Origin: Salinadaptatus halalkaliphilus
GTDB lineage: Archaea; Halobacteriota; Halobacteria; Halobacteriales; Natrialbaceae
Direction: 5' to 3'
Assembly: GCF_006543045.1 (NCBI RefSeq)
Contig: NZ_RBZW01000055.1
Location: forward strand, 1-64,000
DNA: 64,000 nt
In this document: positions 1 to 64,000 of the stretch, piece by piece
How the letters are laid out: each line of letters starts with the position of its first letter
Numbering within the stretch: the stretch's first letter is position 1
Notes under the pieces: generated by a model
Databases searched by the model: none
Seen by the model: the letters and a program-made list of their open reading frames with translations, nothing else
What the model was told of the DNA's origin: nothing
Program-made: the position numbers and the translations under genes

Positions 1-78
1 CTACTGCATCTTCTGAGGTCGAAAAGCCGTCTCTAACGCCGTGAAATTGTAGATCAGCAACCCCACCCCGATGCCGTC

Positions 79-405
79 TTGCGTTCAACAAGGCAAGAAC
101 TAACCAGCCCGGATAAGGGTGAGAAGGCTGTGGATTTAGGGCTCCCGACAAGAGAAACAGAACGATTCGAAGTTGAGGATGGTCAGATAATTCGAATCGA
201 AGTTGAGAATAACTATGGCTTCCGTACTCACGTCGTATTAGAGGACCCAGAAGGGGAGATTGTTTTGAGTGAAGGTGTCGAGGATTCAGGAGTCTGGGAG
301 TTTGAAAATGTGACCAGTGGACGCTGGACAGTTCGGTATGACCCTGCCGATGATAGTCCGCAAACCAGCGGAAACGTTGAAATATACCTTCGGGATGAGG
401 ATTAA
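79..405 (+). CDS. hypothetical protein, beta-sandwich-like, start uncertain
   Basis: Open frame ending TAA at 405. It is open from about position 37, but there is no ATG or GTG in frame; the only usable start is TTG at 79. The C-terminal two thirds alternate hydrophobic strands with acidic turns (VEDGQIIRIEVEN, HVVLEDPEGEIVL, GRWTVRYDP), like the small beta-sandwich (PPC-like) domains of secreted haloarchaeal proteins. No signal peptide is visible. It may be the 3' remnant of a longer gene or a small cargo gene of the integrated element. Function unknown. Confidence 0.45.
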   Translation: MRSTRQELTSPDKGEKAVDLGLPTRETERFEVEDGQIIRIEVENNYGFRTHVVLEDPEGEIVLSEGVEDSGVWEFENVTSGRWTVRYDPADDSPQTSGNVEIYLRDED

Positions 406-535
406 GGAGAAAATCCCGGAATCTTGTAGGTTGTTTCTTGCTATTGTTCTAACATGATCTATCAAAGTGTCCGGCCCCGCCCAAACGATCCCCGAACCCC
501 TATTTCACGATTCAACCCCATAGACGGGTGATTCG

Positions 536-1144
536 ATGAGCCTCGAGAAAGAGCAAGAATTGATCGGTGAGAAGCCGGGTGAAGTACCGACAGTGGAGCC
601 GGGTGAATACTGCAACGGGAAACGGACCAACCGATCCCATGAAGGGCAGACAAGGTTTGTCGGGTACTGCAAGAACCCGGCTGGCAAGGGGACCGATCAC
701 CTCGGCGAAGGGCGCTGTAAGTATCACGGAGGGTGTTCGACCGGCGCACCCGAGGGGAATCAGAACCGAACAACTCACGGGCTTCATGCCGATCCCGAGA
801 ATTACTACCAGTCGCTCGAGCCGGAGCAGAAACAGTTTGTTCGAGAGACTGCCGCCACCATCGAGGATCGAATCCGATCAAACACAGGCGACGTGGACTA
901 TCTCGACCGAAGATTGGCCATGAGGATCGCTATAGAGCTACATATCGTCTCGAGAGCCAGTGATTACGTGATGAACGTCTCGGGCCTGGTTGAGACGATT
1001 ACTACTGAACACGGGTCTCATGAACGGAAAACAGCCCTTCTGGGTGAGATACGAAAGCGGGACAAGGCAATTATTCAGATGCTCAAAGACGTTGGGGTTC
1101 TGAACGACCCTGACAGTCAGAAGGCGAGTGCTCTCGAACAGTAG
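536..1144 (+). CDS. HGG-motif protein, probable phage terminase small subunit
   Basis: 202 aa from ATG at 536. Residues about 61-84 contain CKYHGG followed by GAPEGNQN and HGLHAD. This is the HGG...GAP.GN.N...HG signature of small terminase subunits and related phage DNA-packaging proteins. Cys26, Cys45, Cys61 and His64 could form a Cys3His zinc knuckle. The rest is charged and helical (about 90-185), as expected for oligomerising, DNA-recognising TerS. Sharing the segment with an integrase and a PhiH-type repressor supports a viral origin. No large terminase is visible; it would lie outside the window if present. The family call is from motif recognition; packaging function is inferred. Confidence 0.7.
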   Translation: MSLEKEQELIGEKPGEVPTVEPGEYCNGKRTNRSHEGQTRFVGYCKNPAGKGTDHLGEGRCKYHGGCSTGAPEGNQNRTTHGLHADPENYYQSLEPEQKQFVRETAATIEDRIRSNTGDVDYLDRRLAMRIAIELHIVSRASDYVMNVSGLVETITTEHGSHERKTALLGEIRKRDKAIIQMLKDVGVLNDPDSQKASALEQ

Positions 1145-1197
1145 CGAAGTTGGGTCAGTAATGCTTGAAACTCAGAAATAGACAATTGGCGTGTCGC

Positions 1198-1518
1198 TCA
1201 TTCCAGGTCTTCAACTGGCGTCTCCGGTTCTGGTAAGTCAACTACATTCCACCCCTTCGAGGTGAGCCGATATGCATTGACAGTGTTTGATCCTCCATCG
1301 TACACGTTGGTTAGATAATCGTTCTTCGCTAGTTCATCCATTCTACGCGGTACGTAGAGGACCGGGCTCTTCCCATAATCTTCCAAGACAAAATTGTCGA
1401 TGATATCCTCATACTCAACACCTGCCGTTTCATGAGTGAATGGGCGTTCTTCTGACTCCACTTCGGCTATGTTCTCCAAGATCCTCCGATCATGATATTC
1501 GGATTTCAATCCGGTCAT
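1198..1518 (-). CDS. PhiH1 repressor-like winged-helix regulator
   Basis: 106 aa on the minus strand. The layout is the small haloarchaeal phage-repressor type: an N-terminal helical segment (DRRILENIAEV), a middle helix-turn-helix region (YVPRRMDELAKNDYLTNV) and a beta-wing ending AYRLTSKGWNVVDL, the 'LT.KG' wing of PhiH1-type and related winged-helix repressors. It probably controls the integrated element. A TATA-like sequence lies about 26 nt upstream of the ATG, implying a leaderless mRNA. Confidence 0.65.
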   Translation of the reverse strand: MTGLKSEYHDRRILENIAEVESEERPFTHETAGVEYEDIIDNFVLEDYGKSPVLYVPRRMDELAKNDYLTNVYDGGSNTVNAYRLTSKGWNVVDLPEPETPVEDLE

Positions 1519-1537
1519 AGATATGATGAGAGATGGA

Positions 1538-1550
1538 TTTTACATAAAAT
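1538..1550 (-). promoter_or_regulatory. TATA-box region of the PhiH1-like repressor gene
   Basis: Read on the minus strand this is ATTTTATGTAAAAT-like, centred about 26 nt before the ATG at 1518. That is the spacing of an archaeal TATA box for a leaderless transcript. The surrounding intergenic stretch (1519-1701) is A+T rich and holds no convincing gene. Confidence 0.45.
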
Positions 1551-1701
1551 CATGGTGAATTCCGTTAGCGTTCGAGAGCGATTCATGAGTCGTGCTCATA
1601 GTCTCCTTAATCGATACCCCTCCATCGAGAGAGAACCCGCCCTAACGCTCCTACGCTTGGTCTCATCACCTCGTAACAATCACACGGGGATGATATGCCG
1701 T

Positions 1702-2544
1702 TCAATATAGATAAATAGCCATGGGTCTGATTCGAATATCAGGGTATCCGATCTTGAAGTCCGATTCATCGATATCCTTCTCTAACAGTTTAGAGGAACC
1801 AGAAGTCATCTGCTTCAAGAACATCCGGCGGTTTTGACGTGAGTCTCGATCGCTACCTGGCATCACGTCCATAATATCAATCAGCCACTCTTCTTCACCT
1901 TCATCAAAGAGGTATTCAACCCGCCCGAGAACATAGTATTCTGTATACTCTGAAGACAAGTCACCAACTGTATCTTCTGAGGAGAACACAATGTTTGCAT
2001 CTAAACTATCGGAAGAGGCATCTAATCGGTAAATATCTTCACCTGAACCTAATTGGTCAAGAAACTGTTTTATATCGTCCATAGTGAACTCCTGACCTTC
2101 CTCCTCAAAAGTGGTATCAATATCGAACATATCAAAATATGGCATCACCTCCTCCATCATTCCTTGAAGTTCGGTAATCGGAGTTGACGTTATTCTACTT
2201 CTGGTCTGGATGAATTCTCCCTCCTCAAGTTCAGACCGTTTTCTCGGTGACAATGCTTCAAACTCTGTGATGTCATCGGCATCCTGAAGGTGCCGGTGGA
2301 GAATAGCAAACTTCCCGATCGGGTCCAGTTCACGAATGAGCTCTTGTTCCTCCTCATCCTCCGCTGTTTTGGAATACCGCAGTTGGATTATTTTGTCAAT
2401 CCCGCCTCCTTTATCTGATTCTTCCGACTCTAAGCTACGTTCAACTACTTCTTGGATTTGTCCTTCGTTCAGATAGGAAAATAGTCGATCGATAATCTCG
2501 TCGTTTGTATACACAACCTCCGGCACATCTGATAACGAAACCAT
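1702..2544 (-). CDS. acidic hypothetical protein in the integrated element (DUF6414-like layout?)
   Basis: 280 aa, very acidic, no signal peptide or membrane segment. Helical N-terminus (IIDRLFSYLNEGQIQEVVERSLE), a Glu-rich linker near 60-70, a middle region (about 95-140) that reads like a small all-beta domain followed by helix PITELQGMMEEVMPYF, and a C-terminal beta-rich part ending IRIRPMAIYLY. The order (short helix, 'RHLQDADDI' segment, beta barrel, repeat of the fold) resembles proteins annotated DUF6414, which often sit in mobile or defence regions; I cannot confirm this. Function unknown. A TATA-like CCATTTATGAC lies about 29 nt upstream of the ATG. Confidence 0.6.
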   Translation of the reverse strand: MVSLSDVPEVVYTNDEIIDRLFSYLNEGQIQEVVERSLESEESDKGGGIDKIIQLRYSKTAEDEEEQELIRELDPIGKFAILHRHLQDADDITEFEALSPRKRSELEEGEFIQTRSRITSTPITELQGMMEEVMPYFDMFDIDTTFEEEGQEFTMDDIKQFLDQLGSGEDIYRLDASSDSLDANIVFSSEDTVGDLSSEYTEYYVLGRVEYLFDEGEEEWLIDIMDVMPGSDRDSRQNRRMFLKQMTSGSSKLLEKDIDESDFKIGYPDIRIRPMAIYLY

Positions 2545-2566
2545 ATGATCATGTCTCTGCCACTAA

Positions 2567-2577
2567 GTCATAAATGG
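2567..2577 (-). promoter_or_regulatory. TATA-box region of the 280-aa element gene
   Basis: CCATTTATGAC on the minus strand, centred about 29 nt upstream of the ATG at 2544; typical archaeal promoter spacing for a leaderless gene. Confidence 0.35.
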
Positions 2578-2620
2578 GATCCAACCAAAGCGGAAGTATA
2601 ATCCGAAGACAGCGGTAGGG

Positions 2621-3637
2621 TTAGATATTATCGAGATATCCTCGCCGCTGTTCGACCTTCACCTCTTCACTCCGTTTGTCATAGTGCTTGTCGAGTACCT
2701 TCTGGTCGACGTTCATTCGATCGGAGACTACCTGTTCAGGAACGTCCTTGGTCAGGAAGTGGGTGATAGCACCCCTCCGTATCGAGTGAGGTGAGACGCT
2801 CGAGGGGCACTTACTTCGATACCCGTATCTCGTCGCCTCACAGTCTTCGGGAGCCCGATCGTGAGGACACCCGTCTCCGTAGTAGCAAGGTCGAGTGACC
2901 GTATAGACTCGCTCTCTCATGGTCGAGATGGTCAGTCGACCCTGTTCGGACGTAAACAGTGGTTTACGGCCGTGTTCGTCTGTTATGTCGATTCGATTAT
3001 GCTCGATCCAGTCGTCCAGTACCTCACAGACGTACCGGCTGAGAGCGATCATCCGCTCACCTTCAGATTTGTTCTTGAGAGCAGTACCCGTCTCTGGTCT
3101 ATGGTGAAGTTCGAGACGTTCCTCCTCGGGATCGTAGTCATCGAGATCCAGACCATAGACGGCCCCGATTCGGAGGCCAGTATGCCATAACACTTCGAGA
3201 AGGGCGTGCTCCCTCGAAGCATACTCGAACTGACGGAGGTATTCGAGAATTTCCTCGGCTTGACCCGTCCGAAGGGTTTCCTCTCGACGTTCCTCTTCCT
3301 TCGAGGGGGACGGGAGTAGGATCTTCTCATGGAGTCCTTCTTGGACGGCATCAACCGACTCGCACCAGTTGATGAATACTCTCAGCGACTTGAGTTGCGT
3401 CCGAAGACTGACCTTGTTGAGATCCCCATCCTCTTTCCGCCACAGTCGGAACTTGTGAAGCGTCCGACCATCGAGGTCGTTCAGATTGTCGATGCCGTTC
3501 TCATCGAGCCAGTCGATGAAATGACGGAGGCGGTAATCGTCTGCCTGTACCGTTCGGTCCGAAACTTGACCGCACCGTTCCGCCAAGAACATCTCCTTGG
3601 CTTCCCCAGGTGCGAGGGGTTCGAGTTCCTTCATCAT
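2621..3637 (-). CDS. tyrosine recombinase (XerC/D-type integrase)
   Basis: 338 aa. An N-terminal SAM-like core-binding domain (about 10-105) is followed by a catalytic domain (about 125-338). Visible catalytic residues are Arg156 (HTGLRIGA), a Lys near 188-190, His284 and Arg287 (HSIRRG), and nucleophile Tyr319 (DKHYDKRS). The usual second His region reads RMNVD, as in many haloarchaeal integrases. Four cysteines (251, 257, 266, 277) in an insert before HSIRRG suggest a zinc-binding insertion. The start codon lies about 60 bp from a duplicated tRNA 3' end at 3694-3719, the expected place for an integrase beside its attachment site. Confidence 0.9.
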   Translation of the reverse strand: MMKELEPLAPGEAKEMFLAERCGQVSDRTVQADDYRLRHFIDWLDENGIDNLNDLDGRTLHKFRLWRKEDGDLNKVSLRTQLKSLRVFINWCESVDAVQEGLHEKILLPSPSKEEERREETLRTGQAEEILEYLRQFEYASREHALLEVLWHTGLRIGAVYGLDLDDYDPEEERLELHHRPETGTALKNKSEGERMIALSRYVCEVLDDWIEHNRIDITDEHGRKPLFTSEQGRLTISTMRERVYTVTRPCYYGDGCPHDRAPEDCEATRYGYRSKCPSSVSPHSIRRGAITHFLTKDVPEQVVSDRMNVDQKVLDKHYDKRSEEVKVEQRRGYLDNI

Positions 3638-3693
3638 GGTTACCTCGAACCGACAGAAGGCGAAGCGAGGATCACTTTATTCCGAGACGCAGT

Positions 3694-3719
3694 CCCCCGT
3701 TCAAATCGGGGAGGGCGGA
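3694..3719 (+). other. attachment site: duplicated 3' end of a tRNA gene
   Basis: Reads as a T-arm plus acceptor 3' strand: stem CCCCG (3695-3699), loop TTCAAAT (3700-3706), stem CGGGG (3707-3711), then AGGGCGG (3712-3718) and discriminator A. No matching 5' half (CCGCCCT acceptor strand, D-arm, anticodon arm) lies upstream, so this is not a functional tRNA. Such 3' fragments are left at one end of elements inserted into tRNA genes. With the integrase to its left, the element extends leftwards beyond the window and chromosomal DNA begins to the right. The intact tRNA should lie at the other end. Confidence 0.65.
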
Positions 3720-4025
3720 CTTCGCTCCTTGTCGAACTGTGGCAGCGTGGAAAACCGACGTTTGCGTACTTGTCTGTCCGTTTACGGGCAGAATTCCCGA
3801 TTCCAAAATCGGCCGAAAATCGTGAAGGGGGACTTGCTGCATGTTGCACCCCTCCGCAGTCTTGCGAATTTCATAGCAGAAACCGATGGTATGCCTACGA
3901 TGTGTTACGAGAAGGCACGGCCCCAGGACCGGTCGTGCCAGGCTGACGATACACTGTCTGCTATCCGGCAGTATGACCACTTCGTGTGGGGACACGCGAA
4001 CCAACGGCGTGTCATACGGCTGCGG
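3720..4025. other. non-coding stretch right of the attachment site
   Basis: About 300 bp between the tRNA fragment and the next gene. Short open frames occur on both strands, but none has haloarchaeal codon use or a recognisable product. I see no further tRNA, repeat or insertion sequence. Confidence 0.4.
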
Positions 4026-4238
4026 TCAGTCGATAGATTCCGAGCAGATAACTGTGTCTTCCGGTCGATTTCGTTTGTTATCTTCGAGAACGAGATCGAG
4101 GGCCGCGGCTGGCTCGTCGTTCGTGAGATGTCGCTGCGCCCGACGGCGTCCCTCGGGAGTGACGAGGTCGCGCTCGAGGTATTCCACGACTACTGCCGTC
4201 ATCATCTGCTCGATGTCGGTATTGGCATCGCCCCCCAT
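4026..4238 (-). CDS. small conserved-looking hypothetical protein
   Basis: 70 aa, acidic, with a convincing amphipathic pattern: IEQMMTAVVVEYLERDLVTP then EGRRRAQRHL and EPAAALDLVLED. It looks like a small soluble helical protein rather than a chance frame. No motif is recognised. A+T-rich sequence (TATATCGTATATT) lies directly upstream and could hold its promoter. It is the first gene outside the integrated element. Confidence 0.55.
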   Translation of the reverse strand: MGGDANTDIEQMMTAVVVEYLERDLVTPEGRRRAQRHLTNDEPAAALDLVLEDNKRNRPEDTVICSESID

Positions 4239-4475
4239 AGTATATCGTATATTTGTCCAGCGACGTAATATAGCTATTGGGAAGAACAGATGGTAATTGT
4301 CCCGTCGACACAGCTACGATATCGGTTTCGGAGCGTCTGAAAACGTCCTACGACGAAACGGGAGACGAATCTACCAGCCTGGTCAACGAATTCGTCTCCG
4401 AACGCGGCTCGAGCGACATCGGCCCGTGGTGGGAACCGGGAGGTAGTTACTCGAGGTGGCAACGTCGGCCGACCG

Positions 4476-5489
4476 TTATGGTTCGACGACGAGCTTGCCG
4501 ACGCTCTCGCGTTCGGTCATCGCGGCGAAGGCTGCGTCGGTTTCGGCGAGCGGGTAGGTCGAATCGATCACCGGTTCGAGCTCGCCGACGGCGACGAGGT
4601 CGAGGAGTCGGCGAAGGTCGTCCTGGGTCCCCATCGTCGAGCCGACGACCTCCTTGTGGTTCAAAAAGAGGTCGGTGAGGTGGATCGACGAACTACCGCC
4701 AGCGGTGCGGCCACAGATGGCCATCGTTCCACCGCGGCGCATGACACGGACGCCGAGGTTGGTGTACTCGCCGCCGAGGTGGTTCATCACGGCGTCGGGC
4801 TGGCCGATCGGTTCGACCTGCTCGCGGATCGCGTCGGGGTCGGTGGCCTGGATGGCGTGATCGAGGCCGAGATCGCTGACGGCCTCGAGTTTCGACGCCG
4901 AGGAGGAGGTCCCGATCGTTCGAGCACCACGGATATCGGCGAGTTGAATCGCCGCGACGCCGACGCCGCCGGTCGCGCCGGGAACGAAGACGAGATCGCT
5001 CGGACCGACATCGGCCCGGCGGAGCATGTGGGCGGCGGTCATATAGGCCGTCGGGATTGCAGCCGCGGTCCTCGCGTCGACGCCCTCGGGGAGCGCGAGG
5101 AGTCGATCCGCCTGGACGCAGGCTTGCTCTGCGAGACCGCCGTGATAGAGCGAGAAGCGCTCGCAACGATTCTCGGGTCCTTCCCGACAGAACCGACAGG
5201 AGCCACAGGTCTCGTTCGGACAGAGCAAGACCTCGTCACCGGGTTCGACACCACGGACGTCCGTGCCGACCGCTCGAACGGTACCGGCGACATCCAGTCC
5301 GGTGACGAACGGCAAGGCGCCCTCGCCGACCATCGCCGACTCCCCCTCGAGGATCCAGAGGTCGTGGCGGTTGATCGCACACGCGCCGACGTCGAGGACC
5401 GCCTCGTCGGGGCCGGGTTGCGGTTCGGGTTGGTCGATAACCTCGACGCCGTCGGGGCCGGTCAATGCTGTAAACGCTGCAGCTTGCAT
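4476..5489 (-). CDS. zinc-type alcohol dehydrogenase / quinone oxidoreductase (MDR family)
   Basis: 337 aa from the ATG at 5489 (MQAAAFTAL); the open frame continues upstream without coding character, so this internal start is preferred. N-terminal GroES-like domain with CAINRHDLWILEG, followed by the structural-zinc cysteines in CPNETCGSCRFCREGPENRC. Rossmann motif PGATGGVGVAAIQLA at about 165. C-terminal AAFAAMTERESVGKLVVEP is typical of NAD(P)-dependent medium-chain dehydrogenases. Substrate unknown. Divergent from the SDR gene at 5631, with a shared 141-bp promoter region. Confidence 0.85.
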   Translation of the reverse strand: MQAAAFTALTGPDGVEVIDQPEPQPGPDEAVLDVGACAINRHDLWILEGESAMVGEGALPFVTGLDVAGTVRAVGTDVRGVEPGDEVLLCPNETCGSCRFCREGPENRCERFSLYHGGLAEQACVQADRLLALPEGVDARTAAAIPTAYMTAAHMLRRADVGPSDLVFVPGATGGVGVAAIQLADIRGARTIGTSSSASKLEAVSDLGLDHAIQATDPDAIREQVEPIGQPDAVMNHLGGEYTNLGVRVMRRGGTMAICGRTAGGSSSIHLTDLFLNHKEVVGSTMGTQDDLRRLLDLVAVGELEPVIDSTYPLAETDAAFAAMTERESVGKLVVEP

Positions 5490-5630
5490 ACCTGCATATT
5501 TTTCTCGACGGTAATGATGCTCGGGGCCGCCCGTACGGGTTGCCGGTGTCACGGTACGACTGGATCGCCGTTTGCCCCTCGAGCAGATCGTGGAGGAAGG
5601 CTTTTGCGTCTCGTTTGTGATCACAGGAGT

Positions 5631-6401
5631 ATGCATGAGAATACCACAGTGTTCGTGACGGGTGCGAGTCAGGGAATCGGCCGGGAAATCGCGATCACCT
5701 TCGCCGAGGCGGGCGCAGACGTGACACTCGCCGCACGCAGCGACGGGATTTACGAGACCGAAGAACTGATCGACGCACCCGACCGGACGCTCGCTGTCGA
5801 GACCGACGTCACCGACGAGGAGTCGGTTGCCGACGCTATCGACACCACCGTCGCGGAGTTCGGTGGAGTCGACTGTCTGGTGAACAACGCTGGTATCGCC
5901 GGGCCGACAGCACCGATCGAAGACACCTCCGACGACGAGTGGCTCGAGACGCTGGACGTCAACGTCGTCGGGATCGCTCGCGCGGTCCGCGAAGCGTCGC
6001 CCCACCTTCGGGACTCCGAGAACGGCACTATTATCAACATCTCGTCGATCGGCGGCAAACGCCCGTATCCAAATCGGACCCCCTACGCGGCTTCGAAGAT
6101 GGGTGTGATCGGAATTACGCGGGCGTTAGCGTTCGAATTCGGTCAGGACAACGTTACCGCGAACGCGATCTGTCCCGGGCCCGTCGAGGGTGAGCGCATC
6201 GAAAACGTGTTCCAACGCCAGGCCGACGAACGCGGCGTCGACTACGAGGAGGCCAAAGGCGAGGTCCTCGAGAATCTGGCGATCCGCGAACTGGTGCCGC
6301 CCGAAGAGGTCGCCGAGCTGACGCTCCACCTCGCGAGTTCGGGAGCCGACCACGTGACGGGCCAGGATATCAACGTCTCCTCGGGTGGGGCCTGGTACTG
6401 A
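5631..6401 (+). CDS. short-chain dehydrogenase/reductase (SDR)
   Basis: 256 aa, start ATG at 5631 (MHENTTVFVTGASQGIG). Classical SDR features: TGASQGIG cofactor loop (about 10-17), VNNAG, catalytic Ser in NISSIGG, YAASK (Tyr-x3-Lys), and CPGPVEGERI after it. Oxidises or reduces an unknown alcohol or ketone with NAD(P). It starts divergently from the MDR-type dehydrogenase, so the two may act on one pathway. Stop TGA is followed 8 bp later by a small membrane-protein gene. A second SDR at 40977 shares the TGASQGIG motif but is clearly a different subfamily member. Confidence 0.88.
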   Translation: MHENTTVFVTGASQGIGREIAITFAEAGADVTLAARSDGIYETEELIDAPDRTLAVETDVTDEESVADAIDTTVAEFGGVDCLVNNAGIAGPTAPIEDTSDDEWLETLDVNVVGIARAVREASPHLRDSENGTIINISSIGGKRPYPNRTPYAASKMGVIGITRALAFEFGQDNVTANAICPGPVEGERIENVFQRQADERGVDYEEAKGEVLENLAIRELVPPEEVAELTLHLASSGADHVTGQDINVSSGGAWY

Positions 6402-6409
6402 TACGGTCG

Positions 6410-6760
6410 ATGCGTTCGTCCGTTTCCACCGCGACCATCTCGAGGGCGTTCGCTGCTGGGACCGTCCTCGGTGTGTTCGCCGTCTTCCGCTATTATCTGG
6501 CCCAGCCGGGATACGATCGTGGCCGACTCGTCCTGTTCGCACTCATCGCCGGCGCGACCCTCCTGGCCGGTCTCGGAGTCGGTACCCGGCGACCAGCGGT
6601 GACGATTGCCGGCGTCGTCGGACTGGCCCTGCTTGGCTTCTGGCAGTTCGTCGTCGGCATCTTCGTCTATCTCGCGATCGGCTGCTTTCTGCTGGCGCTG
6701 CTCGTCGACCACGCCGCCTACAGGAGTTCGACGAGGCCCTCGAGCGACTCGAGTTCGTAG
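6410..6760 (+). CDS. small multi-spanning membrane protein
   Basis: 116 aa with about four hydrophobic segments: FAAGTVLGVFAVFRYYLA, LVLFALIAGATLLAGLGV, VTIAGVVGLALLGFWQFVVG, and IFVYLAIGCFLLALLV. Probably co-transcribed with the SDR gene (8-bp gap). The last 14 residues (YRSSTRPSSDSSS) run antisense into the end of the HAD pseudogene, so the original stop may have been lost. Function unknown. Confidence 0.65.
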   Translation: MRSSVSTATISRAFAAGTVLGVFAVFRYYLAQPGYDRGRLVLFALIAGATLLAGLGVGTRRPAVTIAGVVGLALLGFWQFVVGIFVYLAIGCFLLALLVDHAAYRSSTRPSSDSSS

Positions 6761-7187
6761 ATCGGCTCGAGCGAGAGGTCGTACCAGACGTCGTAGTCGC
6801 CGACATCGGCGTACTCGAGGACGTTTTCGATGGTCTCGTGTTGGTTGTTGCTGACGATGCCGGTCGGCACCTCGAGCGCTGAAACTGCGCCCACGTCGTC
6901 GTACGCTCGTTTGGTCCCTGTCGCGAGTACCTCACGCTGGGCGTCGATCGCCGCTCGTTCGCGGGCGCGCCACAGCCGCGGGGGGGGTCGATATCGTGAC
7001 TCGAGGCGACCGACCGAATCGAGGACGGCGTCGGTCTCAGGAGCGTCTCGACGTGGTCGGTCGCGGGATCGGTGACGCCGACATCTCGGAAGGCGTCCGA
7101 CACCGCCTGGCGCAGGACCGTCCGATCGGTCGGCGTCGTCAGGACGCCGTCGTTGTCGAACACCACCGCATCGTAGATCGTTTCCAT
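6718..7187 (-). pseudogene. HAD-superfamily phosphatase pseudogene (frameshift plus internal deletion)
   Basis: Starts at ATG 7187 with motif I (DAVVFDNDGVLTT), giving the nucleophile and acid Asp pair of HAD phosphatases. The frame breaks at a run of eight G at 6980-6987 (C8 on the coding strand) and resumes in another frame as RLWRARERAAIDAQ, then TGIVSNNQH (motif II). About 60-70 codons are then missing: sequence passes from NVLEYADVGDY almost directly to YDLSLEPIYELESLEGL, the usual C-terminus. The segment with the motif III Lys and motif IV GD..D is gone. The remaining 470 bp encode about 156 residues; the family normally has a little over 200. Not functional. Confidence 0.8.
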
Positions 7188-7407
7188 CGGTTTCGAATGC
7201 CTGTAGGCGGGACGGGGATTTCGACGTTCCGGTCGAGCAACAGGTGTCGGTCGATGACGGGAGAGAGTCAACGATTTGCCGGTCCGTTCTGCAACCGACT
7301 GTCCTGAGGTTCAAGTACGGGCAAGCAGCCAGGGTGAGCGATGGACGACGGTACGAGCACCCGCGAGCTGGCCCTCGAGGATCGATCCCGACTGCCCGGT
7401 GAGCGTG

Positions 7408-7986
7408 ATGGGGCATAGAGCGCTCGTCGCTTACCGGCGACCCGACCGGCTCTACGATCTGCGCTACAGCCACTGGGGCGGGCAGGATCTCGCACTCGTC
7501 GACGCGATCGGCCCCGAGACGCCCCTCGCCGACGGCGCGGTCGAAGCCCCCCTTCTGGCGGACTCGGTCGCCCGCGACCGCATACTCACAGCTCACCTCG
7601 AGCCCTGCATCCACGAGGCACTGTATCTCGTCAGACCCGGCGAGAACTACACCGTGACAGCCTATCGCGTCTGCTGGCTCGAGTGGGCCGACGGCCGCGA
7701 GGAGGGTCGTGGCGCGATCGTCGAGAGCGAATCGGCGACCGATCGGGCGGTCGAGACCTGGTTTCGCGCGACCAAGACCGTACTCGGCGATCTCGTCGAG
7801 ATGGGCGCACTTTCGCGGCGCTCGGCACAGGCCTATCTCGAGTCACGCGTCTGCGAGGACGAAGACGGGACCGTCTACACTTACTCGGGTGAGGAGACGA
7901 TCGACTCATCGACGGAGAATGGAAGCGAGAGAACTCACTCGAGACATCCCCAAAGCGAGTGGTTCGACGACGAGGAGTGGGAATGA
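7408..7986 (+). CDS. DUF6735-type haloarchaeal protein
   Basis: 192 aa from ATG 7408 (GTG at 7405 also possible; the frame upstream is not protein-like). The start MGHRALVAYRRPDRLYDLRYSHWGG is the hallmark of a haloarchaeal family annotated DUF6735. A middle region (HEALYLVRPGENYTVTAYRV) and a helical part follow, and the tail is acidic and low-complexity (SEWFDDEEWE). Soluble, unknown function. Ends 29 bp before the convergent MutS-like gene. Confidence 0.75.
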   Translation: MGHRALVAYRRPDRLYDLRYSHWGGQDLALVDAIGPETPLADGAVEAPLLADSVARDRILTAHLEPCIHEALYLVRPGENYTVTAYRVCWLEWADGREEGRGAIVESESATDRAVETWFRATKTVLGDLVEMGALSRRSAQAYLESRVCEDEDGTVYTYSGEETIDSSTENGSERTHSRHPQSEWFDDEEWE

Positions 7987-8015
7987 AACCGATAGCGACA
8001 GTCTCTAGTCGCCGA

Positions 8016-9785
8016 TCACTCCTGCCAGCGGGTATCGGCAAGCGTCCGCTGGACGATATCGTTGCCGACCGCTTCGGCCAGGGTCTCGAAGCCCGCACGC
8101 TCGCCACGGTCGTCGGCGTTCGCGACGAGTCGCGAGACGATAAACTCCGGCGTCGACCGCCCGACCGTGTCGAACCGCGGTTGGTAGTCGACGAGCAACT
8201 CGAGGTCCGGATTCAAACCCTCCGCGAAGATGCCGTCGACGCGGGCTTCCGGCGGCAGCGGCTCCAGATCGTCCGCGAGGTGGGTAACGAACACCCCCAG
8301 CGCGTCGCGATCGACGGTGAGGGTGACCAGTCCGTGGAGCAGGTCGGCCGCGCTGCCGGGTTCGGTGATCGCTTCGAACTCGTCGACCAACATGAGCGTC
8401 CGTCCCTCCGTGGCAAGCGGCGGCACGACCGAGCGCAGCGTCGACTCGAGGACGCCGGCGTTGAAACTCGCGTGTCGACGGTGGAAGACGAGGGTGTCGA
8501 CGGGCGTCACCGTCGCTCGCTCGGCCGGCACCGGCAATCCCATCATCGCCAGCAGAACGACCTGACAGCAGGTCTCGAGCAGCGTCGTCTTCCCGCCGCT
8601 GTTTGCCCCCGTCAGGACGGCGACGCGCTCGTGGGCCGGCACCGAGTCGACGCCGTCGGGCGCCTCGGCGATGCCGTGGTCACCAAGCGCGTAGGTAATC
8701 GGCTGGACGGCGTCGTCGTCGGCGGCCCCGATCGTCAGATTCCGCGCGTCGACGACCGACACTGCTGGCTCGCCGTCCTCGACGAACGTCGGTCGCGTAC
8801 AGTCGTAGGCGAGCGCGAACCGGGCCAGCGAGAGCTGTAAGGCGATCTCGTCGACGGCGGTGATCGCCGCCTCGATCGGCTCCCGTTCGGCCTCGAGCGT
8901 TGTCTCGAGGTCGGTCGTCACGGTCGCCTCGTGCTCGTCGATCGCCGCGGTGAGATCACGGCGGAGGCCTCGCAACGTCTCGCGAACGAAGTCCGTCGCG
9001 TCGGTCGCGTCCGTTGGCATCGCCTCGCGAACGCGGTCGATCGTGACGGCGGTCTCGGTCACGAGGTGGTCCTCGAAGGCCTCCTGGAACTGGTCGACAT
9101 CGCGGACGCCCTCGGATCGAAGCTGGTCGATCACCTCGAGCGCGTTCGCGTCGAGATCCTCGATCGTCCCCAGCGCCGTCCGGAGTCGATCGAGTTCGTC
9201 GTCGACACCCTCCCGGACGCGTCCGTTCTCGAGGCCGGCGAGGGCATCGGCCGCCGCGGCGAGCCGTTCCCGCTCGAGGTCGGCGATCGTCTCGAAGGGG
9301 CCCGACTCGACGCCGGCGTCACACAGCGCGAGGGCGGCCTCGACCGCGGCGTGGTCGCTGCCGTCGCGGTCGTCGTATCGCTCGTAGGCCTCGAGGACGG
9401 CCTCGCGATCGTCCTCGGGAAGGGCGGCCCAGGCGTCACGGGCCGCGAGCACGTCCTCGAGGCGGTCGTCCATCGCTTCGCGGCTGGTCAGCGGCGTCAG
9501 CACGCGAATGCGATCGGCCGCTCGCTGCGTGACGGCGTGATCGACCGCCAGCTCGAGGACGTCCTTGTAGGCCGCGTGGGCGTCGCTGGTGGCCAGAATC
9601 GCCATCCCGTCGCCGCCGGTCGCGCGCCGCAGGATGCGGGTCGCTCGGCCGCGGGCGAGGCCGGCGTCGGCGAGCGCCCGTACGTCACCGGTCTCGATCG
9701 CCTGGATCGCCCGTTCGCGGCCCAATTCTTCGACAAGAAGCGCGCGCGTCTTCGGCCCGACGCCCCAGTACTCCTCGAGTCGCAT
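8016..9785 (-). CDS. MutS-family ATPase with N-terminal helix-hairpin-helix (MutS2-like)
   Basis: 589 aa. Residues 1-60 form a helix-hairpin-helix-like DNA-binding segment (VGPKTRALLVEELGRERAIQAI). A long coiled-coil/lever region spans about 100-330. The MutS-type ABC ATPase is C-terminal: Walker A GANSGGKTT at 393-401, Walker B LMLVDEFEA at about 464-472, with VFVTHLADDL as the following H-loop region. The mismatch-recognition domains of MutS1 and the Smr nuclease domain of MutS2 are absent. It probably acts on branched or recombining DNA rather than in classical mismatch repair. A true MutS is at 38024. Confidence 0.85.
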   Translation of the reverse strand: MRLEEYWGVGPKTRALLVEELGRERAIQAIETGDVRALADAGLARGRATRILRRATGGDGMAILATSDAHAAYKDVLELAVDHAVTQRAADRIRVLTPLTSREAMDDRLEDVLAARDAWAALPEDDREAVLEAYERYDDRDGSDHAAVEAALALCDAGVESGPFETIADLERERLAAAADALAGLENGRVREGVDDELDRLRTALGTIEDLDANALEVIDQLRSEGVRDVDQFQEAFEDHLVTETAVTIDRVREAMPTDATDATDFVRETLRGLRRDLTAAIDEHEATVTTDLETTLEAEREPIEAAITAVDEIALQLSLARFALAYDCTRPTFVEDGEPAVSVVDARNLTIGAADDDAVQPITYALGDHGIAEAPDGVDSVPAHERVAVLTGANSGGKTTLLETCCQVVLLAMMGLPVPAERATVTPVDTLVFHRRHASFNAGVLESTLRSVVPPLATEGRTLMLVDEFEAITEPGSAADLLHGLVTLTVDRDALGVFVTHLADDLEPLPPEARVDGIFAEGLNPDLELLVDYQPRFDTVGRSTPEFIVSRLVANADDRGERAGFETLAEAVGNDIVQRTLADTRWQE

Positions 9786-9830
9786 ACCCGTGGGTTCGAG
9801 TCAATACTCTTGAAGGTGTGCCATTCGGCT

Positions 9831-9915
9831 CATACGGATTACTGTAACGGTTTACCGGCGCACCCGCCGCCCGGGTCGCGGATACGCCGGAAATGACGGA
9901 CAGTAAACCGTCTCA
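9831..9915. repeat. dispersed palindromic element, copy A
   Basis: Left arm ATACGGATTACTGTAACGG, inner arm ACCGGCGCACCCGC, right inner arm GCGGATACGCCGGA, right arm ACAGTAAACCG. Same structure as copies at 34401, 46711, 46797, 57390, 59869 and 61411. The right end overlaps the stop codon (9913-9915) of the minus-strand MFS gene. It lies in the 127-bp gap between that stop and the start of the MutS-like gene. Confidence 0.8.
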
Positions 9916-11100
9916 CGAGCGGGCCGTGCCGGCGGCGACGGTCCAGAACGCCACGAGCGCCACGAGGAAGGTCAGCCCGATCGCGAGCGTGTAGCCGTCC
10001 GTATAGGCGATGCTCGCGGTCCCGAGTGGGGGCATTCCAAGCGATCCGATCCCCGCAGCGACGTTGAAGATCCCGACGATGGCGGTGTCCTTTTCGGGAT
10101 CGTAGATCCCCATGAGCAGCGGAATGTACAGGGTTGCACAGCCACCGAGACCGAGACCGACCAGGACGATTCCAGCGAGAAGCGCTGGCGGTTGGGGGGC
10201 GACGAACAGCGCGATGCCGAGGGCGGCACAGGCCAGCGACGCGAGGAAGGCGCGCCTCGAGCCGACGACATCCGCCACGTAGCCGCCGCCGATCCGCGAG
10301 GCGATGCTGACGCCGCCGATAAGCCCGAACGCGAACGAGGCGCCCGCCTCCGTCAGTCCGCGCGCGGCGAACAGATCGACCGCGTAGGCTGCCAGGAGCT
10401 GGTACCACGCGAACCCGGCGCCGATACCGACGAACAGCAGCTGAAACGTCCGCGTCCGCCCCAGACGGCCGAGCCACTCTCGAAGTTCGCGAAACGTCGT
10501 ACTCGAGTGGTCGGCCCACGTCGGTCGCCGACAGAGCAGTCCGGTGACGAGAAACGCGGCGGTCGTCACCGAGAGGACGAGCACGAATCCCTGCCGAACG
10601 CCGAACGCCGCGATCGCCCGCTGCCAGATCGGGGGTAACAGAAAAAGCCCGAGTCCGTTGCCGACGAAGATGAGTCCCGTCGCCGCGCCGCGGCGTCGTT
10701 CGAACCACCGCGGGACGATCGATGCCAGCAACACGAAGACGGTGCCGAGCGTGAGACCGAGTATCGAAAACACGATCGTCAGCCCGAGCAGCGAGTCGAC
10801 GAGATAGAGCGACGGAGCGATCGCAGCCGTTGCAGCCGTCGACACGAGGATCACGCCTCGAGCCGGAAGCCTGGCCGCGAAGACGCCGACGATCCCGGAG
10901 CCGATGTAGAACGTACAGAGCATGACGGCGAAGACGCCCGACAGCGCGACCGGCGAGATAGCGAAGGCGTCGCTAAACGGCTCCCGAAAGACGCCGTAGG
11001 ACAGCGGCGTGCCGAAAGTAAAAACCATCGCGACGGCACCAGCCCCGGCGACCAACCAGCTGTGAGGGCTATCGGGACGGTCTTCACGAGCAGCGTCCAC
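9913..11100 (-). CDS. major facilitator superfamily transporter
   Basis: 395 aa with twelve predicted membrane segments and a central loop (about 180-205). The first half carries PRWFERRRGAATGLIFVGNGLG and the second SRIGGGYVADVVGSRRAF, the loop 2-3/8-9 type MFS motifs. Resembles the oxalate/formate-antiporter-like and monocarboxylate-type MFS carriers common in haloarchaea; substrate unknown. Start ATG at 11100. The stop codon lies inside dispersed repeat copy A, which may form its 3' end structure. Confidence 0.85.
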   Translation of the reverse strand: MDAAREDRPDSPHSWLVAGAGAVAMVFTFGTPLSYGVFREPFSDAFAISPVALSGVFAVMLCTFYIGSGIVGVFAARLPARGVILVSTAATAAIAPSLYLVDSLLGLTIVFSILGLTLGTVFVLLASIVPRWFERRRGAATGLIFVGNGLGLFLLPPIWQRAIAAFGVRQGFVLVLSVTTAAFLVTGLLCRRPTWADHSSTTFRELREWLGRLGRTRTFQLLFVGIGAGFAWYQLLAAYAVDLFAARGLTEAGASFAFGLIGGVSIASRIGGGYVADVVGSRRAFLASLACAALGIALFVAPQPPALLAGIVLVGLGLGGCATLYIPLLMGIYDPEKDTAIVGIFNVAAGIGSLGMPPLGTASIAYTDGYTLAIGLTFLVALVAFWTVAAGTARS

Positions 11101-11289
11101 GACTGGATCTCTCGGGTGTGCGGGCGAAAGGGTTGTGATTCGGGCACGTTCGTCCGGATTCGGTCCCCTCGGTCCTGCGTCACGTCCTCGAGCGAGACGA
11201 GGAAGGCGCTGGTCCCTGAGCGAGAATGGAACGGTGTGAGTTTTCGAGCGAGAACAGCGGGTAATCCGCTCTTTGTGAACGGAACGCAG

Positions 11290-12927
11290 CTACTCCGTCT
11301 CGGAGACGAGGCTGACATCCTGGCCGGGTTCGATCGGGATGCGCTCGAGTTCGTCGCCGTCCTCGTCGTAGATGACGACGTAGTAGTCGACGGCGGGTTC
11401 GTCGGGGGCGGGCTCCTGATCGACATCGCCGACCTCCGCTACCTCGTCGGGATCGTCGCCGGCGAGGAACTCTGCGATCGCGTCGTCGCCGTGGACTTCC
11501 ACTGCGTCGCCGCTGTGGGCGTTGACGAAGACGTTCCGCGAGACGTCCGTATTGTCGATCGGGACGACCTTCGAGTGCCACCAGAGTTCGTCGTCGACGG
11601 TCACGGGGATGGGTTCGACGACCTCGAAGTCGTCGCCCCAGCCGGTCTGGGTGTCCTCGCTGCGGACGATCCCCATCGCTCGCTCGGCGCCGGTGAGCGT
11701 GTCGCCGCCGGTGCCGTAGTACTCGAACTCGCCGGTCGTCGCGTCGACGAACCAGACCTCGTCGAGGCCGCGGGTGTCTTCGCCGTAGGGTTCCATCGCG
11801 GTGACGTAGGACAGCTGTTCGCCCTCGAGGTCGACGACAAACGGCTGGCTGTTGCCGGCGCCCGAGGGCATGCCGGCGACCTCGACCTGATCTTCGTGGG
11901 CGCCGATCACGTCCATCTGGTTGACGATGCCGTTGCGGTAGCCAAGCGACTGCATCTCCCGTTCGCTCACGTCGAGGGGATAGAGACGCTGGCCCTCGAG
12001 GACCGGGTGATCCTGGGTCTCCTCGGGCGAGAGGTGTTCGATGGTGCCGTCGGTGTGGACGAGCGCGCCGCCGTCCCAGGTCGGCGTGGTGTGGGGGATC
12101 GGCGAGAAGTGCCACTCGTGGCCCGTCTTCGGATAGTACATGTAGGCGTCGCCGTCGTGGATGAATTCGACGGGATCGTCGTTGTACTGGCTCCAGAAGT
12201 GGCCCTGTTTCATGTTCCAGTCGGCCGAGCGGTGGAGCGCCATCCCCTCGCCGTAGGTAAACTCCTGATCGTCGACCGTCTCGGTCGTCCGCGTATCGAT
12301 GTTCGTCATCTCGTTCATCACGACGCCGCGCTGGTGCTCTATGAGCCGGTTGCGCAGGTCGTCGGGCTCGATGGCGTAGGACCAGGCCAGACTGCCGTCT
12401 TCCATGCGGGCAATATCGCTGTCGCCGAGTCTGTGCTGGCGATAGGAGACCGAGCCCCGCGTTTGCACGTCAGAGACATCCCGCGTGATGACGCGGGCGT
12501 TGTCCTCGTTCACTTCGGGAAACTCCTCGAGTTCGACCGCCTCGTCCATCGTCTGCTCGGCCATCGTCCGCTGCTCGAGCATGCCGGCTGGGATGCCGAC
12601 CAGCAACGCGAGCACGAGCGAGACCGCAAAGACGAAGCCGACGATCCGACCCTTCGTCGCGATCGAGTCGATCAAATCGTCGCCAAAGCGTGGCTGTAAG
12701 AACAGCGCGATCGCGGCGATGCCGGTCAGCCCGAGGACGATCGCGCCGCCGGGGCTGTAGACCATCGCGTACACCGGCCCGTGAAAGAACGGACGCAAGA
12801 CGTAGCCCACACCCACGAGTACAGCCAGGGCGGCCAGCCGTCCGAGGAAGCTCGTCGCACTCGAGGTCGTTTCGACCGATTCGGAGAGCTCGTTCAGTTT
12901 CGATTTTACGTCGTCGGGGTCGACCAT
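11290..12927 (-). CDS. haloarchaeal membrane protein of unknown function
   Basis: 545 aa. Three N-terminal membrane segments (about 28-46, 55-78, 93-118: LGRLAALAVLVGVGYVL, GGAIVLGLTGIAAIALFL, GFVFAVSLVLALLVGIPAG), then about 420 residues that should lie on one side of the membrane. The soluble part is beta-rich, with PepSY-like phrases such as DEVWFVDATTGEFEYYGTGG and NVFVNAHSGDAVEVHGDDA, and several aromatic HW/WW clusters. The C-terminus is acidic. No enzyme motif is recognised. It stands 94 bp downstream of the RND operon in the same direction, so it could be a late operon member. Confidence 0.7.
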   Translation of the reverse strand: MVDPDDVKSKLNELSESVETTSSATSFLGRLAALAVLVGVGYVLRPFFHGPVYAMVYSPGGAIVLGLTGIAAIALFLQPRFGDDLIDSIATKGRIVGFVFAVSLVLALLVGIPAGMLEQRTMAEQTMDEAVELEEFPEVNEDNARVITRDVSDVQTRGSVSYRQHRLGDSDIARMEDGSLAWSYAIEPDDLRNRLIEHQRGVVMNEMTNIDTRTTETVDDQEFTYGEGMALHRSADWNMKQGHFWSQYNDDPVEFIHDGDAYMYYPKTGHEWHFSPIPHTTPTWDGGALVHTDGTIEHLSPEETQDHPVLEGQRLYPLDVSEREMQSLGYRNGIVNQMDVIGAHEDQVEVAGMPSGAGNSQPFVVDLEGEQLSYVTAMEPYGEDTRGLDEVWFVDATTGEFEYYGTGGDTLTGAERAMGIVRSEDTQTGWGDDFEVVEPIPVTVDDELWWHSKVVPIDNTDVSRNVFVNAHSGDAVEVHGDDAIAEFLAGDDPDEVAEVGDVDQEPAPDEPAVDYYVVIYDEDGDELERIPIEPGQDVSLVSETE

Positions 12928-13021
12928 TCAACGGTTCGTACGTCGGGGGTCGAACATGCTTGAACGCTTCGAGGTTCGTCCACCATCGACGATGTCCGGT
13001 TTCACTCGCCACGCGACGCCC

Positions 13022-15619
13022 TCAACGCCCCGGAAGACGCCCTCGCAAGTCGTACTGGGTCTCGAGGCGGTCCCAGACGACGACCGTCGAGGGGACCACG
13101 AGCAGCGAGGTGAGCCAGGCGTAGAAGACCCCGAGTGCGAGCAGGATACCGAACTCCATGATCAGCGGGATCAAGGCGACGTACAGGACGCCCAGCCCAC
13201 AGACCGTCGTGAGCATGCTGCCGGTGAGCGCGCCGCCGGTTCCCTGGACGGTCGTCAGCAGGGCTTGCTCGATGTCCTTGCCGGTCTCGAACTCGTCGAC
13301 GAACCGGTGCATGAAGTGAACGGTATAATCCACCCCGAGGCCGATCGAGACCGAGAGGATCGGCGCGTTGATCGGGCTCAACGGTACGTCGAAGTACCGC
13401 ATCGAACCCGCGAGCAGGGCGACGGTCACGAGGACGGGCACGACGTTGATCACGCCGTAAATCGCTCGCCCCTCGAGCCACCAGTACGAGACCACGAGAA
13501 AGACCGTCGTCAGAACGAACGCGACGATCAGGCTGTTGATCGACGACTCGAGGGTGTCGTCGATGACGGCCTCGAAGATGACGAGTTGGCCCGTCGCGGT
13601 CGCATCGAGGGCCATCTCGTCGGCGAGTTCCTCGGCGGCGGCGACGGCTTCTTCCTGTTCGGCGTCGACATCGACCTGGACCGTCATTCGCGTGGCGGTT
13701 CGGTCGGTCGTCAGCTGGTTGGCCGCCTCGTCGCCGGCAGCGGAGTCGAACAGTTCGTCGTAGACCGCATCGACGTTCCGATCGGGAATGCCGTCGCCGC
13801 TCGAGTCGTGGCGTCTGACCGTCTCGTCGAACTCGGGATCGGCGGCGGCTTGCGAGTCGACGACGTCGATGATCGTGTCGGCGTCGGCTTGTCGGCCGTC
13901 GGTTTCGAACGCGTCGTCGGGGTCGTCGAGTGCGCGGTCGATCGCCGTGAGTCCGCGATCGGAGCGCAACTCCCTGTCCTCGACGTATATCGTTACGGAG
14001 TCCTGAAAGCCCTGTTCGAAGTCCTCCTCCATGTAGTCGAGAAACGTCAGGAACGTGTAGTCACCGGGTGCAAGCGGGCCGGGGAGGGCCTCGTACTGCT
14101 CGAGGCGCTCGTCTTCGGGGAAAAACGCCTCGTTGTCGAACTCGGTGTCGACGCCGGTACCGTAGGCGCCGGCGCCCAGGCCGACGAGTAATATCCCAAC
14201 GAGAAATAGGACGGGGGCGATCTGGGCGATTCGAACGCCGACGGGGAGTACTCGGCCGAGAAGCGAGTCCTCGCTGCCAAGCGGCGTCGTCCCGAAACGG
14301 GGGAACCGCGTTCCCTCGCGCAGGCGGTCGAAACCCACCTTCCCGGCCGGGAGGAAGACGCCGAAGATGAGGAAGGTAAAGATCATCCCGAAGGCGGCGA
14401 CGATGCCGAACTGCTGGAGTCCGTCCATCGAACTCACGAGATTCGCCGCGAAACTGAAGACGGTCGTCAGCGTGACGATCAGAAACGCCGTCGTCAGCTG
14501 TGTGGTCGTGATCCCCATCGAGTCACCGATCGACGCACCCGTAGCCCGCTCCTCGCGATAGCGGTTGATGATGTGGATACCGAAGTCGATCCCGACGGCC
14601 AAAAGCAGCGGGAAGACGACGACCAGCGAGTCCGAAAACGGAATGTTCGCGATGCCCATGAAGCCGAACGTCCAGATCAACGTCATCACGAGCGCGGCCA
14701 ACCCGAGACCGAGGTCGATCGGATCGCGGTAGGCAACCAAGAGGAAGAACATGATCAGCAGTATCGCCGCCGGGAAGACGACGATCGCGGTGTCGGTGGT
14801 CAACTGGATGGTTTCCTCTTGGAGGATCGCATCACCGAAGATGAGGACGTTCTCCCCGGTGTCGAAGCCGTCGATATCGTCGGCGATCGCCTCGGTTTCG
14901 AACTGGTACTGGGCGTGGTTGCTCGTATCCGCCATCGGCGGCGTATCGTAGGTGATCGCCATCTGGGCGACGCTCGCCGAGGCCGATTCGCGCGTAAAGT
15001 CCGTACTCACCGGCAGTCCCGCCTGCTCGTCGGCCTCGACGATCGCCGCCTCGAGCTGGCGATTCGATGCCCGCTCGACGGCCCGGTACTGCTGTTCGGC
15101 CGTCGTCGCGTTTTCCTCGAGTTGCTGGGCGGTCAGCGAGGCCGGACTCGTCGTCGAACTGACCCGCAGCCCGTCGGTTTGCTCGACACGATCCTGCAAC
15201 TCGAGCATCCGTAACAGGTTCGGCTTCGAGAGGACGTTGCGCTCGTCTTCGATCAGCAGCTGGGCGCTAGTCCCGCCGCTATCGCGGGTCTGGCGATCGA
15301 AGTTTTCCTGCATGTCGTCGAACGCTTCTTGGGCAGGTGAGTCCTCGGTGAACTGGTCGGCGCCGCCGTCTTCTTGTCCGCCACCGCCGAGGCCGGCAGC
15401 GCCGAGGAACAGTCCCGTGAGGACCAGAAAGACGACGACCACGGTCCAGGGCCGGTTCGTAATTAGCGGGTTTACTCGCCGAGTGAACGGATCGTCGCCG
15501 TGGTCGTCGTCACCGCTTCGAATGGTCTCGTCGGGCGTTCGGTCGTCGGCGTCTTCGGATGACGGGGCGCTCGAGTCGCCGTCGGATTCGTAGCCAAAGA
15601 GCCGATCAGGATCGGTCAT
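13022..15619 (-). CDS. RND/MMPL-family membrane exporter
   Basis: 865 aa. An acidic N-terminal tail of about 50 residues is followed by the duplicated RND plan: TM1 (WTVVVVFLVLTGLFLGAAG), a large extracytoplasmic loop, five TMs including GIDFGIHIINRYREER, then a second TM (VLFLVGILLVGLGAGAYG), second loop and five TMs including GLGVDYTVHFMHRFVDE. The paired GIDFGIH/GLGVDYTVH segments hold the Asp residues of the proton path in MMPL/HpnN-type transporters. Starts 9 bp after the end of the secreted NEW3-domain gene, so the two are one operon. Probably exports a lipid or hydrophobic compound. Confidence 0.85.
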   Translation of the reverse strand: MTDPDRLFGYESDGDSSAPSSEDADDRTPDETIRSGDDDHGDDPFTRRVNPLITNRPWTVVVVFLVLTGLFLGAAGLGGGGQEDGGADQFTEDSPAQEAFDDMQENFDRQTRDSGGTSAQLLIEDERNVLSKPNLLRMLELQDRVEQTDGLRVSSTTSPASLTAQQLEENATTAEQQYRAVERASNRQLEAAIVEADEQAGLPVSTDFTRESASASVAQMAITYDTPPMADTSNHAQYQFETEAIADDIDGFDTGENVLIFGDAILQEETIQLTTDTAIVVFPAAILLIMFFLLVAYRDPIDLGLGLAALVMTLIWTFGFMGIANIPFSDSLVVVFPLLLAVGIDFGIHIINRYREERATGASIGDSMGITTTQLTTAFLIVTLTTVFSFAANLVSSMDGLQQFGIVAAFGMIFTFLIFGVFLPAGKVGFDRLREGTRFPRFGTTPLGSEDSLLGRVLPVGVRIAQIAPVLFLVGILLVGLGAGAYGTGVDTEFDNEAFFPEDERLEQYEALPGPLAPGDYTFLTFLDYMEEDFEQGFQDSVTIYVEDRELRSDRGLTAIDRALDDPDDAFETDGRQADADTIIDVVDSQAAADPEFDETVRRHDSSGDGIPDRNVDAVYDELFDSAAGDEAANQLTTDRTATRMTVQVDVDAEQEEAVAAAEELADEMALDATATGQLVIFEAVIDDTLESSINSLIVAFVLTTVFLVVSYWWLEGRAIYGVINVVPVLVTVALLAGSMRYFDVPLSPINAPILSVSIGLGVDYTVHFMHRFVDEFETGKDIEQALLTTVQGTGGALTGSMLTTVCGLGVLYVALIPLIMEFGILLALGVFYAWLTSLLVVPSTVVVWDRLETQYDLRGRLPGR

Positions 15620-15628
15620 CGATTCGGC

Positions 15629-17266
15629 TCACCGTCGCCGCCACCACAGCGTGCCGGCGATGCCGATCACGGTGGCCAGTGCCATCAGCCGGACGACGAT
15701 ACCGCCGATGCCGATTCCACCGTCGTCCTCGCCGGGTTCGACCTCGATCGGATGCTGGTAGACGTCCGACAGCACCGTCTCGCCGCGTTCGGTATCGTAC
15801 TCGAAGTCGAGTTCGACCGGGTGGGTTTCGGTCGGCGCGTTCGGCGCCGCCTGAACGTCGAAGGTGAGTTCGGCGGACTCGCCGGGCGCGAGTTCGTCGA
15901 CGTAGGCTTCGTCGTTGATCGTCGCCAGCGGGCTATCGGTGTACAACATCGCGTCGATGTTCGACAGCGTCTCCTCGCGCTCGTTGGTGATCTCGAGGGT
16001 AAACTCGCTCGAGTCACCCTGTTGGACCGAGATGCCGTCGCCGAGCAGCGAGAACTCGTCGGCGTGGTCGTCGATGACGACGCGTTCGGAGATGGGACCG
16101 TCGGTCAGGGTCGATCGATCGCCGGCGGTGTACTCGACGCTGAATCGAAGTTGCCGTGGACCGGCGTCGGCTTGGCCGCTGACATCCGTCGGATACCGAA
16201 ACGCGGCCCTCTCGCCGGGTTCGATCTCGGGGAGAGCATAGCGGGTATCCTCGACGAACAGCGACTCGGACATCGGCTCGACGATCAACACGGCGTCGTC
16301 GACCGTCCGTGGCCCCTCGTTGGTGATCTCGCCGGCGACCGTGCCGTCGTAGCCGACCGCGAGCGTGTCCTCGAGCGCGGTGATCGAGAACGTTTGTTCG
16401 GGTGCCGGGGCGAGGGTGGCCATCTCCGGGATCGCCTCCCGTTCGACGCCGGCGCTGTCGCGGTAGGTAACCGCGACATCGAGCGGTTTCGCGCCGCCGC
16501 TTGCGGCCTCGTCGATGGCGACATCGACGGTAACCGTTTCGGACTCGCCGGCCTCGAGGTCGCCAAGCACTGCATCGGCGGCCTCGCCGTCGACGGTGAC
16601 GCCGCCACCGCCGGTGATCGTCGCGCGAGCCTGGGAGGCGGTTTCGGAGCCGACGTTTTCGATCTCGAGGGTTGCCGGTCCGTCGCCGCCCGGTTCGACC
16701 TCGGTGTCGACCTCGCCGATATCGAACCGGGGTTCGTTGGGGACCTCGATCGTCAGCGTCACGAGGTCGCGACCGCTCCGGTCGTAGACGACGCCGGAAC
16801 CCGAGACCTGGCGCGTGTAATCGTAGCTGAGTTCGACCGTAATATCGTGTTCGCCGGGTTCGAGGTCCTCTGGCGCGGCGATTCGTTGGGTCGTCGTCTG
16901 GCTCTGGCCTTCGGTGACCGAGCCGAGACTTGCCGTGCCGGATTTGACGTCGAAGGGACCCTCGTCGACGATCTCGACGCTCGTCCCGCGGGCGGTCGTC
17001 ACCCGGTCGCGGTCGGTGCCGAGGCTGAGGTCGCCGTTGTTGTGGACCTGAATCTCGAGGCTCGCTTCGGTCCCGGCCCCGAGTTCGGGCTCGGGGAGGA
17101 ACGCGTCCAGATCGGGCTCGCCGCGAGTCAGTTCACCGGAGCTGCCGGAGCCGAGATCCTGGCCGGCGACGGCAGGCCCACCGGCAGTCAGTCCGACGAG
17201 CGCAACGACGAGGACGGCGAGTGTTCGAACTGATCGTCGGTCAACGGCCACCGACGGCACCCCCAC
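15629..17266 (-). CDS. exported membrane-anchored protein with NEW3/CARDB-like repeats (COG1361 type)
   Basis: 545 aa. Signal peptide at the N-terminus (RTLAVLVVALVGLTAGGPAVAG), about four Ig-like beta-sandwich repeats marked by phrases such as LEPGEHDITVELSY, GDGPATLEIENVGSETAS, LEITNEREETLSNIDAML and LAPGESAELTFDV, then a C-terminal TM (IVVRLMALATVIGIAGTLWW) ending in RRR. It probably sits outside the cell as partner of the adjacent RND exporter. The listed start is GTG; other GTG codons within ten residues are possible. Divergent from tetR, with a likely operator in between. Confidence 0.8.
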   Translation of the reverse strand: MGVPSVAVDRRSVRTLAVLVVALVGLTAGGPAVAGQDLGSGSSGELTRGEPDLDAFLPEPELGAGTEASLEIQVHNNGDLSLGTDRDRVTTARGTSVEIVDEGPFDVKSGTASLGSVTEGQSQTTTQRIAAPEDLEPGEHDITVELSYDYTRQVSGSGVVYDRSGRDLVTLTIEVPNEPRFDIGEVDTEVEPGGDGPATLEIENVGSETASQARATITGGGGVTVDGEAADAVLGDLEAGESETVTVDVAIDEAASGGAKPLDVAVTYRDSAGVEREAIPEMATLAPAPEQTFSITALEDTLAVGYDGTVAGEITNEGPRTVDDAVLIVEPMSESLFVEDTRYALPEIEPGERAAFRYPTDVSGQADAGPRQLRFSVEYTAGDRSTLTDGPISERVVIDDHADEFSLLGDGISVQQGDSSEFTLEITNEREETLSNIDAMLYTDSPLATINDEAYVDELAPGESAELTFDVQAAPNAPTETHPVELDFEYDTERGETVLSDVYQHPIEVEPGEDDGGIGIGGIVVRLMALATVIGIAGTLWWRRR

Positions 17267-17395
17267 CGGAGTGTCTGCTGGCGATCGAGCGCCTGACGGG
17301 GACCAATCGCCCGGTCGAGATCGACCGACCGAACGTATCAGGAACGATCTCGTTCATTGTCGGCTACTGTGTTGGCCTTCCTATAGCTTTTGTGA

Positions 17396-17411
17396 TTGAC
17401 TATTCAGTCAA
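17396..17411. promoter_or_regulatory. perfect palindrome, likely TetR operator
   Basis: TTGACTATTCAGTCAA: 6-bp arms TTGACT/AGTCAA with a 4-bp spacer. It lies in the intergenic region between the divergent tetR gene (start 17484) and the RND-exporter operon (start near 17266), next to a TATA-like CTATAGC at 17381. Palindromes of this size and position are normal TetR/AcrR binding sites. Regulation of both transcripts is inferred. Confidence 0.55.
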
Positions 17412-17483
17412 GACGTTTTTGCTCGTCCGTCACGTGGCGTGCTGTATGGGGCAACCACACGGTCGGCCTGCGGAGGCCCAGGT

Positions 17484-18134
17484 GTGAGCGACGACGTATT
17501 TAGCGATCCCGACGGCACTCGAGAAGAGATTCTGGCGGCGACCTACCGTTGTTTGCGAGACGAGGGGTACGCCGATCTGACGATCAACGCGATCGGCGAG
17601 GAGTTCGAGAAGAGCCCGTCGCTGGTCTATCGCCACTACGACAGCAAGGACGACCTCGTCATCGCCTGTCTCGGCTACATGCTCGAGCGATTCGAGCGGC
17701 AACTCGTCGACGAAGCGATTACCGATCCTCGGGGCCGCCTCGAGCGGTTTATCGAGTGGGCCAGCAGCGACGACATTCCGGCCGAGCGCCGGCAGTTTCT
17801 CTCGACGCTGGTCGAACTCCGCACGCGAGCGGTCTACGACGAGGCCTACCGGTGCTACTTCACCCGAAGCGACGAGGTCTTCGTGCGATACGTCAGCGAC
17901 ATGATCCAGGCCGGCATCGATCAGGGCCGCTTCCAAGAGTGTGAGCCGGACGGCGTCGCTGAAACGCTCGTGACGCTGTTACACGGTGCGATGAATCGGC
18001 GACCGACCCACGAGGGCGAGGCGTGGCTGGGCGACGTTCGCGACGAACTCGAGGCCTACCTCGAGGCCCGGGTGTACAGCGACAGCACGGAGGGTGCCTC
18101 GGAGTCGGACGAAAATGACCGTTCTCAGTTGTAG
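17484..18134 (+). CDS. TetR/AcrR-family transcriptional regulator
   Basis: 216 aa from GTG 17484 (VSDDVFSDPDGTREEIL); sequence before it in the frame lacks coding character. N-terminal TetR DNA-binding domain, with ILAATYRCLRDEGYADLTINAIGEEF and the recognition helix in KSPSLVYRHYDSKDDLV. The C-terminal ligand domain is helical and of normal length. Divergent from the RND/NEW3 operon and probably its repressor through the palindrome at 17396. Its end overlaps the convergent MFS gene by 10 bp. Confidence 0.9.
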   Translation: MSDDVFSDPDGTREEILAATYRCLRDEGYADLTINAIGEEFEKSPSLVYRHYDSKDDLVIACLGYMLERFERQLVDEAITDPRGRLERFIEWASSDDIPAERRQFLSTLVELRTRAVYDEAYRCYFTRSDEVFVRYVSDMIQAGIDQGRFQECEPDGVAETLVTLLHGAMNRRPTHEGEAWLGDVRDELEAYLEARVYSDSTEGASESDENDRSQL

Positions 18135-19321
18135 ATTCCGAAGACGCGGTTCAGGGTGACGAGACCGAACGAAACCGCAAAGAGCACGACGAGTACGACG
18201 AACGTCTGGTGCCACCCGACGAAGTCCGCGAGCGCGCCGACGCCGATCGATCCGGTCGACCCTCCGACCACGTACACCGTCCGAAAGACGCCGAATCCGG
18301 CGTTACGGTCCGTCTCGGACAGGCTATCGAGTATTTTTGGTTCCTGGGCAGCAAAGAAGCTGTTTCCGATGCCAAAGAGGAGAACGGCCGCGCCAACGAC
18401 GAGGAAGGCGGGACCGACGAGAAACAGGGCGAGGCCGACGGTTCCCAGTAGCAAACAGCCGCTTACCACGAAATCGCGATCGAAGCGATCCGAGATGGCA
18501 CCGACCCCAGTCTGGGCACCAGCCCTGACGATAAAATACGCCGAGAAGACGGCGCCGGCCACTGTCGGCGAGTATCCGTGAAATTCGACTAAAAACGTCG
18601 GAAGAAACGATATGAGCCCGTTGATGACGAACATCGCGATGATGGCGACGAGTGCAGCGAACGCAATCGTCGGCCGCAAGAGAAACGACGTGAACAGTTC
18701 GATACCCGCTGGTTGGTCCGACCCCTGTTCCGGACGACGCGGTGGCGTCGGTTTCACGTACCACAGAAAGGCGACGAATATCGGCACAGCGACGAGAACG
18801 ACGAGGGCAACTGCGGGCCGCCAGCCGTAGCGAACGCCGATCCAGGCCGAGGCGATCGGTGCGAGCAGTCCGGCGGCCGGTGCGCCGAGGGAGTGGAGGC
18901 CGATCGCCGTTCCGATGTCGTCGTAGGTGCGCGACAGCAGCGCCGACGCGACGGTGTAGTGGAGTCCAGCGAGTCCACCGAGGCCGACCAAGCCCAGAAA
19001 GAGCACAGCAAAGGCCGGTGCGATGGCGGCGATAAAACTCAGTGTCGCCGTCCCGCCGACCGAAAGGAGGATGATGCGTTTCTCCCCGAACCGATCCGCG
19101 AGGACGCCGCTTGGGTACTGCGTGAGGCCGTAGGCGATCCACATCCCCGACAGCGCGACCCCAATCTGCGTGTTCGAAATCGTAAAATCGTCCGTAATGA
19201 ACGGAACCACCGGGCTAACTGCCACCCTCGCAAAGTAGGTTACGAAAAACGCAAGCGTACACAGAACGAGTACCGTATCACGATACTGCCATTGCAATTG
19301 AAAACGACCTGCGGATGGCAT
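18125..19321 (-). CDS. major facilitator superfamily transporter
   Basis: 398 aa from the ATG at 19321 (MPSAGRFQLQWQYRDTVL); the longer frame upstream is not protein-like. Twelve TMs, with the loop 2-3 motif GLTQYPSGVLADRFGEKRII and RAGAQTGVGAISDRFDRDFV in the second half. Resembles the ACS/hexuronate or NNP-like branch of MFS importers; substrate unknown. Convergent with tetR. The start is divergent from the XTPase gene, 96 bp apart. Confidence 0.85.
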   Translation of the reverse strand: MPSAGRFQLQWQYRDTVLVLCTLAFFVTYFARVAVSPVVPFITDDFTISNTQIGVALSGMWIAYGLTQYPSGVLADRFGEKRIILLSVGGTATLSFIAAIAPAFAVLFLGLVGLGGLAGLHYTVASALLSRTYDDIGTAIGLHSLGAPAAGLLAPIASAWIGVRYGWRPAVALVVLVAVPIFVAFLWYVKPTPPRRPEQGSDQPAGIELFTSFLLRPTIAFAALVAIIAMFVINGLISFLPTFLVEFHGYSPTVAGAVFSAYFIVRAGAQTGVGAISDRFDRDFVVSGCLLLGTVGLALFLVGPAFLVVGAAVLLFGIGNSFFAAQEPKILDSLSETDRNAGFGVFRTVYVVGGSTGSIGVGALADFVGWHQTFVVLVVLFAVSFGLVTLNRVFGIYN

Positions 19322-19417
19322 TCGCGCTGGGACACTTGACTCTACTGGAGTCGGAAACGCACGACGCGTTCGAGTTCGACCGACGCCTATATTCCCACGG
19401 AGCACGCCCGCTGGCAC

Positions 19418-19969
19418 ATGGCCGTTCGGTTCGTCACCGGCAACGAGGGCAAAGTTCGCGAGGCTCGCGCATATCTCGAGGGGCTCGCCTCGGTCGAGCA
19501 ACTCGAGTACGATTACACCGAGGTTCAAAGCGACTCGCTCGAGGCGATCGCCACCCACGGCGCTCGGGAAGCCTACGAAGCGGTCGGAAACGACGAACCG
19601 GTTTTGGTAGGCGACACGGGGCTGTTCGTCGACGCACTCGGCGGGTTTCCGGGGCCGTACTCGGCCTACGTCGAGGACACCGTCGGCGTCGAACGACTCT
19701 GGCGGCTGGTCGAACTCGAGGACGACCGACGGGCGCGCTTCCGGACGGTGCTCGCGTTCGCCGACGAAAACGGAACCGAAACCTTCGACGGCTCACTCGC
19801 GGGCACGATCGTCCCACCGCGGGGCGAGGGTGGGTTCGGCTACGATCCGATCTTCGAGTACAACGGCCAGACGCTGGCCGAGATGGACGTCGAGGAGAAA
19901 AACGCGATCTCCCATCGCGGCCGCGCGCTGTCGACCTTCGCGGAGTGGTACGCCGAGTACGACGAGTAA
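19418..19969 (+). CDS. rdgB: XTP/dITP diphosphatase (HAM1/RdgB family)
   Basis: 183 aa. Hydrolyses non-canonical purine nucleoside triphosphates (XTP, ITP, dITP) to the monophosphate, keeping them out of nucleic acids. Motifs: FVTGNEGKVREA at the N-terminus, GDTGLFVDALGGFPGPYSAYVE, GFGYDPIFEYNG and KNAISHRGRALSTF. Length matches the family (about 185-200). ATG start at 19418. The family is universally conserved, so the call is firm. Confidence 0.95.
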   Translation: MAVRFVTGNEGKVREARAYLEGLASVEQLEYDYTEVQSDSLEAIATHGAREAYEAVGNDEPVLVGDTGLFVDALGGFPGPYSAYVEDTVGVERLWRLVELEDDRRARFRTVLAFADENGTETFDGSLAGTIVPPRGEGGFGYDPIFEYNGQTLAEMDVEEKNAISHRGRALSTFAEWYAEYDE

Positions 19970-20152
19970 ATCGAAAATCCCCGATCTATCCTACTCGAGG
20001 CTGCCGGCCTACGTCCTTCGTCTGGCCGCTTACTCCCACAGCAGCAATTAGGAGCACCTGTATGTCCAACCGCACGTGGCTAGCAAAGAGTTATATCGGA
20101 AGAGCACGATATGAGAACTGCAATGACGACCAGCACTGAGACGGTTTGCTTC

Positions 20153-20159
20153 GATAAAT
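20153..20159 (+). promoter_or_regulatory. TATA box of the arsR-arsM unit
   Basis: GATAAAT centred about 29 nt before the ATG of the ArsR-type regulator at 20185, consistent with a leaderless transcript. No second TATA box is evident before arsM, 7 bp after arsR, so both genes probably share this promoter. The 215-bp gap since 19969 holds nothing else I recognise. Confidence 0.4.
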
Positions 20160-20184
20160 CACATCGTGAAAACCAGATACGAGA

Positions 20185-20568
20185 ATGACCGACGAGACGC
20201 TCGAGGCAGCCTGTCGAACGATCGAACAGCTGCACGAGGACGAACCCGATCCCGTCGCCGGACTCGAGGCGCGCCGGCCCGACGACGATGTGGCCGGGAC
20301 GCAAGCGACGGTCTTCGGAGCGCTGGCGAACGACCACCGCGTCCGACTGCTCGAGGCGCTTCGGGAGGGCGAACTCTGCGTCTGTGAGTTACAGGTCGTC
20401 CTCGAGGCGCCCCAGTCGACGGTCGCGACGCATCTCCGGACGCTCAGAGACGCGGGACTGGTCAAGACCCGCAAGAAGGGAAAATGGACGTACTACCGAA
20501 TCGCCGACACCGCCGTCTTCGAACTGCTCGACGTCGCGGCAGCCGTTGACGTGCCCAGCGACCAGTGA
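20185..20568 (+). CDS. arsR: ArsR-family metalloregulator
   Basis: 127 aa. Winged helix-turn-helix: VFGALANDHRVRLLEALREGELCVCELQVVL then APQSTVATHLRTLRDAGLVKTRKKGKWTYYRI. The ELCVCEL sequence in the alpha3 helix is the classical As(III)-binding Cys-x-Cys motif. It should repress its own operon and release DNA on arsenite binding. Seven bases separate it from arsM, so the pair is an arsenic-response operon. A negatively charged N-terminal extension of about 40 residues precedes the HTH. Confidence 0.9.
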   Translation: MTDETLEAACRTIEQLHEDEPDPVAGLEARRPDDDVAGTQATVFGALANDHRVRLLEALREGELCVCELQVVLEAPQSTVATHLRTLRDAGLVKTRKKGKWTYYRIADTAVFELLDVAAAVDVPSDQ

Positions 20569-20575
20569 TCCCAGT

Positions 20576-21439
20576 ATGACTGATACAGAGACACCACCCG
20601 AAGAGACGACCGATACCGAGACGACGACCGCCGCCGGTGGTACCGACACGATCGGCGACGACACTGCAGCGGCGGACAGACGAGCGCACGTCCGCAAAGA
20701 GTACGGCGATGTCGCGGCCAGCGCCGGCGACTGTTGTGGATCGTCGACCGGCGACGGCGAGGAGACCGCGATCGAGACCGACACCGCCGTCGAGGCCGAT
20801 CCCGCTCGAGCGAGCGATCTCGGCTACGACCCGGACGACCTGTCGGAGGCGCCCGACGGCTCGAACCTCGGCCTCGGCTGTGGCAACCCGGTCGCGATTT
20901 CTCGGCTCGAGGCCGGCGAGACGGTCCTCGATCTCGGCTCCGGCGGCGGCTTCGATTGCTTTCTCGCCGCACGCGAGGTCGGCGCCGACGGCCAGGTGAT
21001 CGGCGTTGATATGACCGCCGAGATGATCGAGCGCGCCCGGGAGAACGCCCGCGAGAGCGAGTTCGACACCGTCGACTTTCGTCTGGGCGAGATCGAACAC
21101 CTCCCTGTCGCCGACGCGACCGTCGACGCGATCATTTCGAACTGCGTGATCAACCTCTCGCCGGACAAGCCCCAGGTCCTCGCAGAGGCGTTTCGCGTGC
21201 TCGAGCCCGGCGGCCGGCTCTCGGTGTCGGACCTCCTCGCGACCGAGGAGTTGCCCCGTGAGATCCGCGACAATCCGGATGCAGTTGCCGAGTGTGTCGG
21301 CGGCGCAACGACGGTCGAGCGGTTCGAACGGCTGCTCGCCGAGACGGGGTTCGTCGACGTCTCGATCACCGAGGCGGGCCAGTGGAGCGAGGAACTGCCG
21401 ATCGTCTCCGCACGGATCGAAGCCCGAAAACCCGAGTGA
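20576..21439 (+). CDS. arsM: arsenite S-adenosylmethionine methyltransferase
   Basis: 287 aa from ATG 20576. Class I SAM fold: VLDLGSGGGFDCFLAA (motif I), GVDMTAEMIERARENA, FRLGEIEHLPVAD, and ISNCVINLSPDKP. The cysteines of ArsM are present: CC in the AGDCCGSS segment, Cys in SNCVINL, and Cys in AECVGGA. It methylates As(III) to methylated, volatile forms. About 55 residues at the N-terminus are Asp/Glu/Thr-rich and not part of the core; likely a haloadaptive tail. No arsenite pump gene is adjacent. Confidence 0.9.
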   Translation: MTDTETPPEETTDTETTTAAGGTDTIGDDTAAADRRAHVRKEYGDVAASAGDCCGSSTGDGEETAIETDTAVEADPARASDLGYDPDDLSEAPDGSNLGLGCGNPVAISRLEAGETVLDLGSGGGFDCFLAAREVGADGQVIGVDMTAEMIERARENARESEFDTVDFRLGEIEHLPVADATVDAIISNCVINLSPDKPQVLAEAFRVLEPGGRLSVSDLLATEELPREIRDNPDAVAECVGGATTVERFERLLAETGFVDVSITEAGQWSEELPIVSARIEARKPE

Positions 21440-21469
21440 TGTCGCGATCCAACCGCCGCTCGACGAAAG

Positions 21470-21949
21470 CTACGCTCGCGGATCGAGATCCGGCCCCGGA
21501 TACGTCCCGCCCTCGACGGCCTCGTAGAGGCGTTCGGGGTCGAACAGCGTCGCGAAGGCATCCGGCGGGCGGACGCTCACCGAGAGCCGGGGTTGCATCG
21601 AGAGTCCGGCTTTCGCCGACGTCAGCGTCTCGTCGTAAGTCAACAGATGAGCCGCGTCTCCCCGATAGGCCGAGGCCAGCGCCGGGTGATCGTCCGGGGG
21701 TTGGTCGACGGCGACCCGGGCGGCCTCGAGTCGCTCGCGGTGATCGGCCGCGAGCGCCGGTTCGGCCAGGTCAGCGACGAGCGACTCGGTTTGTGCGAGC
21801 AGTTCGTCACTGGCGACGAGATCGACCCAGGAGTGGCGCCGCACGTGATCGAGCGCCTCGCGGGCGTCGTCGCCAACAAGAAGATCGACCGCGAGCACGT
21901 CGGCGGCCGCGACGACGCGGGCCGGGTCGGGCTGGTCGCCCTCAGCCAT
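21470..21949 (-). CDS. PIN-like domain protein (DUF7384-type)
   Basis: 159 aa from ATG 21949. PIN-fold order: VVAAADVLAVDLLVG with an early acidic residue, a helical middle (ALDHVRRHSWVDLVASDELLAQTESLVADL), and the late acidic cluster DDHPALASAYRGDAAHLLTYDETL. PIN domains are metal-dependent RNases in many toxins, but single-copy haloarchaeal PIN-like proteins may have other roles. It overlaps by 8 bp the stop of a 37-aa gene directly upstream, indicating translational coupling. Tail YEAVEGGTYPGPDLDPRA is proline-rich. Confidence 0.65.
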   Translation of the reverse strand: MAEGDQPDPARVVAAADVLAVDLLVGDDAREALDHVRRHSWVDLVASDELLAQTESLVADLAEPALAADHRERLEAARVAVDQPPDDHPALASAYRGDAAHLLTYDETLTSAKAGLSMQPRLSVSVRPPDAFATLFDPERLYEAVEGGTYPGPDLDPRA

Positions 21950-22055
21950 CGGTCTCGGCTCCGTCCTCGCGTGTTGTGGCTGTTTCTCGAAGCGTCTCGA
22001 GGTCGACATCGTACGACGCGGCGCGCTCGAAGAGATCGGCCCAGCTCGCAGGCAT
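21942..22055 (-). CDS. 37-aa small protein coupled to the PIN-like gene
   Basis: ATG at 22055, TGA at 21942-21944, 37 codons. Sequence MPASWADLFERAASYDVDLE followed by a short Thr/Arg/Asp-rich tail has the codon bias and amphipathic helix of a real small haloarchaeal protein. The stop lies inside the start region of the PIN-like gene (8-bp overlap). It could be a partner or antitoxin-like cofactor of the PIN-like protein; that is inference. Confidence 0.5.
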   Translation of the reverse strand: MPASWADLFERAASYDVDLETLRETATTREDGAETDG

Positions 22056-22127
22056 TGCCCCGGCGTAGGTACCGAGCGATTAAAAGCCCGCCTGGTTTGT
22101 GGGACCGAGCGGATGTGAGCGACCCTG

Positions 22128-23231
22128 TTACGTTCGGCGGGACAGCGCCCAGAACGCGACGGCGCCGAGGACGAACGCGACGCCGACGTTGACCGCGAGG
22201 CCAACGACGCCGACGCTGGCGACCACTGCGAGCGATCGTCCGTCGGTGATCGGTGCGAACGCCGCCTGCCCGAGCTCGAGCGCGACGACGACGAGCAGGA
22301 CGCCCAGAAGCGCCATCGGGAAGGCGGTGAGCAAGGCACCGGTGGCGACCAGGGCGAGTGCGAGGTAGCCGATCCCGAGCAGGACGTTCGCGCCCGCGGT
22401 CCGGGCGCCGAAGGCAAACTTGCCCGCCAGTCCGCCACTGCCGTGACACATCGGAATCGCGCCGAACGGGACCGCCGCGAGACACGTCACGCCCATGCTC
22501 GTTGAGAGCGAGTCGGCGGAGACGTTCCGATCGTAGAGATCACCGCACAACAGCGCGGTCGCGATGGCCGCGTTCCCGATCGTCATCCCCAGCTGGGCGA
22601 CGGTCCCCTCGAGTGCTGCGGGAGACATCGACGGCACACCAGCCGGGAAGATCGCGGCCTCGGGTACTCGCGGCGTCGGCATTCCAACTGTGGCGACGGC
22701 GGCCGCGGCGCCGAGTCCGAGCACGACCAGCACGCTCGAGTGGCGATAGCCCACCAGTGCGAGCACCGCGACGATGGCGAGTCCGCCAGCGGCGACCGAG
22801 ACGTTCTCGACCGAGAGCCCGATCGCGGCCTCGAGCAGGAGGAGGGCGACGGCCAGTTGCACGCCCCGGATGACTGGCTCGCCGACGGCGCGCTCGAGTC
22901 GACCGACCAGACCGAAGCGGCCGACGACGAGCAAGACGACGCCGGCGAGCAGTCCGGCAGCGGCCAGTTCCGGATAGGAGAGCGTCCCGACGATCGCCAG
23001 TCCGATCAGGGCCTTCATCGGCTCGATCGACATCGGCATCCCGTAGTACAGTCCCCAGACGATCTGGAAGACGCCGAAGCCGATCAGCACGTGGGGGATC
23101 GAGACGCTCGTCGTCACAGCCAGGGCCACGAGGAGCGGCAGGACGGTAACCGAATCTCCTAGCGCGCCCGTCAGCTCCGACATCGAAAACTCGAGGTCCG
23201 AGTGACGCTCGGACATGACGGAATACGCCAT
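22128..23231 (-). CDS. MOT1-type molybdate/sulfate transporter
   Basis: 367 aa with ten or more hydrophobic segments. Two motifs identify the family: PMSIEPMKALIGLAI near the first third and PMCHGSGGLAGKFAFGARTAG in the second half. Both are signatures of the MOT1 molybdate transporters (SulP-related), which import oxyanions such as molybdate. Start ATG at 23231 has a GGTGGG purine-rich sequence 7-8 nt upstream; an ATG five codons later (MSERHSDLEF) is possible. Divergent from the AIR-synthase-like gene. Confidence 0.8.
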   Translation of the reverse strand: MAYSVMSERHSDLEFSMSELTGALGDSVTVLPLLVALAVTTSVSIPHVLIGFGVFQIVWGLYYGMPMSIEPMKALIGLAIVGTLSYPELAAAGLLAGVVLLVVGRFGLVGRLERAVGEPVIRGVQLAVALLLLEAAIGLSVENVSVAAGGLAIVAVLALVGYRHSSVLVVLGLGAAAAVATVGMPTPRVPEAAIFPAGVPSMSPAALEGTVAQLGMTIGNAAIATALLCGDLYDRNVSADSLSTSMGVTCLAAVPFGAIPMCHGSGGLAGKFAFGARTAGANVLLGIGYLALALVATGALLTAFPMALLGVLLVVVALELGQAAFAPITDGRSLAVVASVGVVGLAVNVGVAFVLGAVAFWALSRRT

Positions 23232-23402
23232 TCATACCCACCTTACTGTGGGTTGCTTTTTACAGTTGTGCGTAATCGCTCGGCATTACTTCGGTCGAAG
23301 AGGGCAACCATGATTGATTACACCATAGATCGACAGATAGTCGTGGGCTCCCGTCGGTGTGAAACCAGTATCGCTATCTGTGAGCAGCCTGACTGCTCTG
23401 GC

Positions 23403-24443
23403 GTGAGTGAACTCGGCAAGATCGATCGGTCGTTCTTCGAGCGCCACGTCGCGACGAACCTCGGTGCCGACCGTGACGATGTCGCCCTCGGACCGACACA
23501 CGGTGTTGACTTCGGCGTGCTGGATATCGACGGACGAGCGCTCGTTACCGCGACGGATCCCGTCTCGATCCTCCCGCCGCTGGGCCTCGAGCGGGCGGCT
23601 CGATTCGCTATCGATCTCGTGCTCGCGGACGTCGCCGTCAGCGCCGTTGCGCCGTCCCATCTCTCGATCTGTTTTACGCTCCCCGAGGCGATGACCGACG
23701 ACCAGTTCGCGACGGTCTGGGAGACGATCCACGAGGAGTGTGTCGACCTCGGCGTCTCGGTGGTCACCGGTCACACTGCCCGCTACTCCGATCCGTCCTA
23801 CCCGTGGGTCGGCGCGGCGACCGCGATGGGCGTCGGCGACCACGAGGCGATCGTCCGCCCCGACGGCGCTCGATCGGGCGACCGACTCCTCCTGACGACC
23901 GGCCCGGCGGTCGAATCGGTGGGCCTCCTCAGCACGCTCTACGGTGACCAGCTCGATCTCCCCGACGCCGTCGTTGCAGACGCACAGGATCGCCTCGCGG
24001 AGGTCCACTGCGTCCGCGACGCGCTCACTGTGGCCGCCGCGGGCCCCGTCCAAGCGATGCACGACGTGACCGAGGGTGGGCTCGCGGGCGCGCTCAACGA
24101 GATGGCCGAGGGGGCCAATAGGCGAACTGAAGGAACCGCTCTGCAGTTCGAAATCGATCGTGCAGCCGTCCCGATGCGCCCCGGCGTCGCCGAAGTCTGT
24201 GAGGCCCTCGAGATCGATCCCTGGGCGGCGACCAGCTGTGGCGCGCTCGTGATCGCCGTCGAACCCAGCGGTGTCGACGACGTGGTCGAGGCACTCGAGG
24301 CTCGCAACACCGTCGTCGCCGAGATCGGGAGCGTGAGGCCTGCCTCGAGCGACGAGTCCCGCGTGGTCGTCGACGGCGACCCACTCCCCCACCCGAGCGT
24401 CGATCCCTCCTGGGCGGCCTACGCGGCGCTGGCAGGCGAATGA
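23403..24443 (+). CDS. AIR-synthase-family protein (PurM/ThiL/HypE-like)
   Basis: 346 aa from GTG 23403 (VSELGKIDRSFFERHV); upstream frame looks non-coding. PurM-type ATPase fold: FGVLDIDGRALVTATDPVSILP (metal/phosphate loop), VVTGHTARY, HDVTEGGLAGALNEMAEGA and ATSCGALVIAVEP. The family includes AIR synthetase, thiamine-phosphate kinase, FGAM synthetase and HypE. This branch is the haloarchaeal 'AIR synthase-related' type of unknown substrate. HypE would end in a PRIC-type C-terminus; this one ends WAAYAALAGE, so it is not a classic HypE. Confidence 0.75.
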   Translation: MSELGKIDRSFFERHVATNLGADRDDVALGPTHGVDFGVLDIDGRALVTATDPVSILPPLGLERAARFAIDLVLADVAVSAVAPSHLSICFTLPEAMTDDQFATVWETIHEECVDLGVSVVTGHTARYSDPSYPWVGAATAMGVGDHEAIVRPDGARSGDRLLLTTGPAVESVGLLSTLYGDQLDLPDAVVADAQDRLAEVHCVRDALTVAAAGPVQAMHDVTEGGLAGALNEMAEGANRRTEGTALQFEIDRAAVPMRPGVAEVCEALEIDPWAATSCGALVIAVEPSGVDDVVEALEARNTVVAEIGSVRPASSDESRVVVDGDPLPHPSVDPSWAAYAALAGE

Positions 24444-24481
24444 GACGGTTTTTCACGACACGGTAGCAAATCTGTACCGAC

Positions 24482-25021
24482 GTGGTGACCCCGCTCCTCC
24501 CCGCTGCAGTCGCTGGGAACTCCTCCCTGGTCCCGCTGCTCGTCGACGTCGGCACGCGACTCGAGGAGGCGACCGGCCTGTTGCAGTACGTCCTCGTCGT
24601 CGTCTTCGCCGCGATTCCGGTGATCGAAATTCTGGTCGTCGTCCCCGTCGGAATCGGGATCGGCCTTGATCCGCTCCTGACCGGCGTCGCCGCCTTCGTC
24701 GGGAACGTCGGCTCGGTCTACCTCTTGATCGGCTTCGAGTCCCGGCTTCGGCGGTGGTGGCGCGACCGCCGCGGCGGTGAGTCCGACGAGCGACCCGATC
24801 GGTACGCCAGAGCACGCCGTCTCTGGGACCAGTACGGCCTCCCAGGCCTCTCGCTCGCCAGTCCCGTCCTCACGGGCGTCCACATCGCGACCCTCGTCGC
24901 ACTCGTCGCCGGCAGCTCGAGCCGGTCGGTCGCGTGGTGGATGACGGTGGGGATCGCCGTCTGGACGGTCGCGCTCGTCCTCGCGTCGGTATACGGGCTC
25001 TCGGTCGTCGGGATCATCTGA
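24482..25021 (+). CDS. small multidrug-export-family membrane protein (PF06695-like)
   Basis: 179 aa, GTG start at 24482 (a second GTG follows directly). Three to four hydrophobic stretches: [68 protein letters not shown], and [21 protein letters not shown]. The IPVIE...VPVGIG motif is that of the 'small multi-drug export protein' (DedA/SNARE-like) family. A basic, Arg-rich loop separates the halves. Transport function is family-based and not proven. Confidence 0.7.
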
Positions 25022-25053
25022 GCTCGAGAGTGAACTGGACCATCACCGATTTG

Positions 25054-25059
25054 TATAAT
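25054..25059 (+). promoter_or_regulatory. TATA box of thiD
   Basis: TATAAT about 20-24 nt upstream of the thiD ATG at 25078. The mRNA is probably leaderless. I see no TPP riboswitch (THI box) between 25021 and 25078, so thiamine control, if any, is not by riboswitch here. Confidence 0.4.
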
Positions 25060-25077
25060 CGTCGAATACACTTCCCT

Positions 25078-25890
<813 letters not shown>

Positions 25891-26148
25891 GAACCGCCGG
25901 GGCGATACACGACAGTCGTTCGCTACTCGCACTCGAGTAGTTGTCTTGGAGTCACACTCCGTCGATCCGTGATGGCGACCGATAGGATCGGTTCGACGGC
26001 GACAGCCCCTGGATTGGTAGATCGTTATGGCAGATACTGGACGATCGTTAGCTACGGGCCCGAAGCGGCCCGAATACCTCCCGGAGAATGGTATACATGC
26101 CAACCCTTAATCCCACCAGAAATATATAATTTTTATAATAGAAAAGAG

Positions 26149-26158
26149 TATAAATTAT
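26149..26158 (+). promoter_or_regulatory. TATA box of the Tat-protein/PQQ cassette
   Basis: TATAAATTAT centred about 24 nt upstream of the GTG at 26177, in an A+T-rich run (26105-26160) that also holds TATATAAT further upstream. The preceding gap 25891-26148 contains no gene I recognise; its composition changes abruptly from G+C-rich to A+T-rich near 26105, marking the left edge of the accessory block. Confidence 0.45.
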
Positions 26159-26176
26159 TGGTTGTATTCACTGGAT

Positions 26177-27184
26177 GTGACCAACAATAATATTCAGTCA
26201 GGTAAGAGGCGAACATTACTGAAAAGTATCCCTGCAGTGGGCGCGTCCTTCACACTCGGTGGAGTTGCGAGCGGCCGAGCAGCGGCGTCGAACGACGATA
26301 GCGTCGTCCAACTCGGCGAGTTTAGTGATGGTCGTGACGGATGGAAAACGACTTTTAGAAATGATCTCGAGCGTATCAGCGACGAGGAGATGCCAAGCAC
26401 GGTCCAGGTCGGTTCGCACGCACTTGGTGTCGAAATTGATGGTGGCCGTCATCCGCGAATTATAAACAAAAAACGCGTGAAAAAGGCAGATTTTACCGAA
26501 CATCCGTATCTGATGGCCCACGTCATGGGGTACGCAGCAGAAACAGAGTCGGATCTGGTATTCACGTTCCGACTGTACCACACTGCGCTATCTACGGACG
26601 CTCATGCGCAAACACACTCCGACTCCGACACGAAATCCGTAGATGAGTTGGAAGAACAATACGATCTCGATGACGTCGATCACAGTGAGACGGACGCATC
26701 CATCCAGACGAGTTCCAGAGGAGTACTCCCTGTCGAAGAGTCTACGGAGAAGACGGTTTCACAACTCACACCTACTCGACTTCGATGGGATCTGTCCGAT
26801 CTCGACGACGACATCCTCGAGAGCGCCTGGCTCCTCGAAATCGTCTGGTACCTCGAGGACCATCCACCGTGGTATCACCGACTCGATACCGACCGGCGAT
26901 TCGAATACGAGGGACTCGTCGCGTTCGACGATATCAGGTTGACCGACGACAAATCCGAGAGCGAATCGGCCGCGAGTCGAACCAAGCAGCGAAAACTCCA
27001 CCGAAACCACGGGGCGGTCGTGAACAGGACGCTCGAGGAACACGGCGAGGATTTCGAGGCAGGGACGGTCGAATTCGCCGACGGAGCCGAAGTCTCGTAC
27101 ACCTTTGAGGTGCTCGGTGACGGACAGTTTCGGTATACGATCGATGGCGAGGCGTTCGACCTCGGAGGTGAAGTGAATGACTGA
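26177..27184 (+). CDS. Tat-exported hypothetical protein, first gene of the accessory block
   Basis: 335 aa from GTG 26177; TTG at 26162 is also in frame, but the TATA spacing favours GTG. Tat signal: GKRRTLLKSIPAVGASFTLGGV with twin Arg, then an Ala-rich cleavage region GRAAAS. The mature part opens with VVQLGEFSDGRDGWKTTF, a phrase typical of lectin-like or carbohydrate-binding beta-sandwich domains, and ends GDGQFRYTIDGEAFDLGGEV. A linker around 140-195 is Ser/Asp/Glu-rich. Probably extracellular. It overlaps the next gene by 8 bp, so the two are translationally coupled. Function unknown. Confidence 0.7.
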   Translation: MTNNNIQSGKRRTLLKSIPAVGASFTLGGVASGRAAASNDDSVVQLGEFSDGRDGWKTTFRNDLERISDEEMPSTVQVGSHALGVEIDGGRHPRIINKKRVKKADFTEHPYLMAHVMGYAAETESDLVFTFRLYHTALSTDAHAQTHSDSDTKSVDELEEQYDLDDVDHSETDASIQTSSRGVLPVEESTEKTVSQLTPTRLRWDLSDLDDDILESAWLLEIVWYLEDHPPWYHRLDTDRRFEYEGLVAFDDIRLTDDKSESESAASRTKQRKLHRNHGAVVNRTLEEHGEDFEAGTVEFADGAEVSYTFEVLGDGQFRYTIDGEAFDLGGEVND

Positions 27185-28023
27185 GTCACCGATCGCCGTC
27201 TCCGAGGGAGTCGATACCAACCGCAACGAAAGAACGATCTCGTCGGAGGACGGCCAGCTCGAGACAGCAACGGAACTGTCGGAGAACGGGACTGACGAGT
27301 ACGTGCTCGTCCTTCGGCACTGTCACCTGGTCGACTACGAGGGGTACATTACCGGAAGCGTCCTCGACGAACTCGATCAGGGGCGGTGTGGCTGGATTTA
27401 TGCAGGACATCTCAGAGCGGCTAAGCACCGATGCTCCCGGATTCATCAGTGACATCTGGGACTGGGGGACGATCGGCGAGACGGCTGCTAGACTAGCGTT
27501 GATGAGTGCCCCACAGCGGGTCGAATTCTTCCTCAACGCATCGACAGCCGTTCCCAGAACGTGGACGTTCATCGACTTCATCGTCCTCGCCGACGGTCGC
27601 CGGTACGCCAGGGTCTGGGATGCGAGCCAGTATCCGTCGCTGTACACGTACGTGGATGGCACCCTACGCAAGAAAGAAGATATGGACTACGAGCCGAAGC
27701 AGTTGTGGAACCGATCGATGTTCGCATTCCACATGAGAGCGAGTGCAGGAGCGACGCCGTACAATATCGCGCCGCTGACGCAGTTCCAGGCGATGCTTCG
27801 AACTGGTCCCGATGCCGACCTCTGGAACCAGTATCGTGAACGAATCGAAGAGACCCTCGAGGCGCTGGAAATCGGCTGGAGCGCGAGCGAACTCCTTCCC
27901 ACGACGCCGCGAGTAACGGTCGGCTTCGACGCGGACGGTGAACCGATCGACGATCCGGACGCACCATTCCCACCGGCGGAAGCCCTGATCGTCCCGGTAG
28001 CAGACACCTTGCCACCGAATTGA
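27177..28023 (+). pseudogene. frameshifted partner gene in the accessory block
   Basis: One gene split into two frames. The first frame (ATG 27177) encodes about 68 sensible residues to ITGSVLDELDQG, then becomes arginine/histidine-rich and stops near 27452. The second frame carries GGVAGFMQDISERLSTDAPG and then 200 coherent residues to TAA at 28021. Removing one G from the GGGG at 27380-27383 joins them into about 281 aa. The downstream part (RVEFFLNASTAVPRTWTFID, LADGRRYARVWDASQYPSLY) looks like a soluble alpha/beta protein; no family is recognised. No signal peptide. Either a recent inactivation or a sequence error. Confidence 0.65.
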
Positions 28024-28084
28024 CAGATCGAAGCAGCATTCCGCGTCGCGCTACAACGTCCGAATAAGGACTGACCATCAGGTC

Positions 28085-29161
28085 GTGAATATCAATCGCC
28101 GCTCCCTGCTGTCGACGATTCCAGCCGCCGTCATCAGCGGCGGGTGTACTAAGAGGAGTGACACACAAAGCTCCGAGTTCGAACCCGATTACGACCGATT
28201 GCGCTGGGAGTACGGCACCGATGGTCGCGTCGCCTCGTCGCCAACGATCAGTGATGGTCATCTACTCGTTGGGAGTATGGATGGTCGTCTTCGTGCTCTC
28301 GATCCGTCCACAGGCGCGCTCAATTGGGCATTCGAAGCTGAAGATGGGATCTGGTCGAGTCCGATGGTCGACGATGGTGTTGTGTACGTTAGCAGTCTCG
28401 ATTCTACTCTCTACGCTCTCGAGACTGACGGAACAAAACGATGGGAGTTCGAGACCGGCGACAGCATCTGGAGTAGCCATCCCACGATTGACAGTGGGAC
28501 CGTATACGTCGGTAGCTCGGATGCGCACGTCTACGCCGTTTCCGCTGACACAGGCACCGAACAGTGGGCGTACGAGACCGATGGTGGCATCTTCGCCGGT
28601 CCAACCGTCCACGACGGCATCGTCTACGTCGGCAGTCAAGACGATTCACTCTACGCACTCGAGGGGGACACGGGTGAACAAGTGTGGGAGTTTTCGACCG
28701 AAGGTCACGTCGATGTTGAGGCAGCTGTCAGCGGAAACCAGGTCTTCGTCGGATCGAAAGATGGGCGTTTCTACGCGATCGATCGGGAGGATGGGAGCGA
28801 AAACTGGTCGCTGGATACAGGCAGCAAGATTAATTCAGCACCAACGATTTGGAGAGATACCGTATACGTCGCAACTCGATTCTCGTCGCTCTATGCATTG
28901 GACCCCGAAACCGGCGGCGTGAACTGGGCCAACGAGACACCAATCAGCCCGATTAATGCAGATCCAGTTATCGTAGACGGAGTTGCATATCTCGGTGATC
29001 GAGTCGGATACCTTCACGCGTTCGATGCCAAATCTGGAACCCATAACTGGAAATTCGAAACAGGAAATGCAGTCCATTCGTCACCGGTCGTCACCGACGA
29101 CACCATCTATTTCGGGAGTAACGACACCTACATTTACGCGATCGAGCACCCGTCGAAATGA
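28085..29161 (+). CDS. PQQ-type beta-propeller Tat lipoprotein, copy 1
   Basis: 358 aa from GTG 28085. Tat signal with lipobox: NRRSLLSTIPAAVISGGC, so Cys21 should carry a lipid anchor outside the membrane. Eight blades of about 40 aa follow, each with a variant of D..LYALD..TG...W.F, closed by the first strand DRLRWEYG: an eight-bladed PQQ/WD-like propeller. Without quinoprotein dehydrogenase residues it is likely a binding or scaffold protein (BamB/Pqq_2 class). Residues about 27-115 are nearly identical to copy 3, the central blades differ, and the last blade is again nearly identical. Its stop overlaps the start of copy 2 (ATGA). Confidence 0.88.
   Translation: MNINRRSLLSTIPAAVISGGCTKRSDTQSSEFEPDYDRLRWEYGTDGRVASSPTISDGHLLVGSMDGRLRALDPSTGALNWAFEAEDGIWSSPMVDDGVVYVSSLDSTLYALETDGTKRWEFETGDSIWSSHPTIDSGTVYVGSSDAHVYAVSADTGTEQWAYETDGGIFAGPTVHDGIVYVGSQDDSLYALEGDTGEQVWEFSTEGHVDVEAAVSGNQVFVGSKDGRFYAIDREDGSENWSLDTGSKINSAPTIWRDTVYVATRFSSLYALDPETGGVNWANETPISPINADPVIVDGVAYLGDRVGYLHAFDAKSGTHNWKFETGNAVHSSPVVTDDTIYFGSNDTYIYAIEHPSK
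28165..28424 (+). repeat. near-identical direct repeat shared with PQQ copy 3
   Basis: This segment matches 30403-30662 (offset 2238) with a single difference (T at 28365 versus C at 30603) that I could find by eye. Identity then drops quickly on the 3' side. Such a sharp island inside diverged paralogues points to recent gene conversion. Confidence 0.8.
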
Positions 29162-30246
29162 GCCCTAACGATACTGCGCTGACCCGACGCAACCTGCTAT
29201 CGACGATTCCAGCCGCCGTCATTAGCGGCGGGTGTACTAGGAGGAGTGACGAACAAAGCTCCGAGTTCGAACCCGATTACGACCGATTGCGCTGGGAGTA
29301 CGGCACTGATGATCGAGTAACCTCGTCACCGATAAGCAAAGACGGACAGTTATACGTTGGAAGCCATGATCGGTGTCTCAGGTCACTGGATGCGGCTACT
29401 GGATCGCTACAATGGAAATTCGAAGTCGGAGGGTCGATTTGGTCGGATCCGGCAATATCCGAAGATACAATTTACATTGGAAGTCGTGATCACAACCTCT
29501 ACGCTATCGATACGTCAGGTAGAGAACAGTGGCGGTTCCAAACCGACGACACTATCACTAGTAGCCCTACGATTCATAACGGGATAGTTTACATTGGGAG
29601 TTCCGATGAGAATGTATATGCGGTCGACGCTACGTCCGGAACGCAGCAATGGGTACAGCCGACGCAAGGTCGTGTAATAGCGAAACCAGCAGTAGATAAT
29701 GGAGTCATCTTCATCGGCAGCACTGACGGTTCATTGTATGCGCTTGATGCGAACAGTGGCGGTATCGAGTGGAAATATTCGACTAATGGACCAATATTTA
29801 CAAAAGCAGAAATTGTAAATGACTTAGTGCTTCTTGGCTCTAGAGACGGGAATTTTTATGCTTTGGATAGCCGCGATGGATACGAAGTCTGGTCGTACAA
29901 CACTGGTAACTCGATCACCGGACCACCACGCGTCTCTGAAGATACCGTGTATTTTGGAACCACTGACGTTCCAGCGTTCTATGCAGTCAATGCGAAAACT
30001 GGTGATAAATACTGGAAAAGCGACGCAATAGAAGGCCATATCGATTCGCGACCAGCGGTTACGGATGGCTACGTCTATATTGGAGCAAGTAGAGGGTATC
30101 TTCACGTTCTCAACGCTGAAACTGGCGATCAGAATTGGGCGTTCCAAACTGCGAATAAAATAGGATCGTCACCAGTCGTGACGGATACCACCGTCTACGT
30201 CGGCAGCAACGACACGTACATCTACGCCATCAAGCGGGAGGAATAA
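29158..30246 (+). CDS. PQQ-type beta-propeller Tat lipoprotein, copy 2
   Basis: 362 aa; ATG at 29158 overlaps the TGA of copy 1. TRRNLLSTIPAAVISGGC is the Tat signal and lipobox. The first 60 residues match copies 1 and 3; the blades then diverge (for example RCLRSLDAATGSLQWKFEVG, NVYAVDATSGTQQW, FYALDSRDGYEVWSYNTG). The 3' half is clearly A+T richer than the flanking copies. The last blade ends VYVGSNDTYIYAIKREE, parallel to copies 1 and 3. Eight blades; presumed extracellular lipoprotein. Confidence 0.88.
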   Translation: MSPNDTALTRRNLLSTIPAAVISGGCTRRSDEQSSEFEPDYDRLRWEYGTDDRVTSSPISKDGQLYVGSHDRCLRSLDAATGSLQWKFEVGGSIWSDPAISEDTIYIGSRDHNLYAIDTSGREQWRFQTDDTITSSPTIHNGIVYIGSSDENVYAVDATSGTQQWVQPTQGRVIAKPAVDNGVIFIGSTDGSLYALDANSGGIEWKYSTNGPIFTKAEIVNDLVLLGSRDGNFYALDSRDGYEVWSYNTGNSITGPPRVSEDTVYFGTTDVPAFYAVNAKTGDKYWKSDAIEGHIDSRPAVTDGYVYIGASRGYLHVLNAETGDQNWAFQTANKIGSSPVVTDTTVYVGSNDTYIYAIKREE

Positions 30247-30322
30247 CGAGAACAACGACAGTGCCACTTCTATTCGGAGGTATTTTACCAGCACGAACTC
30301 GCGTTCAACCTCCACGACTGCC

Positions 30323-31414
30323 ATGAACCCTACCCGACGAGAACTGCTGTCGGCGATTCCAGCTGCCGTCATCAGCGGCGGGTGTACGACGATGAGTGAC
30401 GAACAAAGCTCCGAGTTCGAACCCGATTACGACCGATTGCGCTGGGAGTACGGCACCGATGGTCGCGTCGCCTCGTCGCCAACGATCAGTGATGGTCATC
30501 TACTCGTTGGGAGTATGGATGGTCGTCTTCGTGCTCTCGATCCGTCCACAGGCGCGCTCAATTGGGCATTCGAAGCTGAAGATGGGATCTGGTCGAGTCC
30601 GACGGTCGACGATGGTGTTGTGTACGTTAGCAGTCTCGATTCTACTCTCTACGCTCTCGAGATTGACCGAACGAAACGATGGGAGTTCGAGACCGGCGAT
30701 AGCATCTGGAGTAGCGACCCTACGGTCAATACTGGAACTGTATACGTCGGTAGCTCCGATGCGCACGTCTACGCCGTTTCCGCTGACACTGGCACCGAAC
30801 AGTGGGCCTACGAGACCGATGGCGGCGTCTTCACCGGTCCAACCGTCCACGACGGCATCGTCTACGTCGGCAGTCGGGACGATTCACTTTACGCACTCGA
30901 GGCCGACACGGGCGAACAGGTGTGGAAGTTTTCGGCCGGCGGACACGTAGATGTAGAAGCAGCCATTTATGAAGACCGGATTCTGGTTGGATCAGAGGAT
31001 TTGGTTGGAGAGAGGGATACTCATTTTTATGCGATCGACCGTCACGACGGACGTGAGATCTGGTCGATAGATACGCACCGTGGACTCAATTCCGCGCCAG
31101 CGATCGTCGACGGAATCGCGTATTTCGGCGGTCGAAACAGTATGGTGTACGCAGTGGACATCGAGACGGGCGCATTCGTCTGGACGAGTGACGAGGTCGG
31201 TGGTGGGATCAACTCCGATCCCCTGGTCACCGAGGGCACCGTCTATATCGGCGAAAATCACGGCTATCTCCGGGCGTTTGACGCTGCAACTGGTGAGCTC
31301 CAGTGGACGTTCAAAACGGGCAATGCAGTCCATTCGACACCGGTCGTCACCGACGACACCATCTACTTCGGAAGCAACGACACCTACATTTACGCGCTCG
31401 AGCGCCCTTCGTAA
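30323..31414 (+). CDS. PQQ-type beta-propeller Tat lipoprotein, copy 3
   Basis: 363 aa from ATG 30323. TRRELLSAIPAAVISGGC signal/lipobox. Blades 1-4 nearly equal to copy 1. The fifth region has a short insertion (EDLVGERDTHFYAID) not in the other copies. Blades 6-7 (NSMVYAVDIETGAFVW, GYLRAFDAATGELQW) are distinct, and the final blade GNAVHSTPVVTDDTIYFGSN again equals copy 1. Stop TAA overlaps the ATG of truncated copy 4. A 76-bp spacer separates it from copy 2. Confidence 0.88.
   Translation: MNPTRRELLSAIPAAVISGGCTTMSDEQSSEFEPDYDRLRWEYGTDGRVASSPTISDGHLLVGSMDGRLRALDPSTGALNWAFEAEDGIWSSPTVDDGVVYVSSLDSTLYALEIDRTKRWEFETGDSIWSSDPTVNTGTVYVGSSDAHVYAVSADTGTEQWAYETDGGVFTGPTVHDGIVYVGSRDDSLYALEADTGEQVWKFSAGGHVDVEAAIYEDRILVGSEDLVGERDTHFYAIDRHDGREIWSIDTHRGLNSAPAIVDGIAYFGGRNSMVYAVDIETGAFVWTSDEVGGGINSDPLVTEGTVYIGENHGYLRAFDAATGELQWTFKTGNAVHSTPVVTDDTIYFGSNDTYIYALERPS
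30403..30662 (+). repeat. near-identical direct repeat shared with PQQ copy 1
   Basis: Second member of the 260-bp repeat described at 28165-28424. Covers codons just after the lipobox through the second blade. Confidence 0.8.
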
Positions 31415-31737
31415 TGAGTTCCAACGACACCGCGCTGAGCCGACGCAGGCTGCTGTCGACGATCCCAACCGCCGTCATTAGCAGCGGGTGTGCGACGATG
31501 AGTGACGAACAATCCTCCGAGTTCGAACCTGATTACGACCGACTGCGCTGGGAGTACAGCACTGACGGTCGCATTCCGTCCAGGCCACTACTCAGCGATG
31601 GACGGCTCTATTTTGGCAGTAGGGATGGGAAGTTCCGTGCGATAGATGCGTTCACTGGGTCGCTGGAGTGGTCGTTCGCTACTGATGACAAGATAACCTC
31701 GAATCCAATTCTCCACGCAGGAAGTCTGTTCCAGTAA
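31414..31737 (+). pseudogene. PQQ-type propeller lipoprotein, copy 4, truncated
   Basis: 107 aa from ATG 31414. Complete Tat signal (SRRRLLSTIPTAVISSGC) and the shared FEPDYDRLRWEY start, then about two blades ending in TSNPILHAGSLFQ and TAA. Full copies have 358-363 aa, so about 250 residues are missing. The stop TAA lies inside CAGTAAACCGTATCA (31732-31746), which equals the right end of the dispersed palindromic element. The break therefore coincides with that sequence. No downstream blade remnants are seen. Confidence 0.75.
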
Positions 31738-31746
31738 ACCGTATCA
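31732..31746. repeat. solo end of the dispersed palindromic element
   Basis: CAGTAAACCGTATCA matches the right outer arm of the 85-bp repeat family (compare CAGTAAACCGTATGA at 57461-57475). It contains the stop codon of PQQ copy 4. No other part of the element is visible here. Confidence 0.55.
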
Positions 31747-31796
31747 CACATCGTCGCGTTCGTCGATTTTTTATCGACACCCGTGCGTTCTACTGT

Positions 31797-32126
31797 ATGG
31801 TCGAGAATCCGTTCGACGTCGAAATTCGCGTTGGATCCGTCCTCGAGGCCGAGGCCTTCCCCGAGGCGAACAAGCCGAAGATGACGAAATTGTGGATCGA
31901 TCTGGGCGATGACCACGGTGAGATCCAGTCGGCCGCACAGCTCGATCACCACTACGATCCCGACGACCTCGAGGGTCGACAGGTGTTGTGTGCGACGAAC
32001 CTGGGATCGGTTCGGATCGCGGGTTTCAAATCCGAAGCGCTGACGGTCTGTGTGCCAGGAGACCAGGAGTATCCAGTGCTCGTCGAACCCGACGAGGCGG
32101 TCCCGCTGGGTGGATTGTTGTTCTGA
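31797..32126 (+). CDS. tRNA-binding (EMAPII/CsaA-like) domain protein
   Basis: 109 aa, start ATG 31797. An OB-fold of the Trbp111/CsaA/MetRS C-terminal class: FDVEIRVGSVLEAEAFPEANKPKMTKLWIDLG, then VLCATNLGSVRIAGFKSEALTV and VLVEPDEAVPLGGLLF. Stand-alone forms act as a tRNA-binding cofactor or as CsaA-type secretion chaperones. Length matches the family. A gene of normal G+C immediately follows the accessory block, so the block ends near 31746. Confidence 0.85.
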   Translation: MVENPFDVEIRVGSVLEAEAFPEANKPKMTKLWIDLGDDHGEIQSAAQLDHHYDPDDLEGRQVLCATNLGSVRIAGFKSEALTVCVPGDQEYPVLVEPDEAVPLGGLLF

Positions 32127-32173
32127 TCGATCTCGACAGGCCGGACCGATGGCGGCGTGGGAATCAACAGCAA

Positions 32174-32182
32174 GAATATACG
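32174..32182 (+). promoter_or_regulatory. TATA box of the APC permease/Usp operon
   Basis: GAATATACG centred about 27 nt before the ATG at 32205. This spacing supports the ATG at 32205 over the upstream GTG at 32157 and implies a leaderless transcript. Confidence 0.4.
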
Positions 32183-32204
32183 TTCTGCGAAAAACGAAGT
32201 CGAC

Positions 32205-33626
32205 ATGGGTGAAACATCGTCGCCGCCCGAGGGGGCCAACATCGAGGGCGAATCCCCGCAGATCGAACCGACGATCGAGACTGACGAGGCGACGATCACC
32301 GACGACAGCGAACTCGAGCGGACGCTCGGCCTGACCGGCGGGCTCGCGATCGGTATCGGGACGATGATCGGCGCGGGGATCTTTGTCTTTCCCGGCCTGG
32401 CGGCGGATCAAGCCGGACCCGCGGCGTCGGCGTCGTTCGCCATTGGGGCCGTCGTCGCCCTGCTCGTCGCGTTGCCGGCCTCGGAACTGGCGACGGCGAT
32501 GCCAAAGAGTGGCGGCGGCTACTACTTCATCTCGCGCGGGCTGGGAACGCTCGCTGGGGCCGTCGTCGGCCTCTCGCTGTGGTTCGGGCTGGTCTTCGCG
32601 ACGGCCTTCTATCTCGTCGGCTTCGGTTACTACGCGGTCGATACGCTGGCCGAACTCGGGATCGCGGTCGGGGAGGGACTGGTCATTCCGATCGCCCTGC
32701 TGTTCGGCGCGGGGTTTACCGTCCTCAACGTCACCGGGACCGAGAACGCGGCGAAGCTCCAGAACGGAATCGTCGCGCTGTTGCTCTCGATTCTGGTCGT
32801 CTTCCTCACCTACGGCGGACTCGACGCGGCCGGAATCGTGGGCGAATCGAGCACGCCGGAGCAGTTCGCACCCGATGGAGTCTTCCCCATATTCACGACC
32901 GCCGCGCTCGTGTTTACCTCCTACCTCGGCTTCGCACAGGTGGCGACCGTCGCTGGCGAAATGAAGGATCCGGGCCGGAACCTGCCGCTTTCGATGGTCG
33001 GCTCGGTGCTCGTCGTCGGCGTCCTCTACGTGCTGACGATCTTCGTTGCGACCAGCGGGCTCGGGAGCGACACGCTTGGCGACCTCGGGGAGACGGCGAT
33101 GGTCGAGGTCGGCCGCCACTACCTCGGTCCAGTCGGGGCCGTTGCGATCGTCTTTGGTGGTCTGCTGGCGACGATGTCGAGCGCCAACGCCTCCGTGTTG
33201 AGCACGTCCCGGTCGATCTACGCCGTCTCGAGGGACGCGTTGTTACCCCAGCGGGCGAGTCGCATCAATCTCCGCTATGGCACCCCACACGTCGCCCTGG
33301 GGATGGCTGGCGGCCCGATCCTCGTCCTGACGGCGACCGGACGCGTCGAACTGCTCGCGGAGGTCGCCTCGTTCCTCCATCTCGTCATGTACGGCCTGAT
33401 CTGCGTGGCGCTGATCGCGTTGCGCCGCGACGAACCGGAGTGGTACGACCCCGACTTCCGGGTCCCCGGCTACCCCATCGTCCCGGCGCTGGGCGCGATC
33501 TGTAGCTTCGCACTGATCGCGTTCATGCAACCCGCCTCACGATACGTCGGCGCTGGAATCATGCTTCTTACCGTCGTCTGGTACGTCTACTACGCCCGCG
33601 ACATCGAGCTGAAAGGTGCACTATGA
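32205..33626 (+). CDS. APC-superfamily amino acid permease
   Basis: 473 aa from ATG 32205. A hydrophilic acidic N-terminus (about 45 aa) precedes twelve TMs. TM1 carries the unwound [15 protein letters not shown] motif of LeuT-fold amino acid carriers, and later [14 protein letters not shown] and [19 protein letters not shown] agree with the family. Substrate unknown. The stop overlaps the start of a universal stress protein by 4 bp (ATGA), so the two are one operon. Its relative at 35376 carries Usp domains in the same chain. Confidence 0.88.
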
Positions 33627-34357
33627 CACGCATACTCGTTCCACTGGCGATACTCGAGGGGGAATCGGTCTCGGCTGGACTCGTCGATCTGCTCGAGCCG
33701 ATGGACGTGACCGTGTTGGGCTATCACGTCCTGCCCGAACAGACGCCGCCCGACCAGGCCCGATTGCAGTACGAGGAGCGCGCGACCGACGCGCTCGAAG
33801 ACCTCGCAGCGGAGTTCGGGGCCGAAGCGGGGACCGCCGACTATCGGCTCGTGTTCACCCACGACCGAAAACAGACAGTCGATCGCGTCGCCGACGTGAC
33901 TGACGCGGGCGTCTACGCCATCCCGGGCGCGACGGGACCGGTCGAACGGCTCCTCGTGGCACTGACCGGCGATGTCGCCGTCGATCGGATCGTCTCGTTC
34001 GTCGGGGAACTCGTCGGGGACCGTGATATCGCCGTGACGCTCTTTCTGGCGACCGACGACGCCTCCGGCGGCCGGGAACTGCTCGAGACGGCTACGACGC
34101 CGCTTGTGGATCAGGCAATCGACGTTCGAACTGAACTCGCGGTCGACGAGCCGCCGCTCGAGGCGCTCGTCGATGCGGCAGTCGACCACGACGCGATCGT
34201 CATGGGTGAACGCGCACCGTCGTTGCGGACGCTGGTCTTCGGTGAGGAGGCCGAACGCGTCGCCGCCGAGTCCGTCGGTCCGGTGCTGGTCGTCCGACGT
34301 GGTGAGGACGACGAAACCACCGCTGCCGAGGAACCTACATCACTCGAGGAGTCGTGA
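33623..34357 (+). CDS. universal stress protein (UspA family), two-domain-length
   Basis: 244 aa. Begins [22 protein letters not shown] and has a late nucleotide-binding-like segment [35 protein letters not shown], equivalent to the G2xG9xS/T motif but with Glu instead of the Gly pair, so ATP binding is doubtful. Translationally coupled to the permease gene; probably modulates it. Stop TGA at 34355-34357 is the first triplet of a partial dispersed-repeat copy. Confidence 0.85.
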
Positions 34358-34398
34358 TGCGGATTGCTGTACCGATGTGCCGGCGGTACGTCGAACTG
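34355..34398. repeat. partial copy of the dispersed palindromic element (copy B')
   Basis: TGATGCGGATTGCTGTACCG followed by ATGTGCCGGCG resembles the left half of the element; the right half is missing. It abuts the complete copy at 34401, and its first three bases are the stop codon of the UspA gene. Confidence 0.65.
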
Positions 34399-34400
34399 TG

Positions 34401-34485
34401 TGATACGGATTGCTGTAACGATTTACCGGCGCAACCGCGACCCGGGCGGCGGTTGCGCCGGTACTGGCTACAGTAACCCGTACGA
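34401..34485. repeat. dispersed palindromic element, copy B
   Basis: Outer left arm TGATACGGATTGCTGTAACG, inner arms ACCGGCGCAACCGC and GCGGTTGCGCCGGT (perfect complements), outer right arm ACAGTAACCCGTACGA. Located between two convergent Usp genes (stops at 34357 and 34507). Confidence 0.85.
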
Positions 34486-34506
34486 GTCGACTCGGTCCGT
34501 ATCGCG

Positions 34507-35244
34507 CTACGTCTCGTCCTCAAGATATTCCCCGCGAATTACCAACACCGGGTCGACAGTGCCCTTGGCCAGGCTCTTCGCTCGGTCTTTGAAGATGAAC
34601 CGACGCACTGACGGTCGGCTCTCGCCGACGACGAGCAGGTCGTGATCGTCTGCCGCCTCGAGAATCGCCCGCGTCGGAGAGCCGTCGACGACGAGCGAGG
34701 TGTCGATTCGCTGCCGATCGACGCCGGTGTCTGCAAGGGTCGCTGCTGCAGTCTCGAGGAGTTCGGCCCGCTGGTCGCGCTCGTCTTCGTCGGAGACGAC
34801 GTGAAAGAACGTCACCGAGAGGTCGGTGCCGGCGAGCAACACGCCGAGGAACCGGGCGATATACTCGAGGTTGACCCCGCCGCGGAGGGCGACGAGCACC
34901 GACTCGAGAACCGGCGCGGGGTTCAATACGACCACCGCGTCACACGCCGCCTCGAGTGCGACGCGTTCGAAGGTCTGTAGTCGGTCGTGCGTAAAGACGA
35001 GTCGCGTCGTGACGTCGAGACAGCCCGCGTCCTCGAACACGTCACGAAGTTCCTCGAGTTCGGCGCGAGCGCGTCGTTCGTACTGATCGCGTGCCTGATC
35101 GGTCCCGATCTGGTCGGGTATCTCTCGATACGCCAGCAACACGACCGGGACCGACGCGAACGCATCGATTACCGTTTGGGGAACGGTTTCGCCCCCGAGG
35201 ACGTCGACCGGGACGAGCACGCGGTACTCTCGAGTCGAAGACAT
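34507..35244 (-). CDS. universal stress protein (UspA family), two-domain-length
   Basis: 245 aa. Paralogue of the 33623 protein: RVLVPVDVLGGETVPQTVID at the N-terminus, shared ARDQYERRARAELEEL and [19 protein letters not shown] segments, and C-terminal HDLLVVGESRPSVRRFIFKDRAKSLAKGTVDPVLVI. Here the G-x-S-like loop is present only in weakened form. It lies upstream of, and in the same direction as, nothing obvious; it is convergent with the other Usp gene and stands 131 bp from the end of the permease-Usp fusion gene. Confidence 0.85.
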   Translation of the reverse strand: MSSTREYRVLVPVDVLGGETVPQTVIDAFASVPVVLLAYREIPDQIGTDQARDQYERRARAELEELRDVFEDAGCLDVTTRLVFTHDRLQTFERVALEAACDAVVVLNPAPVLESVLVALRGGVNLEYIARFLGVLLAGTDLSVTFFHVVSDEDERDQRAELLETAAATLADTGVDRQRIDTSLVVDGSPTRAILEAADDHDLLVVGESRPSVRRFIFKDRAKSLAKGTVDPVLVIRGEYLEDET

Positions 35245-35375
35245 CTCGGTCGTTCCTCTACAACGGTCCGCGGTAAATACCCCTGGCAGGTGGCGGTCCG
35301 TGCGTCTCGGGCCGAGATCGGACAGACGGGACAGTAGGCGGCCGTCGCCGGATGTGATCGACGGGAAAAGCAGGG

Positions 35376-37613
35376 TTAGGTCGAATCCCGATCGGCGAAT
35401 CGGCGGAGTCGACGCCAGAGACGTCGCGTCATTGGCACCTGTACCCCAGGTTCCTTCACGACGAGGACCGAGGTGTCAGTCTCGGCGGCGACGTAGTCGG
35501 TCGTCTGGCCGAAGAACTCGCTCATCCGGTCGGGACGAGTGGGCGCACCCATGACGAGCAGATCAGCCTGATTAGCCCGCCTGACGAGCGCGTCGTCGAC
35601 GCTCGCCGCGTGGAGGAGTTCGGTCTCGGCGGGACTCGAGAGCAGATCCGTGAGGTCCTCGAGGTACGCCTGGGCGGACGTCGCCGCTTCCTCGGAGGCG
35701 CCCTCGGGGATTGCCTTCAACAGCGTCAGGTTCGCGCCCGTTACAGTGGCAACGGCGTCGGCCAGTTCGACTTCGGCCTGATCGTAGGGCCCAGTCTCGG
35801 TCGCGACGACGATGTCACTGATCTCATCGGTCCCTCGCGGTTTCAGGACGGCGAGTCGAACCGGGAACTTCGAACGCAGAATCTCGTCGACGTGGCTCTC
35901 CTGTAAGTGGTGTTTTCGGATGGGGTCCTGCCAGTCGACCAGCACCAGTTCGGTTCGGTCGTTGACGCTCTCGAGGAGGGCGTCGGTCTGATCTCGCGTT
36001 CGAACGTGATCGAAGAGGACGACGTGATCGTCCAAGGCGAGGTCGCGTTCGATGTGATCCATCCAGTCGTCGTCGACGTCGTGTTCTGCTTCGGCGAACG
36101 GAACGTGGGACGGAACCTCCGTGACGGTGAGAACGTCGAGGTCGGCGTCGAAGCGGTCGACGAACGAGCGCATCGCCGTGAGCAGATGTGGATTCGTTTC
36201 GCCCTCGACAGTCTCGACGAGGATGTGCGGACCGCCGGTGGTCAGGTTACCAATCTGGGACCGCTTTTCCTCGAGAGAGCGCTGGTACTGAGCACCGAGG
36301 ACCTGATCGCGAATGTCGTGATCGGGTTGGACCGGTCGACCGGTTCGAGTCTGGACGTAGTACCAACCGACGCCAACCAGTACGAACCCGATGGCGGTGA
36401 TCTGGGAGAGCAAGCCCATGAACGGGATCAACAGGAGTGCGGCAGCCGCGCCGGCAAGCGGGAGGATCGGCGAGAAGGGGACCTCGTAGTCCGGGTCGTA
36501 CCACTCCGGCCGGGAACTGCGAAGCAAGACGACGGTAACGTTGAGCAACGCGAACACGAGGATACCGAAGGTCCCGCCCAGTTTCGCGAGCATTTCGACG
36601 TCGAGCAGCAAGGCGAGTACGATCATGATCCCTCCCGTCAGCCAGATAGAGACCGTCGGCGTTCCAAAGCGAGCCGACGACTCGCTGAGTTTCGGCGTGA
36701 CGAGCCCGTCCCGCGACATCGCGAAGGGGAATCGTGAGGAGGAGAGTACGGCTGCGTTAGCGGTCGAAACCGTCGCGAAGATACCGGCGAGCGCGATGAC
36801 TGCACCGCCGAGCGCGCCGAGGAAGAGCCCGCCAGCCTCGGCCACCGGGGCCGAGCTATCGGCGATGTCCGCGATCGGCATCACCCCGGTGACGATCAGC
36901 ATGACGCCGACGTACAGCAGCGTCACGAAGATCACGGCCGCAAACAGTGCCCGCGGCAGCGTCGTTCCTGGATCCTTGACCTCCTCGGCGACCGCGGTCG
37001 CCTTGACGATCCCCAGATAGGAGATGAAGACGAGTCCGGTCGTCGTGATCACGCCGTCGACGCCTGTCGTAACGAACGGCGACCAGTTGTCCGTATTCGA
37101 CGCCAGCAATCCGCCGCCGGCGAAGACCGCCAGAATTGCGACGAGACCGATGACGACGGCGTTCTGGAGCTTGCCGGACTCTTCCGCACCGATCCAGTTG
37201 AGCAGCGTCAGCAAGAGCCCGCCGACGACCGCAACCGCGAGGACGGGAACCGCCCAAAACTCGGTGACGTACCAGCCAAGCCCGACGAGTGCGAACGACC
37301 CCTTGAAAATCAGCGCGAGCCAGGCACCGAATCCCACGACGGTCCCGACGAGCGGCCCCATCGCACGGCTCGTGAAGAAATAGGGGCCGCCGGCTCGAGG
37401 CATCGCCGTCGCGAGTTCGACCGCACACATCGTCGCGACGAGTGCGATCAGACCTGCAATTCCAAAGGAGAGTGCCGAAGCGGGACCCGCCCCCTCTGCG
37501 GCCGGTCCCGGGAGGACGAAGATTCCGGCCCCAATCATCGTCCCGGAGGCGATCGTAAACACCGCAAAGACGCCGAGGTCACGCCGTAAATCCGAGTCGC
37601 TTCCGTGGCCCAT
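35376..37613 (-). CDS. amino acid permease (APC) fused to two C-terminal Usp domains
   Basis: 745 aa. Residues about 10-420 form a twelve-TM APC carrier ([21 protein letters not shown] in TM1; AVAEEVKDPGTTLPRALF). The C-terminal 300 residues are cytosolic: one Usp-like domain about 455-590 (PHILVETVEGETNPHLLTAM) and a second about 595-735 ending DLLVMGAPTRPDRMSEFFGQ then TDTSVLVVKEP, which has a GAP...S-type nucleotide loop. Such fusions are known in archaea and are thought to couple transport to nucleotide or stress signals. The neighbouring operon keeps the same pair as separate genes. Confidence 0.9.
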   Translation of the reverse strand: MGHGSDSDLRRDLGVFAVFTIASGTMIGAGIFVLPGPAAEGAGPASALSFGIAGLIALVATMCAVELATAMPRAGGPYFFTSRAMGPLVGTVVGFGAWLALIFKGSFALVGLGWYVTEFWAVPVLAVAVVGGLLLTLLNWIGAEESGKLQNAVVIGLVAILAVFAGGGLLASNTDNWSPFVTTGVDGVITTTGLVFISYLGIVKATAVAEEVKDPGTTLPRALFAAVIFVTLLYVGVMLIVTGVMPIADIADSSAPVAEAGGLFLGALGGAVIALAGIFATVSTANAAVLSSSRFPFAMSRDGLVTPKLSESSARFGTPTVSIWLTGGIMIVLALLLDVEMLAKLGGTFGILVFALLNVTVVLLRSSRPEWYDPDYEVPFSPILPLAGAAAALLLIPFMGLLSQITAIGFVLVGVGWYYVQTRTGRPVQPDHDIRDQVLGAQYQRSLEEKRSQIGNLTTGGPHILVETVEGETNPHLLTAMRSFVDRFDADLDVLTVTEVPSHVPFAEAEHDVDDDWMDHIERDLALDDHVVLFDHVRTRDQTDALLESVNDRTELVLVDWQDPIRKHHLQESHVDEILRSKFPVRLAVLKPRGTDEISDIVVATETGPYDQAEVELADAVATVTGANLTLLKAIPEGASEEAATSAQAYLEDLTDLLSSPAETELLHAASVDDALVRRANQADLLVMGAPTRPDRMSEFFGQTTDYVAAETDTSVLVVKEPGVQVPMTRRLWRRLRRFADRDST

Positions 37614-37644
37614 TGAGTGATCTGTGAGCGATCAGGGTTGTTAA

Positions 37645-37977
37645 ACCGTCGCTTTCGACGCCGTTCCCATCACCCGATCGTTGTACCGACAGAACGGTAC
37701 TCTGGTCGAAGAGACCGTCGAGAACCTAACCGAGATCGAGACCGCGATCGAGGAATCCGCAACTGGTATCGACGAAGTCGCGACGGCGACCGACGATCAA
37801 GCCGCAAGCACCGAGGAAATTTCGGGTATGGCCGACGAGGTGATGGGGCGTGCAGACGAGGTGGCCGACGAAACCGAGGATCTCGTCGAGGCGAACAAAG
37901 AGGCCAAACGACGCGTAACGGAGATCGTCGAGTCGGTCGACGATCTCGCCGACACCGAAGACGCGACTGACGTCTGA
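37645..37977 (+). pseudogene. C-terminal fragment of a methyl-accepting transducer
   Basis: The frame opens at 37645 after a stop, has only a TTG (37681) as possible start, and encodes about 98 residues of alternating-charge coiled coil (VENLTEIETAIEESATGIDE, STEEISGMADEVMGRADEVA, ETEDLVEANKEAKRRVTEIV). This matches the last part of halobacterial Htr chemoreceptors, the helix after the signalling tip with its Ala/Glu-rich methylation-type heptads. The sensor, membrane and tip parts are absent. Probably a relic of a deleted htr gene. Confidence 0.65.
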
Positions 37978-38023
37978 TCGAAAACCCGCCACACTTTACC
38001 CCACGGAGCACACTCGAGCGACT

Positions 38024-40750
38024 ATGACCGAGGCGACGGGGATCGTCGGTGAGTTCTTCTCGCTCAAAGAAGACACCGACGCCGATTTGTTGGCGATGCA
38101 GTGTGGCGATTTCTACGAGTTTTTCGGCGAGGATGCACAGCGGGTCAGCGAGGAACTCGATCTCAAAGTCTCCCAGAAGTCCTCCCACGGCTCGTCCTAT
38201 CCGATGGCCGGCGTGCCGATCGACGACCTGACGCCCTATCTCAAGGCGCTGGTCGAACGCGGCTATCGGGTTGCCGTCGCCGACCAGTACGAAACCGAGT
38301 CGGGACACGCCCGCGAAATCGTCCGCGTCGTCACGCCCGGAACCTTGCTCGAGACGACCGACGCCGACGCCCAGTATCTCGCCGCGGTGGTCGACGGCGA
38401 GGCGCTTGCTGGCGGTCGAGGTGGCGGTACCGAGGCTGCCTACGGCCTCGCCTTTGCCGACGTGACGACCGGCCGGTTTCTCGTCGCCGACGCCGAGGAC
38501 ATCGACGAAGCACTGACCGAACTCTACCGGTTCGGTCCCGTGGAGGTGCTTCCCGGTCCCGAGGCTCGCACCGACGACGACCTGCTCCAGACGGTTCGGG
38601 AACGCCTCGGCGCCACGTTGACGCTGCACGAGACGGAGGCGTTCGCCCCGAAACGAAGCGCCCACGCGGTTCGCGAGCAGTTCGGCGAGGAAACCGTCGA
38701 GCGGCTCTCGGTCGGTGACTCGACGCTGGCCGCGGCCGGCGCGATCCTGGCCTACGTCGAAGAGACAGGTGCGGGCGTGCTCGCCTCGATGACCCGCATC
38801 CAGACCCACCAGGGTGAGGACCACGTCACGCTCGATAGAACCACCCAGCGCAACCTCGAGTTGACCGAAACCATGCAAGGCGAGACCGAGGGCTCGCTGT
38901 TCGCGACGATCGATCACACCGAGACCAGCGCCGGTCGCCGCCGTCTCACGGAGTGGCTCTGTCGACCACGTCGCTCGCTGGAGGTGTTGGAGCGCCGCCA
39001 GAAGTCGGTCGCAGCGCTGTCGACGGCCGCGCTTGCCCGCGAGCGACTCCAGGAGACGCTCGGGGAGGCCTACGACCTCGAGCGGCTGGCCTCGAAGGCG
39101 ACCCACGGCAGTGCCGACGCTCGGGATCTGCTCGCCGTTCGGGACACCCTATCGGTCTTGCCCGCGATCGCGGAGACGATCGAGTCGACGCCCGAATTGG
39201 CCGACTCGCCGCTGCCAGAGATCGTCGAGCAGCCGGACCGCGAGGCGGCCGGGAAGCTCCGGGAAACGCTCGAGGACGCCCTCGCCGAGGAGCCGCCGTC
39301 GACGGTCACCCAGGGCGGGCTCTTCCAGCGCGGGTACGACAACAATCTCGACGACGTGATCGAGCGCCACGAGGAGATCAAGACGTGGCTCGAGACGCTG
39401 GCCGACCGCGAGAAACGCCAGCACGGCCTTTCACACGTCACGGTCGATCGCAACAAGACCGACGGCTACTACATCCAGGTCGGCAAGTCCGCGGCCGACG
39501 GCGTCCCCGACCACTACGAGGAGATCAAGACGCTGAAAAACTCCAAGCGGTTTACGATCGACGAGCTCGAGGCCAAAGAGCGCGATGTCATGCGATTAGA
39601 GGAGCAACGTGGCGACCTCGAGTACGAACTCTTCGAGGAACTCCGCGAAGAGGTCGCGACACAGGCCGAACTGCTCCAGGACATCGGCCGTGCGCTCGCG
39701 ACCATCGATACCCTCTCGAGTCTGGCGACCCACGCCGCCGAAAACCGGTGGGTCGAACCCGATCTCCACCGTGGCGACCGGCTCGAGATCGAGCAGGGAC
39801 GCCACCCCGTCGTCGAGCAAACGACCGAGTTCGTCCCCAACGACGTGACACTCGGGTCGGCGGCTACGGCTGCCGACCAGGACCGTGCCGAAGGGCACGC
39901 AGACGAGGAGCGCGGGTTCCTAGTCGTCACCGGACCCAACATGTCGGGCAAGTCGACCTACATGCGCCAGGTCGCGTGTATCGTCTTGCTCGCCCAGATC
40001 GGTAGTTTCGTGCCGGCGAAAGCGGCCGAGATCAGTCTGGTCGACGGCATCTTCACCCGTGTCGGCGCGCTGGACGAACTCGCACAGGGCCGTTCGACGT
40101 TCATGGTCGAGATGAGCGAACTCTCGAACATTCTCCACACCGCGACCGAGGACTCGCTGGTCATCTTAGACGAGGTGGGCCGGGGGACGGCGACCTACGA
40201 CGGCATCTCCATCGCCTGGGCGGCGACGGAGTATCTGCACAACGAGATTCAGGCGAAGACGCTCTTTGCGACCCACTACCACGAATTGACGGGGCTCGCC
40301 GAGAAGCTCCCCCGCGTCGCGAACGTCCACGTCGCGGCCGACGAACGCGACGGCGACGTGACCTTCCTACGAACGGTGCGGGACGGCCCGACCGATCGCT
40401 CCTACGGCATCCACGTCGCCGATCTCGCGGGCGTCCCCGAGCCCGTCGTCGACCGCTCGAGAGACGTCTTAGAACGCTTACGCGAGGAGAAAGCCATCGA
40501 GGCCAAAGGCGGCGCCTCGAGCGACCCCGTCCAGACCGTCTTCGACCTCTCGAGTGGCCAGTTCCGCGGGCCGGCAAACGCCGACGGCGGCGACCCGGGT
40601 GACGCGGACGACGGGACGGCCGACGGAGAGACGATCGACCCCGAAGCGAAGGCCGTCCTCGCGGATCTCACCGATATCGACGTGAACACGACGCCACCCG
40701 TCGAGTTGATCTCGCAGGTCCAGGAGTTGCAGCGACGACTCGAGGACTGA
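38024..40750 (+). CDS. mutS: DNA mismatch repair protein MutS
   Basis: 908 aa, ATG start. All MutS domains: N-terminal mismatch-recognition domain with QCGDFYEFFGEDAQ (the Phe-x-Glu motif, DFYEFF), connector, lever/clamp helices, and ATPase with Walker A TGPNMSGKSTYMRQVA near residue 635, LVILDEVGRGTATYDG (Walker B) and LFATHYHELTGLAE. Recognises base mismatches and recruits MutL. An Ala/Asp-rich tail (about 840-875) precedes the C-terminal dimerisation helix. mutL is not in this window. Confidence 0.96.
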   Translation: MTEATGIVGEFFSLKEDTDADLLAMQCGDFYEFFGEDAQRVSEELDLKVSQKSSHGSSYPMAGVPIDDLTPYLKALVERGYRVAVADQYETESGHAREIVRVVTPGTLLETTDADAQYLAAVVDGEALAGGRGGGTEAAYGLAFADVTTGRFLVADAEDIDEALTELYRFGPVEVLPGPEARTDDDLLQTVRERLGATLTLHETEAFAPKRSAHAVREQFGEETVERLSVGDSTLAAAGAILAYVEETGAGVLASMTRIQTHQGEDHVTLDRTTQRNLELTETMQGETEGSLFATIDHTETSAGRRRLTEWLCRPRRSLEVLERRQKSVAALSTAALARERLQETLGEAYDLERLASKATHGSADARDLLAVRDTLSVLPAIAETIESTPELADSPLPEIVEQPDREAAGKLRETLEDALAEEPPSTVTQGGLFQRGYDNNLDDVIERHEEIKTWLETLADREKRQHGLSHVTVDRNKTDGYYIQVGKSAADGVPDHYEEIKTLKNSKRFTIDELEAKERDVMRLEEQRGDLEYELFEELREEVATQAELLQDIGRALATIDTLSSLATHAAENRWVEPDLHRGDRLEIEQGRHPVVEQTTEFVPNDVTLGSAATAADQDRAEGHADEERGFLVVTGPNMSGKSTYMRQVACIVLLAQIGSFVPAKAAEISLVDGIFTRVGALDELAQGRSTFMVEMSELSNILHTATEDSLVILDEVGRGTATYDGISIAWAATEYLHNEIQAKTLFATHYHELTGLAEKLPRVANVHVAADERDGDVTFLRTVRDGPTDRSYGIHVADLAGVPEPVVDRSRDVLERLREEKAIEAKGGASSDPVQTVFDLSSGQFRGPANADGGDPGDADDGTADGETIDPEAKAVLADLTDIDVNTTPPVELISQVQELQRRLED

Positions 40751-40758
40751 CCTCCTCT

Positions 40759-40774
40759 CACGACTTCAGTCGTG
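40759..40774. repeat. hairpin CACGACT-TC-AGTCGTG, IS200/IS605-type end
   Basis: A perfect 7-bp palindrome with a 2-nt loop, 9 bp after the mutS stop. This sequence is the sub-terminal hairpin found at ends of haloarchaeal IS200/IS605-related elements and their non-autonomous derivatives. No tnpA or tnpB and no second hairpin are visible in the 226-bp gap, so it is a solo remnant or simply a terminator for mutS. The remaining gap to 40976 shows nothing else. Confidence 0.5.
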
Positions 40775-40976
40775 GGCTTTCGCGCTGTCTCTGTGTAATC
40801 GGGGACGACGGAAGTATTCGCCGGCGATCGCTGCCAAGGGGCTGCAACAATCACTCTGGGTTAGGCCAGTGCCGTCGGCGGTGAGTCAACGATAGCGGCC
40901 GGCTTCGGTCGGACGTTCCGGCACGGCACGAATCCTTCCGGTACAATTATGAACATGTGACGAGCGACCTAGTCGC

Positions 40977-41774
40977 ATGCACGAACCGGATTACAGCGTC
41001 GCCGGCGAGACGGCGATCGTTACGGGTGCCAGTCAGGGAATCGGCGAGGCAATCGCGAAGACGCTCGCAGCCAGCGGGGCGAACGTCTCGATCTGCTCTC
41101 GATCGATCGAGCGCGTCGGCCCGGTCGCCGACGAGATCAACGATGCCGACGACGCCGGCGAGGCGCTAGCCGTCGAGTGTAACGTCCGCGAGCGCGAGCA
41201 GGTTCAAGCGTTCGTCGACGAGACCGTCGACGAGTTCGGTGACATCGACATCCTCGTCAACAACGCCGGCGGCGAGTTCGTCGCGCCCTTCGAGGACATC
41301 TCGGCCAATGGCTGGGAGACGATCATCGACTTGAATCTCAACAGTACGGTCCACTGCATGCAACTCGCCGGCGAGGTCATGCGCGAGGGGTCGGGCGGAC
41401 GCATCGTCAACCTCTCGTCGGTCAACGGGCAACACGCCGCGCCTGGCGAAAGCCACTACGGCGCCTCGAAGGCGGCGATCATCCGTCTGACCGAGACGAT
41501 CGCAGCCGAGTGGGCCGGCGACGGCATCCGGGTCAACTGCGTCGCACCCGGTCTGATCCAGACCCCCGGCGTCGCCGACACGCTGGGTATCGATAGCGAA
41601 GACATGCCCGCTCGAGAGAAGACCGATCGCCGCATCGGCCACACCGAGGAGATCGCCGACGCCGTCCAGTTCCTCGTCAGCCCCGCTGCCTCCTTTATGA
41701 ACGGCGAGACGATCACCGTCAAAGGCGTTCCACGGGCCGGCAACTCGATGTCCCAGGACCTCGGCCTCGAGTAA
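40977..41774 (+). CDS. short-chain dehydrogenase/reductase (SDR)
   Basis: 265 aa, ATG 40977. TGASQGIGEAIAKTLAASGA (cofactor loop), VNNAGGEFVAPFEDI, NLSSVNGQ with the catalytic Ser, YGASKAAI (Tyr-x3-Lys), and a normal C-terminal FLVSPAASFMNGETITVKG. Resembles the 3-oxoacyl-ACP-reductase-like or 2,4-dienoyl-CoA-reductase-like SDRs; the 2,4-dienoyl-CoA type would fit the acyl-CoA synthetase at 42578, but this is not proven. Confidence 0.85.
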   Translation: MHEPDYSVAGETAIVTGASQGIGEAIAKTLAASGANVSICSRSIERVGPVADEINDADDAGEALAVECNVREREQVQAFVDETVDEFGDIDILVNNAGGEFVAPFEDISANGWETIIDLNLNSTVHCMQLAGEVMREGSGGRIVNLSSVNGQHAAPGESHYGASKAAIIRLTETIAAEWAGDGIRVNCVAPGLIQTPGVADTLGIDSEDMPAREKTDRRIGHTEEIADAVQFLVSPAASFMNGETITVKGVPRAGNSMSQDLGLE

Positions 41775-42005
41775 CGGCGGTCGATCGGACAGCATCGTTT
41801 CCCTGTTAGGAATTCCTGCGTTCGGTCGACTCGTACTCTGCTATCGGTATCACCGAACTCAGCAGCAGCAGCAGTTGTCCCAAACCGGCGGTGCCGATCG
41901 GAATCGACGTGTGCAACAGTAGCGACCCGGTACCAGCCCCGACGCCGCCGAATGGAGTCTCGCGGTCGCTCGACCGTACCACTCCAGCAATACTGCAAGT
42001 ACGGG

Positions 42006-42014
42006 AATACTTAA
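42006..42014 (+). promoter_or_regulatory. TATA box of the small Usp gene
   Basis: AATACTTAA centred about 30 nt before the ATG at 42040; a leaderless transcript is likely. The 265-bp gap since 41774 contains nothing else recognised. Confidence 0.4.
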
Positions 42015-42039
42015 GCGGGTTGCACCGCCAGTGTGGGGC

Positions 42040-42504
42040 ATGGCGATCGATACGATACTGCTGGCGGTGGGGCCGATGGACGCGGTTCGGGCCGACGAAC
42101 TGGCCGAGACAGTCCTCGAGATCGCGGGGCCGCTCGAGTCGACGGTCGTGATCGGTCACGCGTTCACCGAAGACGAGTACGAGGAGTTCCGGGAGGATCT
42201 CGGCTTCGACGCGCGCGTCGACGACGTCGACCCGGACGAGGTCGCTACCAAGCGACCGCCGGTCGGCGACCTCGCCGAGACCTTCGAGGCGGAAGGCGTC
42301 GACTACGAGATTCGCGGCGAGTTGGGCGAAGTCAGCACCAAGGTCGTCGACATGGCGATCGATGTCGACGCCGACCGGATGGTCGTCGGCGGCCGTCGGC
42401 GCTCGCCAGCGGAAAAAGCCGTCCTCGGCTCGGTTTCACAGGAGATCATCCTCCAGGCACCCTGTCCGGTCACCTACTTCCGCGATCTGGACGTCATGGA
42501 GTAA
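42040..42504 (+). CDS. universal stress protein (single domain)
   Basis: 154 aa from ATG 42040. UspA fold: AIDTILLAVGPMDAVRADEL at the N-terminus, and VDADRMVVGGRRRSPAEKAVLGSVSQEIILQAPCPVTYF, the complete G-2x-G-9x-G-S nucleotide-binding motif, so it should bind ATP, unlike the two-domain Usp proteins at 33623 and 34507. Stand-alone gene. Confidence 0.9.
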   Translation: MAIDTILLAVGPMDAVRADELAETVLEIAGPLESTVVIGHAFTEDEYEEFREDLGFDARVDDVDPDEVATKRPPVGDLAETFEAEGVDYEIRGELGEVSTKVVDMAIDVDADRMVVGGRRRSPAEKAVLGSVSQEIILQAPCPVTYFRDLDVME

Positions 42505-42577
42505 CCCACGCCGTCCGTTTTGCTGGCGATTCGACCGTCACGAGTCGAATCGCCCTCGAGCGAGCGCGATACGAAGT

Positions 42578-44152
42578 CTAGACGTCGTCCTCGAGTTTGA
42601 ACTTCTGGATCTTGCCGCTGGTCGTCCGGGGCAGGTCGTCGACGAATTCGACTTCTCGAGGGTGTTTGTAGCCGGCGACACGATCGAGACAGTACTCTTG
42701 GATATCGTCGGCGGTGATGTCGGTCCCCGCCTCGACGTCCGCGGCGGGGACGACGAAGGCTTTCGGGACCTCGTTGCGCCGTTCGTCCGGAATCCCGACG
42801 ACGGCGGCGTCGGTGATCGCATCGTGCTCGAGCAGGAGATTCTCGAGTTCGCTTGGGTAGACGTTGTAGCCGGCGGTGACGATGACGTGTTTCTTCCGGT
42901 CGACGATCTCGTAGTAGTTGTTCCCGTCGCGACGGGCGACGTCACCGGTCCGGAAGTAACCGAGTTCGGTGAAGGCCTCGTCGGTCGCCGCTGGGAGGTC
43001 GTGGTAGCCGTCCATCACCTGCGGGCCGCGCACGAGGAGTTCCCCCTCCTCTCCCGGCGGGACCTCGTCGCCGTTCTCGTCGACGATCTTGCAGTCGGTC
43101 ATCCGGAGCGGTTGGCCGATCGTCCCGTGGTGCAGGCCGAACGTCGAGCCCGATTGGGTGTGGGTCGCGCCGTGGGTCTCGGTGAGCCCGTACCCCTCCG
43201 AGATGTCGACGCCGGCAGTCTCCTCGAAGCGCTCCTGAACCGCGGTCGAGAGCTTCGCACCGCCTTCGGAGGCCGACTCGAGGCTTGTCAGATCGTACTC
43301 GCCGAACGTGTCGGCCGCGACCATGTCGGCGTACATCGTCGTCACGCCGACGAAGTGGGTGATCCCTTCGTCCTCGATGAGTTGCAGACAGTCCTCGGCG
43401 TCCCACTCGAGGGCGCTACGGAAGTAACAGGTGCCGCCGCCGGCAAGCGGTTGGAGTGCGGTGTGGGTAAAGCCGGTGATGTGGTACAGCGGCAGCCAGA
43501 TGAGGCTGCGAACCTCGTCGGGTTCGATCGAGTCGTTGGAGGCCGACAGCGTCCACGAGAGCTGGGCGCGGGTGTTGCGGTGGGTGAGTCGAACGCCCTT
43601 CGGATCGCCGGTCGTCCCGGAGGTGTAGGGAAGCAACGCCACGTCGTCGTCCTCGCGCTCGACCAGCGTCGGCTCGCCGCGAACGTCCTCGAAGAAGGTG
43701 TCCTCGAGATCGCGGTCCATGTACTTGCTCTCGACGGTCATCACCGCGGGATCCATCCCGGCGTCGTCGGTCGCCTGATCGACGACCGGCCGGAGCGACG
43801 GATGGGTGACGATCGCCTTCGCTTGGGTGTCCTCGAGCTGGTAGGCCACCTCGCGGCGCTTGTACTGTGGGTTGACCGGCGAGATGACCACGCCAGCCCG
43901 GAACGCACCCAGCGAAGCGACGAGAAACGCCGGACTGTTTGGCATGAACAACAGCATTCGGTCGCCGGGCGCTACCCCGAGATCGTGGAGGCCGCCGGCG
44001 AATTCTGCGGTCCACTCGCGCAATTCGGCGTGAGTCGTCCGTTCGCCATGATGTTCCATCGCCTGTTCGTCGCCGTGGTGGGCGGCCGTCTCGTCGAACA
44101 GCCGCGCAACGTTGCCCGATCTGGCCGACTGATCGATGTCCGCGAGTTCCAT
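42578..44152 (-). CDS. long-chain fatty acid-CoA ligase / AMP-dependent synthetase
   Basis: 524 aa. ANL-superfamily enzyme: LLPYTSGTTGDPKGVRLTHRN (P-loop), DISEGYGLTETHGATH (A5), GYFRTGDVARRDGNNYYEIV (A7), KKHVIVTAGYNVYP (A8) and catalytic Lys in PRTTSGKIQKFKL (A10). Activates a carboxylic acid to the acyl-AMP and then the CoA thioester. The chain-length specificity cannot be read. ATG start at 44152. Confidence 0.92.
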   Translation of the reverse strand: MELADIDQSARSGNVARLFDETAAHHGDEQAMEHHGERTTHAELREWTAEFAGGLHDLGVAPGDRMLLFMPNSPAFLVASLGAFRAGVVISPVNPQYKRREVAYQLEDTQAKAIVTHPSLRPVVDQATDDAGMDPAVMTVESKYMDRDLEDTFFEDVRGEPTLVEREDDDVALLPYTSGTTGDPKGVRLTHRNTRAQLSWTLSASNDSIEPDEVRSLIWLPLYHITGFTHTALQPLAGGGTCYFRSALEWDAEDCLQLIEDEGITHFVGVTTMYADMVAADTFGEYDLTSLESASEGGAKLSTAVQERFEETAGVDISEGYGLTETHGATHTQSGSTFGLHHGTIGQPLRMTDCKIVDENGDEVPPGEEGELLVRGPQVMDGYHDLPAATDEAFTELGYFRTGDVARRDGNNYYEIVDRKKHVIVTAGYNVYPSELENLLLEHDAITDAAVVGIPDERRNEVPKAFVVPAADVEAGTDITADDIQEYCLDRVAGYKHPREVEFVDDLPRTTSGKIQKFKLEDDV

Positions 44153-44248
44153 GGTGGACGATACCGTGAATTAGGTATAAACGTTCATGTTCTACATAGT
44201 TTCCGCCCACCCTCGGGCGATTGATGGCACAGTCGCCGCGGGAGTTCG

Positions 44249-44797
44249 TTACGACTCGTCGGCTGGTTCGACGCGTTTGCCCGTCGCCGTCGGAACGACG
44301 CGCTGGTCGGCGTCTTCCCACTCGCGCTCGAGTTCGCGACCGTCGAACAGGCGGTCGAGAAAGACGGCCAGCCCGGCGACTTCGGAGTGGGGTTGGTTGG
44401 TGACGCCGACGTTCCAGTCGGCTGCCTCGTAGACGTCGAAGGAAACCTTTTCCGAGCCGACGACGAGGAGGAGCGCTTCGCCGTCGTCACGGTGAGCGCG
44501 TCGAACGTCGTCCTCGATATCCTGGACGCGCTCGCCGTACATGGTGAGATGGACGACGCGTCCTTCCCACTCGCGAATCACCGCGTTCGGCGACTCGGTC
44601 AGTTCGGCTTCGAACGGACCACCGAAGCGGTCGGTGATGTCCGCGACCGTCGACTGGGACTGGCCGGCGTTGTCGGGGAGGATCACCCGGTCACCGCCCA
44701 GCGCTCGAGCGGTCAGCCCGACGTGAGTCGTCATGCGTTCGTCGCGTCCAGGCCGGTGGCCAAGCCGGAGGACGGCGACTTCGGGAGCCGTCTGCAT
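44249..44797 (-). CDS. trm56: tRNA (cytidine(56)-2'-O)-methyltransferase
   Basis: 182 aa. The start VAVLRLGHRPGRDERMTTHVGLTARALGG is the Trm56 signature. SPOUT-class knot follows with LLLVVGSEKVSFDVYEAADWNVGVTNQPHSEVAGLAVFLDRL. Methylates C56 of the tRNA T-loop; archaea-specific in this form. Length agrees with the family. C-terminus is acidic and variable. Confidence 0.93.
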   Translation of the reverse strand: MQTAPEVAVLRLGHRPGRDERMTTHVGLTARALGGDRVILPDNAGQSQSTVADITDRFGGPFEAELTESPNAVIREWEGRVVHLTMYGERVQDIEDDVRRAHRDDGEALLLVVGSEKVSFDVYEAADWNVGVTNQPHSEVAGLAVFLDRLFDGRELEREWEDADQRVVPTATGKRVEPADES

Positions 44798-44837
44798 GCT
44801 CGAGTGGACTCCCGGCGCGGGTTAGGGGGTTTCGCTT

Positions 44838-45185
44838 TTACTCGAGTGCGTCGCCCTCGAGCCAGCTACCGGCCCAGCACTCGATTTCGTCGAAGACCGG
44901 TTCCAGGGATTCGCCCTTGTCGGTGAGGCTGTAGTAGGTCGCGATAGGGGCGTCTTCCTCGATTCGGCGCTCGACGAACCCCGTCTCGCCCAGATCGTCG
45001 AGGACGCGGGAAAGCGTCCGGGCGTTGGCACCCGTCGAGCGCTTGAGTTCGTTGAATCGTTGCTCGCCCTCAAGGAGTTCGTGAAGGACTGCCAGTCGCC
45101 ACTGGGAACCGATCTGCTCGAGGGAGGCGATGACGGGACAGGCATCAGGAGTTTCGGCGCGGGAACGGGGCTGTTGAGATGACAT
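44838..45185 (-). CDS. HxlR-family transcriptional regulator
   Basis: 115 aa from ATG 45185 (MSSQQPRS); the longer frame upstream is not coding. Winged helix: CPVIASLEQIGSQWRLAVLHELLEGEQRFNELKR, then ANARTLSRVLDDLGETGFVE and TYYSLTDKGESLEPVFDEI. The lone N-terminal Cys (C-P in the DACPV segment) is the redox/aldehyde-sensing position in several HxlR proteins. Target unknown; the divergent gene is the FAD oxidoreductase at 45442. Confidence 0.9.
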   Translation of the reverse strand: MSSQQPRSRAETPDACPVIASLEQIGSQWRLAVLHELLEGEQRFNELKRSTGANARTLSRVLDDLGETGFVERRIEEDAPIATYYSLTDKGESLEPVFDEIECWAGSWLEGDALE

Positions 45186-45286
45186 CTGGCTGTTTAATCG
45201 TAGATGACCGAGCCCTATAGCAGTTCGGAAACGAACCACCGCTCACCCTGCTCGCCACTCATCACGCGGGTGCCGGGAAGCCGACG

Positions 45287-45306
45287 CCGTATACCCCCGT
45301 ATACGG
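45287..45306. promoter_or_regulatory. 8+8 bp palindrome between hxlR and the FAD oxidoreductase
   Basis: CCGTATAC-CCCC-GTATACGG: perfect 8-bp arms with a 4-bp spacer, 102 bp from the HxlR start and 136 bp from the oxidoreductase start. A candidate operator, possibly for the HxlR protein. It shares only the GTATAC/CCGTAT core with the dispersed repeats and is not one of them. Confidence 0.35.
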
Positions 45307-45441
45307 ACTGGTGTACCTGTGTCTCGATGACACCGTAACGGTATGCGGTGGTGGCGAAACTGAATCCCAGCAGGGCGTCCAATGGCTGCAAGATTGACCG
45401 CCACCACAGTCTAGTGAACGTCGTCTCGAGTAGTCGTATCG

Positions 45442-46659
45442 GTGACTCGAACCAGCTACGCGATCGTCGGCGGGGGGATCGTCGGGGCGAGCGTCGCCTA
45501 CCACCTGAGCGAGCGAGGCGCCGACGACGTCACGGTCTACGAGCGAGCGGGTCTGGCTTCCGCGACGACCGCGAAGTCCACCGCGATGATCGGCGTGGCG
45601 GGTCCGGAGCCCGTTCGCCGGCTGAAAGCCTACGGGTTTCGGTTGTACAACGACTTCTTCGCCGATCCGGCGGCGGACCCCTCCTACGTCCACACCGGTC
45701 GGCTCCGGGTCGCGACTACCGAGGACAGTGCCGCCGCGTTCGAGCGGCTCGTCGCGGACGACCCCGATCGCGACGGCGACGGAGAACGAGCCGGCCTTCA
45801 GCCGTCGCGATTCGAACACACCCTTCGGGAATACGTCCCAGGCGAGTCGCTACACGACCGGTTTCTCCTGCCGCCCCTCGAGACGGCGCTCGTCGAGGGG
45901 GCACTCTATCAACCCGAGTACGGCTACGTCACGAGTGAGACCAGCACACTCGGTCCACAGGCGCTCGCGTTCGAGTTCGTCGAGCGGGCGAGAGACGGCG
46001 GCGTCACGTTCCGGACGGGGACGACCGTGACGGCCGTTCGGACCGAGGGCAGCCGTGCGACCGGTATCGAGACGGCCGAGGACGGCTTCGTCGCCGCTGA
46101 CGAGGTGATCTGTGCGGCGGGGCCGTGGACCGAACCGCTCCTCGAGGGTGCCGGCCTCGAGCTCCCGGTCGACCGCGTCCCATCGCCGGTGTTTGCGCTG
46201 ACGCTCGAGCAACCGCTGTCGTACACGCTGCCGGCCATCAAACACCACGAGTCGTCCGTCGGTATCCATCCGAAGCGCGACGAGACGATCTTGTTGACGT
46301 ATACGCCCGACGACGCGGCCGCTCGAGACGCGTTCGAGAGGAGCGATCCCACGCCGTCCGAGACTCACCGCCAACGTGCACTGGAGGCAGCGACGCGATT
46401 GGTGCCCATCCTCGAGGAGGCGACGATCACCGACGAGTGGCTCGGTTTCGGCACGCGAACGCCCGACGGTCGCCCTCTGGCCGGCTGGACCTCGATCGAC
46501 GGCCTGTCGCTGGCGGTCACGCCCGCCGGAATCCAACTCGGGCCCGCGGTCGGTTCGATCGTCGCTCGACAGGTACTCGAGGACGATCCGACGCGCCACT
46601 ACGATACCGTCTCGATCGCTCGGTTCGATGGGTATTCCGACTGGCGACGCGAGCGCTAA
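45442..46659 (+). CDS. FAD-dependent oxidoreductase (DAO family)
   Basis: 405 aa, GTG start. N-terminal dinucleotide motif YAIVGGGIVGASVAYHLSERG with E at the end of beta2 (VTVYERA), then ATTAKSTAMIGVAG, and C-terminal FGTRTPDGRPLAGWTSIDGLSLAVTPAGIQLGPAVGSIVA, the second FAD-contact region of glycine/D-amino-acid oxidases and sarcosine dehydrogenases. Oxidises an amine or amino acid; substrate unknown. The preceding HxlR gene is divergent and may regulate it. Confidence 0.88.
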   Translation: MTRTSYAIVGGGIVGASVAYHLSERGADDVTVYERAGLASATTAKSTAMIGVAGPEPVRRLKAYGFRLYNDFFADPAADPSYVHTGRLRVATTEDSAAAFERLVADDPDRDGDGERAGLQPSRFEHTLREYVPGESLHDRFLLPPLETALVEGALYQPEYGYVTSETSTLGPQALAFEFVERARDGGVTFRTGTTVTAVRTEGSRATGIETAEDGFVAADEVICAAGPWTEPLLEGAGLELPVDRVPSPVFALTLEQPLSYTLPAIKHHESSVGIHPKRDETILLTYTPDDAAARDAFERSDPTPSETHRQRALEAATRLVPILEEATITDEWLGFGTRTPDGRPLAGWTSIDGLSLAVTPAGIQLGPAVGSIVARQVLEDDPTRHYDTVSIARFDGYSDWRRER

Positions 46660-46710
46660 CCGACGGGGTCGTCGGCGCTCCCGACAATCCGAAGCCGGCG
46701 GTGTGGCCAG

Positions 46711-46796
46711 CCATACGGACCGCTGTGTCGTTTCACCAGGACGACCGCATTTGCTCGCGGTCGCGCCGGTACCGACATCCAGCAGTCCGTATCAGA
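46711..46796. repeat. dispersed palindromic element, copy C1 (degenerate)
   Basis: ATACGGACCGCTGTGTCG ... GCGGTCGCGCCGGT then CCAGCAGTCCGTATCA. Outer arms and the right inner arm match the family, but the left inner arm is corrupted. It lies directly before copy C2, as a tandem pair. Confidence 0.6.
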
Positions 46797-46876
46797 CGAT
46801 TACTGTCCCGATGTCCCGGCCCAGCCGCCGCCCGGGTCGCGGTTGGGCCGGAACTGACGGACAGGAAACCGTATCA
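46797..46876. repeat. dispersed palindromic element, copy C2
   Basis: CGATTACTGTCCCG, inner arms CCGGCCCAGCCGC and GCGGTTGGGCCGG (perfect complements), outer right arm ACAGGAAACCGTATCA. The final TCA (46874-46876) is the complement of the stop TGA of the minus-strand SRPBCC gene. Confidence 0.75.
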
Positions 46877-47281
46877 GTCGTCCGTCAACAACTCGTCGAT
46901 GCGCTCGAGCGCTGCGAGACAGATCGGTGCCGTGCCGGCCGACTGTAGCGGGAGTTCGAAGGCGACGCGACAGCGCTGCGGGCCGAGATCGTCGACTCGA
47001 TGGCCGGAACTCGGAACGCCGCCGATCCGCCAGGTCCAGCGCCGCTCCGAACACGTCGTCACTCGAAAAGGAAGCCAGACGCCAGGTGTGCGAACGCGAC
47101 CGGTCGTCCCCTCGCAAACGCGACGGTCCGTGGCCTCGACCGCCGTAACTACCGGCGACCACTCCGGCCAGCGCGTCGTATCTACGAGGGGGTCCCAGGC
47201 AGTTTCAGGGGCGACCGCGAGAACTTGGGAGGCCTCGAGTCGGAGGCCAGACGGGGTCTGCGTCGTTCGAAGGCGCGTCAT
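46874..47281 (-). CDS. SRPBCC/START-fold small-ligand-binding protein
   Basis: 135 aa from ATG 47281 (MTRLRTTQTPSGLRLEAS). Polyketide-cyclase/START-like fold: SQVLAVAPETAWDPLVDTTRWPEWSPVVTAVE, RTPGVWLPFRVTTCSERRWTWRIGGVP and a C-terminal helix LAALERIDELL. The cavity ligand is unknown. Its stop codon is built into repeat copy C2. Divergent from the ABC operon 103 bp away. Confidence 0.8.
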   Translation of the reverse strand: MTRLRTTQTPSGLRLEASQVLAVAPETAWDPLVDTTRWPEWSPVVTAVEATDRRVCEGTTGRVRTPGVWLPFRVTTCSERRWTWRIGGVPSSGHRVDDLGPQRCRVAFELPLQSAGTAPICLAALERIDELLTDD

Positions 47282-47384
47282 CGTCCGAGAGGACGGGCCG
47301 AAGGGCCTCAACTCTCTCGTTGTTACGTGTCCGACAGTCGTCTGCCACTAGACTTTTGAGGCGACCGCCAGTCTCGAGTAACGA

Positions 47385-48298
<914 letters not shown>

Positions 48299-48302
<4 letters not shown>

Positions 48303-50233
48303 GCGACGACTCGGCCGATCGGGGCCCAACCCGTTCGGTCCAGCCTCCCCGACTCGTCAGCGCCGCCAGCCACCTTGCCGGTAGCGCCACTCGAGTGGGG
48401 CGAATCGCCCGCTGGGAGCTGACAAAGAGCGCCGGGACGATCGACCGAAAGACGATCCTGCTCGTGCTCGCGGTGGTCGCCGTTGCCGGCGTCGTCGGGC
48501 TCTCGGTGGCCGACGAGGGCCTCGGCCTCGAGGACGAAATCTACGTGGTCGGCGTCGACGAGGACGATCCATACCACGATGTGGCCAGCGAGAGCGAGCA
48601 GTTTCGACCGATCGCACTCTCGATGGTCGACGACGACGGCGGCGACGTGAACGCGGATGTTATCCTCACCAGGGACGGCGAGATATACGTCGCCGGCGAG
48701 CACGGCGAGGCCGCCTACGACGCCTTCCGGGATGCCATCGACGACTACAACGAGCAACGCATGGCCGACGAAGCCGACGAAGCGGCTGCCTATCCCGTCC
48801 TGGTCACCGTCAACTACCAGGAGCGCACGCTTGCGGACGTTGCCGACGGCGCGGCCACACCTGACGGAGGGGCGGCCGACGCCTCGAGTGACGACGGCGC
48901 TGGCGCCGAAACGCCCGGCCAAGACGCTGACTCCGACGACGGCATCGACACTGGCGGCGACGGGGTCACGGGCGAACAGGACGCGGTCGCATCCGACGGA
49001 GACTCGAGCGAGCCACTCCAGGTGCCCGATGTCGGGGACGGTGCCGTCACGGAACAGACGACGCCGACGTCGCCGGGCGCGCTCGAGCCACCGTTCCCCT
49101 TCGAGGCGCTCGTGCTGGCGTTTCTGTTCATCGTGCCGATGAACTTCGTGATCCAGGCCTACGGCAGTACGATCATGGACGAGCGGATCAAGCGCCGCGG
49201 CGAACTGCTGTTGGTCTCGCCGGCCTCGAGTCCCGAAATCGTCGCCGGCAAGACGCTGCCGTATCTGCTGGGTCTCGCTGCAGTCACGGTCGTCATCGCG
49301 CGGGCGATCGGTGGCGGCGGCCAATCGATCGCGGCGGCAGTGCCGATCGCGCTCGCCTTCCTGGCGGCGACGTTCGTCGGCGCGATGTTTGCCCGCTCGT
49401 TCAAGGAACTCACGTTCGTGACGGTGACGATCAGCGTCGTGTTGACGACGTACACGTTCGTGCCGGCGATCTTCACCGACGTGACGCCGATCGCGCTGAT
49501 TTCGCCGCTTACCCTGATCGTGATGGACCTCCAGAACGAGTCGGCCCAGATCGGCGAGTTCCTCTTCTCGACGGGCCCGTTCTACCTCGGCGCAGCCGTC
49601 TGCTTTCTGGTCGGTATCGGCGTCTACCGCGAAGAAGATATGTTCTCCCAGAAGCCGATCCCGGCCAAGATCGTCGACGCGATCACGAGCCAGATCGATA
49701 CGATCTCGAGTCGCGTTCACGCCTACGCGAGCCCGTTCGTCCTCTCGATGCTCGCGATTCCGTTCGTCTTCGCCGCGCAGTTGCTCGCGGTCGCGTTGCT
49801 GTTTGTCGTCCCCGAAGCCATCGCATTGCCCGTCATGTTCGTCCTCGCAGCCGCGATCGAAGAGTTCGCCAAGAGCGTTCACGTCTATGCCGGCTACGCG
49901 CGCTCGCGGTTCGACGCCTCGCTCCGCGTCGCGGCCGTCCTCGGGGTCTTTTCCGGGGCCGGCTTCTTCCTCGCGGAGAAATTCACCCACGCCGTCCAGC
50001 TGGTCGGGCTCCCCGATCTCACCGTCGGCGCCGCGGCCTTTGGCCCCGCGCTCTCGAGCGAGCCGCTCGTGTTCCTGGCCATCTTCTTCGCGCCGCTCGT
50101 GTTGCACGTCGTCACGGCGGTCGTCGGCTCGCTGGGCGCGAGTCGCGGGCGGCACGCGTACGCCGTCGCGTTCGTGATCGCGACGCTCGTCCACGCACTG
50201 TACAACCTGGGGGTGATCGCCCTTGTCGCGTGA
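48299..50233 (+). CDS. ABC-2 type permease fused to a PrsW-like intramembrane protease domain
   Basis: 644 aa, GTG start. N-terminal TM (about 58-75), then an extracellular domain with a low-complexity Ala/Asp/Gly/Ser/Thr linker (about 180-260), then five ABC-2 TMs (about 275-440; GSTIMDERIKRRGELLLVSP is the cytosolic coupling helix). The last 200 residues are a second membrane module with IEEFAKS near 520, FFLAEKFTHA near 555-564 and HALYN near 632: the Glu-Glu/Glu/His metal-site pattern of PrsW-type CAAX/rhomboid-like proteases. The fusion suggests site-1 cleavage coupled to transport. Confidence 0.8.
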
Positions 50234-51392
50234 CGCGGACGAGCAGACGGCTGACACGCGAGAGACGGCCGTCCAGCGTGGGCCGAATCCCCCGGCTCCG
50301 ACCGACGGATCCGACGATCTCGGTTCGCGATCGGTCTGGCACGCCAGATGGGCGCTCGTCCGTCGCGAACTCCGCTCGCTGCGATCCGAGAAGACGATCC
50401 TGCTCGCGATCGCCATCCAGCTGTTCATCGCCGCGTTCTCCTCGTTTCTGGTCGTCGGGCTGGTCTCGATGTACGATCCCGGCTCTGTCGAGGGCTACCA
50501 GACCGAGGTCGCGATAACCGGTGACGATACGGACGCCCTACTCGCCGCGGCCAACGAGCAGGAGGGACTCCGGGCGATCACCTACGACGACCCCGCCGAC
50601 GCCTACGACGACTTCGAATCCGGCTCGAGTCACGTCACTGCCGTCCTCGATGCGAACAGAGACGACGACGGCCGGCTCGTTGTCAGGACCACGCTTCCCG
50701 AAGAGGGTCTCGAGACCACCTTGCTGGTCGTCCAGCTCCGCGAAACGCTCGAGGCCGTCGAACACGACGAACGCGTGGCCAACGACGACCGCCTCGAGGC
50801 GACGCCACTCGAGATTCCGCCGGCGGTCGAGGCCAGTCCGTACGTCGGCTTCACCTACACCATCTTGGTGCCGCTGTTGCTCTTCTTACCGGCGTTCATC
50901 AGCGGCTCGATCGTCGTCGACTCGGTGATCGAAGAGCGCGAGCGCGGCACCCTCGAATTGCTGCGGGTGGCGCCGCTGTCGTTCGTCGACGTGGTCGACG
51001 CGAAACTCGTCGCGACGACGGCACTGGCGCCGATACAGGCGGTCGCCTGGCTCGCGTTACTCGCGGCAAACGGGACGGAAATCGGGAATTCGGCGGCGTT
51101 GCTTGTGCTCGTCACGGCGCTGTCGCTACTCGTCGTCGCCATCGGTTCGGGAGTCGCACTCTACGCGCCCGATCGCCGGCAGGCCCAGTTGCTGTACTCC
51201 ATCGCGATCGTCGCCGCGTTAGTCGTCGCCACCCTGTTGCCCGAACACCCCGCAAACACCGTCGCGAAGTTCGCGATCGACAATCCGACGGAGACGACCT
51301 GGCTGTTGCTCGCGCTGTACGTGCTGTGTGGTGCCCTCGCTCTCGCCGTCCTCAGACGCGGTATTACAGCGCTCGAACCGGAGTCGCTGTGA
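50223..51392 (+). CDS. ABC-2 type permease (NatB-like)
   Basis: 389 aa; TTG start at 50223 overlaps the previous stop by 11 bp. N-terminal TM (ILLAIAIQLFIAAFSSFLVV), extracellular domain (about 80-205), then TMs from FTYTILVPLLLFLPAFISGSI and the coupling helix SVIEERERGTLELLRVAPLS, ending WLLLALYVLCGALALAVL. Same layout as NatB/YhaP sodium-export permeases. Forms with the 48299 gene the two permease halves; export substrate unknown. Confidence 0.85.
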   Translation: MSRDADEQTADTRETAVQRGPNPPAPTDGSDDLGSRSVWHARWALVRRELRSLRSEKTILLAIAIQLFIAAFSSFLVVGLVSMYDPGSVEGYQTEVAITGDDTDALLAAANEQEGLRAITYDDPADAYDDFESGSSHVTAVLDANRDDDGRLVVRTTLPEEGLETTLLVVQLRETLEAVEHDERVANDDRLEATPLEIPPAVEASPYVGFTYTILVPLLLFLPAFISGSIVVDSVIEERERGTLELLRVAPLSFVDVVDAKLVATTALAPIQAVAWLALLAANGTEIGNSAALLVLVTALSLLVVAIGSGVALYAPDRRQAQLLYSIAIVAALVVATLLPEHPANTVAKFAIDNPTETTWLLLALYVLCGALALAVLRRGITALEPESL

Positions 51393-51497
51393 CCCAGTAC
51401 GACAATCTCGAGTGCGGTTTCGCCGAGAGCGGTCACATTGTTTCCCGTCGCAGCCCCATGGCGTTCGCTTTTGCCCGTCCCGGCCCTGGGTGCGAGC

Positions 51498-51881
51498 GTG
51501 ACTGTCCCATCCAAAGCGGAACGATTGCTCGAGAGCGAACCACTGATGGCCCATCTCGGCACGTGTGCAGACGGACGGCCCCACGTCGCACCAGTCTGGT
51601 ATTGCTATGCTGACAGCGTCGTCGATGTCGTCACGTCCGGCCGAAAGCTCGCAAACGTACGGGAAAATCCGCGCGTTGCCCTTTCGGTGCAGGCCGACGA
51701 CGCCGGCGAGACGGAGTGGATGGTGACGCTGCTCGGAACGGCGACGGTCGTCGAGGACGAAGCCGCGACGGCACAGGTCCGCGAGCAAATCAACGAAAAG
51801 TACGGCGCTGACCACGACGCCTACGCCGAAAACACGCTCGTCCGTATCGATGTCGGTTCGACATCGTATCGAACGTACTGA
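51498..51881 (+). CDS. pyridoxamine 5'-phosphate oxidase-like (FMN split-barrel) protein
   Basis: 127 aa from GTG 51498 (VTVPSKAERLLES); earlier in-frame sequence is not protein-like. PNPOx-type split barrel: LMAHLGTCADGRPHVAPVWYCYADSVVDVVT, then RKLANVRENPRVALSV and WMVTLLGTATVVED. Members bind FMN or F420 and act as reductases. Stop lies 5 bp from the convergent deoxyhypusine synthase gene. Confidence 0.83.
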   Translation: MTVPSKAERLLESEPLMAHLGTCADGRPHVAPVWYCYADSVVDVVTSGRKLANVRENPRVALSVQADDAGETEWMVTLLGTATVVEDEAATAQVREQINEKYGADHDAYAENTLVRIDVGSTSYRTY

Positions 51882-51886
51882 TTCCG

Positions 51887-52912
51887 TTATTGATTCTCGA
51901 GTCGTTCCGTAGCCGCCGCGATCACCAGCGGCAGCGAGATCGTCGCGTCGCCGTAGACGGAGACGTTGTCGGCGTCTTTCTCGAGTTTGCCCCACGAGCG
52001 GGCTTCCTCTAAGGTCGCGCCGGAGAGACCGCCGGTCTGTTTCGGATCCATCGTCAACTGGACGGCGTAGTCGTAGGCTCGGGGCGTGACGAGCATCGTC
52101 TGGAGGGTGAAGTTCTTCGGAACGCCGCCGCCGACGACGAAGGCGCCGGCCTCGTCGGCGTCGAACGCGATGTCGGTCAGGCCGGTCATGTCCGCGAGCG
52201 CGTCGAGCGAAAAGGGCGATGTCTGGGAATACATCCAGGCCTGCAGCCCGAGCACGGAATCCTGTACGGCGGGACAGTAGATCGGCACGTCCGACTCGTA
52301 CGCCGCCGCGGCGATCCCCGGCTCCTCGTCGATATCGTCGCGTTCGTTGACCGCGGCGTTGGCCCTGCCGAGTTCGCGAGTGAGGCGTTCGATCGTCACG
52401 GCACCTTCGTCCTCGCACTCGGCCTCGAGGGGCGGAAAGACCTCCTCGCGAAGGTGGGACTCGAACGTCGCGAAGAACTCCTGGGGGAGATAGACGTTGT
52501 ATATCCGATCGACACCTTCGTCCCGGAGCGTCTCGTCGTGCTCTCGTTCGGTCTTTCCCTCGGGTGTCACCTCGCCGTGGTGGTGTTTCCCGCCGATGGC
52601 CTCGATCGAATCGTGGGTGAGGTTCGCGCCCGTCGTCACCAGCACGTCGATATGACCGTCGCGAATCAACGTCGAAACGATGCGACGCATCCCTGCGGGG
52701 ACCATCGCACCGGCCAGCGAGAAGAAGACCGTCACGTCGTCGTCGAACATCGATTCGGTGACGCGGACGGCCTCGTGGAGGTCCGTCGCGCCGACCCCGG
52801 CGTTACCGTACTCGTCGGCGAGTTCGCCGACGGTCATCCCGGCCCGGACCTCGGCGTGGCCGACGGGGTCGTGGGAAAAGGTCTCGCGTTCGGTTTCGTG
52901 CTCGTCGCTCAT
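51887..52912 (-). CDS. dys: deoxyhypusine synthase
   Basis: 341 aa. Transfers the aminobutyl group of spermidine (or agmatine in some haloarchaea) to a Lys of aIF5A, NAD-dependent. Motifs: VFFSLAGAMVPAGMRRIVSTLIRDGHIDVLVTTGANLTHD, IYCPAVQDSVLGLQAW, and the active-site Lys in VGGGVPKNFTLQTMLV. Length fits the archaeal family. The pyruvoyl arginine decarboxylase that makes agmatine lies at 60484. Confidence 0.95.
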   Translation of the reverse strand: MSDEHETERETFSHDPVGHAEVRAGMTVGELADEYGNAGVGATDLHEAVRVTESMFDDDVTVFFSLAGAMVPAGMRRIVSTLIRDGHIDVLVTTGANLTHDSIEAIGGKHHHGEVTPEGKTEREHDETLRDEGVDRIYNVYLPQEFFATFESHLREEVFPPLEAECEDEGAVTIERLTRELGRANAAVNERDDIDEEPGIAAAAYESDVPIYCPAVQDSVLGLQAWMYSQTSPFSLDALADMTGLTDIAFDADEAGAFVVGGGVPKNFTLQTMLVTPRAYDYAVQLTMDPKQTGGLSGATLEEARSWGKLEKDADNVSVYGDATISLPLVIAAATERLENQ

Positions 52913-53009
52913 ACGTTCGACTCGGCGAGCCAGCGGTTTGAACGCCGCGATTCGGCGTCCGTCTGTACACGGTTTCCCTCGAGAACACTTCGCCCCCGTA
53001 CGGGTGGCC

Positions 53010-53843
53010 CTACCGCATCATCGCGCCCGCCGGATGGGTCCCGCAGACGGCCGGATCGTAGCCCGCATCTGAGAGCCCTGTCCCGAGCGCGAAGACGGTC
53101 TCGCCGAGCATCGCCATCGAGGCCTGGCCGTCCGCGTCGGCCACGTCGTCGATCGTCTCGGCAATCCGATCGGTCACCAGTCCGGCCTCGCAAGCGAACT
53201 CGCGGGAGGCGTACATGAACGAGAGTAGGGTCGGCTCCCCGACGACTCTCGAAAGCGCCTGTTTGCCGGCCGCGGTCAACGCTTCGGTGTCACCCGAGAG
53301 CACGTCCGCCGTCGAGAGTTCGCCGAAGGAGACGTACTCGACGCGCGCTCGAGCGGGGATCGCATCCAGCTCGTTCGCGTGTGGCCCGCCGGGCTCGAGG
53401 CGGATCGGGACGCCGCCGTGGGCCTGGGCGACGACATCACCGAGACCGGTGCCGGCCTGGACCTCCGCCCCGTGAGCGATCGTCACGAGTTCGTTGTACG
53501 ACAGCGTCCGCTCGAAGACGTGATTCGCCGCGAGCGCCGTGCCGAGCGCTAACGCACCCGAAACGCCGAATCCGGCACCGATGGGAACGTCGGATTCGGC
53601 CCGAACACGAGCGTCGACCTCGAGCGTGTCCAGCACCGTCGTGACCGGGTCGACCTCGATCTCGACCCCGTCGAGGACGACCGTCGAGTCGGAGTTCGCT
53701 GTCGGTTCGACCGTTACGTCGACCCCGTCGGTGAGCGTCACCCCTGCCCCTCGAGAACCCGCTTTCGTCGGATCCTCGTCCGGGTGGGCGCTGAAGAAGC
53801 CAGTGATGTGTCCGGGGACGAACGCCGTCGCCTCGTCGCGCAT
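53010..53843 (-). CDS. pantoate kinase (archaeal CoA biosynthesis)
   Basis: 277 aa. GHMP-kinase fold: AFVPGHITGFFSAH at the start, RGAGVTLTDGVDVTVE, the glycine-rich phosphate loop PIGAGFGVSGALALGTALA, and GTGLGDVVAQAHGGVPIRLEPGG. Phosphorylates pantoate to 4-phosphopantoate in place of the bacterial PanC/CoaA route; typical archaeal enzyme. It lies 98 bp downstream of the dys gene start on the same strand. Confidence 0.9.
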   Translation of the reverse strand: MRDEATAFVPGHITGFFSAHPDEDPTKAGSRGAGVTLTDGVDVTVEPTANSDSTVVLDGVEIEVDPVTTVLDTLEVDARVRAESDVPIGAGFGVSGALALGTALAANHVFERTLSYNELVTIAHGAEVQAGTGLGDVVAQAHGGVPIRLEPGGPHANELDAIPARARVEYVSFGELSTADVLSGDTEALTAAGKQALSRVVGEPTLLSFMYASREFACEAGLVTDRIAETIDDVADADGQASMAMLGETVFALGTGLSDAGYDPAVCGTHPAGAMMR

Positions 53844-54044
53844 TGGCCGGGGTTACCACTGCACCGGTATAACGTTGAAGATTCGGCGCGATCTCGAGCC
53901 GAGAACGGTCATCTCACTGTCGAGTTCATCAGCACGTGACCGGTTCTCGTCGATAGTCAGAAACCCCCGATACTGATCGTGTTATAAATTAATTCTCTTT
54001 TGAACAAGTAGAATTAACTTGCTGTGGTACCTATTGAAGGACAC

Positions 54045-54959
54045 ATGTCGGATACCAACCGTACTAACGAACGCTCGAACGAGCCGGACGAACGAACACA
54101 ACCAGTCGACGAAACGACGACGGATCGACGAACGATGCTCAAGGCCGGCGGCACAGCACTCGCCGCCGGCGCTGGACTCACCGCCAGTACCGGCTCCGCG
54201 GCTGCCGTCTCCACGTTCGATGTCGAGGTTCGAGAGATCGACAGCGGCTGGAGCGGCCCCGATCCGCTCCCGGTCGTCGACGAACTGTTCGTCTTCATCC
54301 ACGGCTGGTTCGGCGATTCGACCGTCCGCAGCCAGGCTGCAGACGTCGCCGAGGCGCTCGAGGACGGCGGCTACGAGCCGGACGAGTACATCGGCATCCA
54401 GTGGGACGCGACCACGATCAACTTCATCGGCGCGACGGCAGAAACCGAAAATGTGGGCGAAATCGTCGCAGGCCTCGCGGAGGACTTCTACGACGGCGGC
54501 GGCGGCAACATCCGGCTGGTCGGTCACTCGCTGGGCGGCCGTGCCGTTCTCGAGACGATCAACGCGCTCGAGGACGGCTACGAAATCGAAACGGTCGCCC
54601 CGCTGGGAGCCGCTGCCAACGGCGATATGGTCTGTGATGTCGACGGGACCTTCGCCGACAGCTGGTACGACGGTATCGCCGACAACGCCGGGGAAGTACG
54701 CAACTACCACTCCGAGAACGACTCGACGGTCGGTGCCGCCTACGGCGGACTCACTGGCAATGCGCTCGGTGCCGACGGCTCGGACTGCCCGGACGAGGTC
54801 GCCGATACCTACGCGGACATCGACGTGACCGACAGCGTCGGCAATCACTTCGCGTTCCTCGGTGACGACCTCGTCGGTGAGGACCTGGCCGCAGCTATCG
54901 TCGACGGCGAGGGTGCAGACCACGGCGAAGCGCCCGAGAACGGCGGCGGCTGGTGGTAG
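54045..54959 (+). CDS. Tat-exported alpha/beta-hydrolase, lipase-like
   Basis: 304 aa from ATG 54045 (MSDTNRTNERS). Tat motif DRRTMLKAGGTALAAGAGL at about 28-46, Ala-rich cleavage site GSAAAV. Mature enzyme: LFVFIHGWFGDS (oxyanion loop), nucleophile elbow VGHSLGGRAVLE (Ser), DGIADNAGEVRNYHSENDSTVG with a candidate Asp, and VGNHFAFLG with a candidate His. Ester or lipid hydrolase outside the cell. C-terminus is acidic and Gly/Trp-rich. A deleted paralogue lies at 55573. The 201-bp A+T-rich gap upstream should hold its promoter. Confidence 0.8.
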   Translation: MSDTNRTNERSNEPDERTQPVDETTTDRRTMLKAGGTALAAGAGLTASTGSAAAVSTFDVEVREIDSGWSGPDPLPVVDELFVFIHGWFGDSTVRSQAADVAEALEDGGYEPDEYIGIQWDATTINFIGATAETENVGEIVAGLAEDFYDGGGGNIRLVGHSLGGRAVLETINALEDGYEIETVAPLGAAANGDMVCDVDGTFADSWYDGIADNAGEVRNYHSENDSTVGAAYGGLTGNALGADGSDCPDEVADTYADIDVTDSVGNHFAFLGDDLVGEDLAAAIVDGEGADHGEAPENGGGWW

Positions 54960-55010
54960 CGACGACGATCCGTTCACAACGCGAGATCGACTCCGTCCCG
55001 CTGCTCGCCG

Positions 55011-55451
55011 TCAGGAGTCGAGTCGCCGATCAAGGACGGTCGCAGTGACGAGCGTGGCTTCGGTCCGCCGAAGGATCTGGCCGACCGAACTCGCGGAACA
55101 ATCCAACTCGGCGGCGATATCTTCGTACGTCGCGTTTCGTGGAATGTCGTAATACCCCTGCTCGTACGCCGTCACCAACACCTCCTGCTGGCGATCGGTT
55201 AGCTCGTCGAACCGGTGCGTAGTCGACGGATAGTACGACATCACGGTTTCGACGGTGAGCTCGCCGAGTGATCGCGTTTCGGTGACGTGCTCCTGGACAT
55301 CCTCGTCCGGACCGATCACGGTCACGCGAAGCGACGACCGCTCGGAATCGACGACCGTCATCGGATACCGGACGATCACACCGTGGCGACGGTGGGGCTC
55401 GAGGAACGATCGATCGGCCGTAATGTAGACGTATAGGGTTCCTGTATGAGA
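55011..55451 (-). pseudogene. 5'-truncated Bat-type HTH regulator
   Basis: The frame encodes about 146 residues between a stop (TAA 55452-55454) and TGA at 55011. No ATG is available; the first possible start is GTG at 55379 (122 aa). Homologous-looking sequence continues upstream of it (LYVYITADRSFLEPHRRHG), so the gene has lost its beginning. The C-terminus is a clear bacterio-opsin-activator HTH: LTDRQQEVLVTAYEQGYYDIPRN, then ATYEDIAAELDCSASSVGQILRRTEATLV. Whole proteins of this type have about 210-220 residues. Confidence 0.65.
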
Positions 55452-55572
55452 TTATTGGAATGGTTGGATGACGTTAAGCATCTTAATTTCACTTTTATCT
55501 ATGAGAATATGAAATCATCCACTCTAGAATAAATATCGGTTTATCCAGTTCGGCCGACGACTAGCATGCAAC

Positions 55573-55891
55573 ATGGCAGACAACGGGACGCGGCAATCAG
55601 GCGACGCTGGTGAATCGGACGAATCGAGTACGATGCGGCGAACGATGCTCGAGGCTGCGGGCACGACGATGATTGCAGGCGCTGGACTCGCTGCGGGCCC
55701 CGGTTCGGCGACGGCACAGTGGTCCCGACGGCTACATCGACATCGACGTCACCGACAGCGTCGGCGACTACTTCGAGTTCCTCGGCGATAGTCTCGTCGG
55801 CGACGACCTCGCCAGCGCGATCGAGAACGGCGACGATGACGACGATGGCCCCGATAATGGTCTCGGTGACGACCGACTCGAGCAGCTTTGA
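55573..55891 (+). pseudogene. deleted and frameshifted paralogue of the Tat lipase-like protein
   Basis: Frame one (ATG 55573) gives a full Tat signal (TMRRTMLEAAGTTMIAGAGL ... GSATAQ). Frame two continues with DGYIDIDVTDSVGDYFEFLG then DSLVGDDLASAIENGDDDDD, matching the last 55 residues of the 54045 protein (YADIDVTDSVGNHFAFLGDD). The roughly 200 residues between signal and tail, including the Ser of the nucleophile elbow, are gone and the frame is shifted at the junction. Non-functional remnant. Confidence 0.8.
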
Positions 55892-55973
55892 ACCATCGAA
55901 CGGGCGATTCGACACTCGAGAGTCGGGTAGCCTCTCCGTCACCAACTCGGAACGGAACGATTACGCCCTCGCC

Positions 55974-57278
55974 TTACGGACTCAGACGCTGCCGATCTCG
56001 CGGGAAGAGTACAGCTTCGCGAATGTTCTCGAGGCCGAGGATCGTCATGATCAGGCGCTCGCCACCGAGGCCGAAGCCGGCGTGTGGCGGCATGCCGTAC
56101 TTGAACATCTTCGTGTAGTACTCGAACTCACTGGGATCGAGGCCCTGCTGTTCGAAGCCGTCGATGAGGTTGTCGTGGCGGTGTTCACGCTGGCCACCCG
56201 AGACCAGTTCCATCCGCGGGTGCATCAGGTCGAACCCGGTCGAGAGCTGTTCGTCGTCGTCGTGGTCTTTGATATAGAACGGCTTGATCTCGCTGGGCCA
56301 GTCGGTGATGAAGTAGTGGCCGCCGACGTCGTCACCGAGGGCCTCCTCGGCCGCCGTCGAGAGGTCGTCACCCCAGACGAGTTGCTCGTCGAGTTCGCCC
56401 GTCGCGTTGATGCGCTCGAGGGCTTCCTCGTAGCTGATGCGAGGGAAGCCGTCCTCGGGAACCTCGAAGTCCTCGGCGAGACCAAGGGCCTCGAGTTCCT
56501 CGCTGCAGTTCTCGGCGACGGCTTCGTAAGCGGCCGTGACGACCCCTTCGGCGACGTCCATGGCGTCGTCGGCCTGGCAGAACGCGCCCTCGAAATCGAT
56601 CGAGGTGGCTTCGTTGAGGTGTCGCGGCGTGTTGTGCTCTTCGGCGCGGAAGATCGGGCCGATCTCGAAGACCCGCTCGACGCTCGAGCCGGCGATCAGC
56701 TGCTTGAACAGCTGTGGCGACTGGTTCATGAACGCTTCCTCACCGAAGTAGGTGATCGGGAACAGTTCGGTGCCGCCTTCGGTCCCGGTCGCGACGATCT
56801 TCGGCGTCGTGATCTCGGTACAGTGGAACTGACGGAACTGCTCGCGAACGGCTCGCAGAATCTCCGCGCGAATCTCGAAGATCGCCTGGACCTCGTCCTT
56901 GCGCAGGTCGAGGGTGCGGTTGTCCAGTCGCGTCGAGATGTCGGCGTCGACCTTCCCGGAGGGGTCGAGGGGCAGTTCGGGGTCGGCCGCCGAGACGACC
57001 TCGAGTTCCGCGGGCGTAACCTCGACGCCGGTCGGCGCGCGAGGCTCTTCCTCGACCGCGCCGGTGACGCGAACGACGCTCTCTCGAGCGACATCGAGGC
57101 CGGTCTCGACGAGCCCGTCGTCCATCTCGTCTTTCTCGAACTTGATCTGGATCTTGCCGGTGGAATCCCGGAGAATCAGAAAGGCGATACCGCCGAGGTC
57201 GCGAATCTCGTGGACCCAGCCGGCGACCGTCGCGTCCTCGCCGGGCTCGGCGTCAGCAGTATAGGTTCTGTCCTGCAT
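55974..57278 (-). CDS. aspS: aspartyl-tRNA synthetase (archaeal type)
   Basis: 434 aa. N-terminal OB-fold anticodon-binding domain ([21 protein letters not shown]), class II catalytic core with motif 2 [25 protein letters not shown] and motif 3 [28 protein letters not shown]. Charges tRNA-Asp. Many archaeal enzymes of this type are non-discriminating and also charge tRNA-Asn when Asn-tRNA is made by transamidation. ATG start. Confidence 0.95.
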
Positions 57279-57389
57279 ACCACCCGATTCACGCAGGCGA
57301 AACTTAAGCGCAACCGTTCGAGGCGAGTAACAGCCAGTGCCCTCGGTCGTTCGGTACAGAAGTGTTCACGGCCATCTATGAGGGGGGAC

Positions 57390-57475
57390 TGATACGGATT
57401 GCTGTAACGATTTACCGGCGCAACCGCCGTCCGGGTCGCGGTTGCGCCGGTAATGACTTACAGTAAACCGTATGA
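57390..57475. repeat. dispersed palindromic element, copy D
   Basis: TGATACGGATTGCTGTAACG, inner arms ACCGGCGCAACCGC and GCGGTTGCGCCGGT (perfect complements), outer right arm ACAGTAAACCGTATGA. It holds the last five codons and the stop of the VapB gene (minus strand), whose TAA is at 57458-57460. Confidence 0.85.
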
Positions 57476-57685
57476 ATCGTCGACGTCCGCTCTAAACGCG
57501 GTTGACCGATTACGGACCGTTTCGAGCTCGTCTCCGTCGACGAGTCCGATCAGCTCCCGAAGCGGATTCGATTCGTGTCGGGCGAGCAGTCGGTCGATCA
57601 CATCGCTGGTGCTCTCGTCGTCTCGCTTCGTCTGCAGAAGTCGCCGATACGTATCGGCATCGAAAGCACTAGTGTTCCTTCCCAT
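57458..57685 (-). CDS. VapB-like antitoxin, orphan
   Basis: 75 aa from ATG 57685 (MGRNTSAFDADTYRRLLQTK); an ATG 20 codons upstream is less likely. Short ribbon-helix-helix/AbrB-like N-terminus, then SDVIDRLLARHESNPLRELIGLVDGDELETV, as in VapB-type antitoxins of haloarchaea. No PIN toxin gene follows. The final residues SYGLL and the stop codon are coded by dispersed repeat copy D, so the original 3' end was apparently replaced. Confidence 0.6.
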   Translation of the reverse strand: MGRNTSAFDADTYRRLLQTKRDDESTSDVIDRLLARHESNPLRELIGLVDGDELETVRNRSTAFRADVDDSYGLL

Positions 57686-57778
57686 CTCGTCGTTTTCGTT
57701 CACGGTGTAACTCAGTATATTGGTTTCGCCGCTCGAGTCGACCACGACGGATTTGACGCTCCAGACCGTGCTAGCAAT

Positions 57779-58576
57779 ATGGACGACCTCGAGTCACTCG
57801 CCGCCGCCGTCGACGGAACCGATTCGGTCGTCGCGTTCACCGGCGCCGGTATCTCCGCGCCCTCGGGCGTGCCGACCTTCCGCGGCGACGACGGCGTCTG
57901 GGACCGCTTCGACGAGGGACAGTTCGAGTATGGCCGCTTTCAGCGCGACCCCGCCGGCTTCTGGGAGGATCGCCTCGAGCTGCAGGCGGTGATGTTCGAC
58001 GAGGAGTACGAACCGAACGCCGGCCACGTGGCGCTGGCCGATCTGGCAGCCGAGGGTATCCTCGATGGCATTCTCACGCAGAACACCGACGGGTTACACC
58101 GGGAAGCAGTACGATCCGTTACCGACGCCGACGGTGGAGATCGGCGGACGGACGCCGACTCGGAGACGCCGATCCTCGAACTACACGGCAACTCCCAGCG
58201 CGTGCGCTGTGTGGAGTGTGGGCAACGCCAAGACAACGACACCATCACCGAGCGCGTCGAGGACGGCGAGGTGCCGCCCCGATGTGAGTGTGGCGGCGTC
58301 TACAAACCGGATGTCGTCCTCTTCGGCGAACAGCTCCCGGCGACGGTGCTACAGCGGGCTCGCTCGCTCACCCGCGAGAGCGATGTCTTTCTCGCGATCG
58401 GCTCCTCGCTGGTCGTCGAACCCGCGGCGTCCCTGCCCCGTATCGCCAACTCGACCGGCGCGACCGTCGCCGTCGTCAACCTCGAGGCGACGCCCTGCGA
58501 TAGCATCGCCGACGTCCGCTGTCGGGAGGACGTCACCGAGGCGCTGCCGCGGTTCCGAGATGCCGTCGATCCGTAG
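57779..58576 (+). CDS. NAD-dependent protein deacylase (Sir2)
   Basis: 265 aa from ATG 57779. Rossmann and small zinc domain of sirtuins: VVAFTGAGISAPSGVPTFRG, LTQNTDGLHREA, ILELHGNSQRVRC with the first Cys pair CVEC and the second CEC, VVLFGEQLP, and IGSSLVVEPAASLP. Removes acyl groups from Lys with NAD consumption; a chromatin or metabolic protein target is likely. A likely disordered Asp-rich insertion lies near 115-130. Confidence 0.92.
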   Translation: MDDLESLAAAVDGTDSVVAFTGAGISAPSGVPTFRGDDGVWDRFDEGQFEYGRFQRDPAGFWEDRLELQAVMFDEEYEPNAGHVALADLAAEGILDGILTQNTDGLHREAVRSVTDADGGDRRTDADSETPILELHGNSQRVRCVECGQRQDNDTITERVEDGEVPPRCECGGVYKPDVVLFGEQLPATVLQRARSLTRESDVFLAIGSSLVVEPAASLPRIANSTGATVAVVNLEATPCDSIADVRCREDVTEALPRFRDAVDP

Positions 58577-58677
58577 TCCACGGCCCCGCTCGGACACCGC
58601 TGGCGAGGTACAGCGGCGCTCCAGGACGGCTGAAACTGTAAACAGTTATCCGACTGGGTCCGCAATCTCACCCCAAG

Positions 58678-59421
58678 ATGGCCAAGGACGTCAAGCCGAC
58701 CCGCAAGAACTTGATGGAGATCGAGGATCGGATCGAACTCTCCGAACGCGGGCACGGCACGCTCGAGAAGAAACGGGACGGGCTGATCATGGAGTTCATG
58801 GACATTCTGGACAAGGCCCAGGACGTTCGTGGCGACCTCGCCGACGACTACGAGGACGCCCAGAAGAAGATCAACATGGCACGAGCCATGGAAGGCGACG
58901 TCGCCGTCCGCGGCGCCGCCGCTGCGCTGCAGGAACACCCCGAGATCACTACCGAGTCGAAAAACATCATGGGTGTCGTCGTCCCGCAGATCGAATCCTC
59001 GCGCGTCTCGAAGGGTCTCGACGAACGCGGCTACGGGATCATGGGCACCTCCGCCCGCATCGACGAGGCCGCCGAAGCCTACGAAGACCTTTTGGAGAGC
59101 ATCATCCTCGCCGCCGAAGTCGAGACGGCGATGAAGAAGATGCTCCGGGAGATCGAAACCACCAAGCGCCGTGTCAATGCGCTCGAGTTCAAACTCCTGC
59201 CCGAACTCTACGATGGCCAGGAGTACATCGAGCAGGCCCTCGAAGAACAGGAACGCGAGGAGACGTTCCGCCTGAAAAAGATCAAAGAGAAGAAAGAAGC
59301 CGAAGAGAAAGCCGAGAAGGAAGCAGAAGCAGCCGAGGCAGAAGCGGCCGAGGCCGACCAGGACGACCGCGAGGACAGCCAGCCGGATACCGCCGCCCAA
59401 TCCCCGACGGCCAACGAGTAA
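58678..59421 (+). CDS. atpD: V/A-type ATP synthase subunit D
   Basis: 247 aa. Central-stalk rotor subunit, paired with subunit F. N-terminal helix [37 protein letters not shown], central region [38 protein letters not shown], and [36 protein letters not shown] at the C-terminal coiled coil. A Glu/Ala-rich tail of about 45 residues is extra compared with bacterial or eukaryotic forms. No other atp genes lie adjacent, so the subunit stands apart from the main operon. Confidence 0.95.
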
Positions 59422-59442
59422 CCTTCGAGCCAGTTTTCAGCT

Positions 59443-59844
59443 ATGAGTTGCCCGGTGTGTGAGTCGTCGCCGATCCCGTTTTCGGTCCCCGACCAGTACC
59501 GCGAGCACGTCGCCGACGGTGGGGCGACCGTCGCATTCTGCCCTCGCTGTCTGACACTCGAGCCGACAGCATCGGAATCACCATCGACAGGAAAGCCCGA
59601 CTTCGGTCGCGTCAGCGATGCGTTCCCGACGAATCCGGATCGGGCGATTGCGCTCGCGATCGTCCTCGACCTGTCGTCGTCGCTTGCGACCAATCGGGCG
59701 GCGATCGAATCGCTGCTTCGGGACGTCGAACGAGCGGGAACCGACCCGCTACTGGTTATCGACCGACTCGTCGCCGATCCTGGGGTCGATCCGGCGATGG
59801 ATCTCGAGCGTCGGTTACACCAACTCGAACAACTGTTGTACTGA
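59443..59844 (+). CDS. small zinc-ribbon protein (DUF6276-like)
   Basis: 133 aa, ATG start. Two Cys-x2-Cys knuckles: MSCPVCESSPIPFSVPD and AFCPRCLTLEP form a zinc ribbon at the N-terminus, followed by three helices (AIALAIVLDLSSSLATNRAA). Typical haloarchaeal DUF6276 layout; function unknown. The TGA stop (59842-59844) is the first part of TGATACGG, the left end of the dispersed repeat family. Confidence 0.7.
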   Translation: MSCPVCESSPIPFSVPDQYREHVADGGATVAFCPRCLTLEPTASESPSTGKPDFGRVSDAFPTNPDRAIALAIVLDLSSSLATNRAAIESLLRDVERAGTDPLLVIDRLVADPGVDPAMDLERRLHQLEQLLY

Positions 59845-59868
59845 TACGGAACACCAGGTCGTACGATG

Positions 59869-59948
59869 GGGTTTACTGTCGGACAGTACCGGTGCAACCG
59901 CGCTCGGGTGGCGGTTACGCCGGGGCATCGTTACAGCAATCCGTATGA
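59869..59948. repeat. dispersed palindromic element, copy E (inverted, degenerate)
   Basis: Reverse-oriented copy: right end ACAGCAATCCGTATGA, inner arms ACCGGTGCAACCGC and GCGGTTACGCCGG, left outer arm GTTTACTGTC. A loose TGATACGG at 59842 forms the stop codon of the preceding gene, suggesting the element originally began there and suffered a rearrangement. Confidence 0.65.
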
Positions 59949-59983
59949 GGCATGGATCGGCGACCGCAAAACGAACGGCCGGG

Positions 59984-60376
59984 CTACTTCCCGGTCGGCT
60001 GCACCGAGCCTTTGACCGCCTGTTTGACCTGCAGGGCGGCACTCGCGGCGAGCCCGCGAGCGACTTCGTCGCGTTCGGTGTCGGTGATGAGTTCCTCGGT
60101 TCCCTCCTCGAAGTCCGGCGTAAAGCCGGCACTGACGGCGTGGCCGACGGGTGGTCGGACCGCGACGGTCACCTGCGGGCCGCTCATGCCACTCGAGACG
60201 TCGGCGTCGACGACGTACTCGTCGGGGAGGAACTCGCGCGTCTGTGCGGCGATTCGCGAGACATCGCGATGAAGCGATCGTTTCTGTGTGGTCGAGAGAT
60301 TCGGAACGTCCGCCGCGGCACGCTGACCAGCAGCTGTCTCTCCAGGCAGCCCTCCGTACGGCGTATTTCCGTTCAT
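59984..60376 (-). CDS. DUF5811-type haloarchaeal protein
   Basis: 130 aa, ATG start. Begins MNGNTPYGGLPGETAAGQRA, the usual start of a family annotated DUF5811. The rest is a small alpha/beta protein with DADVSSGMSGPQVTVAVRPPVGHAVSAGFTPD, GTEELITDTERDEVARGLAASAALQVKQAV. No catalytic motif recognised. Unknown function, conserved across haloarchaea. Confidence 0.7.
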   Translation of the reverse strand: MNGNTPYGGLPGETAAGQRAAADVPNLSTTQKRSLHRDVSRIAAQTREFLPDEYVVDADVSSGMSGPQVTVAVRPPVGHAVSAGFTPDFEEGTEELITDTERDEVARGLAASAALQVKQAVKGSVQPTGK

Positions 60377-60483
60377 GAGAAGTGTGTGACCGTCACAACG
60401 AGCCGATGGGTCAAAAGGGTTCGCCTTCGATCAATCCGCGTCGTCGCAGCGTGTGCTCGCGGATCGCACGGGGTTCTCGAGGC

Positions 60484-60963
60484 TTAGAGAATCGGATCGC
60501 TCTCGCCGTAGACCGCGAGGACGACTGCCGTGGTGTACGTTCCGGCGTCCGCCTGACAGCTCTCGACGGCGACCCGAGGATCGCCGAATGGCCACTCCCT
60601 GAGTTGCTGTCCCGACTCGAGACCCTCACGAACGCGGCGTTCGACGGCCTCGCGGCCCATCTCACCCGAGGTCTCGTAGAACAGTCCCGGCCCGCCGTCG
60701 ACGGACTGTGACCACGCGAGCGCCGCGCTCACGCGACCCGGATCGGCGGTCGTCGCTCGAGCCTCGACGACGGTCAGGCGTTCGCCGGCCGGGCCGAGAT
60801 CGGGGGCGGTGCCGACGGCCTCGACATCGACATCGGCAGGGATGACGGAGGAGACCGAGACGAGATTGTAGTTCTCGACGCCCGCGGCCGCGAGTGCGGC
60901 GTCGTAGGAGGCCATCGACGTGGGGGCCGATGCCGACCCCCAGACGACTCGAATCGTGCTCAT
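60484..60963 (-). CDS. pdaD: pyruvoyl-dependent arginine decarboxylase
   Basis: 159 aa. Self-cleaves at Ser38-Ser39 inside LVSVSSVIP to make the beta and alpha chains with an N-terminal pyruvoyl group. Other family segments: TTADPGRVSAALAWSQSVDGGPGLFYETSG and the C-terminal TYTTAVVLAVYGE. Makes agmatine from arginine, the start of archaeal polyamine synthesis, which feeds deoxyhypusine synthase at 51887. Confidence 0.92.
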   Translation of the reverse strand: MSTIRVVWGSASAPTSMASYDAALAAAGVENYNLVSVSSVIPADVDVEAVGTAPDLGPAGERLTVVEARATTADPGRVSAALAWSQSVDGGPGLFYETSGEMGREAVERRVREGLESGQQLREWPFGDPRVAVESCQADAGTYTTAVVLAVYGESDPIL

Positions 60964-61109
60964 AGTCGCGTTCGGGGTTCGACGGCGTAAGGGGTTGCGA
61001 TTCGTACGGACTACGAGGGTGTCATAGAACTATTCGCGTAGAATTGTTTTCACTTCGGTTTCGGTGAACCAACTGATACGTAGATCTGTATATCTCCCAT
61101 TAAATATAA

Positions 61110-61340
61110 ATGGCCACTCATTTAAAAGATTATATGAGCATTCTGTGGCAACTCGGATACGTCATAGCTGTCGTCCTTGGTCTTGCCTACGTTATACTTC
61201 CGAAGAGAATTCACACGTTTGGATTTGAGTTCCTTCGGCGTTCATCATCTGACCAATCTGAAGAGTCCAACACCCCTGTCTGGCTTTATCGCGGATTGGG
61301 TGTGCTATTTTTATTCATCGGCGTAACAGGATTCCTCTAA
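61110..61340 (+). CDS. small two-TM membrane protein
   Basis: 76 aa. Two hydrophobic segments (LGYVIAVVLGLAYVIL and WLYRGLGVLFLFIGVTGFL) joined by a polar loop RRSSSDQSEESN. The gene and the upstream 146 bp are A+T richer than the surroundings (TATATCT at 61090 is a possible promoter), which hints at transfer. Function unknown. Confidence 0.6.
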   Translation: MATHLKDYMSILWQLGYVIAVVLGLAYVILPKRIHTFGFEFLRRSSSDQSEESNTPVWLYRGLGVLFLFIGVTGFL

Positions 61341-61410
61341 GAGGTATGTCACCTGAACTTACCGTTCGTCGGGTAGCCACAGAGAGGGTATGCGAACGGT
61401 TCTACGACAC

Positions 61411-61492
61411 CCACACGGACTACTGGAAGTCGTTACCGGAGCGTCAGCAGGTCGGCTCGCGGTCGCTCCGGTAGTTACAGCAGACCGTATCA
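61411..61492. repeat. dispersed palindromic element, copy F (degenerate)
   Basis: ACACGGACTACTGGAAGTCG ... TCGCGGTCGCTCCGGT ... ACAGCAGACCGTATCA: outer arms and right inner arm match the family, the rest is eroded. It sits in the 337-bp gap between the small membrane protein and the CPBP gene; I see nothing else in that gap. Confidence 0.55.
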
Positions 61493-61645
61493 GGGCGGCG
61501 CTACGCCGAAGTCGATGTGATACTGGAAGACGGTTCGTAGTCCGGTTAGCGACCGAACAGAACCGCTCTACGGCCGTAGCCCAACGACCTCCAATCGCGT
61601 CGAATCAGCTTCTCGTGTCGTGGAACTCGGAGACGGATACGACAA

Positions 61646-61655
61646 CATATAATAG
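61646..61655 (+). promoter_or_regulatory. TATA box of the CPBP protease gene
   Basis: CATATAATAG centred about 28 nt before the ATG at 61678 and 19 nt before the ATG at 61669; the spacing favours 61678 as the translated start of a leaderless mRNA. Confidence 0.4.
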
Positions 61656-61677
61656 TTATCATAAGAACATGTTCGCC

Positions 61678-62622
61678 ATGAGACCAAGTGCGTACTCGCG
61701 GTGGCTGCTACGAGGAGACGACGCGTCGAACCGAATTCGGTCCATCTGGCGAATCGGCGTTCCGATCGTGGCTACGTTCGTCGTCGGTGGTATCGCCGTC
61801 CCTGGCACCGTGTCCCAACTCTTTTCGCTTGGGACCCTCTCGATGGCGTTCGTCAGTAACGCGTCGTTCGCCCTCGCAGCGCTCGGAGCGCTGGTTCTCG
61901 CCGCGCGCTATCTCGATCACCGACCGCTCCGTGCGTACGGGTTCGTCTTCGCTCGAGCGTGGTGGGCCGACCTCGTTGCTGGGGTGGTAGTCGGTGGTGT
62001 CCTCGTCGGGACAGCGTTCGGTCTCGCGTACCGTCTCGAGTGGGTCACCGTCCTCGACGTGTGGTCGACCGGAGATGCCGGCACCTTCGCTGGAGGGATC
62101 GTCCTCATGCTCGTCATCATGTTGTGCGTCGGATTCTGGGAAGAGGCAATATTTCGGGGCGTCGTCGTGACGAACGTCGCCGAAGGTCTTCGGACACAGC
62201 TTTCGTCCCCACAGGCGCTGGTCGGAGCCTGGACGGTGAGCACCGTCCTGTTCGGTGTTGTTCACCTCCCGCTCGGAACCGTTCCGGGCGATGCATCGCC
62301 CGTCGGAATGCTCGCCGTGTGGCTCTCGCTTGGCGGACTGCTGGGTCTCGCGTACATCTTCTCGGGCCAACTGGCGCTTCCAATCGGGATCCACTTCGCC
62401 GTGAACTACGCGACGAATAGCGTCTTTTTCGGCGGTGACCTGTTCCCGACCGTTCTCCGGACAGAAATTACGGCTCCGGAACTGTGGCATCCGATCGCTG
62501 GTCTCACGATGGTCCCCGGTCTCCTCGTCGCCTTCGGGCTCGTGATCGCGTGGTGTTACTGGCGGCGGGGTGAATCGGTGCTCGCCGTTCACATCTCGGA
62601 ACGGCCGTCGAGAACGCCGTAA
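61678..62622 (+). CDS. CPBP-family intramembrane metalloprotease
   Basis: 314 aa from ATG 61678 (MRPSAYSRWLL). Eight or so TMs, with the CPBP motifs in the second half: FWEEAIFRGVVVTNVAE (Glu-Glu-x3-Arg), VLFGVVHLPLG (Phe-x3-His) and LPIGIHFAVNYATNSVFF (His-x3-Asn). These are the metal and catalytic residues of the CAAX/bacteriocin-processing (Abi, DUF2324-like) proteases. Substrate unknown. Ends 14 bp before the convergent PAN gene. Confidence 0.87.
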   Translation: MRPSAYSRWLLRGDDASNRIRSIWRIGVPIVATFVVGGIAVPGTVSQLFSLGTLSMAFVSNASFALAALGALVLAARYLDHRPLRAYGFVFARAWWADLVAGVVVGGVLVGTAFGLAYRLEWVTVLDVWSTGDAGTFAGGIVLMLVIMLCVGFWEEAIFRGVVVTNVAEGLRTQLSSPQALVGAWTVSTVLFGVVHLPLGTVPGDASPVGMLAVWLSLGGLLGLAYIFSGQLALPIGIHFAVNYATNSVFFGGDLFPTVLRTEITAPELWHPIAGLTMVPGLLVAFGLVIAWCYWRRGESVLAVHISERPSRTP

Positions 62623-62636
62623 CCGACCGATTGCGA

Positions 62637-63869
62637 TTACTGGTAGAAGTAGCCCGCAGAGGAGACGACATCGCTCGAGTCGTCGTTTTCGATCTTCTCG
62701 AAGGCCTCGAGGAAGTCCTGGTGACGGACCTCCTCGCGGTCGTTACGGATGGCGAACATGCCGGCTTCGGTGGCGAGACTTTCGATTTCGGCCCCGGAGT
62801 AGCCCTCGGTATCGTCGGCGAGCTCGGCGAACTCGACGTCGTCGGCGACGTTCATGCCGCGGCTGTGGATCTCGAGGATCTGTTCGCGGCCGTCGCGGTC
62901 GGGTTCGGGGACTTCGATGAGACGGTCGAAGCGGCCGGGCCGAAGGATGGCACGATCGAGCATGTCGAAGCGGTTAGTGGCGGCGATGATACGGATCTCG
63001 CCGCGAGCTTCGAACCCGTCCATCTCCGAGAGCAACTGCATCATGGTGCGTTGAACCTCGGCGTCGCCGGAGGTTTTCGACTCCGTGCGTGTGGTCGCGA
63101 TGGCGTCGATCTCGTCGATGAAGATGATGGCGGGTTCGCGCTCGCGGGCCATCTCGAAGAGGTCCCGAACGAGCCGCGAGCCCTCGCCGATGAACTTCCG
63201 GACGAGTTCGGAGCCGGCCATCTTGATGAACGTGGCGTCGGTCTTGTTGGCGACGGCTTTCGCGAGCATCGTCTTGCCGGTTCCGGGCGGTCCGTAGAGC
63301 AAGACCCCGCTCGGGGGCTCGATGCCGACCTCCTCGAAAATTTCGGGGTCGGCCAGTGGCTGTTCGACGGCTTCGCGAACTTCCCGAACCTGTTCGTCGA
63401 TGCCGCCGATATCCTCGTAGCCGACGGCGGGCTTTTCGGTGATCTCCATCGACTGGGCACGCGCGTCGGTTTCTGCATCCAGAATTCGCTGGATCGCAAA
63501 GGAGTCGTTGACCGCGACGCGGTCGCCAGCCTCGACGCGGTCTGCCATCCGCGAGGAGACCTCGGTGAGCACCTCCTGGTTGTTGCCGTGCTGTTTGACG
63601 ACGACCTCACCGTCGTCCATCACGTCCTCGACGGTCGCGATGTACAGCGACGAACTCTTCAGCGTCTCGTTTTCACGCTCGACGCGGTCGACCTTCTCGC
63701 GCAGACCCTGCCGGCGATCCTCGGCCTCCTCGAGTTGGCTCTCGAGTTGTTCGTGGACATCGACGAGATCCGCGTAGTGACCACGAAGCGCCTCGAGTCG
63801 CTCGTCGTCGGGGAGATCGGGATCGATATCGCGATGAGGTCGGTCGGGGAGAGACGGGCTTCGAGACAT
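62637..63869 (-). CDS. pan: proteasome-activating nucleotidase (PAN)
   Basis: 410 aa. AAA+ unfoldase of the archaeal 20S proteasome. N-terminal coiled coil (about 22-70), OB domain (about 75-130, SSLYIATVEDVMDDGEVVVK), Walker A GPPGTGKT at 193-200, Walker B IIFIDEIDAI, ARILRPGRFD-type Arg finger region (DRAILRPGRFD), and C-terminal Phe-Tyr-Gln, a HbYX motif that opens the proteasome gate. One of two PANs often present in haloarchaea (A or B not decided). Confidence 0.94.
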   Translation of the reverse strand: MSRSPSLPDRPHRDIDPDLPDDERLEALRGHYADLVDVHEQLESQLEEAEDRRQGLREKVDRVERENETLKSSSLYIATVEDVMDDGEVVVKQHGNNQEVLTEVSSRMADRVEAGDRVAVNDSFAIQRILDAETDARAQSMEITEKPAVGYEDIGGIDEQVREVREAVEQPLADPEIFEEVGIEPPSGVLLYGPPGTGKTMLAKAVANKTDATFIKMAGSELVRKFIGEGSRLVRDLFEMAREREPAIIFIDEIDAIATTRTESKTSGDAEVQRTMMQLLSEMDGFEARGEIRIIAATNRFDMLDRAILRPGRFDRLIEVPEPDRDGREQILEIHSRGMNVADDVEFAELADDTEGYSGAEIESLATEAGMFAIRNDREEVRHQDFLEAFEKIENDDSSDVVSSAGYFYQ

Positions 63870-63959
63870 CCTGACGTGAACCGATAAGTTCTCGGTGATA
63901 AATGTGCCTTTGGGTCGCGGTCGGTTTTCGGGAGAGCGATACTTCCGATCGACGACTGC

Positions 63960-64000
63960 TCACTCGAGCAACGCGTCCATCTCCTCGAGACGTCGGCCGT
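63960..64000 (-). CDS. C-terminal end of a gene leaving the window
   Basis: On the minus strand a TGA at 63960-63962 ends an open frame with residues GRRLEEMDALLE. The acidic, helical tail looks genuine, but only 12 codons are in view. The upstream part lies beyond 64000, so no product can be named. Confidence 0.35.
   Translation of the reverse strand, partial: GRRLEEMDALLE

Follow-up and report, generated by a model that had tools for sequence, protein, structure and literature searches.

A tandem array of propeller lipoprotein genes in Salinadaptatus halalkaliphilus carries a layered mosaic of exchanged segments

Closest described systems

In Archaea, partial gene conversion between paralogues that lie side by side has been described for mtrA-1 and mtrA-2 of methanogens, operon mates in which one part has been homogenised by gene conversion while another has been kept distinct (PMC4632066). 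The array of four tandem propeller genes described here (c1 to c4, collectively C) joins this known kind. The mtrA case, however, concerns very long-lasting conversion across many species and genes of known function, whereas here the exchange involves exported propellers, four copies and a single genome. The VARTIG loci of Thermococcales likewise are archaeal loci for exported, recombining proteins, with a large upstream gene and variable downstream genes; they differ in their Ig domains, in exchanging DNA between species and in that no within-locus recombination was found there (PMC8416519). Here, in contrast, propellers exchange DNA within the array of one genome. The VARTIG hallmark, a large protein with Ig domains of which the C-terminal one is hypervariable, was absent, as neither the C genes nor the two genes ahead of them (A and a fragment of B) gave an Ig-domain match.

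Propeller-repeat genes that recombine and evolve in concert have been described as the hnwd family of Podospora anserina, a set of fungal genes for recognition inside the cell whose WD repeats are nearly identical and change in number, and whose specificity has been tested (PMC2873952). In the array, the blades within one gene are diverged and the repeat number is constant among the full-length copies. Propellers are also amplified continuously from single blades (PMC9218822), which is likewise propeller evolution via DNA duplication; in the array, however, multi-blade segments move between genes, and blades of the same gene show no fresh amplification. Chimeric propellers can hence arise through several blades moving at once. 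BamB, finally, has the same eight-blade fold and a lipoprotein-like start, but c1-c3 reach only 172-203 bits with the BamB equivalog TIGR03300, below its cut-off of 285.2. Archaea are not known to have a BAM complex.

The array and its proteins

The array spans positions 28085-31737 of the window (the whole stretch of 64,000 nucleotides that was analysed) and belongs to a 4.5-Mb haloarchaeal draft genome of 77 contigs. It consists of four tandem genes on the plus strand that encode PQQ/BamB-like propeller lipoproteins with a Tat signal, the last gene being truncated (Table 1). Among the genomes compared, the genus is represented by this one only.

Table 1. Positions, in window coordinates, of the array genes, the genes ahead of them and the shared tracts.
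Feature	Position	Strand	Description
Gene A	26162-27184	+	340 aa, Tat-type signal; homologues open A-B-C modules in G090, G068 and G006
Short ORF	27177-27452	+	Overlaps the stop of A, the site where relatives start gene B
Gene B, C-terminal part	27388-28023	+	211 aa; B has 681-797 aa in G090, G068 and G006
c1	28085-29161	+	358 aa, GTG start; Pfam PF13570, PF13360; alignment
c2	29158-30246	+	362 aa; 4-base overlap with c1; A+T-richer blades
c3	30323-31414	+	363 aa; modelled with eight blades
c4	31414-31737	+	107 aa, covering the leader, all of blade 1 and roughly half of blade 2
Tract 1 in c1	28106-28725	+	620 bp, 93% identical to 30344-30963 in c3 (self-blastn)
Tract 1 in c3	30344-30963	+	Self-blastn
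Youngest tract, c1	28165-28424	+	1 difference in 260 to 30403-30662; dS 0
Youngest tract, c3	30403-30662	+	Counterpart of 28165-28424
Tract 2 in c1/c2	29048-29315	+	From the last blade of c1 across the gene overlap into the c2 leader; 86.6% identity with 31304-31571
Tract 2 in c3/c4	31304-31571	+	Last blade of c3, gene overlap, leader of c4

In all four sequences a twin-arginine motif can be read directly, as can a lipobox-like cysteine, so that c1-c4 are predicted to be exported and lipid-anchored. The signal is followed by PQQ_2 / Beta-prop_ACSF4 repeats, with PF13570 and PF13360 above the cut-off in c1-c3. An AlphaFold2 model of c3 (pLDDT 89.5) is an eight-bladed propeller, counting the blades from the strand list; a strand at residues 39-44, right after the leader, completes blade 8. 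Among solved folds, the designed Cake proteins and BamB come nearest to this model, and the C proteins are most plainly taken to be exported, anchored surface binding scaffolds. A scan of a collection of genome contigs returned distant propellers only, and viral contigs gave no match. Contig C25 of the same genome carries a separate propeller gene (L065 39-992) at a contig end, with an assembly gap inside; several of its blades are 88-90% identical to one another in DNA, indicating a recently amplified propeller.

Exchanged tracts

The relationship between c1 and c3 changes abruptly along the genes. Past approximately codon 201 their DNA similarity drops to 50-60%, and the protein identity goes from 92% in blades 1-4 to 49% in blades 5-7 and back to about 90% in blade 8 (26 of 29 residues, with synonymous differences at 4 of 26 codons). 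The proximal halves are nearly the same, whereas the distal halves have diverged roughly as much as genes from different genera. Inside the 620-bp tract lies the 260-bp one, whose sole difference is a T/C at position 28365. Differences amount to 7/59 before it, 1/260 within it and 29/276 after it, and the excess in the flanks is significant on either side (Fisher 3.7e-5 before, 3.8e-8 after). Because both flanks are significantly more diverged, the 260-bp tract represents a younger event within an older one. Indeed, dS runs from 0.00 in the youngest tract through 0.34 in blades 3-4 and saturation in blades 5-7 to 0.31 in blade 8, and the exchanges in the array comprise at least two age layers (dS 0 and approximately 0.3).

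This mosaic exceeds what chance or protein constraint would give. The longest run of shared polymorphic sites between c1 and c3 was 54/480 (permutation p = 1e-4, the lowest value the test can give), and max-chi2 on synonymous codons only placed a break near codon 201 (p = 5e-4, again the test floor). One could argue that purifying selection on the leader, the early blades and the last blade produced the pattern with zero DNA exchange, since the blade 8 protein is conserved across genera (79-83% identical to that of G073), and protein conservation does contribute in part to the likeness of the last blades of c1 and c3. Yet synonymous codons follow the same pattern, with differences at 1/62 in blades 1-2 as against 22/33 in blades 6-7, the max-chi2 break persists on these codons, and blades 1-2, whose identity to those of relatives is only about 50%, are thus not unusually constrained. 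We consider the chance of this explanation negligible; as sole cause of the mosaic, protein conservation is ruled out by the synonymous-site and permutation tests.

The earlier note on this DNA had described the one-difference stretch of 260 bp, and exactly so. Its statement that the central blades of c1 and c3 differ was borne out by the blade-wise identities, whereas ‘near-identical’ was slightly generous for a last blade that is alike at about 90% of its residues. Also correct were the common leader and A+T-richer blades of c2 (48.2% G+C, compared to 55-57% in c1, c3 and c4 and 62.9% in the window) and the truncation of c4, which ends at 107 aa. The proposed origin of the mosaic in DNA transfer between the tandem copies is visible at synonymous sites; the events number at least two and differ in age, and the synonymous-site and permutation tests rule out even divergence over the length of the genes.

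A mosaic of this kind might also result from a short-read assembly in which the distal halves of c1 and c3 were swapped across the 260-bp repeat, and the genome is indeed a draft in 77 contigs. Such a swap would not itself produce similarity, however, the repeat is short and positions 27000-32000 hold zero N characters, which makes an artefact extremely improbable.

The second tract, which was absent from the earlier note, has 36 differences in 268 positions and crosses the c1/c2 and c3/c4 junctions. In the alignment, moreover, c2 and c4 alone have in common a longer start, MSxNDTALxRR. Together, tract 2 and the shared start suggest that a unit of two genes is present twice, as c1-c2 and as c3-c4. 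In the leader core, by contrast, all pairs among c1-c4 are similarly close (dS 0.18-0.39); since a single unit duplication would not give such equal closeness, leaders have been exchanged among all four genes.

We hold it to be quite probable that a small tandem family of exported, membrane-anchored eight-bladed propellers, located downstream of a reduced A-B module, expanded by duplication of a two-gene unit and was then subject to repeated, ordinary ectopic gene conversion. The unit would first have been duplicated in this lineage, giving c1-c2 and c3-c4. The members of the family would then have exchanged DNA more than once by ectopic gene conversion, a homologous and non-reciprocal form of recombination. 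The sites would be the leader, the first four blades and the last blade together with the following gene start, with blades 5-7 either left out of the exchange or replaced by diverged DNA. Recombination is expected only between stretches that are still alike, and leader, first blades and last blade as exchange sites fit with this limit. The exchange events are deduced from one draft genome; in Haloferax volcanii, gene conversion between the genome copies is efficient (PMC11276520). Unit duplication, and gene conversion as the enzymatic route, are the likely components, and part of the pattern could be due to unequal crossing-over or to blade import from other lineages.

A different history would be a recent duplication of the c1-c2 unit (dS ~0.3), after which interior blades were swapped for DNA of diverged relatives by crossovers in the constant ends, affecting c1 or c3 in blades 5-7 and c2 (or c4) in its blades generally. 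On this view, the constant parts would be what is left of the duplication, and the variable parts would be imports. The similar dS of proximal blades 3-4 and blade 8 (0.34 and 0.31) speaks for this history, as do the G+C content of the c2 blades (48%, versus 56% in c4) and the presence of C in relatives on a plasmid beside conjugation genes. Trees of the propellers that include relatives in other genera and in a second family bear on it as well. For blades 1-4, c1 and c3 are sisters with 100% support, and a tree separating them was rejected (AU p 2e-4). For blades 5-7, the best tree put c1 near the type of G287 and the Haloarcula plasmid and c3 near G073/G417. This lean is no more than suggestive of an origin of the distal halves of c1 and c3 in two different lineages, as its bootstrap values are 0.30 and 0.19 and a tree joining c1 and c3 had an AU p of 0.33. 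Furthermore, exchange among the four genes is required in any case by the equal closeness of the leaders in all pairs, and a later conversion is required by the 260-bp tract. We therefore regard this alternative as unlikely, though not far-fetched, and prefer unit duplication with repeated gene conversion.

Relatives and the A-B-C module

The loci fetched from relatives hold one C gene each, a single-copy status that derives from these loci and from genome searches in which limited candidates were scored per genome. So far as the compared genomes show, the array is an expansion in this lineage. Two decayed C copies occur in G063 (L069 6220-6733 and L070 7084-8171), one without its central blades and out of frame, the other frameshifted; the gene order around the copy without central blades is as around the intact gene of G073.

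The earlier note had gone further and proposed a combinatorial system that shuffles blades between copies to generate surface-protein variants. In its favour, the interior blades differ while the ends are common, and more than one exchange event occurred. An exchange blade by blade is not supported, however: the young tract stops within blade 2 (near residue 113), the long one shortly after blade 5 begins, and tract 2 spans a gene border. Nor is the generation of variants supported, since the latest event homogenised c1 and c3. Nor do the fetched relatives, with single or in some cases decayed copies, look combinatorial, and looking over the ORFs beside the array we noticed no recombinase or store of donor cassettes. 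An expression site with silent donor cassettes was likewise not found, the array consisting of three full-length ORFs with their own starts and one truncated copy. We judge such an active variation system very improbable. The array most probably reflects real gene conversion between duplicates, in a clean, layered case among archaeal exported propellers; a built-in variant-making machine is not supported.

In G090, G068 and G006 the C gene closes a fuller module, in which it follows a Tat-signal protein A and a B of full length. The window has A, only the C-terminal part of B, and C in multiple copies. Several other genomes have C with a B fragment only, or without A and B within the fetched stretch. 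The B fragment of the window is 44% identical over 213 residues to a B-like ORF preceding C in G417 and 34% identical to residues 600-757 of the G090 protein. From its position alone, the short ORF behind A is possibly a remnant of the B start; tblastn with full-length B as query gave no convincing match there. The product of A had no Pfam or NCBIfam match. On A and B, no Pfam family scored above the cut-off, with weak GATase-like matches near the start of B. The defence-system library gave no match for A, B or C, and the A-B-C module, although conserved in haloarchaea, is without a name in the libraries used. Its loci are at 26162-28023 in the window and at L071 3645-8064, L073 4357-8896 and L123 6746-11074.

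In Haloarcula sp. CBA1115, C (L138 6025-7080) is plasmid-borne, in the company of type IV secretion/conjugation genes; part of its neighbourhood there also surrounds C in G260, G143 and G305 (L118, L119, L120). It is hence a lipoprotein that travels with conjugation genes, and perhaps a surface or entry factor. These observations point to an uncharacterised exported three-gene haloarchaeal module, the propeller part of which occurs on plasmids with conjugation genes and which is a candidate player in recognition or conflict between cells. A more specific proposal, which we rate as decidedly unlikely, is that A-B-C is an undescribed haloarchaeal surface conflict/recognition module with C as its variable partner; C would spread on conjugation-gene plasmids and be diversified by the collection of divergent C genes in an array, where they would recombine via their constant ends, i.e. 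the leader with the closing strand and the last blade.

Elsewhere in the window, at 32157-37613, two genes that look amino-acid-permease-like adjoin universal-stress-like genes, named by the look of their sequences alone (32157-33626 with 33623-34357, and 35376-37613 with 34507-35244).
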